From Natronococcus sp. A-GB1 (GTDB lineage: Archaea; Halobacteriota; Halobacteria; Halobacteriales; Natrialbaceae), in assembly GCF_029688845.1 (NCBI RefSeq), contig NZ_JARUKW010000001.1:1-64000 (forward strand): DNA of 64,000 nucleotides. The letters are read 5' to 3'. Each line of letters begins with the position of its first letter. Position 1 is the stretch's first letter. The notes under the pieces were generated by a model. It saw only the letters and a list, made by a program, of their open reading frames with translations, searched no databases and was not told the DNA's origin. Below are positions 1 to 64,000 of the stretch, piece by piece. The position numbers and the translations under genes are program-made.

Positions 1-195
1 CTGTTACTCTACGTCCTCGCCGCGGCCGTCCTGACCGCCGGCGGGCTCGCCGCGGAGTACGCGAGCCTCCAGCACTTCGGCTCCGGTGAGGCGATGGTCG
101 CTCTCTGGCTCGCCGCGATCGGTGCGATCATGCTCTACGCCGGCGTCTACGGCATCGGCTACCAGAAAGTCTTCGCGTCGATTCGCTCGAGCTAA
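1..195 (+). CDS. Membrane protein, C-terminal part (cut by window edge)
   Basis: The window opens inside this gene, so only the last 64 codons are visible. They encode two hydrophobic stretches (about codons 1-18 and 32-52) separated by a short polar loop and end in IRSS, which makes the product an integral membrane protein. No catalytic motif is present in the visible part and I do not recognise the family. Its coding extent overlaps the convergent small gene on the other strand by 4 nt, a compact arrangement typical of this genome. The true start lies outside the window. Confidence 0.75.
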   Translation: MLLYVLAAAVLTAGGLAAEYASLQHFGSGEAMVALWLAAIGAIMLYAGVYGIGYQKVFASIRSS

Positions 196-500
196 CCCTG
201 CTCTGTCAGTTTCGTCGCCTCGTAAACCAGTTTGACCAGCAACGCGAGCGATCCGACGACGAGGAGCGCGGCGCCGACGAGCGTCGTGAGCGCACCGATC
301 CCCTCGTACACCAGGTGCGAGAATCCCGACGAACTCGCGGTCTCCGACCCTCCTGCCTCGATCATCCACCAGCCGGCGACGACGACCGCGAGGAGTTTCA
401 GCACCTCCCGGTCGAACAGGACTGCGACTGTATCGCGGGCCTCGAGGGAACGCCGGTCACTCGGCCCTCGAGCGTCGGCTTTGGATCGCTCACCCCTCAT
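192..500 (-). CDS. Small two-TM membrane protein
   Basis: A 102-residue protein. The start MRGERSK at 500 is chosen because its ATG overlaps the stop of the upstream small gene as ATGA (497-500), which suggests translational coupling. The N-terminal 30 residues are charged. Two hydrophobic segments follow (around residues 32-46 and 66-90), with a short loop containing ETASSSGFSH between them. The family is not recognised. It is probably a membrane partner of the 47-residue protein encoded just upstream. Confidence 0.7.
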   Translation of the reverse strand: MRGERSKADARGPSDRRSLEARDTVAVLFDREVLKLLAVVVAGWWMIEAGGSETASSSGFSHLVYEGIGALTTLVGAALLVVGSLALLVKLVYEATKLTEQG

Positions 501-640
501 CCGGTCGCTCCTCGGGCGCGTACTCGCGGTTCGGTAACTCGCGGTGTGACGTCCCGCATCGCCAACCGAGTGCCGACGTACGACGCCGCCGTCAGAAACG
601 CGAAGACGAACGTGAGACCGACCAGACTGCTGATCGCCAT
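497..640 (-). CDS. 47-residue single-TM protein
   Basis: A short ORF starting at MAISSLVGL (640). It has one N-terminal hydrophobic segment (residues 2-22, ending near TAASYVGTRLA) and a basic tail rich in Arg. Its stop overlaps the start of the next gene as ATGA, so the two are probably co-translated. The small size, membrane segment and coupling support it as a real gene. I do not recognise a family, and function is unknown. The region between it and ileS would hold promoters for both directions. Confidence 0.6.
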   Translation of the reverse strand: MAISSLVGLTFVFAFLTAASYVGTRLAMRDVTPRVTEPRVRARGATG

Positions 641-828
641 ACGGGGTACAACAGGGGTCAAACATATAGTGTTTGTTCTACGTTCGGATGGTCGACACGA
701 AGCCGACGGATGTCCGGAAGCTCTCCATCGTTTCGTAGGCCAATGGTGACCGCGAGGGCCGTTGATCCCCGTCGAGCCGAACCTGCAATATCGATTCCTC
801 TTTACCGTCCCGTGCAATTACGTCTGGT

Positions 829-3800
829 ATGAGCAGGTTCGGCGAGGTCGACGACCAGTACGACCCCCACGCGCTCGAGCAGCGGGTCTTCGACTACTGG
901 GACGACGTCGACGCCTACGAACAGACGGTCGAGCACCGATCCGACGGCGACTCCTTTTTCTTCGTCGACGGCCCGCCGTACACCTCCGGGTCGGCACACA
1001 TGGGAACGACCTGGAACAAGTCCCTGAAGGACGTCTACATCCGCTTCCTCCGGATGCAGGGGTACGACGTCACCGACCGCCCCGGCTACGACATGCACGG
1101 GCTGCCGATCGAGACCCGGGTCGAGGAGCGGCTCGGCTTCGAGAACAAGAAGGACATCGAGGAGTTCGGCGAGGACGAGTTCATCCGAGAGTGCAAGGAG
1201 TACGCCGACGAACAGCTCGAGGGGCTCCAGTCCGATTTCCAGGACTTCGGCGTCTGGATGGACTGGGACGACCCCTACCGAACCGTCGAGCCCGAGTACA
1301 TGGAGGCCGCCTGGTGGGGGTTCTCGAAGGCCGCAGAGCGCGGTCTCGTCGAGAAGGGCCACCGTTCGATCTCGCAGTGTCCCCGCTGCGAGACCGCCAT
1401 CGCGAACAACGAGGTCGAGTACGAGGACGTCGAGGATCCCTCGATCTACGTCAAGTTCGATCTGCAGGATCGGGAGGGGTCGGTCGTCGTCTGGACGACG
1501 ACGCCGTGGACGATTCCGGCGAACACGTTCGTCGCGGTCGACCCCGACCTGACCTACCAAGGCGTCCGCGCCGAGCGCGAGGGCGAGGAGGAGGTCATCT
1601 ACGTCGCCGAGGACTGCGTCGAGGGCGTGCTGAAGGAGGGCCGCTACGACGACTACGAGGTCCTCGAGACCCTGACGGGCGAGGAGATGGTCGGTTGGGA
1701 GTACGAACACCCCCTCGCCGAGGAGGTGCCCGATCACGTCGACGTCGACGACGCCCTCCAGATCTACGATGCGGAGTACGTCGAGGCCGACCGCACCGGG
1801 CTCGTCCACTCCGCGCCCGGCCACGGTGAGGAGGACTTCGAGCGCGGTCGCGAACTCGGCCTGCCGATCTTCTGTCCGGTCGCTGGTGACGGCGTCTACA
1901 CCGACCAGGCCGGCACGTACGAGGGCCAATTCGTCAAGGAGGCCGACGAGGAGATCATCGCCGACCTCGAGGACAACGGGGCGATGCTGTCCTCGGGAAC
2001 GGTCCACCACAGCTACGGCCACTGCTGGCGCTGCGATACGGGCATCGTCCAGATCGTCACCGACCAGTGGTTCATCACGATCACCGACGTCAAAGACGAA
2101 CTACTCGACAACATCGAGGACAGCGAGTGGCACCCGCAGTGGGCACGGGACAACCGGTTCCGTGACTTCGTCGAGGAGGCGCCCGACTGGAACGTCTCCC
2201 GCCAGCGCTACTGGGGCATCCCCCTCCCCGTCTGGACGCCCGAGGATCGGGACGACGACGAGGACATGATCGTCATCAGCGATCGCGAGGAGCTCGTCGA
2301 GCGCGTCGACCAAGAGATCGAGTACGACAGCGTCGACCTCCACAAGGACACCGTCGACGAGCTGACGATCACCGAGGACGGGAAGACGTACACCCGCGTT
2401 CCGGACGTCTTCGACGTCTGGCTCGACTCCTCGGTGGCGTCGTGGGGGACGCTGAACTACCCGTCCGACGACAGCCGGTTCGACGAGCTCTGGCCCGCCG
2501 ACCTCATCCTCGAGGCCCACGATCAGACCCGGGGCTGGTTCTGGTCCCAGCTCGGGATGGGAACTGCGGCGCTTGGTGAAAGTCCCTACCAGGAGGTGCT
2601 GATGCACGGCCACGCGCTGATGCCCGACGGCCGCGCGATGAGTAAGTCCAAGGATATCCTGATCGACCCCCACGAGGCGATCGACCGCCACGGCCGGGAC
2701 GTCATGCGACTCTTCCTGCTGTCGAACAACCCACAGGGAGACGACATGCGCTTCTCCTGGGACGGCATGCAGACGATGGAGGACAACCTCCGAACGCTGT
2801 GGAACGTCTTCCGGTTCCCGCTGCCGTACATGCGTCTCGATGGGTTCGATCCCCAGGAGACGACGCTGGACGAGGTCGATACCAACCTCGAGCTGATCGA
2901 CGAGTGGGTCCTCGCCCGGCTGCAGTCGACGAAAGCCGAGATGACCGAGGCGTTCGAGGACTACCGCCAGGACAAGGCCCTCGAGGCCCTCCTCGAGTTC
3001 GTCGTCGAGGACGTCTCCCGCTTCTACGTCCAGGCGGTCCGCGAACGGATGTGGGAGGAAGAGGACAGCGCCTCGAAGGAGGCGGCCTACGCGACGATCT
3101 ACCGCGTCCTCCGCGAGACGGTCGCCCTGCTCGCCCCCTACGCGCCGTTCGTCAGCGACGAGATCTACGGCACCCTCACCGGCGGGGCCGAGCACGACAC
3201 CGTCCACATGTGCGACTGGCCCGACGTCGAGGAGTACTGGGTCGACGACCAGCTCGAGGAGGACGTCGCCTTCCTCCGGGCGATCGAGGAGGCCGGCGCC
3301 AACGCCCGCCAGCAGGCCGGTCGCAAACTGCGCTGGCCCGTCCCGCGGGTCGTCGTCGCGGCCGACGACGAACGGGTCGCCGAAGCGGTCGAACGCCATA
3401 CCGACCTGCTCGAGGATCGGCTCAACGCCCGCGAGATCGAACTCGTCTCGGCCGAGAACCGCTGGGAGGAGCTTCGGTACAGCGCCGAAGCGGACATGAG
3501 CGAACTCGGCCCGGCCTTCGGCGGTCGCGCCGGGCAGGTAATGAACGCGCTCAACGAGGCCCGAATCGACGAGCCGGATCTCGAGGCCCTCGAGGCGGCC
3601 GTCGCGGACGTGCTCGAGGAGGGCGAGTCGATCGAGGAGTCGATGGTCTCCTTTGTCACCGAGACCCCCGACGACATCGCCGGCACCGCATTCTCGCTCG
3701 ACGGCGACGACCGCGGGGTCGCCTACGTCGACGCCTCGCTGACCGCCGACATCGAGAGCGAGGGGTACGCCCGCGAGGTCATCCGCCGGGTCCAGGAGAT

Positions 3801-4029
3801 GCGCAAGGACCTCGACCTGGACGTCGAGGAGCGGATCGTCCTCGAGGTCGAGATCGACGACGACCGCGTGGCCTCGCTGGTCGAGGACCGCGAGGACCTG
3901 ATCCGCGAGGAGGTCCGGGCCGACGACCTGCGGACGGTCGAGGACGGCCACCGCAAGGAGTGGGACGTCGACGGTGTCGCGATGGAGATCGCGCTCGAGC
4001 CGGTTGCGGCGGCCGAGGCGTCGGACTAG
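829..4029 (+). CDS. ileS: Isoleucyl-tRNA synthetase
   Basis: Charges tRNA-Ile with isoleucine in the cytoplasm. The 1066-residue length fits archaeal/eukaryotic-type IleRS. The class I HIGH signature appears as HMGT after PPYTSGSA (about residue 55), and the KMSKS loop as AMSKSKD (about residue 604). Two Cys pairs (CPRC near residue 183 and CWRC near 399) lie in the inserted CP1/editing region, and WTTTPWTIPANT is typical of the editing domain. The C-terminal anticodon-binding part follows residue about 650. The start at MSRFGEVDDQYDP is the usual start of haloarchaeal IleRS, and a T-rich TATA-like stretch lies about 25 nt upstream. The 3' end overlaps the convergent acetyltransferase by 4 nt. 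Confidence 0.97.
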   Translation: MSRFGEVDDQYDPHALEQRVFDYWDDVDAYEQTVEHRSDGDSFFFVDGPPYTSGSAHMGTTWNKSLKDVYIRFLRMQGYDVTDRPGYDMHGLPIETRVEERLGFENKKDIEEFGEDEFIRECKEYADEQLEGLQSDFQDFGVWMDWDDPYRTVEPEYMEAAWWGFSKAAERGLVEKGHRSISQCPRCETAIANNEVEYEDVEDPSIYVKFDLQDREGSVVVWTTTPWTIPANTFVAVDPDLTYQGVRAEREGEEEVIYVAEDCVEGVLKEGRYDDYEVLETLTGEEMVGWEYEHPLAEEVPDHVDVDDALQIYDAEYVEADRTGLVHSAPGHGEEDFERGRELGLPIFCPVAGDGVYTDQAGTYEGQFVKEADEEIIADLEDNGAMLSSGTVHHSYGHCWRCDTGIVQIVTDQWFITITDVKDELLDNIEDSEWHPQWARDNRFRDFVEEAPDWNVSRQRYWGIPLPVWTPEDRDDDEDMIVISDREELVERVDQEIEYDSVDLHKDTVDELTITEDGKTYTRVPDVFDVWLDSSVASWGTLNYPSDDSRFDELWPADLILEAHDQTRGWFWSQLGMGTAALGESPYQEVLMHGHALMPDGRAMSKSKDILIDPHEAIDRHGRDVMRLFLLSNNPQGDDMRFSWDGMQTMEDNLRTLWNVFRFPLPYMRLDGFDPQETTLDEVDTNLELIDEWVLARLQSTKAEMTEAFEDYRQDKALEALLEFVVEDVSRFYVQAVRERMWEEEDSASKEAAYATIYRVLRETVALLAPYAPFVSDEIYGTLTGGAEHDTVHMCDWPDVEEYWVDDQLEEDVAFLRAIEEAGANARQQAGRKLRWPVPRVVVAADDERVAEAVERHTDLLEDRLNAREIELVSAENRWEELRYSAEADMSELGPAFGGRAGQVMNALNEARIDEPDLEALEAAVADVLEEGESIEESMVSFVTETPDDIAGTAFSLDGDDRGVAYVDASLTADIESEGYAREVIRRVQEMRKDLDLDVEERIVLEVEIDDDRVASLVEDREDLIREEVRADDLRTVEDGHRKEWDVDGVAMEIALEPVAAAEASD

Positions 4030-4518
4030 AGCTCCGTCCGCATCTCTTCGACCGGAAGGCGGACGTCGTCGTACTCGACCGTCCGTTCGGTCACAGTCTC
4101 GTACCCCTGCGTTCTGTAAAACTCCACGGCGTTCAGCGAGGCCCAGACCCGAACGACCCGACCGCCGCGTCTCGAGCGATCCGCTCGAGTTCGCCGTAGA
4201 GGCGGGTCCCGACCCCTGGCCGGCGGCGTCCGGATACACGTACGTTCCGGTTATCTCTCCGTCCACGTCGGTGGCGAAGTACTCGTCTGCGGTTGGCTTC
4301 ATCCAGCCGAACCCGACGATAGTGTCCTCGGCCTCGGCGACGAGGACGTGCGTCTCGTCGTCCTCGATCGGGTAGAGCTCCGGGTCGACGGCGGCTGCCC
4401 ACGCCGTCAGCTGACGATCGTCGTACGGCTCCGCCGCGAGCGTTTCGATCGCCGCGCGGGTGATCTCGCAGATCCGATCGACGTCTGCCATGGTCGCCTC
4501 GCGAACCGTGACGTCCAT
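4026..4518 (-). pseudogene. GNAT acetyltransferase with two frameshifts
   Basis: The N-terminal two-thirds reads well as a GNAT N-acetyltransferase: MDVTVREATMADVDRIC, then VGFGWMKP, then YVYPDAAGQG, the acetyl-CoA-binding entry. The reading frame then breaks at a CCCC run (4213-4216, GGGG on the coding strand). GVGTRLYGELERIARD continues in a second frame, and RVWASLNAVEFYRTQGYE, the typical C-terminal beta strands, is in a third frame after about 4162-4168. Restoring one G at each place gives a 164-residue protein ending at TAG 4026-4028. Two single-G losses may be real decay or homopolymer sequencing errors; the codon pattern in each piece is otherwise intact. Confidence 0.8.
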
Positions 4519-4693
4519 ACTGGTCGATCGGCGCCACGCGTCTTGTCTCCACTCGTGACCACATCCCGGTCCGCCCGACTCACGGGGTCGGCCGTGATCG
4601 CGTCTCGACGCCGACCGGTGGGTGTATTACGACGGCTCGTCTCGCTCCGTAGTGCCCGATTCCTCGGGAGGGTCGGTGCCGCGTTCGCCGCCG

Positions 4694-7600
4694 TCAGTCG
4701 CTCCGACCGGGTGCCTTGTCGCTTCGACCGCCACCGGGGTGATCGTCGCTGGCGCCGTGACCCTGCACGTCGCGTGCGATGTCGCGAAACGTCTCCTGGT
4801 CGACGGTGCTGCCGCCAGTGCCCGGCACTGGCTCGCCGCTCTGGCGGTACTCGCGGGCCGACTGGAGGTCGTCCGGGGTCGGCGGCTCCTCGTCGACGAT
4901 GGCCTCGCGGACGCTCACCGTCTCCTCGTCGTCTTCGCTTTCGCCGCCCACGTAGGGAATTTCGGCGATCGAGTCCCCGTCGTATGCGAGTGCCTCCTCG
5001 CGGGAGACCTCTTCGGGCGTCGCCATGTCGATGACGGTCGGTGCGTTCTCGTTCTCGGCGCCGCCGAACTCCCACTCGGTGGCCTGCTCTTCGACCTGCC
5101 GGATACCGCCGGGACCGTAGCCGTCGTGGCCGAAGACGAGCGCTGCGACCCCCAGATCTTCGAGATCGCCGTCGAACGCGTCCGCGGGCACCCGAAGGAC
5201 GATCGTGTTCTCGGGCTCGTAGCCCTCGAGTTCGAGACCCGAAAGCTCCTCGCCGTCTGCGGTTTCGAACGCCGTCCACTCGAAGTTTGCCGCCAGCCAG
5301 TAGTGGTAGTCGTCGGCGAACGCGGCGTTGACGCCGTCGCGAGCCTCCGTCGTCCCGCCCTCACCGTCGGGATCGTGGACGTACAGCTGGACGTGCTGGA
5401 GCGAGAACCCGTCGTCGCCGCCCCAGGGATTGTCGAACGGCTCGACCATCCGGAACGCGAACGTGTAGGTGTCGTCGTCCTCGTAGAGGTCGACGGTATC
5501 GAGATCCAGCGATCCCTCGGGGATCTGGTCAGTCGTCGGGTACTCGTAGTTCCCGGGGCCGTAATCGGTGCCCTCGCCGACCTCGAAGCTGGCGATCCGG
5601 TCGCCGCGGAAGACGACGTTTCGCATCCCCGACTCGGCGCTGACGAACGGAACGGTCGCGGGCTCGTCTTCGTCGTAGCCGAGCGCGTCGGCGTTCGTGC
5701 TGTCGTCGGGTGTGATCGCGTCGATAACGTTGTGTCGAGTGTCGTCGGCCTCGTCACCGAACTCGGTGTCCTCGAACACCCATTCGCCGCCGTCGGCGGT
5801 GACGGGACGGACGCCGCCGGGGCCCTCGCTGTCGAAGCCCAGCAGCAGCGGAGCGAACTCGAGGTCTGCGAACGCGGCGTCGAAGGCGTTCGCGGGCACC
5901 TCGAAGACGATCTCGGTTCCATCGGTCGAGACGTCGACGGCCATCCCATCGCCGCCGTCGGCGGGATCGAGCCAGGCGCCCCACTCGCCGGTGCCCATGA
6001 GTTCGTGGTGGTAGGGCTGTTCGAAGGTGACGCCGACGCCCTCTCGGTTCGGCTCCGTACTGCCCTGCTCGTCGGGTGCGCCGGGGTCGTGGACGTAGAT
6101 CTGTGGGAACTGGGTCGAGAAGCCGCCCTCGAGGTCCCAGACGTTCTCCAGGGTTTCGACGTCGAGGGCGAACTCGTAGGTGTCGCCCGCGTCGCGGACC
6201 TCGAGGCCGCGGAGATCGAACGAGCCCTCGGCAAAGTCGTCGCTCGTCGGGTACTCGTACCAGCCGGGGCCGTGGTCGTCGCCAGCGACGTCGTCCCACT
6301 GAGCTACGAGGTCCGAGACGGCCTCGAAGTCGGGCGTCTCGAGGACGGCGACGGTGTCGACCTCGACGGTCATCGTGCCGTCCCCGCTGCCGGTTTCGAT
6401 CTCGGCGCCCGAAACGAGGTCGGTACCGTCGACCGTCTCCCGGAGGTCGATCTCGACCGGGTCGGCCTCGTAGTTGATCGCGACGAGGGCCTTTTCGGGG
6501 CCGTCGACGTCCGCGAGGTGACTCGCGTCGCGGCCGAAGACGAGCACGTGTGCGCCGCCAGCATCGTACCAGTCGTCGCGGACGTCGGCTTCGGTCTGCA
6601 GGACCGTGTGGTCGTGGTAGAGCTCGATCAGCTCCCGGTAGAACTCGAGGTGGTCGGCGTCGAACTCGTCGCCCCAGTTCATGAACGCGCGGCGCATGTC
6701 GCCGGGCTGGACGTCGCCGTCGTCGCGGGGGTCGTCCTCGCCGCGGTGGCGCTCGGTCCCATATTTGCTGATCTCGCGTTCCTGCCCGTAGTAGATCGCC
6801 GGCACCCCCGGTAGCGTGACGGTTGCGGCCCAGGTGGCTCGCTGGATCTTCGAGGCGTACTCGTCGTCGTCGTAGGCGTCGAGTGCGGCGTCGAGGACGC
6901 GCTCTTCGTCGTGGTTCTCGATGCAGTTGTAGAACCGCGACTTCTCGGGGAAGCCGTCGTTCCGTCGGCCCTCGATGGCGCCGAGGAAGCCGCTGGCGTC
7001 GCCGTGACCCTGGCCGATCGCGAGGGCGGTGTCGGTGAACGACACCTTGTCGTAGTGCATGTCGAACTCGTTTTCGGCGAAGTCGGCGTCGTTGGGGATC
7101 GACTCGTCGAACAAGAGGACGTCGCTGTCGTGGGCGTGGACGACCTCGCGGAACTCCTTCCAGAAGCTGTGGGGAACGCCCCAGGCGATGTCACAGCGAA
7201 GCCCGTCGACGCCGATCTCGTCGACCCAGAATTCGGCGAACGCGAGCATGTACTCCCGTACCGCGAGGTTCTCGTAGTTCCAGTTGGGCATCACCATCAG
7301 GTCCCAGAAACCCGTCGGGCGCGGCGAGGGCTCGAGGACGGTGCCGTCGTCGAAGTAGCTGTGGCCGTCGGCGATCCGATCGGCCTCGACGCGGTCGAAC
7401 CAGTCGAAGTACGGCGAGTCCTCGTCCCACTCCGTGACTCGCGGGAAGTCCCACCAGGTGTCCTCGACGTCGCCCTCTTTTTCGGCGATCGTCTCCTGGA
7501 ACAGCCCGTTGAACCGGCCCGCGTGGTTGATAACGGTGTCAAAGACCACCCTGATATCGCGCTCGTGACAGGCGTCGACGAACTCCCGGTAGGCCTCGAG

Positions 7601-8737
7601 CGGCGTCTTGTCGTCGGGTGCGAGGTCGGGCGCGACGTCGAAGTAGTCGATCGTGTCGTAGCCGTGGGGTCCGCCGCCGACGATGTGGCCGTCGTTCTGC
7701 ATCTGTGAACTCACCGAGGGGACGACCGGCGTCAGCCAGACGGCGTCGATCCCCAGCTCTTCGAGGTAGTCGAGTCCCTGAGCACCGAGGTCGTCGTCGC
7801 CACGGATCATGACGTCGAAGTTCGTCGCGAAGCGCTCGCCGGCCCACGAGCGGGTGAAGATCTGGTAGATGACGGCGTCGTTCGACCACTCGGGCGGGCG
7901 GTTCGGCAGTCCGACCGAGCCGTCGGGGTCGAGTTCGACCGTGTCGAGGACGCTGTAGGCCGCCCCGTCCCAGGCCGCGGCGTGAACCCGGGCCGACTCG
8001 TCGCCCAGGGCTCCCGCGTCGACGGTCGCCCCGTGACCGTCGACCTCGATATCGTCTGTTGCCAGCGCGTCCCGGTCGTCCGCGAGGAAGACGACCTCGA
8101 GGTCGCCCTCGCTCGCGGACGAATCGGGGGCCAGCTGCGGGTTCGCGTCGAGGAGGAACTGCTCGTCGTCGTACGTGCCCTCGAGTTCGACGCGGGGTTG
8201 CGGCCCGTCGGACTCGGGGAAGGCGTGGATCGTTAGCTCGTGGACCTCGCCGGTCTCGTCCTCGAGTTCGAGGGCGTAGGTTCCCGGCGTGTCGGCCTCG
8301 AACTCGGCGACGTTGTCGCGTCCCTCGTCGTAGCGATCCTCGTCGTTTTCGTCGCTCGGTGAGGCGAACGTGAGTTCGGCGTCGCTGCCGTCGGGTCGGC
8401 TGGCGATCGACCACTCGAAGTCGTCGGCAGCGTAGTTCTCGGGGTCGATATCTGGGCTCGCCCCAGGCGCGAGGTTGTCCCGGTCGCCGAAAACGCCCTC
8501 GTCGTGGCCGTCGACCTCGCCGATGAAGATCGGGTTCGTGAGCGTCTCGCCGACCGAGACGAACCGTGGGTGGCCGGGATGTCGCGAGCGCTCGACCGTC
8601 GGTGTGAACTCGGTGTCGGGGACGAACTGATCGTCCTCGAGCGCGGTCACGCCCGATCCCGCGACCGAAAGCGCCCCGAAACCGGCGAGGCCGCCGAGCA
8701 CAGTCCGTCTAGGGAACCCCGACCGACGCGAGGTCAT
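4694..8737 (-). CDS. Secreted GH13 alpha-amylase/pullulanase-type enzyme, Tat exported
   Basis: A 1347-residue glycoside hydrolase that should act on alpha-glucans outside the cell. A twin-arginine signal is at the N-terminus (FPRRTVLGGLAGFGAL). An acidic N-terminal region of about 270 residues precedes the GH13 barrel. The four GH13 regions are visible: DTVINH (about residue 399), GLRCDIAW with the nucleophile Asp (about 515), LLFDES with the acid/base Glu (about 544) and ENHDEE (about 608). Two similar C-terminal modules begin near residues 822 and 1059 (HGPGWYEYP and YGPGNYEYP). They resemble the glucodextranase C-terminal family and probably bind glycan or the envelope. The tail is disordered. 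Substrate specificity cannot be read from sequence alone. Confidence 0.92.
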   Translation of the reverse strand: MTSRRSGFPRRTVLGGLAGFGALSVAGSGVTALEDDQFVPDTEFTPTVERSRHPGHPRFVSVGETLTNPIFIGEVDGHDEGVFGDRDNLAPGASPDIDPENYAADDFEWSIASRPDGSDAELTFASPSDENDEDRYDEGRDNVAEFEADTPGTYALELEDETGEVHELTIHAFPESDGPQPRVELEGTYDDEQFLLDANPQLAPDSSASEGDLEVVFLADDRDALATDDIEVDGHGATVDAGALGDESARVHAAAWDGAAYSVLDTVELDPDGSVGLPNRPPEWSNDAVIYQIFTRSWAGERFATNFDVMIRGDDDLGAQGLDYLEELGIDAVWLTPVVPSVSSQMQNDGHIVGGGPHGYDTIDYFDVAPDLAPDDKTPLEAYREFVDACHERDIRVVFDTVINHAGRFNGLFQETIAEKEGDVEDTWWDFPRVTEWDEDSPYFDWFDRVEADRIADGHSYFDDGTVLEPSPRPTGFWDLMVMPNWNYENLAVREYMLAFAEFWVDEIGVDGLRCDIAWGVPHSFWKEFREVVHAHDSDVLLFDESIPNDADFAENEFDMHYDKVSFTDTALAIGQGHGDASGFLGAIEGRRNDGFPEKSRFYNCIENHDEERVLDAALDAYDDDEYASKIQRATWAATVTLPGVPAIYYGQEREISKYGTERHRGEDDPRDDGDVQPGDMRRAFMNWGDEFDADHLEFYRELIELYHDHTVLQTEADVRDDWYDAGGAHVLVFGRDASHLADVDGPEKALVAINYEADPVEIDLRETVDGTDLVSGAEIETGSGDGTMTVEVDTVAVLETPDFEAVSDLVAQWDDVAGDDHGPGWYEYPTSDDFAEGSFDLRGLEVRDAGDTYEFALDVETLENVWDLEGGFSTQFPQIYVHDPGAPDEQGSTEPNREGVGVTFEQPYHHELMGTGEWGAWLDPADGGDGMAVDVSTDGTEIVFEVPANAFDAAFADLEFAPLLLGFDSEGPGGVRPVTADGGEWVFEDTEFGDEADDTRHNVIDAITPDDSTNADALGYDEDEPATVPFVSAESGMRNVVFRGDRIASFEVGEGTDYGPGNYEYPTTDQIPEGSLDLDTVDLYEDDDTYTFAFRMVEPFDNPWGGDDGFSLQHVQLYVHDPDGEGGTTEARDGVNAAFADDYHYWLAANFEWTAFETADGEELSGLELEGYEPENTIVLRVPADAFDGDLEDLGVAALVFGHDGYGPGGIRQVEEQATEWEFGGAENENAPTVIDMATPEEVSREEALAYDGDSIAEIPYVGGESEDDEETVSVREAIVDEEPPTPDDLQSAREYRQSGEPVPGTGGSTVDQETFRDIARDVQGHGASDDHPGGGRSDKAPGRSD

Positions 8738-9004
8738 CGCCGCCTCCGGCTGGCGGTTTTCTTCGATCGCGAAGCCGTTTCAGTAACACTAATTCGAGAC
8801 TGATCCCATGATAATTGATGATGCATCTAAAACGTGATTACATATTACAGCATATATAGATTGGCGTACCCGTCGGACGCTTCCGTGATCGAGGAGGCGA
8901 CAGCGGGAGCTATCGGCGCTCGAGTCGCGCTTCTCGACCGTCGGTGTCGCAGGCCAACTCCCTGCTCTCCCGTCGTCGCTACCGGGAGTCGAATCCGCAG
9001 AGAA

Positions 9005-9862
9005 CTAGAGCTCGGCCGCGACCGACGGGGCAACCGACACCGCGCTGTACTGGCGCTCGATCGTATCGGTGCCGTAGATCGCCTCGACGCCGGCTCTCGA
9101 GAGCTTCGTGACGGCGTCGCGGGCGAGCAGCGGATGAACACAGGTGACGAACACCCGGCTGACCCCTCGTTCCCCGAGGACGCCGACCGCCTCGCTCATC
9201 GTTGACCCCGTCGCGATGATGTCGTCGGTGACGACCACGTCCCGGTTGGCGACGGCGACGTCGCTCGGGGAGATCTCGACCTCGGTCCCCGAGAGGCGGG
9301 TCTTCTCGAAGTAGTCCGTCGCACCCGCCCCGTAGGCATCCCGAACCGTCTCGGCGAGTTCCACTGCACCCGCGTCGGGTGAGAGGAAGACGGGATTCTC
9401 GAGATCGGCCGGGAGGGGGTCGGCCAGCCGGTCGGCGGCGTCGATGGCGGTCGCCGAGGGCTCGAAAAAGTCGCAGATCGACTCCTCGTGGGGGTTGACG
9501 GTGAGCACGCGATCCGTTCCGGTCGAGACGGCCCGTGCGACGGCCCGCGCCGAGATCGGGTGGCCCGCCTCGAAGGCTTTGTCCTGACGACCGTAGCCCA
9601 TGTACGGCAATACTGTCACCACCTCGTCTGCGCCGGCCTCCCGGACGGCGTCCTGAAGCTGGAGCACCTCGAGGTGGGCGTCGCTCGAGGTCGTCGAGGC
9701 GACAACGACCGCTCGATCGACGTCGCGCTCGGCGACGTCGGGGGCGGCCGCGAGCAGTTCGCCGTCGGGAAACCGATCGTACTCGACGGCGGCGAGCGGT
9801 TCCTCGAGTTCGCGGGCGAGGGCCGCGGCGAAGGCCTGGGAGCTGGATCCGCTGACGATCAT
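9005..9862 (-). CDS. prs: Ribose-phosphate pyrophosphokinase
   Basis: Makes PRPP from ribose 5-phosphate and ATP for nucleotide, His and NAD synthesis. It is 285 residues, the length of archaeal class III enzymes. Motifs seen are YDRFPDGE (N-terminal), LPYMGYGRQDK (flexible loop region) and VVVTDDIIATGSTM, the PRPP-binding loop. The start MIVSGSSSQAF at 9862 is preferred over upstream in-frame codons because the upstream part has no family similarity and overlaps the divergent kinase gene. The gene is divergent from the APH-type kinase with about 110 nt between them. Confidence 0.95.
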   Translation of the reverse strand: MIVSGSSSQAFAAALARELEEPLAAVEYDRFPDGELLAAAPDVAERDVDRAVVVASTTSSDAHLEVLQLQDAVREAGADEVVTVLPYMGYGRQDKAFEAGHPISARAVARAVSTGTDRVLTVNPHEESICDFFEPSATAIDAADRLADPLPADLENPVFLSPDAGAVELAETVRDAYGAGATDYFEKTRLSGTEVEISPSDVAVANRDVVVTDDIIATGSTMSEAVGVLGERGVSRVFVTCVHPLLARDAVTKLSRAGVEAIYGTDTIERQYSAVSVAPSVAAEL

Positions 9863-9974
9863 ACTCGTTGCCACAGCACCGCGGGTAAACCCGCTTTCGT
9901 TCTCGGCGCCGAAGTCGCCGACGGCCGGGCGGGACGGAAGGGCTACGAACTCGCCGAACGTAGCCCGTGAACGG

Positions 9975-10895
9975 ATGGACTCCGAGACGGCCGCACGGAT
10001 CGTCGAGGCCGCCCTCGAGACCGAACTGAGATCGAGTCGCCGCCCCGATCCGGGCTCGGTCGCCGACACCCTCGTCCTCGAGCTGGCGGACGATCCCGAA
10101 ACGGCGGTCTGCAAGCGCGGCGGCGCCAGCGTCTGGACGGGCGACGTGATCGAGCCACTGATCGTCGATCTCGTCGGTGCGGCAACCGAGCTCCCGGTTC
10201 CCGAGGTGCTCGCCTCGGGCTCGCTGGCGAACCCGTCCGACGGCGGACCCGAACGGTGGGCCCTCTATGAGTTCCTGACGGGTCGGAACCCCGGTCCTGC
10301 GTACTCGGTCCTCGAGCCCGACGTCCGCGGACGGCTCGTTCGAGAGGCCGGCGAGCTACTCGGTCGGCTCCACGCGACGGACTCGCTCGGGTTCGACCGC
10401 GTCGGCGGGCTCGCCCGTGAGGGGTCGACGCTTCGGCTGTGCGAACCCGATAGCTGGCACGCGGTGGATTTCGGACCCGCGCTCGAGGCGCTCCTGGTTC
10501 CGTCGGCCGGCGACCCGGACCCTCGGCCGGTGCTCACCCACGGCGACTACCAGCCCTCGAACCTCCTAGTCGACGCCTCTGGCTCGATCACGGGCGTCCT
10601 CGATTGGGGAAACGCCCACGTCACTCGCGCCGAGTACGCGCTGGCCCGCGCCGAGGCCAGGTTCGTCGACGTCCACGCGCGGGAACTCGATCGGCAGGAG
10701 CGTGCTCGGCTCCGAACGACGTTCCGGTCCGGATACGCGCTCGAGGGGGATCTCGAGTCGGACGCGGCGCGTCGACTCCGAACGTACAAACTGCTCTGGC
10801 TCGCGCAGTCGGCGGCGAACTACGGGCGGATCGCCCGCGACGCTCGCGGTCGCCGACAGCTATGGCGCCAGTGCCGGCGGCTGCTCAAGCGGTAG
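9975..10895 (+). CDS. APH/choline-kinase-fold phosphotransferase
   Basis: A 306-residue protein of the aminoglycoside phosphotransferase superfamily. The catalytic loop LTHGDYQPSNLLV (about residues 189-200) has the Asp and Asn expected for a kinase-like active site, and GVLDWGNA supplies the metal-binding Asp. A short hinge with YEFLTGRNPG precedes it. The substrate is unknown; in archaea these are usually small-molecule kinases, not resistance genes. It stands between prs (divergent) and a SpoIIM-like membrane gene 42 nt downstream, which may be cotranscribed. Confidence 0.85.
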   Translation: MDSETAARIVEAALETELRSSRRPDPGSVADTLVLELADDPETAVCKRGGASVWTGDVIEPLIVDLVGAATELPVPEVLASGSLANPSDGGPERWALYEFLTGRNPGPAYSVLEPDVRGRLVREAGELLGRLHATDSLGFDRVGGLAREGSTLRLCEPDSWHAVDFGPALEALLVPSAGDPDPRPVLTHGDYQPSNLLVDASGSITGVLDWGNAHVTRAEYALARAEARFVDVHARELDRQERARLRTTFRSGYALEGDLESDAARRLRTYKLLWLAQSAANYGRIARDARGRRQLWRQCRRLLKR

Positions 10896-10937
10896 TCCTG
10901 TCGGCGGATTTATCCGGCGTTTGACCCAAGAGGAGGT

Positions 10938-11915
10938 ATGAACGACCGACGGGCCGACGAGGGATCGCTCGAGCAGACCGAGGCGGATCGGTCGGCGCGG
11001 GCCGACGAGTCGGCGAGCGAGCGACGCGAACGGCGCGACTCCGGGGGTCGAGAGGCTCCATCGAGTCAGCCGCCGGATCCCGACCGGAACGGGGCGGAAC
11101 CGGGCCCGGGAACGGATCCGAACCGTAGCTGGGCGAGCCTCGCGTTCGCGCTGGCGCTGGTCTCGTTCGTGACGGCAGGGGCGACGGCCGCGGTCCACGA
11201 CCTCACCACGGCCGCGGCGGGCGCTGCCGTGCTCGCGCTCGCGTTCGCCGCCCTCGGCGCGGCCGCGCTGACCGAGGGCTCCGGCGTGGCCGCGTCGCTC
11301 GCGGCGGGGTGGGCTGAACACCGCCTCTACGTCTGGTTCGCCACGGCGCTGTTCGGCGGCGGCGTCGTCCTCGGGGCCGCGCTCGTCGCCGCGGGGATCG
11401 ACCTCACGGAACTGTTCCTCGAGCTCCTGAGTGAGGAACTCGGCGACGAGGAACTCGCCAACGGCGACCCCGCCGCCGGCGGCGGGATCGAGCTCTCGGC
11501 GACCTTCTTCCTCGTCCAGAACACGCCGCCGTTCCTGGCGGCGATCTTCGGTGCGCTCACGCTTGGACTGGTGACGACGGTCATCATGGTCTTTAACGGG
11601 ATCATCGTCGGCAACATCGCAGTCGTCACCGGGCTCGAGGTCGGATTCGGTCCGATCGTCGCCCTGCTCGCCCCCCACGGGATCTTCGAGCTTCCGGCAC
11701 TGTTCATCGCCGCGGGTGTCGGCTTCCGGTTCCTCCATCGGGCCGGCCAGCGGCTTCTCGGCTCGCGCGAATCGCTGTTCACGAAAGCGTACGTCTTCCG
11801 GACGACCCTGCTCGTCGTCTTCGGCTGGCTGTTGCTCGCGCTCGCGGCGTTCGTCGAGGCTTACCTGACGATCGTGATCGCGGAGGCGCTGTTCCCGGGG
11901 CTGGCCGAACCGTAG
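10938..11915 (+). CDS. SpoIIM-family (DUF95) integral membrane protein
   Basis: A 325-residue protein with a long charged and disordered N-terminus (residues 1-65), then about six hydrophobic segments. The C-terminal half has the family pattern VMVFNGIIVGN followed by LLAPHGIFELPALFIAAG, characteristic of stage II sporulation protein M homologues. In archaea, which do not sporulate, the role is unknown; membrane remodelling or a transporter-like role has been suggested for the family. A GGAGG motif (AGAGGAGGTATGA context) sits just before the start at 10938. Confidence 0.85.
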   Translation: MNDRRADEGSLEQTEADRSARADESASERRERRDSGGREAPSSQPPDPDRNGAEPGPGTDPNRSWASLAFALALVSFVTAGATAAVHDLTTAAAGAAVLALAFAALGAAALTEGSGVAASLAAGWAEHRLYVWFATALFGGGVVLGAALVAAGIDLTELFLELLSEELGDEELANGDPAAGGGIELSATFFLVQNTPPFLAAIFGALTLGLVTTVIMVFNGIIVGNIAVVTGLEVGFGPIVALLAPHGIFELPALFIAAGVGFRFLHRAGQRLLGSRESLFTKAYVFRTTLLVVFGWLLLALAAFVEAYLTIVIAEALFPGLAEP

Positions 11916-12004
11916 TAGATCCGAGCACGGTTTCAGTATTCAGAAACTCGCGTTCCGTACAAGTGAAGCTGATACCGCTGCGGTGCGGTTCAAGCGCAGC
12001 ACCC

Positions 12005-12095
12005 GCGAGCGACTATCGGGAGCGAGCGGCTTTTTAGCGTAGATTTTTGCGCGAGTGGTTCCGCGCGAAACGCGGAATCCCGATGCGGAAAAAGG
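12005..12095 (+). repeat. Dispersed repeat element, copy 1
   Basis: The intergenic stretch 11916-12232 holds no gene. Within it lies GAGCGAC...GCGGC followed by a T run, AGATTTTTGCG, a hairpin (TTCCGCG / CGCGGAA with a CGAAA loop, 12059-12077) and CGGAAAAAGG. The same order of elements occurs on the opposite strand at 37230-37408, where it interrupts a DUF4385 gene. It is therefore a dispersed family in this genome. There is no coding capacity, and it could be a MITE-like or palindromic repeat. Confidence 0.6.
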
Positions 12096-12232
12096 GACGT
12101 GGGCAGTTCGCGATAACGGATCCGGATCGACGCCCAGCTGGTTACACTCGAGACCGTTTCTCTGCCGTGCCGAACGAGAAAGCCACGTTCCGAAGTCGAA
12201 CAATCGAAAAACGATCGCAAAAGAGGCGACGC

Positions 12233-14113
12233 TCAGAGCTTGGAGACGTCGACGTCGAACGTCCCGTCGTCGTTCTCCTCGATGGCGCCCTTCTCCCGCA
12301 GCTCGTCGTAGCTGTCGTCGGTCACGAGCAGGCGCTCGGAGACCGTCTCGCAGTCCTCGTCGGACTGCTGCTCGCGGGTCGTGTCCTCCGTTTCGCTCTG
12401 TGAGGTGCGCGTGTCGCTGTCTCGGTCGCTGTCGTTCCGGGTCGTCTCGCGCGTGTCGAGGTCGCTGTCGGCCTCGCTTTCGTCACGCTCGCTCTCCTCG
12501 GCGCTGTCGCGCTCGCGCTCGCTCAGATCGCGCTCGCTCGAGTCGTGGGCGCTGTCCCGGTCGCTCGCCTCGTCGCTCGCGGACTCGGACTGGTAGCGCT
12601 CGTCGGTGCCGGTGTCGCTCTCGCTGTCGGCCTCGCGCTCGGAGGCGGTCTCCTCGCTGCGGTCGCGGTCGCTCTCCTCGAGTTCGTCGGTGGCAGTGCT
12701 GCCGTCGCGCTCGGATTCGCTGCTCGAGCTGGCGCGCTCGCGCTCGTCGGACTCGCTGGCGTCGCGCTCGACCTCGCTGTCTGCCGTCTCGAGGTCGCGC
12801 TCGGCGGAGTCGTTGTCGGTCTCGCTCACGCTGCGATCGCTCTCGTCGCTGCCGGAGGCAGCGCGATCGCGCTCGGACTCGCCCTCGCTTTCGTCGCGTT
12901 CGCTCATGTCGCGGTCGCTCTCGGCACCCTGGTCGCTGGACTCGCTGCGTTCGGCGTCCCGTTCGGTGCCCGACTCAGCCTCCCGTTCGGACTCGCTCTC
13001 GCGGTCGTCGCTCGCGGTTTCATCGCGCTCGCTCTCGTCGGACGCACGTTCTGCCGAGTCGCGCTCGCTCTCGCTGAGGGCCGACTCGGCCTCCTCGCGG
13101 TCGATCTTGTCGCGGACCGTGCGGTCGCCGACGTCCTCGCTCTCGACGCTGTCGAAGCGCTCGCGGTCGCCGTCGTCGATCCGATCGCGCTCGTCGGTTT
13201 CGGCGCTGCTCTCGGTTTCGTCGCGCTCCTGGGATTCGCTCTCGCTCGAGTCGCTCTCACTGGCGTCGCGCTCAGCGTCGCTCTCGGCCGATGCGCTCTC
13301 GCTTGCGTCGCGCTCGCTCTCCGCGCGGTCGCTCGAGTCCGACGCCCGCTCGGCCCCGCTCTCGCTCGAGTCGCTCCGTTCGGACTCGCTCTCCTCGAGA
13401 TCGGCCCGGTCGGCGTCGACCTCGCTCTCACTTGCGTCGCGTTCGGACTCGGACGACTCGCTGTCGCTCGCACCCTCGCGTTCGTCGTGATCGCTCCGGG
13501 TCGTCTCGTCCTCGTCGTACGTGCTGTCCCCGTCGCGGCTGTCGTGTTCGCTGTGGGTGCTGTCGCTCTCGCGCTCGCCCTCGCTGGCGTCGCTCGCGTC
13601 GCGCTCGTGCTCGCGGTCGTCCCGCTCGTTCTCGACGTCGGTGTCGTCGACCGTCCTCTCGGAGCGGTCGCTGTCGCTCTCATCAAGGGTGCTGGCGTCG
13701 CGCTCGCTTGCACTGTCGCGCTGTTCGTCGCGGTCGTTCAACTCGGAATCGATCCGTTCGTCCTCGCTGGCGCTGTCACTGGCGCTGGCGCGGTCGCTGC
13801 GCTCGCTCTCGGAGAGATCCGTGTCGCTGGCGCTGTCACTGGCGCTGTCGCGTTCGCTCAAGTCGCGCTCGCTCTCGCTCTCGCTATGATCGAGATTCCC
13901 ACGCTCCCGGTCGCTCTGGCTCTCGCTCTCCCGTTCGTCGAAGTCCGTCTCGGTGGCGATTTGTTCGTCCGTCTGTTCGCTCACGTCGCATCGTTCGTCG
14001 TCCAGCGTGTAGACGACGACGTGGTCGTCGGGACCGACGACGCTGCCGGCGCCGATGGCGCCGGCGAGCACGATGAGCCCGATGGCCGTGAGTACGCTGA
14101 GTTCCTGAATCAT
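12233..14113 (-). CDS. Membrane-anchored giant Ser/Asp/Glu/Arg low-complexity protein
   Basis: A 626-residue protein. Residues 4-27 form one hydrophobic segment (LSVLTAIGLIVLAGAIGAGS), followed by VVVYTLDDERCDV. From about residue 45 to 585 the chain is almost only Ser, Asp, Glu and Arg, with Ala and Thr, in irregular units such as ERDASES, SESERD and SASDSASD, with a single Lys. The last 40 residues (CETVSERLLVTDD... to VDVSKL) look like a small ordered domain. The only two Cys (42 and 588) flank the repeat region exactly. The gene is real: it starts at an ATG and has good codon use, while the long ORFs on the other strand are shadows of its repeats. No function is known. Confidence 0.75.
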   Translation of the reverse strand: MIQELSVLTAIGLIVLAGAIGAGSVVGPDDHVVVYTLDDERCDVSEQTDEQIATETDFDERESESQSDRERGNLDHSESESERDLSERDSASDSASDTDLSESERSDRASASDSASEDERIDSELNDRDEQRDSASERDASTLDESDSDRSERTVDDTDVENERDDREHERDASDASEGERESDSTHSEHDSRDGDSTYDEDETTRSDHDEREGASDSESSESERDASESEVDADRADLEESESERSDSSESGAERASDSSDRAESERDASESASAESDAERDASESDSSESESQERDETESSAETDERDRIDDGDRERFDSVESEDVGDRTVRDKIDREEAESALSESERDSAERASDESERDETASDDRESESEREAESGTERDAERSESSDQGAESDRDMSERDESEGESERDRAASGSDESDRSVSETDNDSAERDLETADSEVERDASESDERERASSSSESERDGSTATDELEESDRDRSEETASEREADSESDTGTDERYQSESASDEASDRDSAHDSSERDLSERERDSAEESERDESEADSDLDTRETTRNDSDRDSDTRTSQSETEDTTREQQSDEDCETVSERLLVTDDSYDELREKGAIEENDDGTFDVDVSKL

Positions 14114-14371
14114 GTTCCTGTTCGTCGCCTCGTCTGATAGGCTGCGCTGTCGAGCAGCTCACCACCATCTCCGCCCGGCACGCTCAAGAACGGGCGGCGA
14201 AGCTTCGGGAAGAACGGGGACGATCTGCGGTTCTTGACGCGGATCGGCGTCGTCGATACCGGACGACGGCCGCGCCGGTCCGAACGAACGTGGCCTCTGT
14301 CGAAGGATCCGCCCGGATCTTCCTCCACGGTTCATGTTGGTCCGAGAAGTGATCGTTCGTATCGAACGGCG

Positions 14372-14986
14372 ATGACGAAACGATGCCCCTACTGCGGCGA
14401 GTCGGTTGCCGACGAGAAGTACGTCTCACACCTCGAGCGGGCCCACGACGGCGACCTCGAGGGTCTGGACCGCCGGCTCGTCGACGAACACGGCTGGACC
14501 GCGTCCAGGAACGTCAAGCCGTACGTCCTCGGCGTCGCCGTCGTCGTCCTGTTCGTCGTCGCGTACCTGGCGATCTTCCTGATGCCTGCACCGGTCGAAA
14601 CCGCGGCGGTCCAGCAACCCGATGCGGACAGCCCGACTCACATCCACGGCGATATCCTCCTCGAGTACGACGGGACGGTCGTCGACTTCGACGATCCGCA
14701 GTACATCGAGCGGGACGGCTGCTTCCACTTCCACGACTACGACAACGCCGAGGTCTGGCACGTCCACTGCGAGGGCGTCACCCTCGAGTACGCCATGGCG
14801 ACGCTCGGGATGGACCTCACCGAGGACTCCCTCGTCGTCGACGGCGAGGCGTACGACGAGGACGACGCCGGGACGACCGTCTCGGTGACCGTAAACGGCG
14901 ATCCCGTCGATCCGGAGCGGTACGTCCTCGAGGACGGTGACGACGTTCGCATCGTCGCCGAAACGGATCGGAGGGCGGATTCGTGA
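14372..14986 (+). CDS. C2H2 zinc-finger protein with one TM and His-rich outer domain
   Basis: A 204-residue protein. A C2H2-like finger opens it (CPYCGE...HLERAH, residues 4-24), followed by a linker, one TM segment (about residues 50-71, LGVAVVVLFVVAYLAIFL) and a C-terminal domain outside the membrane. That domain contains HIHGDILLEYDG and the dense His/Cys patch CFHFHDYDNAEVWHVHCEG (about residues 115-133), which could bind a metal. The start at 14372 is preferred because the finger begins four residues later; upstream in-frame sequence looks non-coding. The family is not recognised. The combination of an inner finger and an outer His cluster is unusual. Confidence 0.75.
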   Translation: MTKRCPYCGESVADEKYVSHLERAHDGDLEGLDRRLVDEHGWTASRNVKPYVLGVAVVVLFVVAYLAIFLMPAPVETAAVQQPDADSPTHIHGDILLEYDGTVVDFDDPQYIERDGCFHFHDYDNAEVWHVHCEGVTLEYAMATLGMDLTEDSLVVDGEAYDEDDAGTTVSVTVNGDPVDPERYVLEDGDDVRIVAETDRRADS

Positions 14987-15070
14987 CGACAGCGCCGACC
15001 GTTCACAGTCAGGGAACGTCCAGTCGAATCACTCAGAGAAGCCAGAGTGTGTGGAAAAAGTGTCTATTAG

Positions 15071-15081
15071 TGTATATTTAT
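15071..15081 (+). promoter_or_regulatory. TATA box for the PAS/GAF regulator gene
   Basis: The run GTATATTTATG lies 27-37 nt before the ATG at 15108, in an otherwise GC-rich region. That is the position expected for an archaeal TATA box driving a leaderless or nearly leaderless transcript. Confidence 0.6.
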
Positions 15082-15107
15082 GCACTGCGACGGCATTCTA
15101 GAGACAT

Positions 15108-18100
15108 ATGACGCCACACGTTCCCTCGGCCATCGACGATCCGCTCTTCAGGGACGTCGTGGAGACCGGCGCCGACGGACTCGTCGTTCTCGATACCGAC
15201 GGCACGATCGTCTTCGCCAGTTCGCACGTGCCCGAACTGCTCGGCTACGGCGCCGAGGAACTCCTTGAGGGATCGATCGATCACCTCTTTCCGGAGGACG
15301 ATTCGAGCCCGCTCGAACGGATTCTCGAGCGGGCGCCGGTAGCCGACGCCGACCAGGCACGCGACCGGATCGACTGCGAACTCGCCCATAGCAGCGGGCG
15401 CTCGATCCCCGTAGAGCTGGCCGCGGCGACGGTCGACATCGACGGGGAGCGCTACCGCACGGTCGTCGTTCGGACGGACCCCGAACGGACTCCGAACCGG
15501 CGACCGAGCCGCGACCGCCCGCCGACGAGGATCGAGATCGACGGCCGCCGTTCGGACTCCGGGGCCGAAGCGCGAACCGAACGCGACGTCGACGAGAGTC
15601 GGTTCGAGGCGCTCTACGACGCGAGCCGGAAGCTCCACGCAGCCGAGACGAGAGGTGACGTCGGACGGATCGCGGTCGAACTCATCCAGACGGTGCTCGG
15701 CCGATCCTACGCCGCGGTGTGGCGGTTCGACGCAGACGGCGAGGTACTCGAGCCCCTGGCCGCCAGCAGATCGGTTCGCTCGTCCGCCGTCGACGACGGC
15801 GCCGCGACCGACATCGCGCCGATCCCGTCAGGGACGGTCGAGATGGAGGTCTTCCGCGAGGGAGACGCCAGACTCGTCGAGACGTACCACGCCGTCGACC
15901 GGTCGGCGCATCCGGAGATCGGGCTCGAGGAGCGACTCGTCGTGCCGCTGGGCGAGACCGGACTTCTGACCGTTGGCTCGACCAACGGCGAAACGATCGA
16001 CGACTCGCTACGGAACCTGATCGGAATTCTGGCTTCGACGATCCAGGCCGCGTTCGACCGCCTCGACGCCGAGGACGCGATCCGACACCGATCGGCAGCG
16101 ATGGAGTCGGCGATGGACGGGATGGCGATCTCGGACGAATCCGGCGAGCTTCGGTACACGAACCGCGCGCTCGCCGACCTGCACGGCTACGACGTCGACG
16201 AACTCGTCGGCTCGTCGTGGCAGATCCTCTTTCCGGACGAGGAGGTCGATCGACTCGAGCGGGACGCCATTCCCGCTGTACTGGAGGTGGGTTACTGGCG
16301 CGGCGAGGCGGTGGGGCGGCGGTCGGATGGCACCCACTTCTACCAGGAACACTCCCTCACCGCGCTCGAGGACGGGATCGTCTGCGTCGTGCGCGACGTC
16401 ACCGACCGGAAGTCCTGGGAGCAGCGACTCGAGGCGCTCAACGTCGTCGCCCGCGAGCTGATGTGTGCCGAGACCGCGACGGACATCGCTCGAACCGGCG
16501 CCGAGGCCGTCGAGACCGTCCTCGAGTTCGAGATCGCCTGCGTCCGATTGTTCGAGCCGGAGACAAACCAACTCGAGTGCGTTGCGATGACCGACGGGGC
16601 CAGGGAGCTCCTGGAGATGCGAACCGCCTACGATCTCGAGGCGACGCTGGCCGGGCGCGCGTTCAGAAACCGGGAGCCGGTACGGAACGCAATCGTCGAG
16701 CAGGAACGGACCGATCCGGAGCTGTTCGAACACTCGAGCATCCACGTTCCGATCGGAGCCCACGGCGTTCTTACGGTGCTCGCACGGGAGGACGAGAGTC
16801 TCGACGGCAGCGACCTGCATCTCACGGAGATGCTGGCGATGGGCATCGGCGCGGCGCTGACCCGGGCCGAGCGGACCCAGCTCCTGCGCACCCAGGAGAG
16901 AGAACTCCGCCAGCAGCGCGATGAACTCGAGACGCTGAACCGGATCAACGCCGTCAACAACGACCTCGTCACCGGACTGGTGGCGGCGACGACTCGCGAG
17001 GAACTCGACCGAATGATCTGCGAGCAGCTGGTCGCGTCGGATCTCTACCGAAGCGCCTGGATCGGCCGCGTCGAGGGCGTCGACGATCGGATCGGATCGC
17101 CCGTCGCCGCCGGCGTTGAGGACGGTTACCTCGAGACCGTGACGAAAAGCCGACTCGGATCGATCGCCGGCGGTACCGTCGAGCGAGCGGTCGGGACTGG
17201 TGACGTCCACATCGTCCGACAGTACCAGATCACGGAGAGCCACGAGGCGGACGACGAGCCCATCAGGGACGTCGAGGCGATCGCCGCGGTCCCGCTACTG
17301 TACGGCGACCAGACCGTCGGTGTGCTCGTCCTCAACAGCGTTCGCGACGACGTCTTCACCGAGGACGCCATCGCGGGGTTCGAGTCGCTCGGCAGGATCG
17401 TCGGCTTCGCCAAGAACGCCCTCAAGAGCCGGGAGCTGCTGCTGGCCGACTCCATCGTCGAACTCGAGTTCTCGCTTCGCGACCGGGCCGTCTTCTACGT
17501 CCGGCTCACGGCCGAGTACGACTGTCGCTGCGAGTTCCGGCGCTCGATCCCCCTCGAGAACGGTCGCGTAATGCTCTACCACCAGGTTTCGGGAGTCGAG
17601 CCGGCGACCGTCCTCGAGGCCGCCGAGGCGGCGGCCGAGATCGAAAGCGCCCGCGCGGTCTCGGAGCGCCACGACGGGTTCGTCCTCCAGACGGTCACCG
17701 AGAACTCGATGATTCAGCTCGCCCTCGAGTCCGGGACCGCGGTCCGCTCGGCGGCCGCCGAGGACGGCGAGGGGACGGTCGTCATCGAAGCCCCCCAGAG
17801 CGCCGACGTCCGCGACGTCGTCGCGACGTTCGACGGCGAGTTCGACGACCTCGAGCTCGTCGCCAAACGCGAACGCGAGCGCTCGGTGACGACCGCCGAC
17901 ACCTTCCGAGAGTCCGTCGGCGATCAGCTGACCGACAAGCAACGCGCGGCCCTCGAGTCGGCGTACTTTGCCGGCTACTACGACTGGCCCCGGAAGATCA
18001 CGGCCGAGGAGCTAGCCGACTCGATCGGGATCTCCTCCTCGACACTCCACCAGCACCTCCGTCGCGGCAACTGGTGTCTGCTGTCGGCGTTTTTCGCCAC

Positions 18101-18143
18101 CGGCGAGGACGACTCAGATGTGGAGGTGCCTCGCTCGAGGTGA
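15108..18143 (+). CDS. Multi-PAS/GAF bacterio-opsin activator-like regulator (HTH_10)
   Basis: A 1011-residue sensor-regulator of the Bat type. An N-terminal PAS domain (about residues 10-120, GADGLVVLDTDGTIVFAS) is followed by a GAF-like region (165-300), a second PAS (about 320-430, MDGMAISDESGELRYTNRA), a second GAF (430-590), a helical linker, a third GAF-like region (615-780) and the Bat-associated domain. It ends with the HTH_10 DNA-binding domain (LTDKQRAALESAYFAGYYDW, about 943-990). It likely binds a small ligand, or senses redox or light, and controls transcription directly; there is no kinase domain. Targets cannot be deduced, since neither neighbour is an opsin gene. A TATA box sits upstream. 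Confidence 0.92.
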   Translation: MTPHVPSAIDDPLFRDVVETGADGLVVLDTDGTIVFASSHVPELLGYGAEELLEGSIDHLFPEDDSSPLERILERAPVADADQARDRIDCELAHSSGRSIPVELAAATVDIDGERYRTVVVRTDPERTPNRRPSRDRPPTRIEIDGRRSDSGAEARTERDVDESRFEALYDASRKLHAAETRGDVGRIAVELIQTVLGRSYAAVWRFDADGEVLEPLAASRSVRSSAVDDGAATDIAPIPSGTVEMEVFREGDARLVETYHAVDRSAHPEIGLEERLVVPLGETGLLTVGSTNGETIDDSLRNLIGILASTIQAAFDRLDAEDAIRHRSAAMESAMDGMAISDESGELRYTNRALADLHGYDVDELVGSSWQILFPDEEVDRLERDAIPAVLEVGYWRGEAVGRRSDGTHFYQEHSLTALEDGIVCVVRDVTDRKSWEQRLEALNVVARELMCAETATDIARTGAEAVETVLEFEIACVRLFEPETNQLECVAMTDGARELLEMRTAYDLEATLAGRAFRNREPVRNAIVEQERTDPELFEHSSIHVPIGAHGVLTVLAREDESLDGSDLHLTEMLAMGIGAALTRAERTQLLRTQERELRQQRDELETLNRINAVNNDLVTGLVAATTREELDRMICEQLVASDLYRSAWIGRVEGVDDRIGSPVAAGVEDGYLETVTKSRLGSIAGGTVERAVGTGDVHIVRQYQITESHEADDEPIRDVEAIAAVPLLYGDQTVGVLVLNSVRDDVFTEDAIAGFESLGRIVGFAKNALKSRELLLADSIVELEFSLRDRAVFYVRLTAEYDCRCEFRRSIPLENGRVMLYHQVSGVEPATVLEAAEAAAEIESARAVSERHDGFVLQTVTENSMIQLALESGTAVRSAAAEDGEGTVVIEAPQSADVRDVVATFDGEFDDLELVAKRERERSVTTADTFRESVGDQLTDKQRAALESAYFAGYYDWPRKITAEELADSIGISSSTLHQHLRRGNWCLLSAFFATGEDDSDVEVPRSR

Positions 18144-18245
18144 GCGATCGTCCAAGGATTCCTCACGAATTGATCCTCAAAACCCAGCACGACCGGAACG
18201 CTTGGCGTTCCAGTCAACCCAGACATCTCGAAGAAATGTGTTGGA

Positions 18246-18345
18246 CGCCGAAGCCAGGACTCGAACGGGTGCAAGACGGTCGGCCTCACTCCGTTCGGCC
18301 GCGTGCGACTCGCGTGCTCGAGTCCTGTTTGTTTCGCTGATTTTC
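18246..18345. repeat. tRNA-Asn 3'-end copy inside a composite stem-loop
   Basis: A 21-nt exact copy of the 3' end of tRNA-Asn (18246-18266 against 18400-18420) lies 134 nt downstream of the tRNA in the same orientation. Part of it (CAGGACTCGA, 18255-18264) is complementary to TCGAGTCCTG (18318-18327). Between them is an inner hairpin CGGCC / GGCCG with a TCACTCCGTT loop. A separate 11-nt inverted repeat (18335-18345 with 18391-18401) reaches the tRNA end. The direct copy looks like an attachment-site scar; the inverted part looks like a mobile stem-loop. Confidence 0.6.
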
Positions 18346-18399
18346 TCGCTGGATACGCTCGGAGCTACCGCTCCTCGCGTGTGATTGCTCGAAAATCAG

Positions 18400-18472
18400 C
18401 GCCGAAGCCAGGACTCGAACCTGGGACAACCTCGTTAACAGCGAGGTGCTCTACCATCTGAGCTACTTCGGC
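18400..18472 (-). tRNA. tRNA-Asn (anticodon GTT)
   Basis: The reverse strand folds as a complete 73-nt tRNA: acceptor GCCGAAG / CTTCGGC, D arm GCTC...GAGC, anticodon stem CCTCG / CGAGG with loop CTGTTAA, so the anticodon is GTT. The T arm is CCAGG TTCGAGT CCTGG and the discriminator is G. CCA is not encoded; the next bases are CTG. The gene for the CCA-adding enzyme starts 95 nt away on the other strand. Confidence 0.97.
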
Positions 18473-18567
18473 TCATCATCTGGTAATCGGGTAGGTTTGA
18501 TAGGGCTTTCGTTTTTCCCTCCTCGAGTTCGACACGCTTTCACGCGGCGCTGCAGTACTCCGACGCA

Positions 18568-19965
18568 ATGAGCGAGGACGAGGCCGACCGCGACGGCGGG
18601 CCGGACGGGACGAACGATGATTTCGAGTCGGTGCTGTCCCGAGTCCGAGATCGGATCGATCCAGACGCCGACGAACGAGCGCGGCTGCGCGCGGTCGCGG
18701 AGACGCTCACCGAGCGAGCCGAGGACGCGGCAACCGACCTGGCTCCCGGCGCGGACGTCCTGCAGGTCGGCTCGTCGGCACGGGGGACCTGGATCAGCGG
18801 CGACCGAGACATCGACGTCTTCGTCCGCTTTCCGCCGGAACTCGACCGCGAGACGCTCGAGGAGTACGGCCTCGAGGTCGGCCACGGGACGGTGCCCGAC
18901 GGCCACGAGGAGTACGCCGAACACCCCTACGTCAAGGGCAAGGTCGAGGGGTTCGACGTCGACGTCGTCCCCTGCTTTCGTCTCGGATCGGCGACCGAAA
19001 TCCGCTCGGCCGTCGACCGAACCCCGTTTCACAACCGCTACCTCGAGGAGCGTCTCGACGAGGAGCTGGCGGCCGACGTGCGCCTCGCTAAGCAGTTCCT
19101 GAAGGGGATCGGCGCCTACGGGAGCGACCTTCGGACCAGCGGATTCAGCGGCTACCTCACCGAGTTGCTCGTCGTCGAGTATGGCGGCTTTCGATCGCTG
19201 CTCGAGGCCGCAGCCGACTGGCAGCCGCCGGTCGAACTCGATCCCGAAGGTCACGGACGAGCGTCGTTTTCGGACCCGCTGATCGTTATCGACCCGACCG
19301 ACCCCGAGCGCAACGTCGCCGCCGTCTGTGCCGCCGAAAACGTCGCCCGGCTCCAGCACTACGCCCGCGAGTTCCTCGCCGCACCCGCGACCAGCTTCTT
19401 CGAACCCCGCGAGCCCGAGCCGCTGACGGCCGCGGCGCTTCGCGACCGACTCGCAGATCGGGAGGCGACCGCCGTGGCGGTCCGATTTGAGGCCCCCGAC
19501 CTCGTCGACGATCAGCTCTACCCACAGCTCAGAAAGTCCCTCGAGGGGATCGTCGGCGGACTCGACGACCGCGGGTTCGACGTCCTCAGAGCCCAAACAT
19601 TCGCCGACGAGACGGCCGTCGTCTTCGCGGAACTGGCCGTCGCAGAACGGCCGGCTATCGAGCGCCACCTCGGGCCGCCGGTTCACGTTCGCGACCACGC
19701 CGAGGGGTTCTACGACGCCTACGCCGACGATCCGGACGTCTACGGTCCGTTCATCGACGGCGACCGCTACGTCGCGGAGCGAAAACGAGACTGGACGACC
19801 GCCCGAGGGTACCTCGAGAGCGACCGCCTGTTCGACGTCGGGCTCGGCGCGCACGTCGAGACGGCCCTCGAGGAGGGGTACGACGTGCTCGTCGGGGACG
19901 AGACGGCAGCGCTGCTCCCCGAGTTCGACCGCCAGCTGGGTGCGTACTTCGATCCGCGACCCTGA
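18568..19965 (+). CDS. cca: CCA tRNA nucleotidyltransferase (archaeal class I)
   Basis: Adds CCA to tRNA 3' ends, which both tRNAs in this window need. It is 465 residues, the normal archaeal length. The class I nucleotidyltransferase signature is present: VGSSARGTW (about residues 67-75) and DRDIDVFV with two catalytic Asp (about 79-84), with a third carboxylate in FDVDVVPC (about 129-136). The RTPFHNRYLEERL and VRLAKQFLKGIG segments are typical of archaeal Cca. The first 20 residues are an acidic extension. It stands alone on this strand; the convergent neighbour is the histone deacetylase. Confidence 0.96.
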   Translation: MSEDEADRDGGPDGTNDDFESVLSRVRDRIDPDADERARLRAVAETLTERAEDAATDLAPGADVLQVGSSARGTWISGDRDIDVFVRFPPELDRETLEEYGLEVGHGTVPDGHEEYAEHPYVKGKVEGFDVDVVPCFRLGSATEIRSAVDRTPFHNRYLEERLDEELAADVRLAKQFLKGIGAYGSDLRTSGFSGYLTELLVVEYGGFRSLLEAAADWQPPVELDPEGHGRASFSDPLIVIDPTDPERNVAAVCAAENVARLQHYAREFLAAPATSFFEPREPEPLTAAALRDRLADREATAVAVRFEAPDLVDDQLYPQLRKSLEGIVGGLDDRGFDVLRAQTFADETAVVFAELAVAERPAIERHLGPPVHVRDHAEGFYDAYADDPDVYGPFIDGDRYVAERKRDWTTARGYLESDRLFDVGLGAHVETALEEGYDVLVGDETAALLPEFDRQLGAYFDPRP

Positions 19966-19986
19966 GAAATCCCTCCGCTCGAGCGC

Positions 19987-21006
19987 TCAGTCCAACTCGA
20001 GGTCGAGGTCGTGTGCGCCGGCGACCTCCTCGAGCAGTTCCACCGCGTCGGGGCTGCAGTCGTCGTCGGGTTCGATCGGCTCCCGCCCGTCGAACGTCTC
20101 GTGGACGAGCGCGACGCTGTCGGCGAGCACGTCGAGGCCGTACCCACCCTCGAGGACGAACGCCAGTGCCGCGTCGGTCCGGTCGGCGACGCTCCGGAAC
20201 CGACCGGTCAACAAGGCGTAGGCCTCCGTCGAGAGCCTGATCCGCGAGATCGGGTCGTGGCGGTGGGCGTCGAAGCCGGCGCTGATCAACAGGAGGTCCG
20301 GATCGTACGCCTCGAGCGCGCTCGAGACGGGGCCCTCGACCGCCTCGAGGTAGTCGCGGTCGTCCGTGCCCGCGGGCATCGGGACGTTCATCGTCGCTCC
20401 CTCGCCGTCGCCCTTGCCCGTCTCCTCGATCTGCCCGGTACCGGGGTAGAGCCCCTCCTCGTGGATGGAGGCGAAGAAGATGTCCCCGCGGTCGTAGAAG
20501 ATATCTTGCGTGCCGTTGCCGTGGTGGACGTCCCAGTCGACAATCGCGATTCGATCGACGTCCCGTGTGTCGAGGGCGTGCTGGGCGGCGACGGCGACGT
20601 TGTTGGCGAAACAGAAGCCCATCGCGTCCTCGTAGACGGCGTGGTGACCCGGTGGCCGGCCGATGGAAAACGGCGTCTTTCTGCCGTCGGCGCCGTCCAG
20701 GGCCGCCTCCGCTGCCCAACAGGCCTGCCCGGCGCTGTACCTGACCGCCTCCCAGGTCTCCTCGACGGCGGTGGTGTCGGGGTCCCAGTTCCCTCCGCCG
20801 TCGGCACAGAACTCCCTGACCGACTCGAGGTAGTCGCGGTCGTGGACCCCCTCCATAACGTCGATATCGACGGGGTCGGCCTCGACGTACTCGACGCCGT
20901 GCTTACGCTTCAGTCGTTCGCGGATCGCCCGCAGCCGGTCCGGCGACTCGGGGTGGCGCGCGCCGGGATCGTGTGCGAGACAGACCTCGCTGTAGCCAAA
21001 CTGCAT
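19987..21006 (-). CDS. Histone deacetylase family protein
   Basis: A 339-residue zinc-dependent deacetylase of the arginase/deacetylase fold. Typical active-site blocks are IGRPPGHHA (His pair, about residue 115-123), DWDVHHGNGTQ (zinc Asp and His, about 155-165), SAGFDAH (second zinc Asp) and LEGGYG (Tyr). The gene begins one nucleotide after the stop of the histone gene, so the two are an operon. This suggests it removes acetyl groups from that histone or from other chromatin proteins, but acetoin-utilisation or polyamine-type activity is also known in the superfamily. Confidence 0.94.
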   Translation of the reverse strand: MQFGYSEVCLAHDPGARHPESPDRLRAIRERLKRKHGVEYVEADPVDIDVMEGVHDRDYLESVREFCADGGGNWDPDTTAVEETWEAVRYSAGQACWAAEAALDGADGRKTPFSIGRPPGHHAVYEDAMGFCFANNVAVAAQHALDTRDVDRIAIVDWDVHHGNGTQDIFYDRGDIFFASIHEEGLYPGTGQIEETGKGDGEGATMNVPMPAGTDDRDYLEAVEGPVSSALEAYDPDLLLISAGFDAHRHDPISRIRLSTEAYALLTGRFRSVADRTDAALAFVLEGGYGLDVLADSVALVHETFDGREPIEPDDDCSPDAVELLEEVAGAHDLDLELD

Positions 21007-21007
21007 C

Positions 21008-21439
21008 TCACTCGAACAGCGAGAAGTACGTCTCGATGTCGTCGTCGGTGATCGTTCGCCGGTCGGCGTGGCGAGCGAGAACCGCCGCGGCCTGGGCGAC
21101 GTTGTCGGCGTAGTCCTCGAGGATGTCCGCCAGCGCGATCCGGGCGTCCATCGAGACCCGGTACCGGGAGTCGATCTCGAGGCGCGCGATGCGGTCGACG
21201 GGTGCGACCGGCAGCTCGAGGTCGTCCTTGTCGACGACGGTTTCGACCTCGAAATCCTGGGCCATCAGCGTCTTGCGCCCCTCGGCGTTCGCCCGCTCGG
21301 CGGCCTCGGTCGCGAGCTCGCTCCCGCGCTCCTGGATGCGCTTTGCGAGCTCCTCCGATGCGTCGGCACTCACCCGCAGTTCACCCGCGTTCCGCCGGAT
21401 GATCGTATCGACCGGCGCGAACGGGAGTTCGACGTTCAT
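21008..21439 (-). CDS. Archaeal doublet histone
   Basis: A 143-residue protein with two histone folds in tandem. The first (MNVELPFAPVDTIIRRN to FEVETVV) and second (LELPVAPVDRIARLE to DIETYFSLFE) each begin with the same PVAPVDRI-type motif and end with an acidic beta turn, as in haloarchaeal HstA-type proteins. The start at 21439 is chosen because MNVELPFAPV is the usual beginning; the upstream in-frame part is not conserved-looking. Its stop TGA is one base before the ATG of the deacetylase gene. Halophile histones are acidic, and their packing role is debated. Confidence 0.95.
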   Translation of the reverse strand: MNVELPFAPVDTIIRRNAGELRVSADASEELAKRIQERGSELATEAAERANAEGRKTLMAQDFEVETVVDKDDLELPVAPVDRIARLEIDSRYRVSMDARIALADILEDYADNVAQAAAVLARHADRRTITDDDIETYFSLFE

Positions 21440-21502
21440 ATCATGATAGCCGGAGTTAACTCCCTTAACGCTTTTCCTCACGATTCGGCGTTTTTCGCCG
21501 CC

Positions 21503-22936
21503 TCAGAACACGTCACTCGCCTCGAGCCGACCGTCACGAACGACACCGCGAGCGGTGATCTCCTCGCCGAGCCCGACGGTGGCCTCGGTGGTGACGCTCA
21601 TCGTCGTCTCGCCGTCGTCGAGGACGACCGGGTCACCGGCCTGGACGACGACGCCGGTGAACTCGATCTCCTCGCCGGGTTCGGGCTTGTCCGGGTCGGC
21701 GTCGCCACCGTCGCCGACCGATGCTTCGTCCGCCGCAGTCGACGATCCCTCACTGTCCGCCGCAAACGACGACAGGCCCGCGTTCCCGTCGCTGTCCGCC
21801 CCGTCGTCGTTCGCTTCTGCGCTCGAGCCGGCCTCCGAGTCCAGCACCGTCACCGTCGACTGCCAGCCCGCGCTCGCCTCGAGGTCGTCCTGCCAGCCGT
21901 CCTGGATCTCGACGTCGGCCAGCGCGACCTCGTCGCCCGGTCCGAGATCGATGTCTGCCTTCTCGCCCCAGAGTGCGACCCGGATGTCGCCGGTCGCGTC
22001 CTGAACGCGGATATTGCGGACCTGTCCCTCCGAGCCGTCGTCCCGGTCGAACGTCCGCTTGGGGTCCGCCGATCGAACGACGCCAGCGATGTCGACCGTC
22101 TTGCCGATCTCGACGCCCTCGATCGGTACGTTCTCGGGAACGTACTCGACGTCGGCGTCGACGGCCTCGAGCGCGCCGCGGTTGCCGACGTGAAGCTCGA
22201 GCGAGCCGTCTCGCTCGCGGACGTAGCCGTCGACGACCTCGAGGGTGTCGCCGGCCTCGAACTCGGTTACCTGCTCGGCGCGCTCGTCCCACATCGTCAC
22301 TCGGATTCGACCGGTCGAGTCGCCGACGACGAGGTTCGCGACCTTCCCCTCGGAGCCGTCGTCGCGGTCGAACGTTCGCACGCTGTCGGTGTCGAGGACG
22401 ACGCCGACGAGATTTACGCTCGAGAGCCCGAGCGACAGCGCCTCGACGGTGTGAACGTCGGATACCTGGACGTCGATCTCGGTGTCGGGGTCGGGCTCGA
22501 CTTCGTCGACGCTGACCTCGACGCCCGAAAAGCCCTCCTTGGGCCGCCCCTTGATCCGTAACACCTGGCCCTCCTCGAGCTCCTCGAGGGTCGCCTCGGC
22601 GTGTTCGTCCCAGAACGCCGCCCGGATCGAGCCCGTCTCGTCGGCGACCTCGACGTTGACGACGCGGCCGTCCTCGTCCTCGCCGTCGCGCTCGAAGGTG
22701 CGCATCTCGCCGATGTCGATCACCTTCGCGACGAACTTGGCCTCCTCCATCCCGGGTTCGACGTCGGCGACGCCGCCGACCTCGCTCTCGCCGATCTCGT
22801 GGGCGATGAGCATCGCCGCCGTCTCCTCGTCGGCGAGCCCGCCCATCTGCTCGACTTTCTCCTCGACGGCCTCGCGAAACTCCTCGAGAGAAACGTCCGC
22901 CTCGAGGTCCTCGTACACGCCCTCGATGTCGCTCAT
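21503..22936 (-). CDS. Single-stranded DNA-binding protein, RPA family (OB folds)
   Basis: A 477-residue replication protein A homologue for ssDNA binding in replication and repair. After a helical N-terminal domain (MSDIEGVYEDLEADVSLEEF, residues 1-60), three OB folds lie at about residues 65-155, 170-270 and 275-370. Each carries a diagnostic GRIR/GDIR + WDE or WGE pattern (RTFDRDDGSEG repeated in two of them). A disordered acidic linker and a short C-terminal OB-like segment follow. The start MSDIEG is favoured because a TTATG box (22962-22966) sits about 28 nt upstream, which gives a leaderless start. It is upstream of, but not tightly linked to, the histone operon. Confidence 0.93.
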   Translation of the reverse strand: MSDIEGVYEDLEADVSLEEFREAVEEKVEQMGGLADEETAAMLIAHEIGESEVGGVADVEPGMEEAKFVAKVIDIGEMRTFERDGEDEDGRVVNVEVADETGSIRAAFWDEHAEATLEELEEGQVLRIKGRPKEGFSGVEVSVDEVEPDPDTEIDVQVSDVHTVEALSLGLSSVNLVGVVLDTDSVRTFDRDDGSEGKVANLVVGDSTGRIRVTMWDERAEQVTEFEAGDTLEVVDGYVRERDGSLELHVGNRGALEAVDADVEYVPENVPIEGVEIGKTVDIAGVVRSADPKRTFDRDDGSEGQVRNIRVQDATGDIRVALWGEKADIDLGPGDEVALADVEIQDGWQDDLEASAGWQSTVTVLDSEAGSSAEANDDGADSDGNAGLSSFAADSEGSSTAADEASVGDGGDADPDKPEPGEEIEFTGVVVQAGDPVVLDDGETTMSVTTEATVGLGEEITARGVVRDGRLEASDVF

Positions 22937-23155
22937 TCTATGTTCGTTCATGAGTAGCCCGCGCATAAGAATTGCTCATTCGACGGCTTCGGGAGCGAAT
23001 GACGAACACGGCAGGGCGGGGCGGCGACGGTAACTCGAAGCTGGTTCGACGGTCGGAGTGCATACGATCGTTGGCCGCCCCTTCCGGGATAAACGTACGC
23101 GGTTCGCGTGACACTCCCTCCCGAAATCGGCGGCCAGCGGCCGAATGCTTTCGAA

Positions 23156-23166
23156 AGGGCTTTAAT
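23156..23166 (+). promoter_or_regulatory. TATA box for tRNA-Arg
   Basis: AAGGGCTTTAATG lies 25-35 nt before the mature tRNA-Arg 5' end, with a purine-rich BRE-like stretch (CGAAAG) just upstream. This is the standard archaeal tRNA promoter layout. Confidence 0.6.
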
Positions 23167-23190
23167 GTCGACGGCGGTACGTAGAGATGA

Positions 23191-23263
23191 GTCCTGATAG
23201 GGTAGTGGACTATCCTCTTGGCTTGCGGAGCCAGGGACCGGAGTTCAAATCTCCGTCAGGACG
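23191..23263 (+). tRNA. tRNA-Arg (anticodon GCG)
   Basis: A 73-nt tRNA. The acceptor is GTCCTGA / TCAGGAC, the D arm AGGGT...ATCCT, the anticodon stem TTGGC / GCCAG with loop TTGCGGA, so the anticodon is GCG. The T arm is CGGAG TTCAAAT CTCCG and the discriminator is G. CCA is not encoded (TTT follows). A shifted loop reading would give TGC (Ala), but the stem pairing and the acceptor sequence favour Arg. Confidence 0.93.
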
Positions 23264-23577
23264 TTTCTCTTCAGCACAACGCTGCGAGCGTAGCGAGCAG
23301 TGCGTGCTGAAGGAAACTCTAACGAGGAGATTTGAGCAGGAAAGTCGCAGCGGCCGAGCGAAGCGAGGCCGAACGTCTTTCCGAGTTCAAATCTCCGGAG
23401 CGTTTCCGACGCTCCGTGCCCAACGCTCGTTTCACTCGCGTTGGACTCCGTCAAGGACGCTCACTTATCGCGGACGCTTCACGTTGTTCAGCACTCGCTC
23501 TTGTGTTCGGTCCTGACGTGCCTCACGCTCACTCCGTTCGCGTGAGACTCCGTCAGGACGCGGTCTATTGAAAGTCC
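23264..23577. repeat. Array of tRNA-Arg 3'-end fragments and stem-loops
   Basis: No gene is visible between tRNA-Arg and the next start at 23698. Four pieces relate to the tRNA: GAGTTCAAATCTCCG again at 23383-23397 (exact T-arm copy); a one-base-variant 3' end near 23446-23459; an exact 3' end CTCCGTCAGGACG at 23548-23560; and its complement GTCCTGACG at 23510-23518. The last two close a 50-nt minihelix with an inner CTCACGC / GCGTGAG stem and a TCACTCCGTTC loop. A 9-bp inverted repeat CTTCAGCAC / GTGCTGAAG (23269-23277, 23304-23312) starts the array. It probably marks repeated insertion or excision at this tRNA. Confidence 0.6.
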
Positions 23578-23697
23578 TCGAGCGCTCGCTCCGATTACCC
23601 GACGGTACGAGAAACGACTTGAACCCACTCGGCAGTGATCCGCCGACACCCCGCCCGGGCACAAAGCTCATTCCGGGACGGTGGCGAGTCGAACCGA

Positions 23698-24897
23698 ATG
23701 CGATCCAGACGCGACGTCCTGCTGGGGACCGGAGCTGCCGGTACCGCGGCGCTTGCGGGCTGTCTCGGGAGCACCGATGCCGAGCCCGGTAGCGACGACG
23801 ACTACACGTGGTCGACGCCTGGCGCCGACATCGGGAACTCGAGGACTGTCGCCGACGGCGCGGCGCCCCGCGAGGAGCCCTCGCTCGAGTGGGGCCTCGA
23901 GTTCGACTCGGCGTTCGTCACGGCCGAGCCGATCGTGACCGACGATACCGTGCTGGTCACGACGGGGACCGATGTCGTCGCCGTCGACTGCGAGACGGGC
24001 GAGCGACGGTGGTCGATCGACCCCGACAACGACGCCTACACGTACAACGGCGCGCCGACCGTCGTCGGCGACAGGGCTTACCTCCAGGAGGTGGACACGC
24101 TGACCGCCCGCGACCTCGAGACGGGCGAGATAGAATGGAGCCACGAGTTCGACTCTACGATCGGCACCGGGTCGGTGACGGTTTCGGAGACGGACGACGG
24201 ACGAATCTACGCCGCCGCCGGCGACGCCGTCCACGCGCTCGAGGCCGGAACCGGCGACCACCTGTGGGAGCAGGAACTGCTCGGGGTCCCGCGGTACGCC
24301 ATCGCGAAGTACGCCGACTCCCTGTACGTGGCAACGCGAGGCGGCGAGCTGTACGACGTCGATCGGTGGGGGACCGTCGAGTGGCGGCGAACGATCGAAG
24401 CTGGAATCGCGAGCGCACCGGTCGTGCTCACCTCGGAGGACCGCCGCACCGGACACGGCGTCGCCGTCGCCGGCAACGGCGGCACGATTACGTACTTCGA
24501 TATCGGCGGGAACCGGGAGTGGGAGACCGAACTCGGCGGCTCCGGGACCGACGGGCTCGCGATCGGTCACCGAACGCTGCTGGCGCGGTCGGGGTCGACG
24601 CTGTACGCGCTCGACGCGAACGAGGGCGGCGAGCGGTGGCGCGTTTCCCTCGAGCGGGGCGGCTCCGGTCCGCCGATCGTCGTCGGCGACACGGTCTACG
24701 TCGGGGACGACCGCCTCCGCGCGATCGACATCGACGGCGGGGTCGGAATTCGCTCGTTCCGGGTCGGCGAACGGCGGTTCGAACGCGAGACCGACGGCGA
24801 CGTCGGCTTCGTCACCGCGGCCGACGGGAAGCTGTTCGCGACCACCGACGCCGGCTGGGAGGGCGACGGCTCGGCGAAACTGCTGGTCCTCTCGTGA
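23698..24897 (+). CDS. Tat-exported lipoprotein with PQQ-like beta-propeller
   Basis: A 399-residue surface lipoprotein. The N-terminus MRSRRDVLLGTGAAG...LAGC has a twin-arginine motif and a lipobox Cys at about residue 23, so it is exported folded and anchored outside. The body has repeated PQQ/WD-like blades such as VVAVDCETGERRWSID, LTARDLETGEIEWSHE, LYALDANEGGERWRVSL. No PQQ-dependent active-site residues can be assigned, so it is more likely a scaffold or binding protein than a dehydrogenase. The ATG at 23698 is chosen because the signal starts there; upstream in-frame codons lie in the repeat-rich region. Confidence 0.88.
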   Translation: MRSRRDVLLGTGAAGTAALAGCLGSTDAEPGSDDDYTWSTPGADIGNSRTVADGAAPREEPSLEWGLEFDSAFVTAEPIVTDDTVLVTTGTDVVAVDCETGERRWSIDPDNDAYTYNGAPTVVGDRAYLQEVDTLTARDLETGEIEWSHEFDSTIGTGSVTVSETDDGRIYAAAGDAVHALEAGTGDHLWEQELLGVPRYAIAKYADSLYVATRGGELYDVDRWGTVEWRRTIEAGIASAPVVLTSEDRRTGHGVAVAGNGGTITYFDIGGNREWETELGGSGTDGLAIGHRTLLARSGSTLYALDANEGGERWRVSLERGGSGPPIVVGDTVYVGDDRLRAIDIDGGVGIRSFRVGERRFERETDGDVGFVTAADGKLFATTDAGWEGDGSAKLLVLS

Positions 24898-24981
24898 GGT
24901 CGCTCGTCCCGGAGCGTGCCTGCACGGAACGTACCCGCATTCGCCGCGAAGCCTCGCTCGAGTTCTAACGACGAGCTACTC

Positions 24982-25857
24982 ATGAGCGACCGACACTTGA
25001 GAGCCGACGACAGCAGGGGAGACGAAGAAGAGTCGGCGCCCGTCAGCCGACGGCAGCTTCTCGGCGCCACGGCGGGCACGGCTGCGGGAGCAACGGGCCT
25101 TGGCGCCGCGTCGAGGTCGGCTTCGGCGAGCGAACTTACGGGCTGTGACGACTGGCTCGAGGCGCCCGCTGACTACCCGGAGATCGACCTCACCGACGCG
25201 GAGCCGACGGCCGAGAACCTCGAGAGGATCGATGACGAGTTCGTCGTCTTCGTCCACGGCTGGCTCGGCCTCGAGACCAGCACGGACCAGGCTAACACCC
25301 TCCGGGAGGCCCTCGAGCAAAACGGCTCCGACCGACCCGTCGTCGCGGCGTCGTGGGAGGCCGACAGCCGCAACTACTGGCGCGCCGAGAACACCACCGA
25401 GACGGCCGGCGAGCGCCTCGCCGCCTGGCTCGAGGACGAGGCCGACGACGCGACGGTCCACCTGGTCGGCCACTCGCTGGGCGGTCGCGCGTGTCTCGAG
25501 ACGCTGGCCGCCCTCGAGAGCCGCGTCGAGACCGTCTCGCTGCTCGGCACCGCAGCCGACGACGATGCGATCTGTACGGCCGGCGCGTACGGCCCCGGGA
25601 TCGAACGCGGGGCCGATGCGGTGTACAACTACCACTCCGAGAACGACACCAGCGTCTGTTACGGCTACGACGTCCAGTCGTTCTCGAGCGGGCTGGGCTG
25701 TGCCGGCAGCGACTGCGGCGGCGGCTGGTTCCGCAGCGGGAGCTCATGTCCCGAGAACTACGTCGACGTGGACGTCACCGACGAGGTCGGCGACCACTGC
25801 GCCTACGCGAAACCCGACGTCGGCTGTGCGGACCTGATCGCCGACACGCTCGAGTGA
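24982..25857 (+). CDS. Tat-exported alpha/beta hydrolase, lipase-like
   Basis: A 291-residue secreted hydrolase. After a Tat signal (SRRQLLGATAGTAAGATGLG, about residues 22-41), the catalytic domain shows FVVFVHGWLG (oxyanion hole, about 88-97) and VGHSLGGR with the nucleophile Ser (about 160). A His near the C-terminus (GDHCAYAK) completes a plausible triad. The C-terminal region contains several Cys (CYGYD, CAGSDCGG, SSCPE), which could form disulfides outside the cell. The fold suggests a lipase/esterase; the substrate is unknown. It follows the propeller lipoprotein by 84 nt and may share its transcript. Confidence 0.88.
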   Translation: MSDRHLRADDSRGDEEESAPVSRRQLLGATAGTAAGATGLGAASRSASASELTGCDDWLEAPADYPEIDLTDAEPTAENLERIDDEFVVFVHGWLGLETSTDQANTLREALEQNGSDRPVVAASWEADSRNYWRAENTTETAGERLAAWLEDEADDATVHLVGHSLGGRACLETLAALESRVETVSLLGTAADDDAICTAGAYGPGIERGADAVYNYHSENDTSVCYGYDVQSFSSGLGCAGSDCGGGWFRSGSSCPENYVDVDVTDEVGDHCAYAKPDVGCADLIADTLE

Positions 25858-26250
25858 GGGCTCGGTGGAGCCGGAGCTGAGACCTGATCGGCCGGATCGA
25901 CGGGCCGGAGAACCCACGGACGGGCTTGAGGGAACCGGGCACTCCACATACGGTGGCGCGCGCTGTCAGCCGTCCGAACGTCAGTGAGGGCGGTCGACGA
26001 CATTGTGCGAGGTCTTCGCGAGGAAACGAGCGAAGGCTTGGAAGACGCGCTGCGTCTTCCTGTGGATGAACGAGGGAGCGACGTGACCGGGTGAATCGGT
26101 TGGGGAGGGCGTGGCCACCACCTGTATTCGCGCGAGCAGAATACGCTTCCGGAGTAAACACCCGAAAGCCTCCGACCCTCGAGGGCTGGGGCTCGCTTCG
26201 CGTCTCTCGAGGGATTTCCTCGCTGTGTTCGGTCCAGTGTGTGCCTCTCC
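25858..26250. other. Gene-free, structured intergenic region
   Basis: About 390 nt with no credible gene. It contains a perfect 9-bp hairpin with a 3-nt loop (GGAAGACGC GCT GCGTCTTCC, 26040-26060), a second CTTCGC / GCGAAG hairpin just before it, and a CTCGAGG-flanked stretch at 26179-26215. A reverse-strand ORF runs through it (down from 26161) but has a skewed composition and no start context, so I do not call it a gene. It may be a decayed mobile-element end or a structured RNA. Confidence 0.4.
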
Positions 26251-26874
26251 TTACTCCTCGAGCGTCGGGAGTTCGCCGGTCCGTTCCTTGCGGATCAGAT
26301 CGCGGACGAACAGCCGGATCTGGCGCTCGAGTTCGTCCCGATCCTCGTAGGCGTAAATACGGGCCTCCCAGCGGTCCCGAACGGCCGCGATCATCGCGCT
26401 TCGAACGCCCGACTCGTGGACGAACGCGACCCGTTCGCGGTGGTGGGCCGAGGTTTCGCCGTCGAACAGCGCCTCGAGTACGGAGCCGACCTCGATTCCG
26501 ACACCGAGGTTGTCGCCGACGGCGGGAACGACGTAGACGACCGCGTTGCTCGCCTCCGCGAAGGCGATGCTCTGACTGGCTGCGTCGAGTTCCTCGAGCG
26601 CCACGTCGATATCGATCGCCAGGAACGCGTTGACGCCGGCGTCGGTCCGCAGGCGGTCCCGAACGTCGAGTAGGAGGTCGAGTGCGGCCTCGTCGCGCGC
26701 CAGGTCGTGGTCGGAGCCGACGAGCGTCCCGAAGTCGACCGAATCGGGGATCGAATCGGGGTCGGCGTTCTCGAGTGCCCGCTCCACGTCGAACGCCTCG
26801 TAGGGACCCATCAGGTAGACCAGAAACCGCGATCGAGGAAGGTTGCCCAGTTCGTCGATGATTCGATCGCGCAT
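26251..26874 (-). CDS. Conserved-looking cytoplasmic protein of unknown function
   Basis: A 207-residue soluble protein. It begins RDRIIDELGNLPRSRFLVYL, followed by MGPYEAFD, then FLAIDIDVALEELDAASQSI and VVYVVPAVGDNLGVGIEVGS. The alternating hydrophobic strands and GIEVGS loop suggest an alpha/beta nucleotide- or sugar-binding fold (a TIR- or nucleoside-deoxyribosyltransferase-like look), but I cannot assign it. The start MRDRII at 26874 is preferred over one 24 nt upstream because a TATA box (26896-26905) would place the transcript start near 26878. Divergent from the winged-helix regulator. Confidence 0.65.
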   Translation of the reverse strand: MRDRIIDELGNLPRSRFLVYLMGPYEAFDVERALENADPDSIPDSVDFGTLVGSDHDLARDEAALDLLLDVRDRLRTDAGVNAFLAIDIDVALEELDAASQSIAFAEASNAVVYVVPAVGDNLGVGIEVGSVLEALFDGETSAHHRERVAFVHESGVRSAMIAAVRDRWEARIYAYEDRDELERQIRLFVRDLIRKERTGELPTLEE

Positions 26875-26895
26875 ACGGATACTGCTCGCCGCCAG

Positions 26896-26905
26896 CATAT
26901 AAAAT
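26896..26905 (-). promoter_or_regulatory. TATA box of the unknown cytoplasmic gene
   Basis: On the minus strand this reads ATTTTATATG, 22-31 nt before the ATG at 26874. It supports the internal start and a leaderless transcript. Confidence 0.6.
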
Positions 26906-26968
26906 CCAGTCTTTTCAGCGGTTGCTGACTCAGCGAACGCTTAAGCGACCGGGGGAGAAACGGAACGT

Positions 26969-27361
26969 ATGGTCGAGTCCGACCGGGCGGGACGACGAAC
27001 GGGGGAAGCGTTGCTACCCGAGCACAGCGTCCTCTCGCTCGAGGAGTATCTCGCGATGCAGCGCTCGATCGGCAACGAGACGCGGTTCCGTGTGCTGAAC
27101 GCGCTGGTCGAGGACGGGGGACAGAGCGCCAGCGAGCTACGTGATCGGCTCGACGTGCAGTCGAACGTGCTCCACTACCACCTCGACGAACTCGTCGCTG
27201 TCGGCCTCGTCGAGAACCGAAAGCGCAAGGAGCCGGATACGGACGGCCTCTACTCGTACTACCGAGCGACGTCGCTGGGCGAGGGAATCTTGCAACACGG
27301 CGTCCGCGAACTGATCGCTCGAGAGTGGGATTCCCTCGAGGAGTACGGACAACAGGCGTAG
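26969..27361 (+). CDS. Winged-helix (ArsR-like) transcriptional regulator
   Basis: A 130-residue DNA-binding protein. The winged helix spans about residues 28-100: LSLEEYLAMQRSIGNETRFR, then ASELRDRLDVQSNVLHYHLD (recognition helix) and a wing with KRKEPDTDGLYSYYRA. No metal-binding Cys/His set is visible, so it is not a classic metal sensor. The palindromic TATA-like CGCTTAAGCG (26937-26946) lies about 25 nt upstream. It is divergent from the unknown gene at 26251-26874, which may be its target, and it ends 86 nt before the RNase P RNA 3' end (convergent). Confidence 0.85.
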   Translation: MVESDRAGRRTGEALLPEHSVLSLEEYLAMQRSIGNETRFRVLNALVEDGGQSASELRDRLDVQSNVLHYHLDELVAVGLVENRKRKEPDTDGLYSYYRATSLGEGILQHGVRELIAREWDSLEEYGQQA

Positions 27362-27446
27362 TTGACGCGTTCCTGGAGCCGATCGCACGGTCACCCGGAG
27401 AACCGCTCGAGAGAGATTCGAACGGCGTCGCCACTCGAGGACGAAA

Positions 27447-27983
27447 GCTGGGTGAGAGGAGTAAGCCCCCTTCTGTTCGATCCGGCATTCGGCTGAGCGT
27501 CCGCGCCGTCCGCGAAATCGCGGGGCGTTCGGGCTACCACGGCGCGGACTTGCACCGGTGAGGATTCGCCGTTCCATCGATCCTCGGCCGTCTGTGTGTA
27601 GTCAGCGACGCCGAGCGTCGCTTGCGGTCTCGAACCGCGAACGTCGACTACACGCGGCTCGCGGCATACGCCGCTCGCACGTTTCGCGGTCCGTCGGACC
27701 GCGCATCCCTCGGCGGGTCAGCTCCCCTTCCTTGCGGTCGGGTTCGCGCGCCTCATCGGTCGGGCCGAGACGTGTCGTTTCTGTTCCAGAGCCGGCGGTC
27801 TCCCGCCCCGGACTTGCGTCCGGTCACCCGCCCGAACGGGTGGGGGGACTTTCCTCGCGAGCGTTGAGCGCCTCAAGGAGGTGACCAACGTGGGGGCACG
27901 ACGCGACATCGAGTCGCCTCGTGCCATGGTGACCCCGCCGTCGCCGGCGGGATCATCGCGGCAGCCGGGCTCTCTCTCCCAGC
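27447..27983 (-). ncRNA. rnpB: RNase P RNA
   Basis: The catalytic RNA of RNase P (tRNA 5' maturation). On the minus strand the universal blocks are present: GAGGAAAGTCC (CR I, 27846-27856), GGAACAGAA (27779-27787) and AACAGAAGGGGGCTTAC (CR V and P4 3' strand, 27461-27477). The 5' end GCTGGGAGAGAG (near 27983) pairs with CTCTCACCCAGC (27447-27458) as P1 with one mismatch, which sets the ends. A long P12-like arm is closed by GTGTAGTC / GACTACAC (27596-27653), and two hairpins precede CR I. The length of about 537 nt is greater than the roughly 435 nt I recall for Haloferax. A TATA box sits upstream. Confidence 0.92.
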
Positions 27984-28002
27984 GTCATGTAGGGGCGGCA
28001 GG

Positions 28003-28012
28003 CGAATAAGTC
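28003..28012 (-). promoter_or_regulatory. TATA box of RNase P RNA gene
   Basis: On the minus strand GGACTTATTC ends about 20-29 nt before the predicted 5' end of the RNA, which agrees with the P1-derived start at about 27983. Confidence 0.55.
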
Positions 28013-28086
28013 CCGCGGTCGCCCCCCCAGCCGGGCCTCGAGCCGAATGGAAGCGTTTTAGGACGTCAATTCCCATGTGCATTCGT

Positions 28087-28686
28087 ATGTCCCAGCGACA
28101 GGGCGTTGACCTTTCCTACGAGGACGGCGTGCGCGCCGTCGAGCTCGCGCGCGAATCCGTCGAATCCTACGTGCAACACGGACAGCGAGAGCAACCGGGC
28201 AGCATGCGGGAGGCCTTCTACGAGCGAACGGGGGCGTTCGTCAGACTCGAGTCGACCCGCGGACGGGGGAGCCTGCGGGGCTGTGCCGGGGGGTACCGCT
28301 CGGGCGACCAGCTCGGCCACGTTATCGTCGACGCGGCGATCGAGGCCGCGAGCGAGGACTCCTGTGGCTCGGAGGTGAGCCCCTCGGAGCTGCCGAACCT
28401 CACCGTCTCGGTCTGTACGGTCAAGAACGTCGTCCTCACCGACGACCCGCTTGCGGACCTCGAGCTGGGAACCCACGGCGTCGCCGTCGACGCCGGCGAG
28501 GGCGGCTGGCTCTACCCGACTGTCCCCGTCGAGAACGGCTGGAGCGCCCGCGAGTATCTCGATCGAACCTGTCGGAAGGCCAGGCTCGCACCGGGCGCCT
28601 GGCAGGACGACGACGTCGTCGTCACCCTGTTCGAGGGGCAGGTCTTCCGCGAGCGGGAGGCCGACGGCAGCGTCGAGGAGTTGTAG
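28087..28686 (+). CDS. AMMECR1-domain protein
   Basis: A 199-residue AMMECR1 family protein, found in nearly all archaea and eukaryotes; its biochemical role is unresolved. The family core is clear: GAFVRLES, then GRGSLRGCAGGY (the conserved RGC-G motif, about residues 58-69), then LPNLTVSVCTV and ENGWSAREYLDRTCRKA with a conserved Cys. The start MSQRQGVDL at 28087 is taken because a TTTTAG box (28055-28060) lies about 27 nt before it; an in-frame ATG 12 nt earlier is possible. It is divergent from rnpB. Confidence 0.92.
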   Translation: MSQRQGVDLSYEDGVRAVELARESVESYVQHGQREQPGSMREAFYERTGAFVRLESTRGRGSLRGCAGGYRSGDQLGHVIVDAAIEAASEDSCGSEVSPSELPNLTVSVCTVKNVVLTDDPLADLELGTHGVAVDAGEGGWLYPTVPVENGWSAREYLDRTCRKARLAPGAWQDDDVVVTLFEGQVFREREADGSVEEL

Positions 28687-28740
28687 TCGCCGCCGGTGAG
28701 TCGCCGCAAGGAGCGAAAGAAGACCGATCGCCTCGGACGT

Positions 28741-28751
28741 AGTATATAAAC
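28741..28751 (+). promoter_or_regulatory. TATA box for the ABC transporter operon
   Basis: AGTATATAAAC is the strongest TATA-like sequence nearby and lies between AMMECR1 and the ABC genes. The ABC ATPase starts 140 nt downstream, so the mRNA would have a leader of about 115 nt, unlike most genes here. The leader contains a 23-codon ORF. Confidence 0.55.
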
Positions 28752-28823
28752 TTTTCTCACGGGTGTCGAGCCGACAGTCCTGAATCCGGTTATACGGATG
28801 CCCCGAACGATCACCCAGTCGTG

Positions 28824-28895
28824 ATGGTCGCAACCGATACCGAACCGATCGAACCGACGAGGGAACGCCTGCCGTGTTCGGAGGTGGGTCGATGA
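28824..28895 (+). CDS. Possible 23-residue upstream ORF coupled to the ABC ATPase
   Basis: ATG at 28824 opens MVATDTEPIEPTRERLPCSE and ends at a TGA that overlaps the ATG of the ABC ATPase as ATGA. It lies in the leader of the ABC transcript. It could be a translated leader peptide, but such ORFs also arise by chance in GC-rich DNA, so the call is tentative. Confidence 0.3.
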   Translation: MVATDTEPIEPTRERLPCSEVGR

Positions 28896-29938
28896 CGGCG
28901 ATCGAGACGAGGGGGTTGACGAAGCGCTACGGGGACCAGACGGCCCTCGAGGACCTCTCGCTGACCGTCGAGTCGGGCGAGGTGTTTGGCTTCCTCGGGC
29001 CGAACGGCGCTGGCAAGACGACGACGATCGACCTGCTGCTCGATTTCGTCCGGCCGACCGACGGCTCTGCCACGGTACTGGGTTACGACGCCCACGCGGA
29101 GACCGACGCCGTTCGCGACCGCGTCGGGATCCTCCCGGACGGGTTCGACCTCTGGGAGCGCTCGTCGGGGTATCGACACCTCGAGTTCGCTCTCGAGTCG
29201 AAGGGAGGGTCGGAGTCGCCGGACGCCCTGCTCGAGCGGGTCGGCCTCGACCGAGACGACGCCGACCGCCCGGTCGGGGATTATTCGAAGGGGATGTGCC
29301 AGCGCCTCGCGATGGCGATGGCAGTAGTGGGTGACCCCGACCTGCTGATCCTGGACGAGCCCTCGAGCGGTCTCGACCCCCACGGTATCCGGACGTTCCA
29401 GGAGATCATCCGCGAGGAGGCCGCCGACGGAACGACGGTGTTCTTCTCGAGTCACATCCTCGGGCAGGTGGCGGCCGTCTGCGATCGAGTCGCCATTCTG
29501 GACGACGGCGAGCTCGTTACCGTCGATACGATCGCGGGCCTGCGCGAGCGGTCTGGCGTCGGCTCGAACCTGGTCGTCGACGTCGCCGACGACTCGGCGA
29601 TCGAACGCGACCAAATCGCCGAAATCGACGGCGTCACCGACGTGGGCCGCGCGGACGGACGGCTCCGGGTCACCTACGCCGATCCGGCCGCGAAGGCGCT
29701 AGCGGTCCACCGACTCGTCGAATCGGGGTGTCACGTTGTCGACTTCGAGATCGAGGAGGCGACGCTCGAGGAACTGTTCTCGGCGTTTACTGGCGTCGAC
29801 GCGACGTCAGCCCGAAGCCACAGCGGAAAAAGCGACGCGAGGGGAACCGAATCGGCACCGAACGCACCGGCTACCGGCGAGTCGGCCGGTGAGGGCGATC
29901 CCGGGGTCGTCGCCGCCGACGGGGAGGTGGGACGATGA
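28892..29938 (+). CDS. ABC transporter ATP-binding protein
   Basis: A 348-residue ATPase that powers the permease encoded next to it. Walker A GPNGAGKTTT (about residues 37-46), signature YSKGMCQR (a variant of LSGGQ), Walker B LLILDEPSSGLD and the H-loop SSHILG are all present, so it should be active. The C-terminal 100 residues are the regulatory part seen in ABC-2/NatA-type exporters, followed by a disordered tail. A GGAGGT Shine-Dalgarno (28880-28885) precedes the ATG at 28892. The stop overlaps the permease start by 4 nt (ATGA). Confidence 0.95.
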   Translation: MTAIETRGLTKRYGDQTALEDLSLTVESGEVFGFLGPNGAGKTTTIDLLLDFVRPTDGSATVLGYDAHAETDAVRDRVGILPDGFDLWERSSGYRHLEFALESKGGSESPDALLERVGLDRDDADRPVGDYSKGMCQRLAMAMAVVGDPDLLILDEPSSGLDPHGIRTFQEIIREEAADGTTVFFSSHILGQVAAVCDRVAILDDGELVTVDTIAGLRERSGVGSNLVVDVADDSAIERDQIAEIDGVTDVGRADGRLRVTYADPAAKALAVHRLVESGCHVVDFEIEEATLEELFSAFTGVDATSARSHSGKSDARGTESAPNAPATGESAGEGDPGVVAADGEVGR

Positions 29939-30852
29939 GCCCCCGTCCGAGTACCAGCACGGCGCTGTTGGCCCGCAAGGACTTCGAAGACGCGATCCGG
30001 TCAAAGATGATCTGGGCCGTGATGGGCGTCTTCGTCTTCCTGATGGGGATCATCGCCCTCGGCGCCGCGACGGACAACCTCTCGGAGGCCGACTCGACCG
30101 AGGTCATCGGCGTCGTCGCCGACATCGGTGGGCTGTTGCTCATCCCCATCATGGCCCTCCTCGTCGGCTACATGGCCATCGTCGGCGAGCGCCAGTCGGG
30201 CAGTCTGCGGGTGCTGTTCGGCCTCTCCCACGGTCGCTGGAACGTCTTCGCCGGGAAGTTCGTCAGTCGACTGGCCGTCATCGCCGTCGCGTCGGTCGTC
30301 GCCAGCCTCGTCGGCGTCGGGATCGCGCTCGCGCTGTTCCAGGACGTCCCGGTCGCGACCTTCCTCGGGTTCTCGTTGCTGACCGTGCTGCTCGGGATGG
30401 CCTTCACCGCGATCGCCGTCGGGATCTCCGGCGTCACCGCCTCGCGAATGCAGGCGATGGCCGGAGCGATCGGCAGCTACGTCGTGTTCACGCTCGTCTG
30501 GCATCCCGCCGTGACGGCCCTCCACTACCTCGTCGAGGGCGAGCTGCCAGGGCTCGAGGCCCCCGACTGGTACTTCTTCCTCCTGAGTCTGAACCCGCTC
30601 GAGGCCTACCGCGCGGCCGCGAGCGAACTCGCGGGCCAGTTCATCTGGCCTATGCTCGGCTGGCAGAACATGGTCGAGGACGTCCCCGAGGAAGCGGCCA
30701 GCGATCCCGAGGCGCTGCTGGTCTCCAGCCGCGTCGGTGGTGAGCTCCCGTTCTACCTGAGCGAGCCCTTCGCCGGGATCGTCCTGTTGTTCTGGATCGC
30801 GGTGCCGCTGGCGATCGGCTACTGGCGGTTCGAGCGAGCCGATCTGAACTGA
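29935..30852 (+). CDS. ABC-2 type transporter permease
   Basis: A 305-residue membrane protein with about six TM helices and the ABC-2 layout. A long N-terminal soluble piece (TALLARKDFEDAIRSKMIWA) precedes TM1. A RQSGSLRVLFGLSHGRWNVF loop, the coupling region of the family, lies between TM2 and TM3, and a large outer loop before the last TM contains NPLEAYRAA. It forms an exporter with the ATPase in the overlapping gene. The substrate is unknown; relatives move drugs, copper-related cargo or ions. Confidence 0.92.
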   Translation: MSPRPSTSTALLARKDFEDAIRSKMIWAVMGVFVFLMGIIALGAATDNLSEADSTEVIGVVADIGGLLLIPIMALLVGYMAIVGERQSGSLRVLFGLSHGRWNVFAGKFVSRLAVIAVASVVASLVGVGIALALFQDVPVATFLGFSLLTVLLGMAFTAIAVGISGVTASRMQAMAGAIGSYVVFTLVWHPAVTALHYLVEGELPGLEAPDWYFFLLSLNPLEAYRAAASELAGQFIWPMLGWQNMVEDVPEEAASDPEALLVSSRVGGELPFYLSEPFAGIVLLFWIAVPLAIGYWRFERADLN

Positions 30853-30885
30853 GGGGGGAGTAGACGGTCGCCCGCTCTCTCACGC

Positions 30886-32088
30886 TCACTCCTGCGAAAA
30901 TCCGATTCGCTCCGCGTCCGCCAGACACCGCTCGCTGGCGGCCTCGAGGTCGAACTCTCGGACGATCTCGCCGTCCCGGACCAGCGGTTCGAACAGCGCC
31001 TCGCCCCCTTCGGGGCCGTCGCGGTCGGCCAGCGCGACGTGGTGGCCACCGTCTGCAGTCCGATACACCTCCTTCACGCCCGAGAGCTTGCCCCGTTTAG
31101 AGATCGGCTCGTACCCGTTTCCGGACTGCGTCCCGTCGCTCGAGGAGCCGTCGGACTCCTGGGCGATCGCGACGATGTCGAGGCTGAAATCGACTGAATC
31201 GGCTTCGGTGATGTGGCTACCGACGCCGAAGCCATCGGCGACGTCCCGCAGCTTGCGGATGTTCTCGGGACCGAGCCCGCCGCTACAGAAGATGTCGACG
31301 TCCTCGCGGCCGCGCGCGTCGAGCTCCCAGCGCACCTCGCGGATAATGTGTCTGAAATCGCCCCGGCGGGAGCCGGTGGTGTCGATTCGGACGCCGTCTA
31401 ACTCCTCGCCGAGGGTCTCCGCAGCCAGCAGGCTCTCGCTTTTCTCGTCCCAGAAGGTGTCGGCGAGCGCGATCCGGGGCGTCTCGTCGGAAACGGCCTC
31501 GTCGAACGCCTGCCAGGCGTCGGTCTGGTTGCCCTCGCCGAAACAGAACATCAGGGCGTGGGGCATCGTCCCGCCGGCCTCCCGGCCGAGGATCTCGCCC
31601 GCGGCGACGTGGGAGAAGCCGTCCAGCCCTGCCAGCAGTGCGGCCCGTTCGACCGTCGCCGTGATCGCGGGATGGACGTGGCGCGCGCCGAAGGAGAGCA
31701 CCGTCGCGTCGGGCGCGGCGAGCCGAGCCTCGAGGGCGGCCGTGGCGAAGCCGCTGGGCTGGGAGAGAAAGCCGAGCAGGGAGGTCTCGAGCTCGGCGAA
31801 CTCGAGGTACGGGCCCTCGATCCGCAGGACGGGGCCGCCGTCGAACAGCTGCCCGTCGGGGAGCGCGTCGACGTCGACGTCGCGCCCCTCGAACAGCGTC
31901 GCGACGTCCTCGATGCCCGTGAAGACCTCGAAGGAGCCGGTCGGGAACTGGTCGGCCGTCACCTCGGCGACCACGCGGGGGTTCTTTCCGGCGTGCTCGA
32001 GGGTGGTCCGCGTTCGCTCGAAGTAGGCGTCCGTCGCGGTGCCCTCGAGAATCGCCTCCGAGGACACGATTCCGAACGGATTCGTCAT
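30886..32088 (-). CDS. pncB: Nicotinate phosphoribosyltransferase
   Basis: Converts nicotinate and PRPP to nicotinate mononucleotide in the Preiss-Handler NAD salvage route. It is 400 residues. Family features are TDAYFERT near the N-terminus, LLGFLSQPSGFATAA, SFGARHVHPAI, ALADTFWDEKSE and RIDTTGSRRGDF, then FCSGGLGPENIRKL with the phosphate-binding GG and GVGSHITEAD. The nicotinamidase gene, which makes its substrate, lies 3.3 kb away on the other strand, with two surface-protein genes between them. Confidence 0.93.
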   Translation of the reverse strand: MTNPFGIVSSEAILEGTATDAYFERTRTTLEHAGKNPRVVAEVTADQFPTGSFEVFTGIEDVATLFEGRDVDVDALPDGQLFDGGPVLRIEGPYLEFAELETSLLGFLSQPSGFATAALEARLAAPDATVLSFGARHVHPAITATVERAALLAGLDGFSHVAAGEILGREAGGTMPHALMFCFGEGNQTDAWQAFDEAVSDETPRIALADTFWDEKSESLLAAETLGEELDGVRIDTTGSRRGDFRHIIREVRWELDARGREDVDIFCSGGLGPENIRKLRDVADGFGVGSHITEADSVDFSLDIVAIAQESDGSSSDGTQSGNGYEPISKRGKLSGVKEVYRTADGGHHVALADRDGPEGGEALFEPLVRDGEIVREFDLEAASERCLADAERIGFSQE

Positions 32089-32118
32089 ACGGTCGGTTTC
32101 AGGCGGCGATCAGATAAG

Positions 32119-33603
32119 CTACCCGTCTGCCGCCGCGCTCGTGGTCGGCGGTTCGAAACCCGTCGACGGCGGGGAACTTGCCGTCGGTGAGATGGGTGTC
32201 GCGGGCGACTCGGCCAGCCGATCAGCGCGCTCGAGGGAGGCCTCGGCCTCGAGCGGATGGATCGCCTCAAGGTCGTCGACCGCGGGCACGCCGACGATTT
32301 CGACCCGATCGTCGTCGACTGCGACGCGGTAGGCGCCGGCGAAGGGGTCCTCGTCGTCGATCAGGTAGGTGTCGGTGTCGACGCCGTCGACGGCCGCGTC
32401 GGGACCGTCGACCGGTTCGGCGTCGTTGGCCGCGAGCAGGTCGCGGTAGGCGTCGGCGAACGCGTCCGCGTCGGCCTCGCTCTGCCAGGCGAGCGACCAG
32501 ACGTGGGCCGTCTCGTTCTCCGGCCCCTCGTACACCCGGAACTCGTCGCCGGCCCAGCCGTCGGTTGCGGGATCGGAGTAGTTGTACGGCACCGGCTCGG
32601 TCCCGCCCTCGTCGATCGGGCGGTCGATCACGCCGTCGGCCCAGAGACTCCCAAAGAGGGTCGCCTCGCCGACTGTCTCGGTTCGGAGTTCGCCGTCGCC
32701 GTCCGTTTCGAGTTCCCACTCCTCCGAGGAGCGATCCTCGAGGTCGATCTCGACGGGCTCGTCGGGATAGCGCTCCGGGTGGATCAGCTCGGAGGTAGTG
32801 TTCGGTCGCTCGTCGTGGGCGCGGTCGACGGCCTCCCAGCCGCTGGTCTCGTGGAGGTGGGAGACGAACGACGGCCCCTCGGCGTAGGGGATGTAGATCG
32901 AGAGGAAGAGGCCGACGTTGAACGGCTGCTCGGCGATCTCGGCCGTCGGTTCGGGCGGGTCGGCGAGACAGTCCCACTCCGCCTCGCAGCGCTGGTCGTA
33001 CAGGTACGGCACGTAGTTCGCCTCGCCCTCGAGGACGCCCTCCTCGGCCCGTCGCTCGTCGAGCGTCTCGCCGTAACGATCGAGCCCGAACCGCTGGTCC
33101 TGCAGGGCGTGGACGAGTTCGTGGACCAGCGTCCCGCGATCGACCCGGATCTCGTCGTTGCCGTCGGTGACGAGCACGATGCGGTCGCTCGAGTAGTAGC
33201 CCTGTACCGCCCCGCCGTAGAGGTCGTCGAGTTCGTGGTTGACGTCCGTCTCGCCGTCGACGACGAACGCCCCGCGCCAGAGCTCGTTTTGGAACGCGGA
33301 GGCATTCGCCGGCTCTTCGCGCTGCTCGCGGTACTCCTCGCGGCTGATCACCTCGAGTTCGACGTCCTGCTCGAACGGTAACCCCCGGATCACCTCGATT
33401 CGGGCCATCGACCGGTAGGTCGCGGCCTCGAGCTGTGACGCCGTCAGTCGGTCCTCGCCGTCGAAGGCGAAGCTGTCGTCGTACGCGTAGTCGCCGATCT
33501 GTCCGAGTTCGCGGTCGTCGTCGAACTGATCCGGCGAGTAGGGAAGCGTACACCCCGACAGCACGACGAGCGCGACCACGGCCAGCAGTGTCCCCCGTCG
33601 CAT
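32119..33603 (-). CDS. HExxH surface lipoprotein (Hvo_1808-like)
   Basis: A 494-residue outer-surface protein. The N-terminus MRRGTLLAVVALVVLSGC is a Sec lipoprotein signal with lipobox Cys at residue 18. The body has VHELVHALQDQ (HExxH, about residues 159-169) and, 30 residues on, EGEANY with a Glu that could be the third zinc ligand, as in gluzincin-like peptidases. It matches what I know as the Hvo_1808 surface-protein family. It is a paralogue of the next gene (33681-35321), with the same block order. The last 30 residues are low-complexity Ser/Pro/Ala, so the end may not be functional. Confidence 0.85.
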   Translation of the reverse strand: MRRGTLLAVVALVVLSGCTLPYSPDQFDDDRELGQIGDYAYDDSFAFDGEDRLTASQLEAATYRSMARIEVIRGLPFEQDVELEVISREEYREQREEPANASAFQNELWRGAFVVDGETDVNHELDDLYGGAVQGYYSSDRIVLVTDGNDEIRVDRGTLVHELVHALQDQRFGLDRYGETLDERRAEEGVLEGEANYVPYLYDQRCEAEWDCLADPPEPTAEIAEQPFNVGLFLSIYIPYAEGPSFVSHLHETSGWEAVDRAHDERPNTTSELIHPERYPDEPVEIDLEDRSSEEWELETDGDGELRTETVGEATLFGSLWADGVIDRPIDEGGTEPVPYNYSDPATDGWAGDEFRVYEGPENETAHVWSLAWQSEADADAFADAYRDLLAANDAEPVDGPDAAVDGVDTDTYLIDDEDPFAGAYRVAVDDDRVEIVGVPAVDDLEAIHPLEAEASLERADRLAESPATPISPTASSPPSTGFEPPTTSAAADG

Positions 33604-33680
33604 CGATGGTGCATTCGGCGGGAAGGAGAAAGCTCCGTCGCTCGGAACGGCGGGAAACCAGTCTGTGACTCAGCCGCGGG

Positions 33681-35321
33681 CTACCGATTCGAGCGGACTC
33701 GAGCGACGGTCGCGACCGCAACTGCGATCGCTGCTGCGACGACCGCGGCGGGGGCGCCGAAGCCGGGAATCGAGTCGTCTTCGTCGCCGTCCGCCTCGGC
33801 ACCGTCGTCCCCCTCGGACTCCGGAGCGTCGTCGACCTCGATCGTATCCTCGCCCTCGGGCGCGGCGCCGTCGTCGACGGCCGCGAGCTCCTCGACCGAG
33901 GGTGCGTTGACGATCGTCACCGTCTCGCCGTCGTGATCGATGTAGTAGGCGCCCGGGTACGACTCGTCGATCACGTACGTGTCCTGACGGTCGTCGACGG
34001 CCTCGGCGTCCTGCAACTCGAGGTGCTGCTCGTAGCCCGCGAGGAACTGCTCGGCCTCCTCGCTCGAGGTCCACTCGGTCTCCCAGACGTAGCCGGCCCG
34101 ATCGGCGGCCGCGGCCGGGTCGTCGGTGTCGGCGTCGTCGGCGACGTAGCTCACGAGCACGTCACCGGCCCAGCCGTCGGTGTAGGGCTGGTCGTAGTCG
34201 TACCCGCTGAGATCCGACTCGAAGAACGCGTCGGGGCCGATCACCGACGGCTCGTCCGAGTCGTGGGCATCGCCGGCGAACATCGAGACCAGCCCCGCCT
34301 CGCCGTACGTTTCTGCCGCGGGCTCGCCGTCGATCTCGAGCTGGCTCCAGCTCTCGTTCGACCGATCCTCGACGTCGATCTCGGCGGGTTCGCGGTCCTC
34401 ACCCGGGCGGATCACCTCCGAGCTGCTGGCCGGCGGGTCGTCGTAGGCCGTGTCGACGGCGTCCCAGTCATCGCCCTGCTCGCGCAGGTGGTCGACGTAG
34501 TCGGGCCCGTCACTGTAGGGCTGGAAGATCGTCGCGTACAGCACCCAGTTCACGTCGGGCGGCTCACTCGTGGCGTCGGCGGGCTCGAGGCAGTCCCACT
34601 CCTCGCTGCAGCGCTGTTCGTACGCGGTTTCGACCCAGACGGCGTCGCCCTCGATCAGTCCGTTCTTGGCGTTGTCCTGGTCGACCGTCTCGCGGTCGTA
34701 ACTCGAGAGGTCGAACTGCTGGTCCTGCAGGGCGTGGAGGAGCTCGTGGCCGAGGATGACCTCGTCGACCTCCGGCGTCTCGGCGCTGTCGGAGACGAGC
34801 ACCACCTGATCCGTCGCGGGCTCGTAGTAGCCGCCGACGGTGCCGCCGTACAGCGCCTCTTGGGCCTCGGTCGCGTCGGTCTCGCGGTCGACCGCGAACA
34901 GCGCCTCGGCGTTGACGTTCAGCTGAACCCGCTCGTCGCCCTCCACGTCGGCGAAGAGATCGTCGTTGTCCGCCTCGAACTCTTCGCGGGAGATAACGTC
35001 GACGGGGACGTCGTCCTCGAAGGTCAGTCCCCGGATCTCCTCGACGCGGGCCATCGACCGGTAGACGACCGCCTCGAGTTCGTCGTCCTCGACGACCGCA
35101 CCATCACGGTCGTCGACGGCGAGTTCGTCGTCGTACCAGTACCCCTCGACGTAGCCGACCGTTCCCTCGGTGGTCGGATCGTTCGCTCGGTCGCCCTCTG
35201 TCGTTTCGCCGATCGGTCCGACCGAGAGCGCGCCGGGGACTGCACCGCCGACGGCCGCGAGCAACAGCAGCGTCGACACCGCGAGGAGGACAGCGACCGT
35301 CCGCGTTCGCCTCGAGCTCAT
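33681..35321 (-). CDS. HExxH surface protein with PGF-CTERM anchor (Hvo_1808-like)
   Basis: A 546-residue paralogue of the gene at 32119-33603. After a signal/TM segment (TVAVLLAVSTLLLLAAVGGAV) it has the same layout: YRSMARVEEIRGLTFE, then LGHELLHALQDQQF (HExxH), then LIEGDAVWVE. An acidic spacer leads to a C-terminal PGFGAPAAVVAAAIAVAVAT plus Arg tail, the PGF-CTERM signal processed by archaeosortase, so it is anchored differently from its lipoprotein paralogue. The start MSSRRTRT at 35321 is chosen because a TTTTTATC box (35353-35360) sits about 32-39 nt upstream; an ATG 18 nt earlier is possible. The target of the presumed peptidase is unknown. Confidence 0.85.
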   Translation of the reverse strand: MSSRRTRTVAVLLAVSTLLLLAAVGGAVPGALSVGPIGETTEGDRANDPTTEGTVGYVEGYWYDDELAVDDRDGAVVEDDELEAVVYRSMARVEEIRGLTFEDDVPVDVISREEFEADNDDLFADVEGDERVQLNVNAEALFAVDRETDATEAQEALYGGTVGGYYEPATDQVVLVSDSAETPEVDEVILGHELLHALQDQQFDLSSYDRETVDQDNAKNGLIEGDAVWVETAYEQRCSEEWDCLEPADATSEPPDVNWVLYATIFQPYSDGPDYVDHLREQGDDWDAVDTAYDDPPASSSEVIRPGEDREPAEIDVEDRSNESWSQLEIDGEPAAETYGEAGLVSMFAGDAHDSDEPSVIGPDAFFESDLSGYDYDQPYTDGWAGDVLVSYVADDADTDDPAAAADRAGYVWETEWTSSEEAEQFLAGYEQHLELQDAEAVDDRQDTYVIDESYPGAYYIDHDGETVTIVNAPSVEELAAVDDGAAPEGEDTIEVDDAPESEGDDGAEADGDEDDSIPGFGAPAAVVAAAIAVAVATVARVRSNR

Positions 35322-35407
35322 TCCAAGATACGGACCCATAAGCGAGCGCGGATAAAAAGACCGACGGTCGGGCGAACGTTTAGTTGGGCGATCGCCTACG
35401 TTCACGT

Positions 35408-35986
35408 ATGCACCTCGATCCAGCGACCACCACCGTCGTGGCGGTCGACATGCAAAACGCCTTCTGCCACCCCGACGGCTCGCTGTACGCCCCGGGAAGC
35501 GAGGAGGCGATCGGTCCCATCGCCGACCTCGTCGAACGAGCTCGCGAGGCCGACGTACAGGTGATCTACACCCGGGATGTCCACCCGCCCGAGCAGTTCG
35601 AGGAGAGCTACTACTACGATGAGTTCGACCAGTGGGGCGAACACGTCCTCGAGGACACCTGGGACGCCGAACTCGTCGACGACCTCGAGATCCGCGAGGA
35701 GGATCACGTCGTCGAGAAACACACTTACGACGCCTTCTACAACACCGAACTCGAGGGCTGGCTGAACGCCCGCGGCATCCGCGACCTGGTCATCTGTGGC
35801 ACGCTGGCGAACGTCTGCGTGCTCCACACCGGCGGCAGCGCCGGCCTGCGGGATTTCCGTCCGATCATGGTCGAAGACTGCATCGGCTGCATCGAGCCCG
35901 ACCACCGCGAGTACGCCCTGGAACACGCCGAGTGGCTGTTCGGGGAGGTTCTCGAGAGTGCCGACCTCGAGTTCGACGCGGCGTAG
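35408..35986 (+). CDS. pncA: Nicotinamidase (isochorismatase fold)
   Basis: Hydrolyses nicotinamide to nicotinate, the step before pncB. It is 192 residues. The triad is visible: Asp in VVAVDMQNAF (about residue 14), Lys in VVEKHTYDAF (about 101) and Cys in TLANVCVLHTG (about 138). A metal-site loop HPPEQFEE follows the first strand. The start MHLDPATT at 35408 is preferred because it begins the first beta strand of the fold; the in-frame codons before it are not family-like. Isochorismatase-type hydrolases with other substrates share this triad, but the pncB neighbourhood supports the call. Confidence 0.88.
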   Translation: MHLDPATTTVVAVDMQNAFCHPDGSLYAPGSEEAIGPIADLVERAREADVQVIYTRDVHPPEQFEESYYYDEFDQWGEHVLEDTWDAELVDDLEIREEDHVVEKHTYDAFYNTELEGWLNARGIRDLVICGTLANVCVLHTGGSAGLRDFRPIMVEDCIGCIEPDHREYALEHAEWLFGEVLESADLEFDAA

Positions 35987-36164
35987 GTGGCTCCCGCACC
36001 GAACCGCGAGCCGCCGACGGACGACGCCTCGAGGAGAGCGCTTTTGGTCTCTCCTTCGAACGATCCAGTATGAGCGTTTTCCGGCGGCGCGTCAGGACGC
36101 GAGCGAGCGAACGACCCGGAGCGGCGACGTCGACCGCGGGCACCGCCCGCGGGAGGTGTCCGGA

Positions 36165-36326
36165 ATGAAGCGCCGCAACCTCCAGTTGCTGTACGCCGGC
36201 GGGATCGCGCTCAACGCGGTCGCGCTCATCGCCGCAGCCACTACCGGATCGACGCTGTACGCCGCGACGTTCGGCCTCGTGATCGTCTATCTCAGCGTTC
36301 GGTACTGGATGGTCAGCACGGACTGA
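36165..36326 (+). CDS. 53-residue two-TM protein
   Basis: MKRRNLQLLYAGGIALNAVA starts a short protein with two hydrophobic helices (about residues 8-26 and 28-48) and a basic N-terminus, ending in RYWMVSTD. The ATG overlaps a stop in the preceding frame as ATGA; that frame holds a possible 32-residue ORF (36070-36168) that I do not trust. The family is not recognised. Small membrane proteins of this type are common beside haloarchaeal metabolic genes. Confidence 0.6.
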   Translation: MKRRNLQLLYAGGIALNAVALIAAATTGSTLYAATFGLVIVYLSVRYWMVSTD

Positions 36327-36385
36327 GATAAAGCGACAATCCGTACAGCCCTACTCGTACCTCGCTCGAGCGACGACATGGACGT

Positions 36386-36547
36386 ATGGAGTCGGTTCCT
36401 GTCCACCTCGAGACCGCGATCTACAGCTACTTCCTGTTCGTCGCGGCCGTCGGCTGCTACCTTCACCTTCGGATCCGGGCGACCGCCCGATCGCGGACGG
36501 ACGAGACCGCACGAGACACCGAACGGCCCGACGGCTCGCCGCCCTAG
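36386..36547 (+). CDS. 53-residue single-TM protein
   Basis: ATG at 36386 encodes MESVPVHLETAIYSYFLFVA, continuing AVGCYLHLRIRA, then a charged tail (DETARDTERPDG). One TM helix lies at about residues 11-28. It ends with TAG at 36545-36547, overlapping the convergent thioesterase gene by 4 nt. It is too short to assign. The clean start, TM segment and tight 3' junction support it as a gene. Confidence 0.5.
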   Translation: MESVPVHLETAIYSYFLFVAAVGCYLHLRIRATARSRTDETARDTERPDGSPP

Positions 36548-37029
36548 TTCTCCCGGAAGATCCGGTAGGAGCCCTGCCCCGTCGCGACGGCCTTCGTCTC
36601 GCCGTCGGGGGTCGTGCTCTCGACGGTGACCTCGCTGACCCCCACGGTCGAGCCCGCGCGGACGACCTCCGCGGTCGCCTCGAGGTCGCCCGTCGCCGGG
36701 CGGAGGTAGTTGACGTTCAGGTTGATCGTCGCGACGCCCGTCGAGAGCGGCTTCTCGAGCTGGGTCTGGATCGCGAAGCCGCCGACGGTGTCGATCAGCG
36801 TCGCGGCGATCCCGCCGTGGATGTCGGGACGCTGATCCTCGCCGGCGTGGGGTCGGATGTTCGTCAGTTTCTCGTCGTAAGGGATCGACAGCGTCATCGT
36901 CCCGTTGTCGACGTCGTCGACGCTCGTGCCGATCCACGAGAGGAACTCGTGGTACTCGTCGATGTAGTTCTGGAGGAACTCCGCGATGTCGTCGACGTCC
37001 TCGAGCGAGGCCGGTGAATTGTCACTCAT
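36544..37029 (-). CDS. PaaI-type hotdog-fold thioesterase
   Basis: A 161-residue thioesterase of the hotdog superfamily. The key helix and loop HGGIAATLIDTVGGFA (about residues 74-89) have the Asp typical of PaaI-like enzymes, after LTNIRPHAGEDQRPD. It probably hydrolyses an aromatic or short-chain acyl-CoA. The start MSDNSPAS at 37029 is preferred over the ATG two codons upstream because a GATAAAG box about 25 nt before it gives a leaderless start. No operon partner. Confidence 0.85.
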   Translation of the reverse strand: MSDNSPASLEDVDDIAEFLQNYIDEYHEFLSWIGTSVDDVDNGTMTLSIPYDEKLTNIRPHAGEDQRPDIHGGIAATLIDTVGGFAIQTQLEKPLSTGVATINLNVNYLRPATGDLEATAEVVRAGSTVGVSEVTVESTTPDGETKAVATGQGSYRIFREN

Positions 37030-37121
37030 GCCCACCCGTCCACCAGCGAGGCTCTTTATCGCTGCGCTTTACGGGTTTCCCGTTGTCGAAGGTTCATCCG
37101 GCTCGAGGGCGTCCGTGTCGT

Positions 37122-37227
37122 ATGAGTGATTCGTCTCCGAGCGACGACTCCGACGGTTCCGAGTACGACGTCGATTTCCGCGAGAATCCCGACGAGCACG
37201 AGATCGGCCGCGGCGAGGAAGGCGTCT
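37122..37227 (+). pseudogene. Truncated DUF4385 copy (N-terminal fragment)
   Basis: ATG at 37122 begins MSDSSPSDDSDGSEYDVDFR, continuing ENPDEHEIGRGEEGVLQ, which matches the start of the complete gene at 37411 (YDTDFRAHPEEYEIGRGEEG). After GEEGVLQ the match stops and the frame runs into a dispersed repeat, ending at 37427 with repeat-derived residues (PRQRKKSGPKKAATS). So this is the 5' end of a second DUF4385 gene cut off by the repeat. The two 5' ends differ at many positions, so the duplication is not recent. Confidence 0.7.
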
Positions 37228-37229
37228 TG

Positions 37230-37408
37230 CAACCACCTTTTTTCCGTTCGGGTTCGTTCCCTCCGGTCCCTCACCCCTCTCTGCTCCCGGGTGCGAAGCA
37301 CCCGTTCGCACAGTTCGCGGAACCTTCGGTTCCGCGCCAACGCAAAAAATCTGGACCAAAAAAAGCCGCGACCTCGCGTCGCTCGGCCGCGGTGACGACG
37401 GCGGCCGC
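37230..37408 (-). repeat. Dispersed repeat element, copy 2, within DUF4385 duplication
   Basis: Read on the minus strand this has GAGCGAC...GCGGC, a seven-T run, CCAGATTTTTTGCG, then the hairpin GCGGAACC / GGTTCCGC (37317-37335). A second 7-bp hairpin CGGGTGC / GCACCCG follows (37288-37304), and it ends near CGGAAAAAAGG. The order matches copy 1 at 12005-12095, with extra sequence before the end. It separates the truncated and complete DUF4385 copies. There is no coding capacity of its own. Confidence 0.6.
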
Positions 37409-37410
37409 CG

Positions 37411-37866
37411 GTGGTTACCGTGACTGAGAACGACGAAGGGCCGGAGTACGACACCGACTTCCGCGCGCATCCCGAGGAGTACGAGATTGGGCGCGGCGAA
37501 GAAGGCGTGTTCAAAGTCGAGCCCTACAAGAGCGAACTGCTGCCGCTGTGGTCGTACAAAGACGAGGAGAGCGCTCGAGAGTCCGCCGGAGCGATCTACG
37601 AACGCTACGAGGAGTACCGTAAGAACGAGGAGTTTCCGGGGATGGATATGGCCCGGAAGTACCTCCAGATGGGGTACACGCGGGCGATGCGCTACGCGGA
37701 GTATCCGGGCGGGAGGAAGTACGGCGACGACGGAGAGGAACTTGAGCCCGAGCAGTGGACCGACGAGGACAAACGCGAGGCCGCCCTCGTCTTCGAGGAG
37801 TATTGGGAGCGCGTTCGCGAGGACGAACGCTATCGGAACGCCAAGGAGCGACACCGCGATCGGTAG
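37411..37866 (+). CDS. DUF4385 family protein
   Basis: A 151-residue cytoplasmic protein of the DUF4385 family: EYEIGRGEEGVFKVEPYKSE, then LLPLWSYKDEESARESAGAI, then FPGMDMARKYLQMGYTRAMR and GGRKYGDD. The fold and function are unknown; the family occurs in halophilic archaea and bacteria. There is no ATG: initiation must use GTG at 37411 or GTG at 37420, inside or right next to the repeat element. Expression may therefore have been altered by the insertion, and the original start may be lost. Confidence 0.8.
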   Translation: MVTVTENDEGPEYDTDFRAHPEEYEIGRGEEGVFKVEPYKSELLPLWSYKDEESARESAGAIYERYEEYRKNEEFPGMDMARKYLQMGYTRAMRYAEYPGGRKYGDDGEELEPEQWTDEDKREAALVFEEYWERVREDERYRNAKERHRDR

Positions 37867-37984
37867 ACTCCGATCGCTGCTGTTCTCCGACCCGTATTAT
37901 CGTCGCACTCGAGTGCGAGCAGTGAGCGAGCCGTTTCAATGACTGCTGTCGCTTCTCCCCTCTCGAGGCGTCGCTCTCTTTGCG

Positions 37985-38084
37985 ATGAGTTCACCGGTAC
38001 CGCTGTTCATGCTGTCCGTGGGCCCAACCACTCATCATCCTCTTCATCGCCGTCCTGCTGTTCGGCTCGACGAAGCTGCCGTGA
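37985..38084 (+). pseudogene. tatA (twin-arginine translocase subunit) relic
   Basis: ATG at 37985 reads MSSPVPLFMLSVGP, then a one-base shift near 38025-38031 leads into LIILFIAVLLFGSTKLP and a TGA at 38082-38084. This is the amphipathic TM hallmark of TatA (normally GPE-LIIILFVAVLLFG-KLP-LAR). The hinge and amphipathic helix that should follow are missing; the M23 gene stop begins 9 nt later. So it is a broken, truncated copy. Functional Tat genes must be elsewhere, since several proteins here carry Tat signals. Confidence 0.6.
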
Positions 38085-38092
38085 CACGCCCG

Positions 38093-39010
38093 CTATGGAT
38101 CCGAACGAACGGAGACGGCGACGCGGTCGCCGATCTCGATGTCCACCTCCGGGCAGATCAGTTTCGCGCCGAAGTCGCTGTCGCGGGCGCAAAACAGCGA
38201 GAGGCCGGTAACCGGCTCGCCGTTCGCCAGAACCGTCACGTTGTCCCAGGCGATCGTCCGCCCATCGACGACCCCGAGGCGGTCGCCGTTCAAGAAGACG
38301 GCTCCCGTAGCGGGTTCCTCGAGCCCGAGCAGGCCGCCGCCGTCGTAGTGGGGAAGCCCGCCATCGAGGATACCACTGTCGAAGCGGTGCTCCAATGGGT
38401 CTCGTTCCCTCCTACTCGGCACACCGCCATCGGCCGCGACGCCGACGAACCTCGAGCCGGGATCGGGGTGTATCGGTGCGTCCAGTACGGCGTAGGTCTC
38501 CCCCGTCGCGACGACCCTGCCGGTGCCGTCCCAGGCGAGGGGTTCGATCTCGACACCGGGCTCGAGCGGGAGCGAGCCCGACGCGCGGTACGGGTTCTGC
38601 TCCGACTCCCGAAACCCGACGTGGAGGTGGTTGTCGACCCACGGCGCGAAGAAGCCGGCGCGAACCAGGACGCCAAGCGACTCCCCGGCCGCGATACGAT
38701 CTCCAGCGGAGACGCTCGGCTCGACGTGGAGTATTCGGGCGGTCAACCCCTCGAGTTCGGCGGGGCCGTCGCAGTCGATCACGATCAAGTGGTCGTGTTC
38801 GGGGGCGTACGGTTTCGGTGGCGCGCGGACAGTACGGGTCTCGCGGACGACGCCGGAGACGGGACTGGGTGCGACTGTCGTCCGGCCGTCGCGCAGGGTT
38901 CCAGGATACAGATCGACCGCACAGCCGCCGTCGTGGGCGCGGTACGGCGAGTTGTACAGCGAGAACCGCTTGTAGCGGGCGAGCAGCGCGTCGGGGAGGG
39001 TGACGGCCAT
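38093..39010 (-). CDS. M23-like (LytM fold) metallopeptidase-type protein
   Basis: A 305-residue soluble protein. The LytM-like zinc motifs are AHDGGCAVDLYP (His and Asp, about residues 25-36) and DNHLHVGFRE (HxH, about 126-135), with the fold-typical APSPVSGVV between them. The N-terminal half is the M23 domain; the C-terminal half (residues 150-305) is beta-rich and unassigned. There is no signal peptide, so it acts in the cytoplasm or is exported atypically. Archaea of this class lack murein, so the substrate is unknown; it may be a non-peptidase carbohydrate-type binder. Confidence 0.7.
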   Translation of the reverse strand: MAVTLPDALLARYKRFSLYNSPYRAHDGGCAVDLYPGTLRDGRTTVAPSPVSGVVRETRTVRAPPKPYAPEHDHLIVIDCDGPAELEGLTARILHVEPSVSAGDRIAAGESLGVLVRAGFFAPWVDNHLHVGFRESEQNPYRASGSLPLEPGVEIEPLAWDGTGRVVATGETYAVLDAPIHPDPGSRFVGVAADGGVPSRRERDPLEHRFDSGILDGGLPHYDGGGLLGLEEPATGAVFLNGDRLGVVDGRTIAWDNVTVLANGEPVTGLSLFCARDSDFGAKLICPEVDIEIGDRVAVSVRSDP

Positions 39011-39068
39011 CTGTCGCCTGCGAGTCGGGAGCGGGAGCGTTTAGACCCATCGACCCGAACGTTGGGAC

Positions 39069-39764
39069 ATGCGCGTGTTCCGGGGCCGAGTGGGGACGAT
39101 CGACGCCGACCGCGAGGCGAGCGGGCGCCTGCTCGAGGTCGCCGCCGAGGGCGAGCCCGCCGTTCGGGTCTGGACGCCCCACCGGCAGGTCGCCTTCGGA
39201 CGCCGGGATAGCCGACTCGAGGGGTACGATCGAGCCCGCGAGGCCGCCCGCGAGCGCGAGTTTCCGCCGATCGAGCGAAGCGTGGGCGGACGGGCGGTCG
39301 CCTACGACGGCGAGACGACGCTGGCGTTCGCCCGCGCCGAGCCGATCGCGGACTTCCGGCGTGGCACCGACGAGCGCTACGAGCGGCTGACGGCGGCCGT
39401 GGCGAACGCGCTCGAGGAACTCGGCGTCGGCCTCGAGCGCGGCGAACCCGACGACTCGTTCTGTCCGGGCGCGCACTCGCTGTCGACGCCGTCCGTTACG
39501 GGACTCCGGAAGATCGCCGGCATCGCCCAGCGGGTCCGCCAGGACGCGGCGCTGGTCTCGGGAATCCTCGTCGTCGACGGCCGCGAGGAACTGGCAAGGG
39601 TTCTCGAGGAGGTTTACGGCGCGCTCGAGGTGCCGTTCGATCCCGAGAGCGTCGGCAGCATGGCGGCCGCGGGCGGTCCGAGCGATCCCGAACGGATCGC
39701 GCGAACGCTCGAGAACGAGCTCACCGGCGACCGCGAGCGCGAGGTCGTTGAACTCTCGAGGTAG
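39069..39764 (+). CDS. Lipoate-protein ligase A family protein
   Basis: A 231-residue protein of the biotin/lipoate ligase fold. Expected motifs are IERSVGGRAVAYDGETTLAF (the RRxxGG loop) and LRKIAGIAQR with the adenylate-binding Lys. It should attach lipoate or octanoate to E2 or GcvH proteins. Archaeal proteins of this type often need a partner C-terminal domain encoded separately; none is adjacent. The start at 39069 is followed at once by the first strand (MRVFRGRVGTIDADREAS). Confidence 0.85.
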   Translation: MRVFRGRVGTIDADREASGRLLEVAAEGEPAVRVWTPHRQVAFGRRDSRLEGYDRAREAAREREFPPIERSVGGRAVAYDGETTLAFARAEPIADFRRGTDERYERLTAAVANALEELGVGLERGEPDDSFCPGAHSLSTPSVTGLRKIAGIAQRVRQDAALVSGILVVDGREELARVLEEVYGALEVPFDPESVGSMAAAGGPSDPERIARTLENELTGDREREVVELSR

Positions 39765-39931
39765 TGCTCTCGCAGTCGTTCGTTCGATCCGCCGGCGGAG
39801 CGGATTCACCAGACAAAGAGAGTGGTCGCCGACTTCGAGCAGCGACGGGCGCCGGCTCAAGCGGTGACAACGCTTTTCCGGCCTGCAGTGGGGAACTCGA
39901 GTATGACTACCCGACGCTCGGAGGATCCACG

Positions 39932-40432
39932 ATGAACGACGGGGCGAACCCGACCACGACCCCCGAATGGGAGGAGCTTATCGCAGACGCCGACGGAGTC
40001 GCCGCAGAGTACCGCGAGAACGGCTGGGACGCAGTCGTCCTCGAGCCGATCGATGTGACGCCAGTCGAGCAGGGGGACCAGTCGGGGCTCGACGTCACGA
40101 TCGTGAAATCGGCGTACGACCGCGTCGCGGACCTCGTCGGCAGCGACGACGTCTCGTTCGGTGACGCCGAGGTGTACTACCGGCCCGCCGAGGGCGAGGA
40201 CCAGCGGTTCGCCCTGGTCATCGAGCGCGACGAGCGCAGCGAGAGCGCCGTTCTCGTACCGGTGACCTACGCGCTCTCGGAGTCGCGTGCGGTCTTCGAG
40301 CGCGCGCTACGCGAGGAGGACCTCCAGATTCACGTCCGCCCGGAGGCCGCCGACGAGTGGATCGTCTTCTCCCACGACGACCCGTCGCTGTTCCTCGAGG
40401 AGTCGGACGTTCGCGAGTGGACCGACGGGTAG
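39932..40432 (+). CDS. Acidic cytoplasmic protein, unknown function
   Basis: A 166-residue acidic protein, predicted soluble. Features: EWEELIADADGVAAEYRENG, then DAVVLEPIDVTPV, then VYYRPAEGEDQRFALVIERD, and a C-terminal IHVRPEAADEWIVFSHDD. It looks like an alpha/beta fold of a halophile-specific family; no catalytic pattern is seen. A GGAGGA Shine-Dalgarno lies at 39920-39925 before the ATG at 39932, so it is probably translated from a leadered transcript. The 167 nt before it contain no other gene. Confidence 0.65.
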   Translation: MNDGANPTTTPEWEELIADADGVAAEYRENGWDAVVLEPIDVTPVEQGDQSGLDVTIVKSAYDRVADLVGSDDVSFGDAEVYYRPAEGEDQRFALVIERDERSESAVLVPVTYALSESRAVFERALREEDLQIHVRPEAADEWIVFSHDDPSLFLEESDVREWTDG

Positions 40433-40436
40433 GCCG

Positions 40437-41105
40437 TTACTCCTCGTCGGTTTCCCGGTCGCGAAGCTCCTCGCTCGCCTCCCGAACCTCGCGCATCACC
40501 GTCGAGATCCGTTCCTCGGCCTCGAGTTCGTCGTCGACCGAGAGATCGACGCCCTCGACCTCGAGGAGAAACTTCGCGACCTCGGTCGACTCGTACATTA
40601 CGTCGTCGAGCTCCTCGGCGGTAAAGAAGTCACACATCGCGCCGTAGAGGAAGGTTGCGCCGGCCATGCGGACCTTCTCCTCGAAGGAGGCTCGAGCCTG
40701 GTTGACCGCCTGCGGCGTGTAGGTGTCGGTCATGAAGGGGACCAGCTCGGGCAGGTTTTCGCCGATCTTGGTCATCTCGACGCCCGTCTCGGTCCGGAAG
40801 TCAGAACAGAGCCGCGCGATGGCCCACTCGCGGGCGGTGATGTACGTTCGGTCGCGCAGGAATTCGTTGACCCGCTCGTACTGGGCGCCGTCCATCTTCT
40901 TGAAGCGAGCGTACTTCTGTACATCCGCCGGGACGTCCGACTCCTCGGGTTCGGGATCGGGAACGTTCGGCATCGGGTTCTCACCGGCGGAGTCGTCGGC
41001 GGCTGCCGCGTCGTCGGTGTCGGCTGGGTCGCGCTCGTCGCCATCGGAGTCGTCGATCCGGGCGTCCTCGGCCTCGAGCCCGGCGTCCGCACCGTCGTCG
41101 TTCAT
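40437..41105 (-). CDS. Helical cytoplasmic protein (DUF5806-like)
   Basis: A 222-residue protein. The first 60 residues are acidic and disordered; the rest is helical and well conserved in character: KYARFKKMDGAQYERVNEFL, then ITAREWAIARLCSDFRTETG, then YTPQAVNQARASFEEKV and GATFLYGAMCDFFTAEELDD. I believe this is the haloarchaeal DUF5806 family, but cannot verify it. The start MNDDGADAG at 41105 is chosen since upstream codons are not halophile-like. It is divergent from the thiolase gene. Confidence 0.65.
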   Translation of the reverse strand: MNDDGADAGLEAEDARIDDSDGDERDPADTDDAAAADDSAGENPMPNVPDPEPEESDVPADVQKYARFKKMDGAQYERVNEFLRDRTYITAREWAIARLCSDFRTETGVEMTKIGENLPELVPFMTDTYTPQAVNQARASFEEKVRMAGATFLYGAMCDFFTAEELDDVMYESTEVAKFLLEVEGVDLSVDDELEAEERISTVMREVREASEELRDRETDEE

Positions 41106-41251
41106 GGCCGCGTATTGCCAGCTACTCGGGATAAGCGTTGTTCTCGAGGCGCCTCCATACCCACCCCGATCTAAAGGCAAGCCCCGTAAACTCCGCTCGC
41201 ATCCTCGAGAGTTCTATCGAATTTAAGTTCGTGAGGAATGTTCGATACGGT

Positions 41252-42388
41252 ATGTCACAGACTCCGGTCGTCGCCAAGGCGGTACGAACCCCCCAGGGGA
41301 AAGAGGACGGCATCTTCGCCGACGTGCGAAGCGAGGACCTCTCCGTCGCACTGATCGACGAGATCCTCGCCGAGACCGGGCTCTCCGGCGAGGACGTCGA
41401 CGATCTGATGTGGGGCTGCGCCCAGCAACGCGGCGAGCAGGGGAACAACCTGGCACGCGTCATCGCCCTCCTGTCGGAGCTGGGCGAGGACGTCCCCGGG
41501 ACGACGATCAACCGCTGGTGTGCCTCCTCGATGCAGGCCGTGATCTCGGCGTCGGACGCGATCGCCGCGGGTAACCGCGACGTGATCATCGCCGGCGGCG
41601 TCGAGAACATGTCCCGCGTCCCGATGGGCGAGAACACCCACAACGTCCACCCGAGGATGGCCGAGTACTACAACATCGGCGAGCTCCAGATGGGGATGAC
41701 CGCCGAGAAGGTCGCCGAGGAGTACGGCATCAGCCGCGAGGAACAGGACGAGTACGCCGCCCGAAGCCAGCAGCGGGCCACCGAGGCGACCGAGGAGGGT
41801 CGCTTCGACGACGAGATCGTTCCGATCGAAACTGACGACGGCACCGTCGAGGAAGACGAGGGGATCCGACCGGGTACGACGGCCGAAAAGCTGGCCGAGC
41901 TACCGACCGTTTTCAAGTCCGACGGCACCGTCACGCCGGGCAACGCCTCCCAGATCTCCGACGGCGCCTCCGCCCTGCTGATCACCAGCGAGGCCTTCGC
42001 CGAGGAGCACGACCTCGAGATCCTCGCCGAGGTCGGCCAGAACAACGTCGCCGGCGTCGACCCCACCGTGATGGGGATCGGACCAGTGCCTGCGACGGAG
42101 GGGCTGCTCGAGCGCAACGGCCGCGACATCGAGGAGTACGACCTGGTCGAGCTCAACGAGGCCTTTGCCAGCCAGTCGATCTACTCCCGCGACGAGCTCG
42201 GGATCGACCCCGAGAAGTTCAACGTCAACGGCGGGGCGATCGCGATCGGGCACCCGCTGGGGGCCTCCGGCGCGCGTCTGCCCGTGACGCTGATCCACGA
42301 ACTCGGAAAGCGCGGCGGCGGCAGCGGCCTGGCGACGCTATGTGTCGGCTTCGGCCAGGGTGCTGCGATCGAGTTCGAAGTCAACTGA
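41252..42388 (+). CDS. Thiolase (acetyl-CoA C-acyltransferase)
   Basis: A 378-residue thiolase for fatty-acid degradation or acetoacetyl-CoA formation. The catalytic set is complete: nucleophile Cys in NRWCASSMQA (about residue 92), His in IGHPLGASG (about 335) and second Cys in TLCVGFGQGAA (about 365). The start MSQTPVVAKAVRTPQG at 41252 fits the family, and ATTTAAG at 41221-41227 is a TATA box about 28 nt upstream, giving a leaderless transcript. No SCP2-like OB partner gene follows, unlike many archaeal thiolases. Confidence 0.94.
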   Translation: MSQTPVVAKAVRTPQGKEDGIFADVRSEDLSVALIDEILAETGLSGEDVDDLMWGCAQQRGEQGNNLARVIALLSELGEDVPGTTINRWCASSMQAVISASDAIAAGNRDVIIAGGVENMSRVPMGENTHNVHPRMAEYYNIGELQMGMTAEKVAEEYGISREEQDEYAARSQQRATEATEEGRFDDEIVPIETDDGTVEEDEGIRPGTTAEKLAELPTVFKSDGTVTPGNASQISDGASALLITSEAFAEEHDLEILAEVGQNNVAGVDPTVMGIGPVPATEGLLERNGRDIEEYDLVELNEAFASQSIYSRDELGIDPEKFNVNGGAIAIGHPLGASGARLPVTLIHELGKRGGGSGLATLCVGFGQGAAIEFEVN

Positions 42389-42600
42389 GGCGCGGTTCCC
42401 ACCCACTCCGTTCGTTCCGAATCGGCTCGTCTCGAGAAATGCGAAATCGATCGTTTCGCGGCCGAACGAGCGGAGCGAACCGCAACGGGCGGACGACCGG
42501 TAGCGCCACCAGAACGTATTTGGTTTCTTACCCGTCATACTGCAGATATGGTCGAACCGGACTCGCTTCCCACTTCAGCTCCATCCTCGCTTTCCCGTCG

Positions 42601-43602
42601 ATGACGGCGGTGGATCGGCGAACGCTCCGGTGGCGGATGCTCGCGTCGCTCGCGCTGCTCGTGCTCGTCACGGTCGGCTTCGTTGCCGGCGTCTGGGGCG
42701 CGTTCTACCTCGTTCTCGTCTCGTTCGAGGCCGACGGGGCGGCGCTGATCGCGTCGGTAGCGAGCGGCGTTCTCCTGGCCTCTCTCGTCGGCCTCGAGTT
42801 TCTACAGGTGTCGACAGTCGAGCGGTTCGCGGGTGCCACGCCGGTCGCCCGCGACGAGGAGCCCGACCTGTACCGGACGACGACGCGCGTCGCCTCCCAG
42901 CTCGACATCCCGGTCCCGACGATCGCGATCTCCGACAGTCCCGCGCCCGAAGCGCTGGTCGTCGGCTTCAGACGCGACGGGATCCACCTGGTGCTCTCCG
43001 AGGGGACGATCGACGTGCTCGACGACGCCGAGCTCGAGGCGGTGATCGCACACGAGCTGGCACACGTACGGAACAGGGATGCGACGGTGATGACGGCGGT
43101 TTCGGCACCGGTGGTGCTCGCGGCGGGACTGCGGTCGCGCCTTCCCGATCCGAACGACGCCGGGATGGTCGCGGTCGTGGTGCTCCCGCTTGCGCTCGTC
43201 TCGAACGGCGCGTGGGTCGCCGGTCGAACGATCACCGCCGTGCTCGCTCGCGTTCGCGAACACGCCGCCGACCGGGCGGCCGCCGAGGTAACCGGGTCGC
43301 CCGCGGCGCTCGCGAGCGCGCTCGAGACGCTCGACGAGCGGATCGAGGCGACGCCGACCCGGGATCTCAGGTCCGTCGAGGGCGTCTCCGCGCTGTCGAT
43401 CCTCCCGCTCGAGCGCGATCCGGACAGTCGAGCGGTTCGGCTCGGCCCGGACGGCGAGACCGAGCCCTCGCACCTGTGGTTCGATCGCCTCAAGTGGCGG
43501 CTGTTCGTGACACATCCGCCGACGGCCGACAGACTCGAGTCGCTGCGATCGCTCGAGCGCGAGCATCAACGGGGCAACGAACGGGAGCCGACGACAGCAT
43601 AG
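42601..43602 (+). CDS. M48 (HtpX-like) membrane metalloprotease
   Basis: A 333-residue membrane protease that would degrade misfolded membrane proteins. Two N-terminal TM helices (about residues 13-36 and 42-62) are followed by the catalytic domain with AVIAHELAHVRNRD (HExxH, about residue 143-156), then two more TM stretches. The Glu of VREHAADRAAAE is the third zinc ligand. The ATG at 42601 is overlapped (ATGA) by the stop of a possible 18-residue upstream ORF (42548-42604), which may be a leader peptide or chance. Confidence 0.93.
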   Translation: MTAVDRRTLRWRMLASLALLVLVTVGFVAGVWGAFYLVLVSFEADGAALIASVASGVLLASLVGLEFLQVSTVERFAGATPVARDEEPDLYRTTTRVASQLDIPVPTIAISDSPAPEALVVGFRRDGIHLVLSEGTIDVLDDAELEAVIAHELAHVRNRDATVMTAVSAPVVLAAGLRSRLPDPNDAGMVAVVVLPLALVSNGAWVAGRTITAVLARVREHAADRAAAEVTGSPAALASALETLDERIEATPTRDLRSVEGVSALSILPLERDPDSRAVRLGPDGETEPSHLWFDRLKWRLFVTHPPTADRLESLRSLEREHQRGNEREPTTA

Positions 43603-43659
43603 GTGAGCTACGGCGATCCGGACAGGCGATTTACAACGGTTGAGTCCATACGATAGCTA

Positions 43660-43998
43660 ATGAGCAACATCTTGCTGGCGGCAATCATCGGAATTCCGCT
43701 CGTCTGGCACCTCGGAATCACCGCGTTCGTCTACTACGATTCCGGCCGCGTCGGCCTCGAGCCGACGCGGAAGTGGGTCGCGATCACCTTCGCGATCCCG
43801 ATCTTCGGCTTCTTCATCTACCTTTTCGAGCGCAGCGAGCTCGACTACGACCCCGAAAGCGACCCCTACAAGGGTCAGAACTACAACATCCACCCCTCGA
43901 GGGCCGACGACGCGCCGCTGCCCTCGCGAGGCGACGACCGGGAGGGGCCGGACGATCTCGAGGGACCGGACGGGTCGGACTCCGAGCGGGAGCGGTAG
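43660..43998 (+). CDS. Small two-TM protein
   Basis: A 112-residue protein. Two TM helices (about residues 5-26 and 38-54, the second in KWVAITFAIPIFGFFIYLFE) are followed by an acidic cytoplasmic tail rich in Asp, Glu and Gly. The layout resembles phospholipase-D-nuclease-N-like small membrane proteins, but the match is weak. GATTTAC at 43629-43635 is a TATA box 25-31 nt before the ATG. Function is unknown; it does not overlap the eut genes. Confidence 0.65.
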   Translation: MSNILLAAIIGIPLVWHLGITAFVYYDSGRVGLEPTRKWVAITFAIPIFGFFIYLFERSELDYDPESDPYKGQNYNIHPSRADDAPLPSRGDDREGPDDLEGPDGSDSERER

Positions 43999-44003
43999 CG
44001 ACG

Positions 44004-45452
44004 TCAGAACGCGAGCGTCTTGACGACGACGGGAACGCTGTCGTGGCCCGCGATCGGCGCGCCGACGTCGAGGTAGTCGCCGTCCCGGGCTGCGAGTTCG
44101 TCGAGCGCGACGAGGGGACGCTCGCTGCGGCGCTCGAGGAGCTGGCCCAGCGCCTTCGCGCAGTTCTGGCGAACCACGACGACGATCGGGAGCGAGGGCG
44201 GCAACGGCTCGAGCGCCGACGCAAGCGCGTCCGCCACCGAGCCCAGCCGCTCGTACACGAGCGGGCCGACGTCCGCGACCGAGAGGGCGACGGCGTCGAG
44301 ATCGTGGAGGTCGTGGAGCTCCCGAAGCCGTGCGACCGCAGCCTCGAGGGGTTCGCGAAGACGGCTCTCCTCGAGGCCCGCGAGGTCGCCGACGTCGGCG
44401 ACCGGAACGTTCCGAAGCGGCAGCAGGTCGGGCTCGATCGAGATCGTCCGCCCGCTGAGCGTCGTCGACTCCGTCCCGGCGCCGACGACGGTCGCCCGCA
44501 GGTCCTCCGCGGACTCGAGAACGGGCCAGGATCGCACCCGCTCGTGTTCGCGCAGCGCGGCCGCGAGTAGCCCCCCGAGGTCGCCGTGGGCGAACGGGTC
44601 GGCCGGCGGCGAGTCGACGAGCCGGCCGACGCCGCCGCTGAAGACGACGCCGTCGAGGGAGACTGGGTCGGTCGGCAGCTCGCCGATCGCCAGCTCGCGC
44701 GTGAGACGGTCGAACGGCGGAACCTCGAGCAGGTCGACGATCCGATCGGCCATCGCCGCGGCGAGGCCGGCGAGCAGTTCGTCGTCGGGTTCGTCGCCGA
44801 CCGCGAGCGGGAGCTCGAGTGCTTCGGCGAGCGCTCCGGCGGGCGGCGAGATCGAGCCGATGCGTCCGTCGTCGTCGAACCGGACCAGTCGCCCGCCGAC
44901 GTCGAGACAGCGCGTCTCCAGAACCCGACTTTCGCCTCGCTTGCGGCCGTCGAACCGTCCGTCGAAGATCGCGACGTTGGTCGTTCCGCCGCCGACGTCG
45001 ACGTTGGCGACGGTTCCGCCCGTTTCGGCGGCGTGGGCTGCTGCACCGGAGCCCCGACCCGCAAGCACCGCCTCGAGATCCGCACCGGCCGTCGCGGCCA
45101 CGAACCGGCCCGCGTCGGCGGCGACCCGGTGGACGAGCGGTTCGGCGTTCTCCCGGCGCGCCGTCTCGCCAGTGACGATCACGGCGCCCGTATCGACGGC
45201 CGCGGGCTCGAGCCCGGCCGCCTCGAGGTCGCGTTCGACGAACGCGGCGACCCCCTCCACGTCGATCGTCTCGCGATCGAGCAGCGGCGTCTCGCGGACC
45301 GGGCCCCGAAAGACGATCTCGCGGTCGACGATCTCGGGACTCGCCGCCCCGCCGGGTGGCGTCTCGACTCGCAGGCGGCTGACGACGGTGTGTGTCGTGG
45401 TCGTCCCGACGTCGATGCCGACGCTCGTCAGCGATTTCGGATCGGCGTTCAC
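44004..45452 (-). CDS. eutA: Ethanolamine ammonia-lyase reactivating factor EutA
   Basis: A 482-residue ASKHA-fold ATPase that should exchange damaged B12 on EutBC. Motifs seen are VGIDVGTTTTHTVVSRL at the N-terminus (phosphate-1 loop), NVDVGGGTTNVAIF (phosphate-2, about residue 154), VFSGGVGRL (adenosine loop) and VVVRQNCAKALGQLL near the end. Length and motif order match bacterial EutA. Initiation is at GTG 45452, only 6 nt after the eutC stop, so it is third in the eutB-eutC-eutA operon. Rejected alternatives are hydantoinase and diol-dehydratase reactivase, because the neighbours are clearly eutBC. Confidence 0.9.
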   Translation of the reverse strand: MNADPKSLTSVGIDVGTTTTHTVVSRLRVETPPGGAASPEIVDREIVFRGPVRETPLLDRETIDVEGVAAFVERDLEAAGLEPAAVDTGAVIVTGETARRENAEPLVHRVAADAGRFVAATAGADLEAVLAGRGSGAAAHAAETGGTVANVDVGGGTTNVAIFDGRFDGRKRGESRVLETRCLDVGGRLVRFDDDGRIGSISPPAGALAEALELPLAVGDEPDDELLAGLAAAMADRIVDLLEVPPFDRLTRELAIGELPTDPVSLDGVVFSGGVGRLVDSPPADPFAHGDLGGLLAAALREHERVRSWPVLESAEDLRATVVGAGTESTTLSGRTISIEPDLLPLRNVPVADVGDLAGLEESRLREPLEAAVARLRELHDLHDLDAVALSVADVGPLVYERLGSVADALASALEPLPPSLPIVVVVRQNCAKALGQLLERRSERPLVALDELAARDGDYLDVGAPIAGHDSVPVVVKTLAF

Positions 45453-45458
45453 GACCGG

Positions 45459-46265
45459 TCAGGACTCCGTCCGGAACTCGCGGTCGTCCTCGCGGAGGTC
45501 GACTCCGCTGGCCTCGGCGTCGAGCATCTCCCCGATCAGGTCGACGAGCTCGGCGCCGGCCTCGACCGGCGGGAGCCCGCCGTCGTGGATGTTCGAGACG
45601 ACCGACTTTTTGGCCGTCGCCGAGCCGCGCTCGGGGCCGTACACCAGGTACGCGCTCAGGCTCTCGGCGGTCCGGAGTCCGGGCCGTTCGCCGATGAGGT
45701 TCACACAGCAGTCGGCCTCGAGCTCCTCGCCGACGGCATCCATCACGTCGACGCGGCCGAATTCGACGAAGACGGGCGTGCCGACCGAGACACCGCGAGC
45801 CTCGAGCCCGTCGAGCAGCGCGGGCAGGAGCTGCGGGACGTTGGCCTCGACGGCCGACGAGGAGAGCCCGTCGCTGACCACGATCTGAACCTCGGGGCCG
45901 GGATCGCAGTCGCGCTCGAGTCGCTCGAGGCTCTCGGCGTCGAGCTCCCGCCCAAGGTCGGGACGTGCGAGGTACTGGTCCGTGTCCGCGACCCTCGTCC
46001 GGAGCCTTACTAACCCGAACTCCTCGAGCAGGTCGTCGCTCACGCGCGAGTGGACCGCGTCGCGGGCGACGCCGTGGTCGGCCCGGAACTCGAGTAACGC
46101 CTCGGTGGTCGGCCGCGGGCCAGCACGGCCGACGCCGAGTCTGGTGGGGTTTCGCTCGACGATTCGACGGAGCCGCTCGTTGCTCTCGGCGTCGGTGTCG
46201 ATACCGACCTCACTGCCGTTTTCGACTGTCGGTTCGTCAGGATCTGAGTGGGAGTCGGAGGCCAT
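45459..46265 (-). CDS. eutC: Ethanolamine ammonia-lyase small subunit
   Basis: A 268-residue EutC, the light chain of the adenosylcobalamin-dependent ethanolamine ammonia-lyase. The family pattern is clear: LGVGRAGPRPTTEALLEFRA, then DHGVARDAVHSRVSDDLLEE, then QIVVSDGLSSSAVEANVPQL, and CVNLIGERPGLRTAESLSAY. An acidic tail of about 30 residues precedes these, a halophile addition. The ATG at 46265 lies 2 nt after the eutB stop, which shows tight operon coupling. Confidence 0.95.
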   Translation of the reverse strand: MASDSHSDPDEPTVENGSEVGIDTDAESNERLRRIVERNPTRLGVGRAGPRPTTEALLEFRADHGVARDAVHSRVSDDLLEEFGLVRLRTRVADTDQYLARPDLGRELDAESLERLERDCDPGPEVQIVVSDGLSSSAVEANVPQLLPALLDGLEARGVSVGTPVFVEFGRVDVMDAVGEELEADCCVNLIGERPGLRTAESLSAYLVYGPERGSATAKKSVVSNIHDGGLPPVEAGAELVDLIGEMLDAEASGVDLREDDREFRTES

Positions 46266-46267
46266 GG

Positions 46268-47629
46268 TTACGTGAAGATCGTCGGGTCGCCCGCGCGTTC
46301 GGTGAGCCGGCCCTCGAGCCAGAGGTCCATCTCGGCGAGCCACTCGCGGAACGCGGGAGCCGGCCCGAGGTCGAACAGCTCCCAGAGTGCGGCCGCGTCG
46401 TGGTAGCTGTTGGACTGGTAGTTCAGCATGACGTCGTCGCCCATCGGCACGGTAATGAAGTAGTTCGCTCCCGCCGCGGCGAGCAGGACGGCGAGGTTCT
46501 CGATGTCGTTCTGATCGGCCTGCATGTGGTTCGTGTAGCAGGCGTCGATCCCCATCGGAATTCCGTGAAGCTGGCCCATGAACACGTCCTCGAGGCCGGC
46601 GCGGATCACCTGGCGGCCGTCGTAGAGGTACTCCGGGCCGATGAAGCCGACGACCGTGTTGACTAGGAAGGGGTCGTAGCGCTTCGCGAGGCCGTAGCAG
46701 CGCGCCTCGAGGGTGAGCTGATCGACCCCTTCGTGGGCGTCGCCCGACAGCTCGGCGCCCTGTCCCGTCTCGAAGTACATGACGTTCGGTCCCGAGGAGA
46801 CGCAGCGACGCTGTGCGAGGTCGTGGGCCTCGTCGAGCAGGTCGACGTCGACGCCGAACTCGTCGTTGCCCGCTTCGGTACCGGCGAGGCTCTGGAAGAC
46901 GAGATCCGCGGGGGCACCTTCCCGGATGGCGTCCATCTGGGTGGTGACGTGGGAGAGACAGCAGTTCTGGGTCGGCACGTCCCACTCCTCGATGAACTCG
47001 TGGGTCGCCTCGAGAATTCGCGTCGTCGTCTCGACGCTGTCCTGGACCGGATTCACGCCGATCACGGCGTCGCCGGCGCCGTAGGAGAGCCCCTCGCGCG
47101 TCGCGTCGATGATGTTCGAAACGTCGTCGGCCGGATCGTTCGGCTGCAGTCGAAACGAGAGGGTCCCGGCCTCGCCGACCGTCGTGTTACAGCGTGCGGA
47201 TACTTCCATTCGCGAGGTGACCAGCGCCAGGTCGAGGTTCGACATGAGCTTCGTCACGGCGGCGATCATCTCGCTGGTGAGGCCAGGGCGGATCGCCGCG
47301 ATCTCGCGCTCGCCCGTTCCCGTGGCGACGAGGTGCTCTCGCAAGTCGGCGACGGTCCAGTCTTTGATCTCGTCGTAGATCGGCTCCCGGACCGCCTCCT
47401 GAATGACCCGCGTCACCTCGTCCTCGTCGGCGGGAACGACCGGGTTCTCCCGCAGCGTCTCGAGTCGCATCCCCGCCAGCGCCCGCTTGGCGGCAACCCG
47501 CTCGGCGTCCGAGTCGGCCGCGATCCCGGCGAGTTCGTCCCCGGTCTTTCCTTCGTTGGCCTTGGCGAGGACCTCCACGACGGAGTCGAAGCGATCCCCG
47601 GCGGCTGGCGTCGTAGTTTGGATTGCCAT
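46268..47629 (-). CDS. eutB: Ethanolamine ammonia-lyase large subunit
   Basis: Splits ethanolamine into acetaldehyde and ammonia with coenzyme B12, together with EutC. It is 453 residues, equal to bacterial EutB. Recognised segments are LANEGKTGDELAGI-type N-terminus, ALVTSRMEVSARCNTTVGEA, EGLSYGAGDAVIGVNPVQDS, QNCCLSHVTTQMDAI, FQSLAGTEAGNDEFGVD and NHMQADQNDIENLAVLLAAA. The start MAIQTTTPA at 47629 is preferred; an in-frame ATG at 47671 would add 14 residues. First gene of the eut operon. No shell-protein, eutD, eutE or eutG gene is nearby, so acetaldehyde must be handled without a microcompartment. Confidence 0.96.
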   Translation of the reverse strand: MAIQTTTPAAGDRFDSVVEVLAKANEGKTGDELAGIAADSDAERVAAKRALAGMRLETLRENPVVPADEDEVTRVIQEAVREPIYDEIKDWTVADLREHLVATGTGEREIAAIRPGLTSEMIAAVTKLMSNLDLALVTSRMEVSARCNTTVGEAGTLSFRLQPNDPADDVSNIIDATREGLSYGAGDAVIGVNPVQDSVETTTRILEATHEFIEEWDVPTQNCCLSHVTTQMDAIREGAPADLVFQSLAGTEAGNDEFGVDVDLLDEAHDLAQRRCVSSGPNVMYFETGQGAELSGDAHEGVDQLTLEARCYGLAKRYDPFLVNTVVGFIGPEYLYDGRQVIRAGLEDVFMGQLHGIPMGIDACYTNHMQADQNDIENLAVLLAAAGANYFITVPMGDDVMLNYQSNSYHDAAALWELFDLGPAPAFREWLAEMDLWLEGRLTERAGDPTIFT

Positions 47630-47778
47630 GTATTCGCTATCGGACGGTACGTCGGGAAGATGCTTCACCATTTGTCGAACGTTACCAAACCACAGTTGCT
47701 GCAATGAAAGCGACGGCGCGTTCGGCGATCGGGATGGGCGATGGCCACGGTTTTCTACGACGAACCGACAGCGGAGGT

Positions 47779-48951
47779 ATGAAGCGAGCGACGGTCTGGA
47801 CGGTTGCGATCTTCCTGTTCGTCCTCGGGGACGCGATGGCGCTGCAGGCGAGGGGACCGATCCTCTCGAGTCTCGAGGCGACGTTCGGCGTCTCGGAGGC
47901 CGCGCTCGGGCTGGTGGCGCCGGCCGGCACCGCGGGCTTCGCCGTCGCCGCCGTCGCGACGGGGCTTCTCGCGGGACGACTTCGAATGCGGTGGGCGCTG
48001 TTCGCAGGTGCCGCGGGCGTGATCTGTGCCCTGGTCGCGATGGCGGCCGCGCCCGTCTACGCCGTGTTCCTGCTCGCGTTGCTCGCTCAGGGCGGCGCCG
48101 CGGGCGTGTTCCGCGGTGTGGATCGGGCGGCCCTGAGCCATATCCACTCGGCCAACCGCGGGCGGGTGTACATCGCCTACGCGCTCGCCTGGGCCGTCGG
48201 CGCCGTGCTCGGACCACAGCTGGTCACCGGTGTCCTCGCGATTGCGGACTGGCGCGCCGTCTTTCTCGTTCTCGCGGCACTCTTCGTTCCGGTCGCGGTC
48301 GTCGCCGCCCGGACCGAACTCCCCTCGATGGAGGCCGAGCGGTCGATCTCGGTCGATGCGCTCCGGGCGCTGCTCGGCCGACCCGCCGTCGTCGGCGCCA
48401 CCGTCGGGATCCTGTTTACCGGCGCCGTCGAGGGGATCGTCTTCACCTGGCTCGTCTACTATGCCGAGGGGTTCTACGGGACGGGGACGGCCAGCCTGCT
48501 GCTGTCGACGTACCTGCTCGCGTACATCCCCGCTCGAACGGGCTACACGCTGCTCGTGGATCGAGTTCCCTACCTCCTGTTGATGCTGGTCGCGACCGTC
48601 CCGGCGATCCCGGCGTTCGCGATCGCGTTCTCCGGGATCACCGGCCCCGTCCTCTTCGCGGCCGTCTTCGTCGCGGGCGCCGGGCTCTCGAGCTGTTTCC
48701 CCGCGCTGTCGGCCTATGCTGTCGAGGCGGCTCCGGAGTACAGCGGTCCGATCAACGCCCTCACGACTGGGGCAACGTACGTGGGGATCGCAGTCTCGCC
48801 GACCGTCGTCGGCGTCCTGGCCGAGGTGTACGGGCTGAACCGGGCGATCTGGCTCGTAATCGGCTTTGCGGTACTACTCTCGTCGACGATCGCGGCGACG
48901 TGGCTCTGGACGGGAACGCCGGAGGCGCCGACCGTCGACGTCGCCGCCTGA
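47779..48951 (+). CDS. MFS transporter
   Basis: A 390-residue major facilitator with about 12 TM helices. The first loop LLAGRLRMRWALFAGAAG carries the basic A-motif position, and the centre (RTELPSMEAERSISVDALRA) is a charged loop between the two halves. It is divergent from eutB with 149 nt between the starts, so it could import ethanolamine or export a product, but that is position-based inference. GGAGG ends only 1 nt before the ATG at 47779, too close for a normal Shine-Dalgarno site. Confidence 0.9.
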   Translation: MKRATVWTVAIFLFVLGDAMALQARGPILSSLEATFGVSEAALGLVAPAGTAGFAVAAVATGLLAGRLRMRWALFAGAAGVICALVAMAAAPVYAVFLLALLAQGGAAGVFRGVDRAALSHIHSANRGRVYIAYALAWAVGAVLGPQLVTGVLAIADWRAVFLVLAALFVPVAVVAARTELPSMEAERSISVDALRALLGRPAVVGATVGILFTGAVEGIVFTWLVYYAEGFYGTGTASLLLSTYLLAYIPARTGYTLLVDRVPYLLLMLVATVPAIPAFAIAFSGITGPVLFAAVFVAGAGLSSCFPALSAYAVEAAPEYSGPINALTTGATYVGIAVSPTVVGVLAEVYGLNRAIWLVIGFAVLLSSTIAATWLWTGTPEAPTVDVAA

Positions 48952-48969
48952 CGACCGCAGAAACGAGGT

Positions 48970-50646
48970 TCAGTCGTCAGCTGGCGCAGCGTTCAGCTGG
49001 TCGTCGGAGACGGTACCGTCCTCGTTCCAGCCCCGTTCTGCGTAGTACTCGTCGAGTGCGGCGTCGAACTCGGGTAGCTCGTATGGCAGGCTGTCGTCCT
49101 CTCGGTCGAAGCCGCGCTGGTTGTTGAAGTGGCGCTCGAGCGCGACGACTCGGCCGCCGACCGCCAGTAACTCCTCGTAGTCGGCGTCGAGCAGGGTCGA
49201 CAGACGGTCCTCGTCGACGAAGTCCCGCGAGAACTTACAGAGGACGGCGCTGTCCTTGATCGCGTTGACGTTCTCGAGTTCGATCACTTTTGGGGGTTTG
49301 TCGTCGAGCCCCTCCTTCTCGAAGGCCTTCTCGGAGTCGACCAGCGGGTACTCGTAGGGGTAGAACTCGGCGTACATGTGGTCGGCGCCGCGGTTCGAGG
49401 TGGCGAAGGCAAGTCCCTGCCCGTTCAGCGTGCGGCCGTCGTGGGCGGGGAACTCGAGGCCCTTGACCGACCAGTTCTCGACGCCGAGGTCGTCGTGGAC
49501 GCGGTCGATCCCCTCCGCGAGGTCGTCGCCGACGCCCTCACGGTGGGCGATCTTTTCGACGAGGTCGTGGATCAGCTCGACGTTGCCGAACTCGTCCTCG
49601 CTCGCGAGATACGCGGCGATCGTATCGCCACAGGAGATCGTGTCCAGTCCGTACTCGTCACAGAGCTTGTTCGACTGCATGACGTCGACGATGTCGTCGA
49701 CCCCGGAGTTCGGGCCGAACGCCATCACGGTCTCGTACTCCGGCCCCTCGGTCTCGAGGCCCGACTCCTCGTCTCTGGTGGGGAGCTTGCAGGCGAACGC
49801 ACACGCGGAGCAGGTCCCTTTCTTGTACTTCTTCTCCTCGACGCGGTCGCCGCTGACGCCCTCGGCGCCCTCGAAGGAGAGCTCCGAGAAGTACCGCGTC
49901 GGCAGGGCCTCGACGGTGTTCGCGAACTCAGTCATCGAGGACGTCCCCTGTCGCTTCATGATGTGATCCGACTGGGCGGCCTCGCTGTGGACCTCCATCT
50001 GCAGCGGCGGGATCTCGACCTCGTGAGTCGAGTCGCCGTCGAAGGTGATCGCCTTCACGTTCTTCGCTCCCAGGACGGCACCCAGTCCGCCGCGGCCGAA
50101 CGCGCGCTCCTCGGAGGTCATGATCGAGGCGAACCGGACCTCGTTCTCGCCGCCGGGGCCGACGACGACGGTGTGGTCGGACTCGAGACCGTGCTCGTCC
50201 TCGATGTACTCGCAGGTCTTGGAGACCGTCGCTTCCTCGAGCTCCGGTACCGCCTCGAACTCGACGCCCTCGTCGGTGACGTGGACGATCACGAGTTCGT
50301 CGCTGACACCGGTGACTTCGACGGCACTGTAGCCCGTCCCCGTGAAGTTCCGCGAGAGGAACCCGCCGGCGTTCGAGGAGAGCAATCCGCCGGTGAGCGG
50401 GGAGACGGCGGTCGCCGACATCCGCCCCGTGAAGCTCATCTGGGAGTGCTGAAGCGGCCCCGTCGCGAGGTAGAGCCGGTTGTCGGCGCCGAGAGGATCG
50501 GCGTCGAAGGGGACCCGATCGTGGGCGAGTTTCGTCGCGAGCGCGCGCCCGCCGATGAACGACTCGAGGTCGTCGTCGACGTCCTCGGTCGTCGAGGAGC
50601 GCTCCTCGAGATCGATCGAACACAGCGGTCCGTGAACGTGTTTCAT
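48970..50646 (-). CDS. Aldehyde:ferredoxin oxidoreductase (tungsten enzyme family)
   Basis: Oxidises aldehydes to acids with ferredoxin as acceptor, using tungstopterin and one 4Fe-4S cluster. It is 558 residues. Typical parts: FIGGRALATKLAHDRVP, LSSNAGGFLSRNF, ERAFGRGGLGAVLGAKNVKA, the cluster motif CSACAFAC (about residues 280-287) and the fourth cluster Cys in DSAVLCKFSRD (about 481). Gaps in the N-terminus are normal. The start MKHVHGPL at 50646 is chosen; an ATG nine codons upstream is possible. It converges on the MFS gene and lies 3 kb from eutB; acetaldehyde from EutBC is a plausible substrate. Confidence 0.92.
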   Translation of the reverse strand: MKHVHGPLCSIDLEERSSTTEDVDDDLESFIGGRALATKLAHDRVPFDADPLGADNRLYLATGPLQHSQMSFTGRMSATAVSPLTGGLLSSNAGGFLSRNFTGTGYSAVEVTGVSDELVIVHVTDEGVEFEAVPELEEATVSKTCEYIEDEHGLESDHTVVVGPGGENEVRFASIMTSEERAFGRGGLGAVLGAKNVKAITFDGDSTHEVEIPPLQMEVHSEAAQSDHIMKRQGTSSMTEFANTVEALPTRYFSELSFEGAEGVSGDRVEEKKYKKGTCSACAFACKLPTRDEESGLETEGPEYETVMAFGPNSGVDDIVDVMQSNKLCDEYGLDTISCGDTIAAYLASEDEFGNVELIHDLVEKIAHREGVGDDLAEGIDRVHDDLGVENWSVKGLEFPAHDGRTLNGQGLAFATSNRGADHMYAEFYPYEYPLVDSEKAFEKEGLDDKPPKVIELENVNAIKDSAVLCKFSRDFVDEDRLSTLLDADYEELLAVGGRVVALERHFNNQRGFDREDDSLPYELPEFDAALDEYYAERGWNEDGTVSDDQLNAAPADD

Positions 50647-50753
50647 ACTGAGAAGGGTATCATCGATCACCACAAAACAGTTCGGTTCTCGCTTGCGGAG
50701 GGACGGGCGACTGTACCGATGTCGAAGCGCGGCTTCGATCGCGGAAGAGGCGC

Positions 50754-51011
50754 CTACCGTTCCAGCGAGGTGCCGTCGGGAAGGTGTAACTCGTCGTCCA
50801 GAACGACCTGCAGGCGATCCGTCGCAAACAACCGATCGATCTGGTCGTGCGTGAACGTGCCGTCACAATCGTCGCCGACGAAGGTCACCCGTTCGGGCGT
50901 CCGTTCGACGACGGTCGCGAGCGCGCTGCCGTTCCGGTAGTGGTATCTGATCGTCGTTCCGAGGTGGAGGGTCTCGGCGGTCACGCCGAGGGAAGTTCCG
51001 TGTGGGACCAT
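50754..51011 (-). CDS. Small beta-rich protein near AOR
   Basis: An 85-residue soluble protein: MVPHGTSLGVTAETLHLGTT, then IRYHYRNGSALATVVERTPE, VTFVGDDCDGTFTHDQIDRL, ending LHLPDGTSLER. It is probably a small beta barrel. I do not recognise the family. The ATG at 51011 is taken as start because GAATTATG about 25-30 nt upstream would serve as the TATA box of a leaderless transcript; an extended frame starts at 51062 in AT-rich DNA. It is not an obvious tungsten-cofactor protein. Confidence 0.5.
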   Translation of the reverse strand: MVPHGTSLGVTAETLHLGTTIRYHYRNGSALATVVERTPERVTFVGDDCDGTFTHDQIDRLFATDRLQVVLDDELHLPDGTSLER

Positions 51012-51191
51012 ACCGTGTTCAGGCTCGAGAGGTACATAATTCTTGTGCACTAATAGTTGCAATTATAATACTAATTCGAGATCAGATCCGCTCTTCGATG
51101 TAATAGCCAATTAAAACGGCTCTCTTAGCCGCATCTCACCATAATATTCGGTAACGCCACAGTCAACTGTATAGATACGTCTCGGGCGAAA

Positions 51192-52769
51192 TTAGCTAAA
51201 GAGGCCGATACCGAGCCCACTGCTCGAGTTGTTCGAGGCGTTCGACGGGTCCGAGGCGTTCTCGTCGCCGCCGTCGTTGGACGCATTCGGCGTCACCCCG
51301 TCGGCAGTCCCGTTGGACTCGTTCGCAGTGTCGTTATCCTCGTTCTCGAGGACCTCGTCGTCACTGGTTTCGTTGGGAGCCATGTCGTCGGTCTCGTTAG
51401 CGGAGACGTTCTGATCGGGTTCATCGCCAGCGGTTTCGTTTTCCGGGCCGTCGTCGTCGTCACCGTTAGTGATCGTCTCGTTATCGTCGTCCCCGTTGAC
51501 CACTGTGTCGTCCTCACCATTCTCGTCATCCGCGTCGTCCTCGTCGTCTATCTCGTCCTCATCGTCATCCGTGCCGTCGTCATCATCCTCGTCGCCCGCG
51601 TCGTCGTCATTTCCCTCTTCGTCCTCCTCACCGTCTTCGTCGCCATCTCCGTTCTCGTCACCTGCATCCTCTTCTCCCTCGTCTTCGTCATCGTCCTCTT
51701 CGTCCTCCTCGCCATCGTCGTTATCCCCGTTTTCGTCACCTACGTCGTCGTCATCGTCTTCGTCATCCTCTTCCTCGCCGCCTTCGTCATTTCCCTCTTC
51801 GTCCTCCTCGTCTTCGTCGGCCTCGTCCTCATTTCCCGAATCGTCCTCCTCGTCGGTGTCATCGTCGTCATCTCCGTTTTCGTCGTCAGCCGGATCATCA
51901 TCATCATCGTCGTCGGCTGGGTCGTCGTCCGGCTCGTCGTCATCTGGATCTTCGTCAACCGGCTCGTCGTCAACCGGCTCGTCGTCAACCGGCTCGTCGT
52001 CAACCGGCTCGTCGTCAACCGGCTCGTCGTCATCGTCGTCGTCAACCGGCTCGTCGTCATCGTCGTCGTCAACCGGCTCATCGTCATCGTCGTCGTCAAC
52101 CGGCTCGTCGTCATCGTCGTCGTCAACCGGCTCGTCGTCATCGTCGTCGTCAACCGGCTCGTCGTCGTCATCAACTGGATCCTCGTCATCGTCCGGCTCA
52201 CCAGCATCGTCGTCCTCCTCTTCTGGCTCGTAGGACTCCTCGCCCGGATCGCCGATCTCGAGTTCGTACGACGCCGTTCCCTCGCAGTTGCTCAGCGGGA
52301 ACGAGTAGACGGCACTCTCGCCTGACTCGGGACTCGACTCGTCCGCGAAGTGGATGCTCGCGAGTTCGTCGCCGTCCTCGTCGTAGACCCGCGCCTCCAT
52401 GTCGACGGTGATCTCCTCGTCGCCGACGTTCTCGAGTTCGACGTGGACGTTACACTCGTCGCCCGGCGGGTCGTCCGCCCAGGTGAAGGTGTGACGCAGG
52501 GCCTCGAGGGTGTCGCTGGCGGCGCCGGAGATGATGACCTCGCCGTCGATCGACTGGTCCTCGTACTGGCCTTGTTCGTCCTCGGCCTCCTCGTCGTCGA
52601 CATCGTCATCGTCGTCGGCGTCGTCCCACTCCTCCGGTCCGTCGCCGTCCCTGGCCGACTCGTTGTCCGATCCGTTCTCCTCGTCGTCCTCGATGGCGCT
52701 ACATCCCGCCAGGATGGCCGAAAGTGATACCCCCGCAGCCGTGCTGAACTCGCGCCGGTTTAGATCCAT
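51192..52769 (-). CDS. Tat lipoprotein with a long acidic repeat region
   Basis: A 525-residue surface protein. The N-terminus NRREFSTAAGVSLSAILAGC is a Tat signal with lipobox Cys (about residue 23). Residues about 70-185 form a folded domain (EVIISGAASDTLEALRHTFT to YELEIGDPGEES). The rest is almost all Asp, Glu, Asn and Gly, including EPVDD and EPVDDDDDD repeats (about residues 205-270). Downstream Asn/Thr/Ser sequons (NETI, NETS, NASN) suggest glycosylation. The gene is real; the extensive forward-strand ORF opposite is a repeat shadow. It may act as a hydrated stalk or ion buffer at the cell surface. Confidence 0.82.
   Translation of the reverse strand: MDLNRREFSTAAGVSLSAILAGCSAIEDDEENGSDNESARDGDGPEEWDDADDDDDVDDEEAEDEQGQYEDQSIDGEVIISGAASDTLEALRHTFTWADDPPGDECNVHVELENVGDEEITVDMEARVYDEDGDELASIHFADESSPESGESAVYSFPLSNCEGTASYELEIGDPGEESYEPEEEDDDAGEPDDDEDPVDDDDEPVDDDDDDEPVDDDDDDEPVDDDDDDEPVDDDDDDEPVDDDDDDEPVDDEPVDDEPVDDEPVDDEPVDEDPDDDEPDDDPADDDDDDDPADDENGDDDDDTDEEDDSGNEDEADEDEEDEEGNDEGGEEEDDEDDDDDVGDENGDNDDGEEDEEDDDEDEGEEDAGDENGDGDEDGEEDEEGNDDDAGDEDDDDGTDDDEDEIDDEDDADDENGEDDTVVNGDDDNETITNGDDDDGPENETAGDEPDQNVSANETDDMAPNETSDDEVLENEDNDTANESNGTADGVTPNASNDGGDENASDPSNASNNSSSGLGIGLFS
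51961..52155. repeat. Coding tandem repeats: 4 x 15 bp then 5 x 27 bp
   Basis: 51961-52020 is four perfect copies of GGCTCGTCGTCAACC. 52021-52155 is five copies of a 27-bp unit that begins with the same 12 bases (one copy has a single mismatch at 52080). All units are in frame and encode EPVDD and EPVDDDDDD of the lipoprotein, so length changes by slippage would not break the gene. Confidence 0.9.
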
Positions 52770-52931
52770 GTGACTCTCGTAGTGACCGCCCGCTGCTTGG
52801 CTCTCGATACGCGTCCTCTGGGTCAGAGGTTCGGAGCTCCCCCGTGTTTAGCTCGTCGGATCAGCCCAGAAGCGTTCAGCGTAGTGATATCATCGAGAGG
52901 TGGTATTCCTTCTGCAGGCACTGTCAACCGC

Positions 52932-54917
52932 TCAGGAAGAAACCGGATCGATCCGGTCCTCGCGGTCTGCCTCGTAGATCCGCTCGACCCGATCCTCGAA
53001 GCGGTCGAGGATGACCCGTCGCTTCTTCTTCATCGTCGGCGTCAACATGTCGTTCTCCTCGGTGAACTCCCGCGGGACGAGTTCGAACCGTTTGATCGTC
53101 TCGTGTTTCTCAAAGTTCTCGTTGACCTCGGCCACCGTCTCACCGACGTATTCTCGGACGCGCTCGTCGTCGCACATCGCCTGCGGGTCCTCGGGGAGGT
53201 CGATCCCCTGTTCGTCGGCCCACTCGCGGACGTGGTCCGTGTTGGGGACGAGCAGGGCGCCGACGAACTTCTCGCCGTCGCCGACGACCATACACTGCTC
53301 GACGACCTCGCTGGCCGCGAACGCGTCCTCGATCGGGCCGGGCGCGACGTTCTTGCCGGTCGAGAGGACGAGGATCTGCTTGACCCGATCTCGGAACTCG
53401 ATGTAGTCGTCGGGACGGAGGTGAACGATATCGCCGGTTCGGAACCAGCGGGTGCCGTCGTCGTCCTCGAGGAACGACTCCGTCGTCGCGCCGGGCTTGT
53501 TCCAGTACCCCTGGGTGACGTTCGGGCCGCTGACGAGCAGTTCGCCGACCTCGCCGGGATCGTCGAACGTCTCCCCCTCGACGAGCGAGTCGTCGATCCG
53601 GACGTCGACGCCGGGAAGCGGCGGCCCGATGGTTCCGATCTCGGGCGCCTCGGGTGGGTTGACCGAGACAACGGGAGCGGTCTCGGTGAGTCCGTACCCC
53701 TCGTAGATCGGCAGTCCCATCGCGTGGTACAGCGTACAGAGTTCCTTCGAGAGGCTCCCACCGCCGCTGATCAGGAGCTCGATCTCGCCGCCCAGCGCCT
53801 CCCGAACGTTCGAGAAGACCAGTTTGTCCGCAAGCGACTGCTTCGCGCTGAGGACGGGGCCGGGATCGTCGCTCTCCTGGTACTCGACGCCGACGTCGGT
53901 CGCCCACTCGAAGATCCGCTTTTTGACCCCCGACTCGCTGGCCTGCTCGCGGATCGTGTCGTAGATCTTCTCGTAGACGCGGGGGACGCTGGTCGCCGTG
54001 TCCGGCTGTACCGTCCCGAAGTCCTCCTTGAGCGTGTCGGTGCTCTCCGCGTAGGCGACGCAGGCGCCGCTGGCGAACAGCAGGAAGTGTCCCGACGTGC
54101 GCTCGAAGACGTGTGCCAGCGGGAGATAGGAGACGGACTGAACGGTCTCGTCGATGACCGGCAGCTCGTCGTCCTTGTCGGGGCGCGGCCCGTAGCGCTT
54201 GCGGACCTGGCTGACGTTCGACCGGAAGTTTCGGTGGGTGAGCTGGACGCCCTTGGGCTGGCCCGTCGTCCCGCTCGTGTAGATGAGGCTGGCCAGGTCG
54301 TCCATGTCGGGCGCGTCGAGCCACCCCTCGTAGCGGTCGAGGTCAAACGTCTCTTCGCCCCTATCGTGAACCTCTGCGAGGGTCAGGACGTCGTCGCGCT
54401 CGTCGTACCCCTCGAGGCGATCCATCGAGACGATGAACTCGAGGTCGAGGTCGTCCTCGACCTCGAGGACGCGCTCGACCAGCCGTTCGTTCTCGACGAC
54501 GACCGCGGTGGCGTCGGGATCGTCGAGCAGGTACCGAACCTGGTTGGGCGAGGAGCTCTCGTAGACGGTCGTGATAACCGCGCCCGCCGAAAGCAGTGCG
54601 AAGTCGGACTGGGCCCACTCCATGCGGGTGTCGGCGAAGATGCCGACGCGATCACCCTGCTCGACGCCAAGGTCGCGAAAGCCCGCCGCGAGGTTGCGGA
54701 CGACGTTTCGCATCTGCGTGTAGGAGATCGCCCGGAACGCGTCGGGATCGGCAGGCTCGAGGACCGACTCGGTCAGCGAGCGGTCGTAGATGCCGCCCTT
54801 GTACCGCTGTGCCGGTCGGTTCGGGTGGCGCTCGACGGCGTCGTCGAACATCCGACCGAGCGTCGTTTCGCCGGTGACCTCGTCCTCGTATTCTCGTTCG
54901 GCGTCCCGCCAGTGCAT
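52932..54917 (-). CDS. Long-chain acyl-CoA synthetase (AMP-binding)
   Basis: A 661-residue ANL-superfamily enzyme that adenylates and thioesterifies fatty acids. A3 motif YTSGTTGQPKG (about residue 214), A5 YEGYGLTETAP (about 400), A7 WFRTGDIV (about 490) and A8 RVKQILVLSTGKN are all present, and the Lys near the C-terminus lies in MLTPTMKKKRR. The long variant (over 600 residues) fits the FadD15-like long-chain type. It starts at ATG 54917, and the 162 nt before the Asp-rich lipoprotein hold no other gene. Together with the thiolase at 41252 it suggests fatty-acid use. Confidence 0.94.
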   Translation of the reverse strand: MHWRDAEREYEDEVTGETTLGRMFDDAVERHPNRPAQRYKGGIYDRSLTESVLEPADPDAFRAISYTQMRNVVRNLAAGFRDLGVEQGDRVGIFADTRMEWAQSDFALLSAGAVITTVYESSSPNQVRYLLDDPDATAVVVENERLVERVLEVEDDLDLEFIVSMDRLEGYDERDDVLTLAEVHDRGEETFDLDRYEGWLDAPDMDDLASLIYTSGTTGQPKGVQLTHRNFRSNVSQVRKRYGPRPDKDDELPVIDETVQSVSYLPLAHVFERTSGHFLLFASGACVAYAESTDTLKEDFGTVQPDTATSVPRVYEKIYDTIREQASESGVKKRIFEWATDVGVEYQESDDPGPVLSAKQSLADKLVFSNVREALGGEIELLISGGGSLSKELCTLYHAMGLPIYEGYGLTETAPVVSVNPPEAPEIGTIGPPLPGVDVRIDDSLVEGETFDDPGEVGELLVSGPNVTQGYWNKPGATTESFLEDDDGTRWFRTGDIVHLRPDDYIEFRDRVKQILVLSTGKNVAPGPIEDAFAASEVVEQCMVVGDGEKFVGALLVPNTDHVREWADEQGIDLPEDPQAMCDDERVREYVGETVAEVNENFEKHETIKRFELVPREFTEENDMLTPTMKKKRRVILDRFEDRVERIYEADREDRIDPVSS

Positions 54918-55040
54918 ATACGTGTGACAGAACCTCCCGAGCGATAAAACGTGATGAAACTGAATACATCTGTCACCGCGTTTATTGGTGAGCTGGAACG
55001 GTGACTGCGTCGAAAACAGGCAGTCGGGCGGTCCCGACGG

Positions 55041-55961
55041 TCAGTCTCTGTGGTCCAAGTAGCCGACGACGCCACGGACGTTCATACCGGCCTCGGCGCC
55101 GGCCTTGTGCTCGCCCCACGCGTCGCCGAGATCCGACTTCGAGGCGAAGTGGTCGACGAGCGCCTCGTCGTCCTCGAACTCCTCGCGTTTCTCCTCGACG
55201 TCCCGGACCCACTCCTCGAGGACGGTCGCGTACTCCTCGAGGACCGCCTCGGCGTCGTCGCCGACGTAGCGCGGCCCGAAGTGGGCGTAACAGAGGACGT
55301 CGGGATCGATCGCTTTGAGGGTCTCGACGTCCTCGAGACAGCGCTCGAGGTGGAAGTTCGACGGCGGCGAGGTCTCCTGGATTTCCTCGCGTTCAGGCTC
55401 CCAGATCCCCGCGGCGTCGGCGGTAAACACCGCGTCGTTCTCGGGATCTTCGAAGACGACTTGGTGGGGGGCGTGGCCGGGCATCTCGTGAACCCGAAGC
55501 TCGTGAATTCCGAGGTCGATCGTGTCGCCGTCCTCGATCTCGACGATCCGCTCCTCGGGGACCGGCTTCGGCTCGACGTAGTACTGCCACTGGTCGCCGA
55601 CGGCGGCTTTCGTTCCCTCGACCAGCCGCGAGGGGTCTGCGAGGTGGGAGGTGCCGATCGGATGGACGTAGACGTCGGCGTTCGGGCACGCTTCGGCCAG
55701 AAAGCCCGCGCCGCCGGCGTGGTCGAGGTGGATGTGCGTGACGGCGATGACCTCGAGCTCCTCGGGTGCGATGCCGACTTCCTCGAGGGCCTCGAGGATC
55801 CGCTCGTAGTTGGTCCCGATCCCGGTGTCGACGATGGCGGGTCGCTCGTCGTTGACGATGTAGACGGCGCCGTACCCGCTGGTCTCGTACATTCCCGTAT
55901 CCACGTAGTAGAGGTCCGAACAATCGCCGGCCGTAACCTGGCGGACGTCACCGATTTCCAT
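55041..55961 (-). CDS. MBL-fold metallohydrolase
   Basis: A 306-residue metallo-beta-lactamase-fold hydrolase. VTHIHLDHAGG (HxHxDH, about residues 75-85), a downstream His in EMPGHAPHQVV (about 158) and the Asp of FTADAAG (about 181) form the di-metal site. The last His in CYAHFGPRY completes it. The substrate is unknown; many haloarchaeal members are glyoxalase- or ribonuclease-like, but the extra 80 acidic helical residues at the C-terminus are not typical. Standing alone between the acyl-CoA synthetase and the CDF gene. Confidence 0.88.
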   Translation of the reverse strand: MEIGDVRQVTAGDCSDLYYVDTGMYETSGYGAVYIVNDERPAIVDTGIGTNYERILEALEEVGIAPEELEVIAVTHIHLDHAGGAGFLAEACPNADVYVHPIGTSHLADPSRLVEGTKAAVGDQWQYYVEPKPVPEERIVEIEDGDTIDLGIHELRVHEMPGHAPHQVVFEDPENDAVFTADAAGIWEPEREEIQETSPPSNFHLERCLEDVETLKAIDPDVLCYAHFGPRYVGDDAEAVLEEYATVLEEWVRDVEEKREEFEDDEALVDHFASKSDLGDAWGEHKAGAEAGMNVRGVVGYLDHRD

Positions 55962-56009
55962 ACCGGTAGGCTGTCGGGAGATAAAATAAAAGCTGGCGTC
56001 TCGGCCAGG

Positions 56010-56909
56010 CTACCGGTCACGGCGGTCCTTCCACTCGCCGATCCCCGAGGGATCGAGGTGGACGTGGGCGTCGCCGACGTCCTCGAGCCCGCGGAGGCTG
56101 GCGACCAGTTCCGACTCGACGTCGTGGGCCTGCCGAAACGGCATGTCGCCGTCGACTTCGACGTGGACCTCGACCTCGAGGACGGGGCCGTCGTAGAAGA
56201 CGGTGAGGTCATGGATCCCCTCGACGGCGGGGTGGTCCCGGAGGATCTCGGTCACCTCCGCTCGCTTCGTCGGGCCGGGCGACGCGCCGACGAGGTAGCC
56301 GACGTTCTCGCGGCCGATCTCGACGCCCTGGTAGATGACGAGCAGGCTGACGAGCCCGCCAGCGATCGGATCGAGCAGCGGGAAGCCGAGCAGGACGCCG
56401 AGCACACCGACGACCGCAGCAAAGGAGGTGTAGATGTCGTTGAGACAGTCCGTCGCCAGCGCCTCGAGGGCGGTCGAGCCGATCGCCTCGTTGATGTACT
56501 CGGTGTAGCGGTAAACCAGATACATGTCGACGATCGCGAACGCGAGCGCGCCGAGCAACAGCGGGTGGAAGACGACGTCGACGCCGTGGGCGACTCCCTG
56601 TGCGGACTCGTACAGCAGGTTCAGTCCAAGTAGCGCGATCACCGCGCCGACGAACAGCGCCGTCAGCGGCTCGATTCGGTCGTGGCCGTGTGGATGGGTG
56701 TCGTCGGGTTCGTCGAAGGAACTCCGGCCCCAGACGAGCACGACGACGCTTGCGACGAGATCCGCGATCGAGTGGGCCGCGTCGGCCACGAGCGCGACGC
56801 TCCCGAAGGCCAGTCCCACGGCGCCCTCGACGACGATCTTGACGGCGTTGCCGAGGACGTTCGCCCACGACGCACGCGTGAATCCGTCGCGGCCCGCCTC
56901 GTCGACCAT
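56010..56909 (-). CDS. Cation diffusion facilitator (CDF) metal exporter
   Basis: A 299-residue metal/proton antiporter with six TM helices. TM2 holds ALVADAAHSIADLVAS with His and Asp ligands (about residues 40-55), TM5 has ATDCLNDIYTSF, and the loop contains HPHGHDR. The cytoplasmic C-terminal domain (about 215-299) ends in AHVHLDPSG. It likely exports Mn, Fe or Zn. The ATG at 56909 is 6 nt downstream of a perfect inverted repeat that covers the TATA box, so expression is likely repressor-controlled. Confidence 0.93.
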   Translation of the reverse strand: MVDEAGRDGFTRASWANVLGNAVKIVVEGAVGLAFGSVALVADAAHSIADLVASVVVLVWGRSSFDEPDDTHPHGHDRIEPLTALFVGAVIALLGLNLLYESAQGVAHGVDVVFHPLLLGALAFAIVDMYLVYRYTEYINEAIGSTALEALATDCLNDIYTSFAAVVGVLGVLLGFPLLDPIAGGLVSLLVIYQGVEIGRENVGYLVGASPGPTKRAEVTEILRDHPAVEGIHDLTVFYDGPVLEVEVHVEVDGDMPFRQAHDVESELVASLRGLEDVGDAHVHLDPSGIGEWKDRRDR

Positions 56910-56914
56910 ACGCT

Positions 56915-56933
56915 GTTTAGAGACAGTCTAAAC
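56915..56933. promoter_or_regulatory. Inverted-repeat operator over the CDF promoter
   Basis: GTTTAGA GACAG TCTAAAC is a perfect 7-bp inverted repeat with a 5-nt spacer. On the minus strand its first half (TTTAGA) is at the TATA position, 19-24 nt before the ATG, so a bound protein would block transcription. TTAG-N7-CTAA fits DtxR/SirR-type operators. A nearly identical site is upstream of the mgtE leader ORF (59715-59733). Confidence 0.65.
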
Positions 56934-57010
56934 TTGGATCTTTTCCTTCCCGACGGCGTCCGTCGGGCTTTCGCAATCCTCATTTGGGTGGTGTGAGAAC
57001 GGTCCGCTAT

Positions 57011-57157
57011 CCGGGCGATGGGGCCCGCCTGCCACAACCGCCGGCGACTCGTTCACCGCGTTCGCGGTCGCGCGCTGCCCGCAGCCGCGTGCCGCTTGCG
57101 CAACCGCTCGGTCCATCCGCGGGACCGACCGTACGACCGGCTGACGGTCCCTGCTAT
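57011..57157 (+). promoter_or_regulatory. Fluoride riboswitch (crcB motif) with extended P3
   Basis: GGGCGATGGGGCCCGCC (57013-57029) and CTGACGGTCCCTGC (57141-57154) match the two conserved halves of the crcB RNA motif (GGCGATG-GGCCCGCC and CTGATGGCCTCTAC in Thermotoga). GGGGCC (57020-57025) pairs with GGTCCC (57146-57151), and GCCGG (57040-57044) pairs with CCGGC (57137-57141). About 92 nt are inserted in P3, where the Thermotoga RNA has only a short loop. It ends about 10 nt before crcB, so control of translation start is likely. Confidence 0.85.
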
Positions 57158-57166
57158 CAGTCAGCC

Positions 57167-57577
57167 ATGAGAGATCATCCGCTCGTCCGACTCGAGACGC
57201 TCGCACTGATCGCGATCGGTGGCTTCGCCGGCTCGAACCTCCGGTTCTTTACCCTGGGTCTCCTCTCCGACGTCCTCGCCGTACTCGTCGTCAACGTCGT
57301 CGGAAGCTTCCTGCTCGGCTTCGTCGTCTACGAGGCCCAGTACACCGGCGTCGTCGACCGAAAGGCCAAGCTGGTGTTTACCACCGGCTTTCTCTCCTCG
57401 CTGACGACCTACAGCACGTTCGCGGTCCAGACCGCCATCGCCGCCGAGCCGTGGCTGCTCGTCGGCATCGTCGTCGCCAACTACGGACTCGGCTTCACCG
57501 GCGTGCTCGCGGGACGGGAGCTCGCCCGCAAGGTCCGCGACTGGCGGCCGGCGGCAGCCGGCGGTGAGACGGCGTGA
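57167..57577 (+). CDS. crcB: Fluoride channel Fluc/CrcB, first subunit
   Basis: A 136-residue, four-TM protein that lets fluoride out of the cell. Family marks: GGFAGSNLRFF near the N-terminus, VLVVNVVGSFLLGF (about residues 37-50), and TTGFLSSLTTYSTFA with the polar track (about 71-85). In most organisms with two adjacent small crcB genes the two proteins form a heterodimer in opposite orientation. The ATG at 57167 lies right after a fluoride riboswitch. The stop overlaps the start of the second crcB by 4 nt (GTGA). Confidence 0.95.
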   Translation: MRDHPLVRLETLALIAIGGFAGSNLRFFTLGLLSDVLAVLVVNVVGSFLLGFVVYEAQYTGVVDRKAKLVFTTGFLSSLTTYSTFAVQTAIAAEPWLLVGIVVANYGLGFTGVLAGRELARKVRDWRPAAAGGETA

Positions 57578-58005
57578 TCGCGCTCGAGTCGCCGGCGTCG
57601 GCCCTCGCCGTCGTCCTCGTTCTCGAGCCCGTCATCGAGGACGGCGCCCTCGAGTTCGAGGCCGCCCACCTCGTCGGTATCGGCGGTGCGATCGGTGCCC
57701 TGTTGCGCTACGCCGTCTACGAGCAGCTCTCTGACGAGCGCTACCCGTGGCCGACGCTGGTCGTCAACGTCGTCGGGAGCTTCGTCTTCGGTGCGGCGAC
57801 GTTCGCGGGTGCGGGCGAGTCGGTGATTCAGCTGGTCGGGATCGGCATCTGCGGCGCGTTCACCACGTTCTCGTCGTTCTCGGTCGAGACGGTCCAGCTC
57901 TACGAGCGCGGGGATCGAAAGGTCGCGGTCGCGAACGCGGCGGGGAACCTCGCGCTCTCGCTCGCGGCGATCGGGTTGGCCTGGGTGCTCGTTTCCGCAC
58001 TTTAG
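57574..58005 (+). CDS. crcB: Fluoride channel Fluc/CrcB, second subunit
   Basis: A 143-residue partner of the first CrcB: GGAIGALLRYAVYE, then WPTLVVNVVGSFVFGAATF, then GICGAFTTFSSFSVETVQL (the Phe-box/polar track) and four TM helices. Initiation is GTG at 57574, overlapping the stop of the first gene, so the two are co-translated from the riboswitch-controlled mRNA. It ends 4 nt into the convergent UspA gene. Confidence 0.95.
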   Translation: MIALESPASALAVVLVLEPVIEDGALEFEAAHLVGIGGAIGALLRYAVYEQLSDERYPWPTLVVNVVGSFVFGAATFAGAGESVIQLVGIGICGAFTTFSSFSVETVQLYERGDRKVAVANAAGNLALSLAAIGLAWVLVSAL

Positions 58006-58439
58006 GCCTCGCGGTCGTTGATCACCGTAACCGGGACGGCCGCGCGCCGAACGACCGTTTCGGCCACGCTTCCCAAAAGGTATCTCGCGACGCCCTCGCG
58101 TCCGTGACTGCCGAGAACGATCCTGTCGGCGCCGTGGTCGTCGGCGTAGCGCACGATGGTCCGAGCCGGATCGCCCGCCTCGACGACCGTTCCGACCGAG
58201 ACGTCGTCCGGCAGCGTCTCCTCGAGGGACTCGAGGACGGCCTCGCCCTTCTCGCGTTCGGATGTGTACTCGTCCTCGGTCGTGTAGCCCGGGTAGGCGC
58301 GCTGGCGGCTGTAGTCGGTCATCGGATCGACGACGTACAGCAGGGTTAGCTCGGCGTCGGGGAACTGCTCGAGAGCGTACTCGAGCGCTGCACGGGACGG
58401 ACGGGAGCCGTCGACGGGGACGAGAACGTGCGCTGTCAT
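58002..58439 (-). CDS. Universal stress protein (UspA family)
   Basis: A 145-residue UspA-fold protein. The ATP-binding pattern GSHGREGVARYLLGSVAE (G-2x-G-9x-GS/T) is at about residues 115-132, and the first strand HVLVPVDGSRPSRAALEYAL is typical. It is likely a nucleotide-binding stress protein. It overlaps the convergent crcB pair by 4 nt, which has no functional meaning by itself. UspA genes next to ion transporters are common in haloarchaea. Confidence 0.9.
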   Translation of the reverse strand: MTAHVLVPVDGSRPSRAALEYALEQFPDAELTLLYVVDPMTDYSRQRAYPGYTTEDEYTSEREKGEAVLESLEETLPDDVSVGTVVEAGDPARTIVRYADDHGADRIVLGSHGREGVARYLLGSVAETVVRRAAVPVTVINDREA

Positions 58440-58492
58440 AGCAGAGTCATCGACGGCGACGAATAAAAATTACCGCGAAAACGAAGCCGCGT

Positions 58493-59548
58493 TTAGATCA
58501 GCTCGGCCAGCAGGACCGCCGCGAGCCCGAAGTAGATCAGGAGCGCGGTGATGTCCTTGACCGTCGTGATCAGCGGGTCCGACGCCGCGGCGGGGTCGAA
58601 ACCGAGCTTGTTCATGATCCAGGGGATCACGTAGCCGACGACCGACGCGACGACACAGACCGACACGAGGCCGACGAAGACGACCGTCGCCAGCTCGAGG
58701 GCGTAGGGCTCGTTGATCTGCCAGACGTAGGCCGCTGCGGCGCCGATGCCACCGATGATGAGGCCGATCAGGAGGCCGACTAGCCCCTCGCGGGCGAAGT
58801 GGCGCATCGCGTTTCGGTCGTCGATGTGACCGAGCGCGAGGCCGCGGACGAAGATCGTCGATGCCTGCGTACCGACGTTGCCGCCCATGTCCATGATGAC
58901 GGGAACGAAAAAGGCCAGTGCGACGACCGCCTCGAGCGTCTCCTCGAACTGTTCGATGACGCCGCCGGCCATCAGACCGCCCGCGAGGGCGATGATCAGC
59001 CACGGCAGCCGGAGTTTGAGAATACGCGTGATCGAGGACTCGAGGATCGCGGAGCTACGGGCGGTCTCGACGTCGGTAAAGGAAAAGCCCGCGCTCTTCA
59101 GGATGTCCTCGGTCGCCTCCTCCTCGACGACCTCGATCATGTCCTCGGTGCGGAGGACGCCGACGAGCATGCCCTCGTCGTCGATGACCGGCAGGGCGGG
59201 AAAGTCCCGCTCTGCGATCTCGTCGGCCGCGTGCTCGGGATCGGCGTCCGCATCAATCGTGACGAGGTCGGTGTGCATGTGGGTCTCGACGACGTCGTCT
59301 TCGGGCGCGTTGAGAAGCTCCCGAAGGGACATGACGCCGACGAGTCGGCCCGAATTATCGGTAACGTACAGGTAATAAACGGTGGTTTCGTCGGAAACGG
59401 GTTCGAAATCGCGGAACTGCTCGATCGCGTGTCCGACGAACGTCTCCTGGGTGACCGCGACGAAATCGGCCTCCGTGACGTCGGCGACGCGGTCGGCGTG
59501 GAACTCGGTACCGCCGTCGGCGGCGCGAGTGCGCTCAGCGTCCTCCAT
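58493..59548 (-). CDS. MgtE-type divalent cation transporter with CBS pair
   Basis: A 351-residue transporter. Two CBS domains (about residues 30-150, with VGVMSLRELLNAP and LVGVLRTEDMIEVV) lead into the five-TM MgtE domain (about 195-351), where FFVPVIMDMGGNVGTQAST is the pore-lining motif with the metal-binding Asp. The N-terminal MgtE_N helical domain of bacterial MgtE is absent. Start ATG 59548 is used, with GAGGTG before it; a GTG three codons upstream is possible. It is translated after, and overlaps by 14 nt, a 55-residue leader ORF. Transports Mg and possibly Mn. Confidence 0.92.
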   Translation of the reverse strand: MEDAERTRAADGGTEFHADRVADVTEADFVAVTQETFVGHAIEQFRDFEPVSDETTVYYLYVTDNSGRLVGVMSLRELLNAPEDDVVETHMHTDLVTIDADADPEHAADEIAERDFPALPVIDDEGMLVGVLRTEDMIEVVEEEATEDILKSAGFSFTDVETARSSAILESSITRILKLRLPWLIIALAGGLMAGGVIEQFEETLEAVVALAFFVPVIMDMGGNVGTQASTIFVRGLALGHIDDRNAMRHFAREGLVGLLIGLIIGGIGAAAAYVWQINEPYALELATVVFVGLVSVCVVASVVGYVIPWIMNKLGFDPAAASDPLITTVKDITALLIYFGLAAVLLAELI

Positions 59549-59702
59549 ACACCTCACCCCGGACGTGCGAGCCCATGGCCCCCGAAAACTCGCCTTCGAG
59601 CAGGTCGAGAATTAGCTCCTCGAGCGTACGACCGCGCTCGTGGTGTGTGTCATTGATAGTCGTCTCGGCGCCGAACGGATTGCTGTGGTTGGTGTTCAGC
59701 AT
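59535..59702 (-). CDS. 55-residue leader ORF upstream of mgtE
   Basis: ATG at 59702 encodes MLNTNHSNPFGAETTINDTH, continuing HERGRTLEELILDLLEGEFS, and ends at TGA 59535-59537, overlapping the mgtE start by 14 nt. A TTTTAG TATA box (59727-59732) sits about 25-30 nt upstream, so this ORF, not mgtE, is the first to be translated from a leaderless mRNA. The sequence has a predicted amphipathic helix (RTLEELILDLL) and four His. The function is unknown; it could be a small regulator of MgtE or a coupling leader. Confidence 0.6.
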   Translation of the reverse strand: MLNTNHSNPFGAETTINDTHHERGRTLEELILDLLEGEFSGAMGSHVRGEVYGGR

Positions 59703-59714
59703 ACGCTACTCGAT

Positions 59715-59733
59715 CGTTAGAGACGGCTAAAAG
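59715..59733. promoter_or_regulatory. Operator-like repeat over the mgtE leader promoter
   Basis: CGTTAGAGACGGCTAAAAG contains TTAG-N6-CTAA (59717-59730). On the minus strand it covers the TTTTAG TATA box directly before the ATG at 59702. It shares TTAGAGAC-G and CTAAA with the CDF operator at 56915-56933. The same regulator probably binds both, most likely a DtxR/SirR-type metal sensor. Confidence 0.55.
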
Positions 59734-59906
59734 AGGTTTCGGACTAGGTCTAAGGGTGAAATATATTCCCACGATATCCGAACACACAGAAACCCTGTAC
59801 GGTCGTTCGCCACACCTACACGTCGGATAGGGGATCACCGCCGAACGGCCGACGGCTTGCTATTCCTTCCCGATACGTTTAACAGTCGACTACGAAAGAT
59901 ACTGCT

Positions 59907-60476
59907 ATGAGCGTACGGGAGGAGTTCTGGTCGATCTACCGCGAGGCGCTGCCCATCCTACTGATCGCCCTCGGTGGCGGACTCTTCGCCGGGCTGGTGC
60001 TCGAGGGGATGGTCGAGAGCGTCGAACGATTCCCCGGCCTACTCGTGATGATCCCGGTCTTCCTGGCCACACGGGGCAACGTCTACGGCGCGCTGGGCGG
60101 ACGGATCTCGAGCGGGCTCCATCAGGGGCTGATCGAGCCGCGGTTCGAATACAACCAGCGACTGATCAACGCGATCGTGGCGTCGTTCATCAACGGAATC
60201 GGGATCTCGCTCGTGATCGGCGTCATCACCTGGATCGCGCTGCTGATTCTGGGCTGGGAGGTCGCCGCGCTGTACGAGCTGGTCGGGATCATGCTGATCG
60301 CCGGCATCCTCACGTCCGTCGTGCTCATCTTCGGCCTGCTGGCGCTGATCTTCGCGGGCTTCAAGTACGGCTACGACCCCGACAACCTCGTCGGCCCAAT
60401 CGTGACGACGCTCGGTGATATCTTCGGGATGCTGTTCATGCTGTTCGCGATCGGCCTCGTGGAGGTGCTCGTCTGA
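59907..60476 (+). CDS. Half-size MgtE-domain transporter, first
   Basis: A 189-residue membrane protein with the five-TM MgtE core only: LLIALGGGLFAGLVLEGMVE, then LLVMIPVFLATRGNVYGALG (the pore motif in variant form), then LINAIVASFINGIG and GPIVTTLGDIFGMLFML. There are no CBS domains. GTTTAAC (59877-59883) is a TATA box about 25-30 nt before the ATG at 59907. It overlaps the next gene by 1 nt (TGATG), so the two are co-translated and may form a heteromer. Confidence 0.85.
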   Translation: MSVREEFWSIYREALPILLIALGGGLFAGLVLEGMVESVERFPGLLVMIPVFLATRGNVYGALGGRISSGLHQGLIEPRFEYNQRLINAIVASFINGIGISLVIGVITWIALLILGWEVAALYELVGIMLIAGILTSVVLIFGLLALIFAGFKYGYDPDNLVGPIVTTLGDIFGMLFMLFAIGLVEVLV

Positions 60477-61054
60477 TGGTCGTTCCGCAGGGCTCGCTCG
60501 GGAGCTGGGAGGTTCGCAGCATCGTCGGCAACATGTTCCCGCTGTTGATCGTCCTCTGTGTGATCGTCCTCTGGGCGGGGATCACCCTCGAGGAAGCCGA
60601 GGAGATGCTCGAGCAGTACGGCATCCTCGCGATCATGGTGCCGACGATGGTCGACATGGGCGGCAACCTCGGCGCGATCCTGAGCTCGCGGCTCTCGACG
60701 CGACTCCACCTGGGGACGACCGAGTTCGATCCTCGGGACCGGGAGCTGTGGGCGAACGTCGGTGCGGTGCTCGCGCTCGCGGCGACGATCTTTACTGCGC
60801 TGGCGTTCGGCGCCTACCTGCTCGGCGCGCTCATCGGCTCGACGCTTCCGCTCACGACGCTGCTGACGATCTCGCTGGTCAGCGGAATGTCCGTCGCCGT
60901 CATCGCGGTCCTGTTCAGCTTCGCGACGACGTATGCCTCCTACCGGCTGGGCGTTGACCCCGACGACACGACGATCCCGGTCGTCACGAACGTCGTCGAC
61001 GTCTTCGGCATGGTTATCTTCATCGGCGTCTCGGCGCTCGTGCTGGGATTCTGA
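60476..61054 (+). CDS. Half-size MgtE-domain transporter, second
   Basis: A 192-residue partner of the preceding gene. It has five TM helices, with MVPTMVDMGGNLGAILSSRL as the pore motif carrying the conserved Asp and Gly pair, and PVVTNVVDVFGMVIFIG near the C-terminus. It matches the canonical MgtE motif (MDMGGNVG) better than its partner. Co-translated with the first half; together they would make a split MgtE channel. No CBS or MgtE_N domain is present, so gating must be supplied elsewhere, perhaps by the PhoU/TrkA_C protein. Confidence 0.87.
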   Translation: MVVPQGSLGSWEVRSIVGNMFPLLIVLCVIVLWAGITLEEAEEMLEQYGILAIMVPTMVDMGGNLGAILSSRLSTRLHLGTTEFDPRDRELWANVGAVLALAATIFTALAFGAYLLGALIGSTLPLTTLLTISLVSGMSVAVIAVLFSFATTYASYRLGVDPDDTTIPVVTNVVDVFGMVIFIGVSALVLGF

Positions 61055-61259
61055 GCTCCCCTATCGAGCTCGAGACGATCCGCCGAATCGGGCGATTTCG
61101 ACGAGATCGGACGACGTGTGCCGTCCGTCCGTCGGGCGTCTGACTGAACTTCAAGTGTCATCGTGTGGGGGTTGTGTGCATGGAAGTCGAATCGATTCGC
61201 ATCGAACGAACGCCACGAGACTCCCCCCGAAACGTGTCCGGACCGGGGCGAACGGGCCG

Positions 61260-61400
61260 ATGAGCTGGCTCGTCCGCGCGTTCCGAACGCGGGAGCGACG
61301 ACACGCGACCGTTCCACTGGCGCTGGCGGTTATCGTCGCCGTGCTCGGCGCCCTGCTGTACCTCGAGCTCGTCACGGTGTTGCTCGAGCACGCCGGCTGA
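61260..61400 (+). CDS. 46-residue single-TM protein
   Basis: ATG at 61260 encodes MSWLVRAFRTRERRHATVPL, continuing into one TM helix (LALAVIVAVLGALLYLELV, about residues 20-40) and a short end. The basic N-terminus predicts an inside orientation. It lies between the split MgtE and the PhoU/TrkA_C gene (convergent, 22 nt away). Too short for a family call; supported by the TM segment and clean start. Confidence 0.5.
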   Translation: MSWLVRAFRTRERRHATVPLALAVIVAVLGALLYLELVTVLLEHAG

Positions 61401-61422
61401 CCGGAACTACCGGAACGCCGAA

Positions 61423-62637
61423 CTACTCCGGCCCTCGAGAGAGCTCCCCGAACGCCTCGGCGGCCGTCCGGGTCCCCTTCGCGATGAGCACGTCGCCGCC
61501 GTTGATCTCCGCGTCGGCGTCACCGATCAGCAGCCACCCCTCCTCGGGGCGACGGATGGCGATCACCGACATCGTCGGCTCCGTCTCCGGGACGCCGGCG
61601 TCGACCCCCGCTCCGTCGAGGTCGCTTCCCGGCTCGACCTCGATCCGGGTGATGATCTCGTCGCTCTCCTCGACGGCCATGCCGACGACCGGATGAACCT
61701 CGATGTCCCGGAACACGCCCTCGCTGAGATCGATCGCGGCGTCGCTGATGACCTCCGTGCTCGTGCCGAGTCGAATCAGTCCTCGAAGCGAGACGGGATC
61801 GTGGGCGTCTGCGGCTGCCCGGAGCGTCCAGGCCTCGAACCGGGACTGCATCGCGTCGACCTCGACCTCGAGATTCCGGACCTCCTCCGCGAGGGCCTCG
61901 CTGTCGAACAGGACGCTGCTGTAGGCCAGGTCGATCGCCAGCTCCGAGAGGTTCTTCATGTGGATGATCGTGTCCACGGCCCGCTCGAGGTCGTCGATGT
62001 CCGATGTCTCGACGGTGGGAACCTCGTAGGCCGTCCCGGTCAACGTCTCGTACACCTCCTCGATCGCCGCGTCCGGGCCGCGGAGGAAGGCGACGTCGTC
62101 GGCCGCGACCGTCGTCGTCGGACCGGGGTTGAGCAGCCACTCCTCGCCGCGCCGGAGCGCGATCACGCGGACGCCGGTTTCGGACTCGAGGTCGATATCC
62201 TCGAGCGTTCGATCGGCGTACGCGGAGTTCGCGTCGACGACGCCCCGGACCAACACGCCGGCGGCCTCGGGGAGCGCCGCACGCATCGCCTCGGGCAGTC
62301 CCATCTCCTCTAAGACGATCTTCGCGATGTCGCCGGCCGCATCGCTTATCGTCCCCGTCGCGGCGACGATCCCCAGCACCGGCGCCAGCTGTTCGGCGTC
62401 CGAGGGGTTCCGCGAGGCCATCAACAGCCCCATTCGGGCGCGCATCTCGAGGACGTCCATCTGACGCTCGAGGCGGAGCACCTCCCGAGCGAGGTCCTCG
62501 TTGCGGTGGAGGACGGCGGAGTAGGAGAGATCGATCAACAGTTCCGCGGTATCTTTCATTTCGACGAGTACGTCCTTGACGCTGACGGGCTCGTACTCGA
62601 TCGACACCGGCGACGGCTCGTCCTCGAACGGATCCAT
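61423..62637 (-). CDS. Duplicated PhoU / TrkA_C regulatory protein
   Basis: A 404-residue soluble protein with a two-fold repeat: PhoU-like helices (VLVEMKDTAELLIDLSYSAV, about residues 24-110) and a TrkA_C-like domain (VRVIALRRGEEWLLNPGPTT, about 128-200), then again PhoU (DTIIHMKNLSELAIDLAYSS, about 215-305) and TrkA_C (MSVIAIRRPEEGWLLIGDAD, about 345-395). TrkA_C domains usually bind ligands and gate cation channels, so this is a candidate regulator of the split MgtE nearby. It starts at ATG 62637. Confidence 0.88.
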   Translation of the reverse strand: MDPFEDEPSPVSIEYEPVSVKDVLVEMKDTAELLIDLSYSAVLHRNEDLAREVLRLERQMDVLEMRARMGLLMASRNPSDAEQLAPVLGIVAATGTISDAAGDIAKIVLEEMGLPEAMRAALPEAAGVLVRGVVDANSAYADRTLEDIDLESETGVRVIALRRGEEWLLNPGPTTTVAADDVAFLRGPDAAIEEVYETLTGTAYEVPTVETSDIDDLERAVDTIIHMKNLSELAIDLAYSSVLFDSEALAEEVRNLEVEVDAMQSRFEAWTLRAAADAHDPVSLRGLIRLGTSTEVISDAAIDLSEGVFRDIEVHPVVGMAVEESDEIITRIEVEPGSDLDGAGVDAGVPETEPTMSVIAIRRPEEGWLLIGDADAEINGGDVLIAKGTRTAAEAFGELSRGPE

Positions 62638-62748
62638 GTCCTAATCCACCAACCCGGGTCAAAAAAACGTTTCCCGCCGCCGAGTCGCGGATTCGCGAAA
62701 CGACGCCTTCCGACACGGTTTTGGACCGGCACGGAGAATCCACGACCA

Positions 62749-64000
62749 ATGATCGACCGGAGCCTCCTGCGTGAGGACCCCGAGGCCGTCCGCGAGGCGC
62801 TCGACAACCGCGGTGCCGACGTCGACCTCGACGAGCTGATCGAGATCGACGAGCACTGGCGAGAGCTGAAGGCCCGCGGCGACGAGCTTCGCCATGAGCG
62901 AAACCAGGTGACCGAGCGGATCGGCTCGCTGGTCGCAAAGGGCAAACAGGACGAGAAGGACGAGGCCATCGAGGAGTCGAAGGAGCTCAAAGCCGAGATC
63001 GAAGACGTCGAAGCCGAGGCGACCGAACTCGGCGACGAGCTCCGCGAACGGATGCTCGAGGTTCCACAGATTCCCGACGAGAGCGTGCCGCTGGGCCTCG
63101 ACGAGCGACACAACGTCGAGGATCGACGCTGGGGGTTCGACGACCTGCGCGTCGACGCCGACGAGATCACTCCCCACTACGAACTCGGCGAGGAATTGGA
63201 CATCATCGACGAGGAACGCGGCGCCAAAACGACCGGATCGGGCTTTTACTTCCTCAAGGGTGACGGCGCTCGCCTCGAGCACGCGCTGATCCAGTTCATG
63301 ATGGATATCCACCGCGAGCAGGGGTACGTCGACCTCTTCCCGCCGGTTCCCGTCACGAGCAAGTCGATGCGTGGCACCGGTCAGCTGCCGAAGTTCGCCG
63401 ACGACGCCTACCGACTGGGCGGGAGCAACGACGAGGAGTACGAAGACGACGACCTCTGGCTCTGCCCGACCGCCGAGGTCCCGGTCACGAACATGTACGC
63501 CGACGAGATCCTGCTCACGGACGACCTCCCACTCAAACACCAGGCGTACACGCCCAACTTCCGGCGCGAGGCTGGCGAACACGGCACCGAAACCCGTGGC
63601 ATCGTTCGCGTCCACCAGTTCAACAAGGTCGAGCTCGTCAACTTCGTCGAGCCCGAGGACAGCTACGACCGCCTCGAGTCGCTGCTCGACGAGGCCGAGG
63701 AGGTCCTGCGCCAACTCGAGCTCCCCTACCGCATCCTCGAGCTATGTACGGGCGACCTGACCTTCGCTTCGGCGAAAACGTACGACATCGAGGTCTGGGC
63801 GCCCGGCGACGACATGGACGACGGCCCCGAGGAAGGCGGGCGCTGGCTCGAGGTCTCGAGCGCCTCGAACTTCGAGGACTTTCAGGCCCGCCGCGCCGGA
63901 CTTCGCTACCGACCCGAGCGCCACGAGTCGGCCGAGTACCTCCACACGCTCAACGCCTCGGGACTCGCCCTTCCGCGGGTTATGGTGGCGATCCTCGAGT
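62749..64000 (+). CDS. serS: Seryl-tRNA synthetase (N-terminal 417 codons)
   Basis: Charges tRNA-Ser (and tRNA-Sec where present). The gene runs off the window, so only the first 417 codons are seen. The N-terminal coiled coil (about residues 30-105, rich in Glu and Lys/Arg) binds the long tRNA-Ser arm. The class II core follows: VTSKSMRGTGQLPKFADD, then motif 2 FRREAGEHGTETRGIVRVHQ (about residues 275-294) and WLEVSSASNFEDFQARRA. Motif 3 lies near the window end (ALPRVMVAILE). It is the common bacterial/archaeal type, not the methanogen type. Confidence 0.96.
   Translation, partial: MIDRSLLREDPEAVREALDNRGADVDLDELIEIDEHWRELKARGDELRHERNQVTERIGSLVAKGKQDEKDEAIEESKELKAEIEDVEAEATELGDELRERMLEVPQIPDESVPLGLDERHNVEDRRWGFDDLRVDADEITPHYELGEELDIIDEERGAKTTGSGFYFLKGDGARLEHALIQFMMDIHREQGYVDLFPPVPVTSKSMRGTGQLPKFADDAYRLGGSNDEEYEDDDLWLCPTAEVPVTNMYADEILLTDDLPLKHQAYTPNFRREAGEHGTETRGIVRVHQFNKVELVNFVEPEDSYDRLESLLDEAEEVLRQLELPYRILELCTGDLTFASAKTYDIEVWAPGDDMDDGPEEGGRWLEVSSASNFEDFQARRAGLRYRPERHESAEYLHTLNASGLALPRVMVAILE

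Follow-up and report, generated by a model that had tools for sequence, protein, structure and literature searches.

Do the ethanolamine genes of a haloarchaeon and the aldehyde oxidoreductase gene beside them form one pathway? In Natronococcus sp. A-GB1, genes for ethanolamine ammonia-lyase (eutB, eutC) and its reactivase (eutA) lie close to a gene for an aldehyde:ferredoxin oxidoreductase (AOR). The initial annotation took the AOR for a dedicated, tungsten-dependent second enzyme, which would oxidize acetaldehyde to acetate, reduce ferredoxin and replace EutE and a shell. We analyzed the locus within a 64,000-nt window (NZ_JARUKW010000001.1, assembly GCF_029688845.1, positions 1-64,000), in the genome as a whole and in related genomes. 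Features are collected in Table I.

Table I. Features of the eut/AOR locus, in window coordinates
Feature	Position	Strand	Assignment	Evidence	Remark
Thiolase	41231..42388	+	acetyl-CoA C-acyltransferase	NCBIfam TIGR01930; synteny	resident flank
112-aa protein	43660..43998	+	small, probably membrane protein	synteny in eut-free genomes	resident flank, eutA side
Missing segment	43999..47774		eutACB and upstream region	blastn	missing at same site in eut-free relatives
eutA	44004..45452	-	EutBC reactivase, 482 aa	Pfam EutA 2.8e-130, 436 bits, model 2-474/475	
eutC	45459..46265	-	ethanolamine ammonia-lyase small subunit, 268 aa	Pfam EutC 8.6e-82, 274 bits	start ATG
eutB	46268..47629	-	ethanolamine ammonia-lyase large subunit, 453 aa	Pfam EutB 8.5e-203, 674 bits	start ATG
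eutB-upstream element	47662..47712	-	putative promoter/operator, 51 bp	profile match	conserved
MFS	47779..48951	+	MFS transporter	Pfam MFS_1	locus resident, present also in eut-free genomes
AOR	48970..50646	-	aldehyde:ferredoxin oxidoreductase	AFOR_N and AFOR_C	locus resident
102-aa protein	50754..51062	-		no Pfam match; synteny	frequent AOR neighbor with or without eut
Acyl-CoA ligase	52932..54917	-	AMP-forming long-chain acyl-CoA ligase	Pfam AMP-binding; synteny	resident flank, AOR side

All three eut genes are intact, and the Pfam models EutA, EutB and EutC are each covered almost entirely by the window proteins. EutB and EutC score above their NCBIfam cut-offs (for EutC, that of an equivalog model); EutB aligns end to end with the solved bacterial EutBs 2qez and 3abo, and EutC matches the solved EutC 3any. 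EutB retains R160, Q162, N193, E287, F329 and D362 (numbering of 3abo), the substrate-binding residues of E. coli EutB. The genes follow one another in the order eutB-eutC-eutA with intergenic gaps of 2 nt (eutB/eutC) and 6 nt (eutC/eutA). Coordinates, gaps and domain matches thus all agree with the original description of a tight operon encoding full-length subunits, and eutBCA is probably transcribed as a single unit from a promoter region of its own.

The genome (4.5 Mb, 99.96% complete) encodes no BMC shell protein detectable with PF00936, for which an E. coli control was positive; the lack of a shell, initially noted for the locus, therefore extends to the whole genome. Among its five PF00171 proteins, three of which were run against NCBIfam, no EutE-type protein was recognized; one is ProA and four are aldehyde dehydrogenases of ordinary length. 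The expectation that no shell/EutE set lies elsewhere in the genome is accordingly borne out for the shell. A gene for an ATP:cobalamin adenosyltransferase is present. Since EutBC and its reactivase EutA are complete, a shell is lacking and this adenosyltransferase is present, shell-less adenosylcobalamin-dependent cleavage of ethanolamine by the window proteins is likely. The genome also contains six AOR-family paralogs, not one, so that together with the four aldehyde dehydrogenases acetaldehyde would have many possible takers.

The window AOR comprises both AFOR domains, and its CxxCxxxC motif, fourth Cys, and catalytic Glu and His are conserved in an alignment with Pyrococcus furiosus AOR (1aor). 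This enzyme is the closest solved relative (E=3.3e-79, 270 bits), alike in sequence family, cluster cysteines and catalytic residues; Haloferax volcanii WOR83 (9q1t), of the same sequence family, scores 221 bits. From general enzyme knowledge, AOR activity on acetaldehyde is possible. Two AOR copies of another haloarchaeal family (f14) carry a single in-frame stop, reflecting either decay or sequencing error (L193, G183:C1:137162-138793; L197, G137:C1:812527-814197).

The coordinates confirm that a divergent MFS gene and then the AOR gene follow eutB. MFS lies 149 bp from eutB and is convergent with AOR. The AOR gene shares the eut strand, yet in the window and throughout its genus the opposite-strand MFS stands between it and the operon. 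A dedicated ethanolamine importer might be suspected in MFS; this assignment was rejected, since MFS holds the same site where eut is missing (L120/L150, L121/L149, L123, L127).

Comparison with eut-free Natrialbaceae provides a similar picture for AOR. Locus L150 (G098) contains the thiolase, 112-aa protein, MFS, AOR, 102-aa protein and acyl-CoA ligase genes in the window order, minus eutACB, and eut-free L149 (G017) contains thiolase, 112-aa protein, MFS and AOR. In blastn alignments of the window with both loci the MFS-AOR stretch is unbroken and the flanks match, with the eut segment (Table I) unmatched; against L150, window positions 47775-50646 (MFS and AOR) and 43660-43940 align at about 79-81%. 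In place of eutBCA, 378 bp separate the 112-aa protein and MFS genes in L150, and 101 bp in L149. Five further loci (L151, L152, L153, L154, L155) are empty sites without MFS, the locus is also found without eut in G046, G100, G109, G015, G045 and others, and in G100 eut is located on a different contig.

The distribution of the two genes follows the same lines. While eutB is found in 19 of 125 Natrialbaceae genomes (including 9/9 of the window's genus), AOR matches (E<=1e-120) are found in 106, about 99 of them with at least 72% identity and thus orthologs. AOR is independent of eut, as it is matched in 18 of the 19 eut-positive and 88 of the 106 eut-free genomes; orthologs are present in about 81 of the latter, and every one inspected has it at the corresponding locus. 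As the thiolase/112-aa/(MFS)/AOR/102-aa/ligase locus exists without eutBCA in most relatives, AOR is best regarded as a near-core gene of the family and a resident of the locus, where it would have a job of its own independent of eut. Because it occupies the same spot in relatives without the operon, adjacency does not support a joint pathway. Thiolase, AOR and long-chain acyl-CoA ligase remain close to one another across Natrialbaceae with or without eut (window 41231-54917), which hints that the resident AOR may oxidize larger aldehydes, fatty ones for example, en route to acyl-CoA. A predicted 525-aa protein (51192-52769, minus strand), half of it Asp/Glu, with DDDDEPVD-like repeats, is encoded between the 102-aa protein and ligase genes; several relatives have a similar acidic ORF at this place.

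Across the order, EutB is found in 38 of 392 genomes. Of the 19 eut-positive Natrialbaceae, 13 have an AOR gene no more than about 3.2 kb from eutB; these 13 represent four genera and comprise the whole of the window's genus (nine genomes) together with G016, G044, G104 and G107. In f14, AOR is near eut in three of eight genomes (G170, 113 bp; G197, 153 bp; G190, 2.3 kb). In G044, G170 and G197, AOR is directly upstream of eut on the same strand, with a spacing of 113-153 bp. In five other families (f4, f5, f6, f7, f17), none of 16 eut-positive haloarchaea has an AOR near eut within about 9 kb to either side of eutB, or less at contig ends, and none was found in the 63 bacterial eut loci among 80 loci fetched. 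The search for eutBC beside AOR in haloarchaea, suggested with the initial annotation, hence succeeded in two families and failed in five.

A 51-bp element upstream of eutB is conserved in Natronococcus, where MFS lies upstream, in other Natrialbaceae and in f14. Within the 64 kb of the window its core pattern occurs once, at eutB, and it never occurs in 100 shuffles; no match above threshold is located upstream of the window AOR. In G044, G170 and G197 the element sits between AOR and eutB. Clear scores were also obtained at eut loci without a nearby AOR (L015, L016, L018, L019, G285, G380, G146), all outside the profile-building set. Retention at eut loci with or without AOR, and the single window match at eutB, point to a eut promoter or operator that is independent of AOR. 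In G094 the element contains a clean dyad, TTGGTA-N5-TACCAA; a dyad is seen in some members, and the element is possibly the operator of some regulator. No riboswitch or RNA of another class was identified upstream of eut in an Rfam scan of positions 43900-51200 (E<=0.5).

In a EutB tree (short search, with SH-aLRT as the only support), haloarchaeal EutBs form one clade apart from bacterial EutBs (support 99). The closest bacterial EutB found, from Alkaliphilus serpentinus, is 64% identical to that of the window. Two tandem EutB paralogs occur at L025, L026, L030, L033 and L037, loci of Alkaliphilus-like and other bacteria; those of L025/L026 are about 62-64% and 55% identical to window EutB. 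Fifteen Natrialbaceae EutBs, including the window's, are a clade (support 99) whose members are all AOR-linked except G100 and the contig-truncated G036, which has the same flank as the window on the eutA side. EutBs of the thiolase/AOR locus (Natrialbaceae, G190, G170/G197 and the thiolase-linked G146) fall in one 25-row clade (support 94), which also holds the unlinked EutBs of G338, G418, G250, L013, L015 and L016. Genus g42 has eut at the locus in two genomes; in five, more distant EutBs are encoded outside it. The eut-linked AORs form no clade in the AOR tree, most grouping with eut-free sisters from the same locus. G044 groups with eut-free G046, G107 with G109, and G104 with G098/G100/G101/G106; the linked f14 AORs group with other f14 AORs. 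A sister-pair comparison for convergent substitutions in eut-linked AORs yielded 36 shared columns versus 43 in a mirror control, and thus no excess.

A second kind of haloarchaeal eut cluster was observed at L023:9941-20083, and also at L022, L165, L185, L138, L139, L144 and, in part, L137. Here eutBCA is accompanied by genes for an ABC importer, a GS-like ligase and an HTH_10 regulator; among solved structures, the ligase is closest to a glutamate-methylamine ligase (PDB 9qur). Streptomyces is known to have a gamma-glutamylethanolamide synthetase (PMC6529630), and a haloarchaeal GlnA-2 acts as a glutamate-putrescine ligase (PMC8394153). By gene content these clusters are candidates for an ethanolamine import and gamma-glutamylation route, and fit nitrogen scavenging. 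Those other than L137 share the eutBCA order with the window operon but differ in having no AOR, a dedicated-looking importer, an amine-ligase-like protein and EutBs on other branches; the window operon, conversely, is without importer, HTH_10 and ligase neighbors and has AOR nearby. Their ABC binding protein has no match in the window genome by a single sequence query run without a positive control.

The reading that best accommodates these observations, to which we assign a probability of about 0.72, is that of an ethanolamine ammonia-lyase that works without a shell in nitrogen scavenging, beside a resident AOR with a job independent of eut. Adenosylcobalamin-dependent EutBC, with EutA as its reactivase, would act on ethanolamine in the open cytoplasm, releasing ammonia and acetaldehyde. 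Ammonia would probably be the main prize, as a nitrogen source, and acetaldehyde would be cleared by one or more general oxidizers among the six AORs and the four aldehyde dehydrogenases; the AOR of the locus may be one of them. Of the original interpretation, a complete EutBC/EutA set without a shell stands, while the locus AOR as its dedicated partner is not supported. That partnership is unlikely: the gene is near-core in its family, with an ortholog at the same locus in eut-free relatives, an opposite-strand gene splits it from the operon in the window's genus, it lacks the eut element, it is not near eut in any of the 16 genomes of other families, linked AORs are marked by neither a clade nor shared substitutions, and five further AORs or the four aldehyde dehydrogenases could serve instead. 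It has in its favor intact catalytic residues and the kinship with P. furiosus AOR, the lack of a recognized EutE, and the adjacency in four Natrialbaceae genera. It is the recurrence of linkage in f14 and the close same-strand spacing in three genomes that keep a functional link alive; the pair may have been held together by selection, and the locus AOR may have a role in ethanolamine use.

A somewhat better, though still doubtful, alternative overlaps with the nitrogen-scavenging explanation and differs from it mainly on history. The cassette would be an old fixture of the locus in an ancestor of several haloarchaeal families, lost in most lineages, with AOR as a shared, non-dedicated acetaldehyde scavenger kept alongside by mild functional benefit. 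The well-supported 25-row clade of locus EutBs agrees with such descent, but the unlinked EutBs within it do not, and the split in g42 points to gene movement. It is very unlikely that the operon is cryptic, or that it supports no growth on ethanolamine and is devoted only to detoxification or to the turnover of phospholipid headgroups. No dedicated importer was seen, MFS being resident and the ABC binding protein unmatched in the query described above, which would suit this alternative; against it, eutB is retained by every genome of the genus, and the upstream element is conserved in those inspected.

A precedent for ethanolamine ammonia-lyase in nitrogen scavenging is found in Acinetobacter baumannii, where a shell-less EutBC supports ethanolamine as sole nitrogen source, EutE and a shell were dispensable in a heterologous test, and growth occurred without EutA (PMC9426561). 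Both systems lack a metabolosome; the archaeal operon, which differs in keeping EutA, probably encodes a functional shell-less ethanolamine ammonia-lyase of a comparable kind. With the eut metabolosome operons of Firmicutes and enterobacteria it shares EutA, EutB and EutC homologs, and differs from them in its eutB-eutC-eutA order and in having no shell protein and no recognized EutE. Full-text searches returned no open paper on haloarchaeal EutBC function, or on AOR with ethanolamine.

The locus illustrates that an adjacency which looks conserved may derive from a resident locus: once eut-free relatives were compared, the chief argument for a new pathway fell away. Ethanolamine ammonia-lyase is now mapped over the haloarchaea, in at least two kinds of eut neighborhood, and the conserved upstream element makes regulation by ethanolamine or B12 testable. 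It is improbable that in Natrialbaceae and f14 AOR has taken on acetaldehyde oxidation for ethanolamine breakdown without a shell; were the link true, adenosylcobalamin-dependent cleavage would be followed by a tungsten enzyme with a gain of reduced ferredoxin, an unusual B12-plus-tungsten route.
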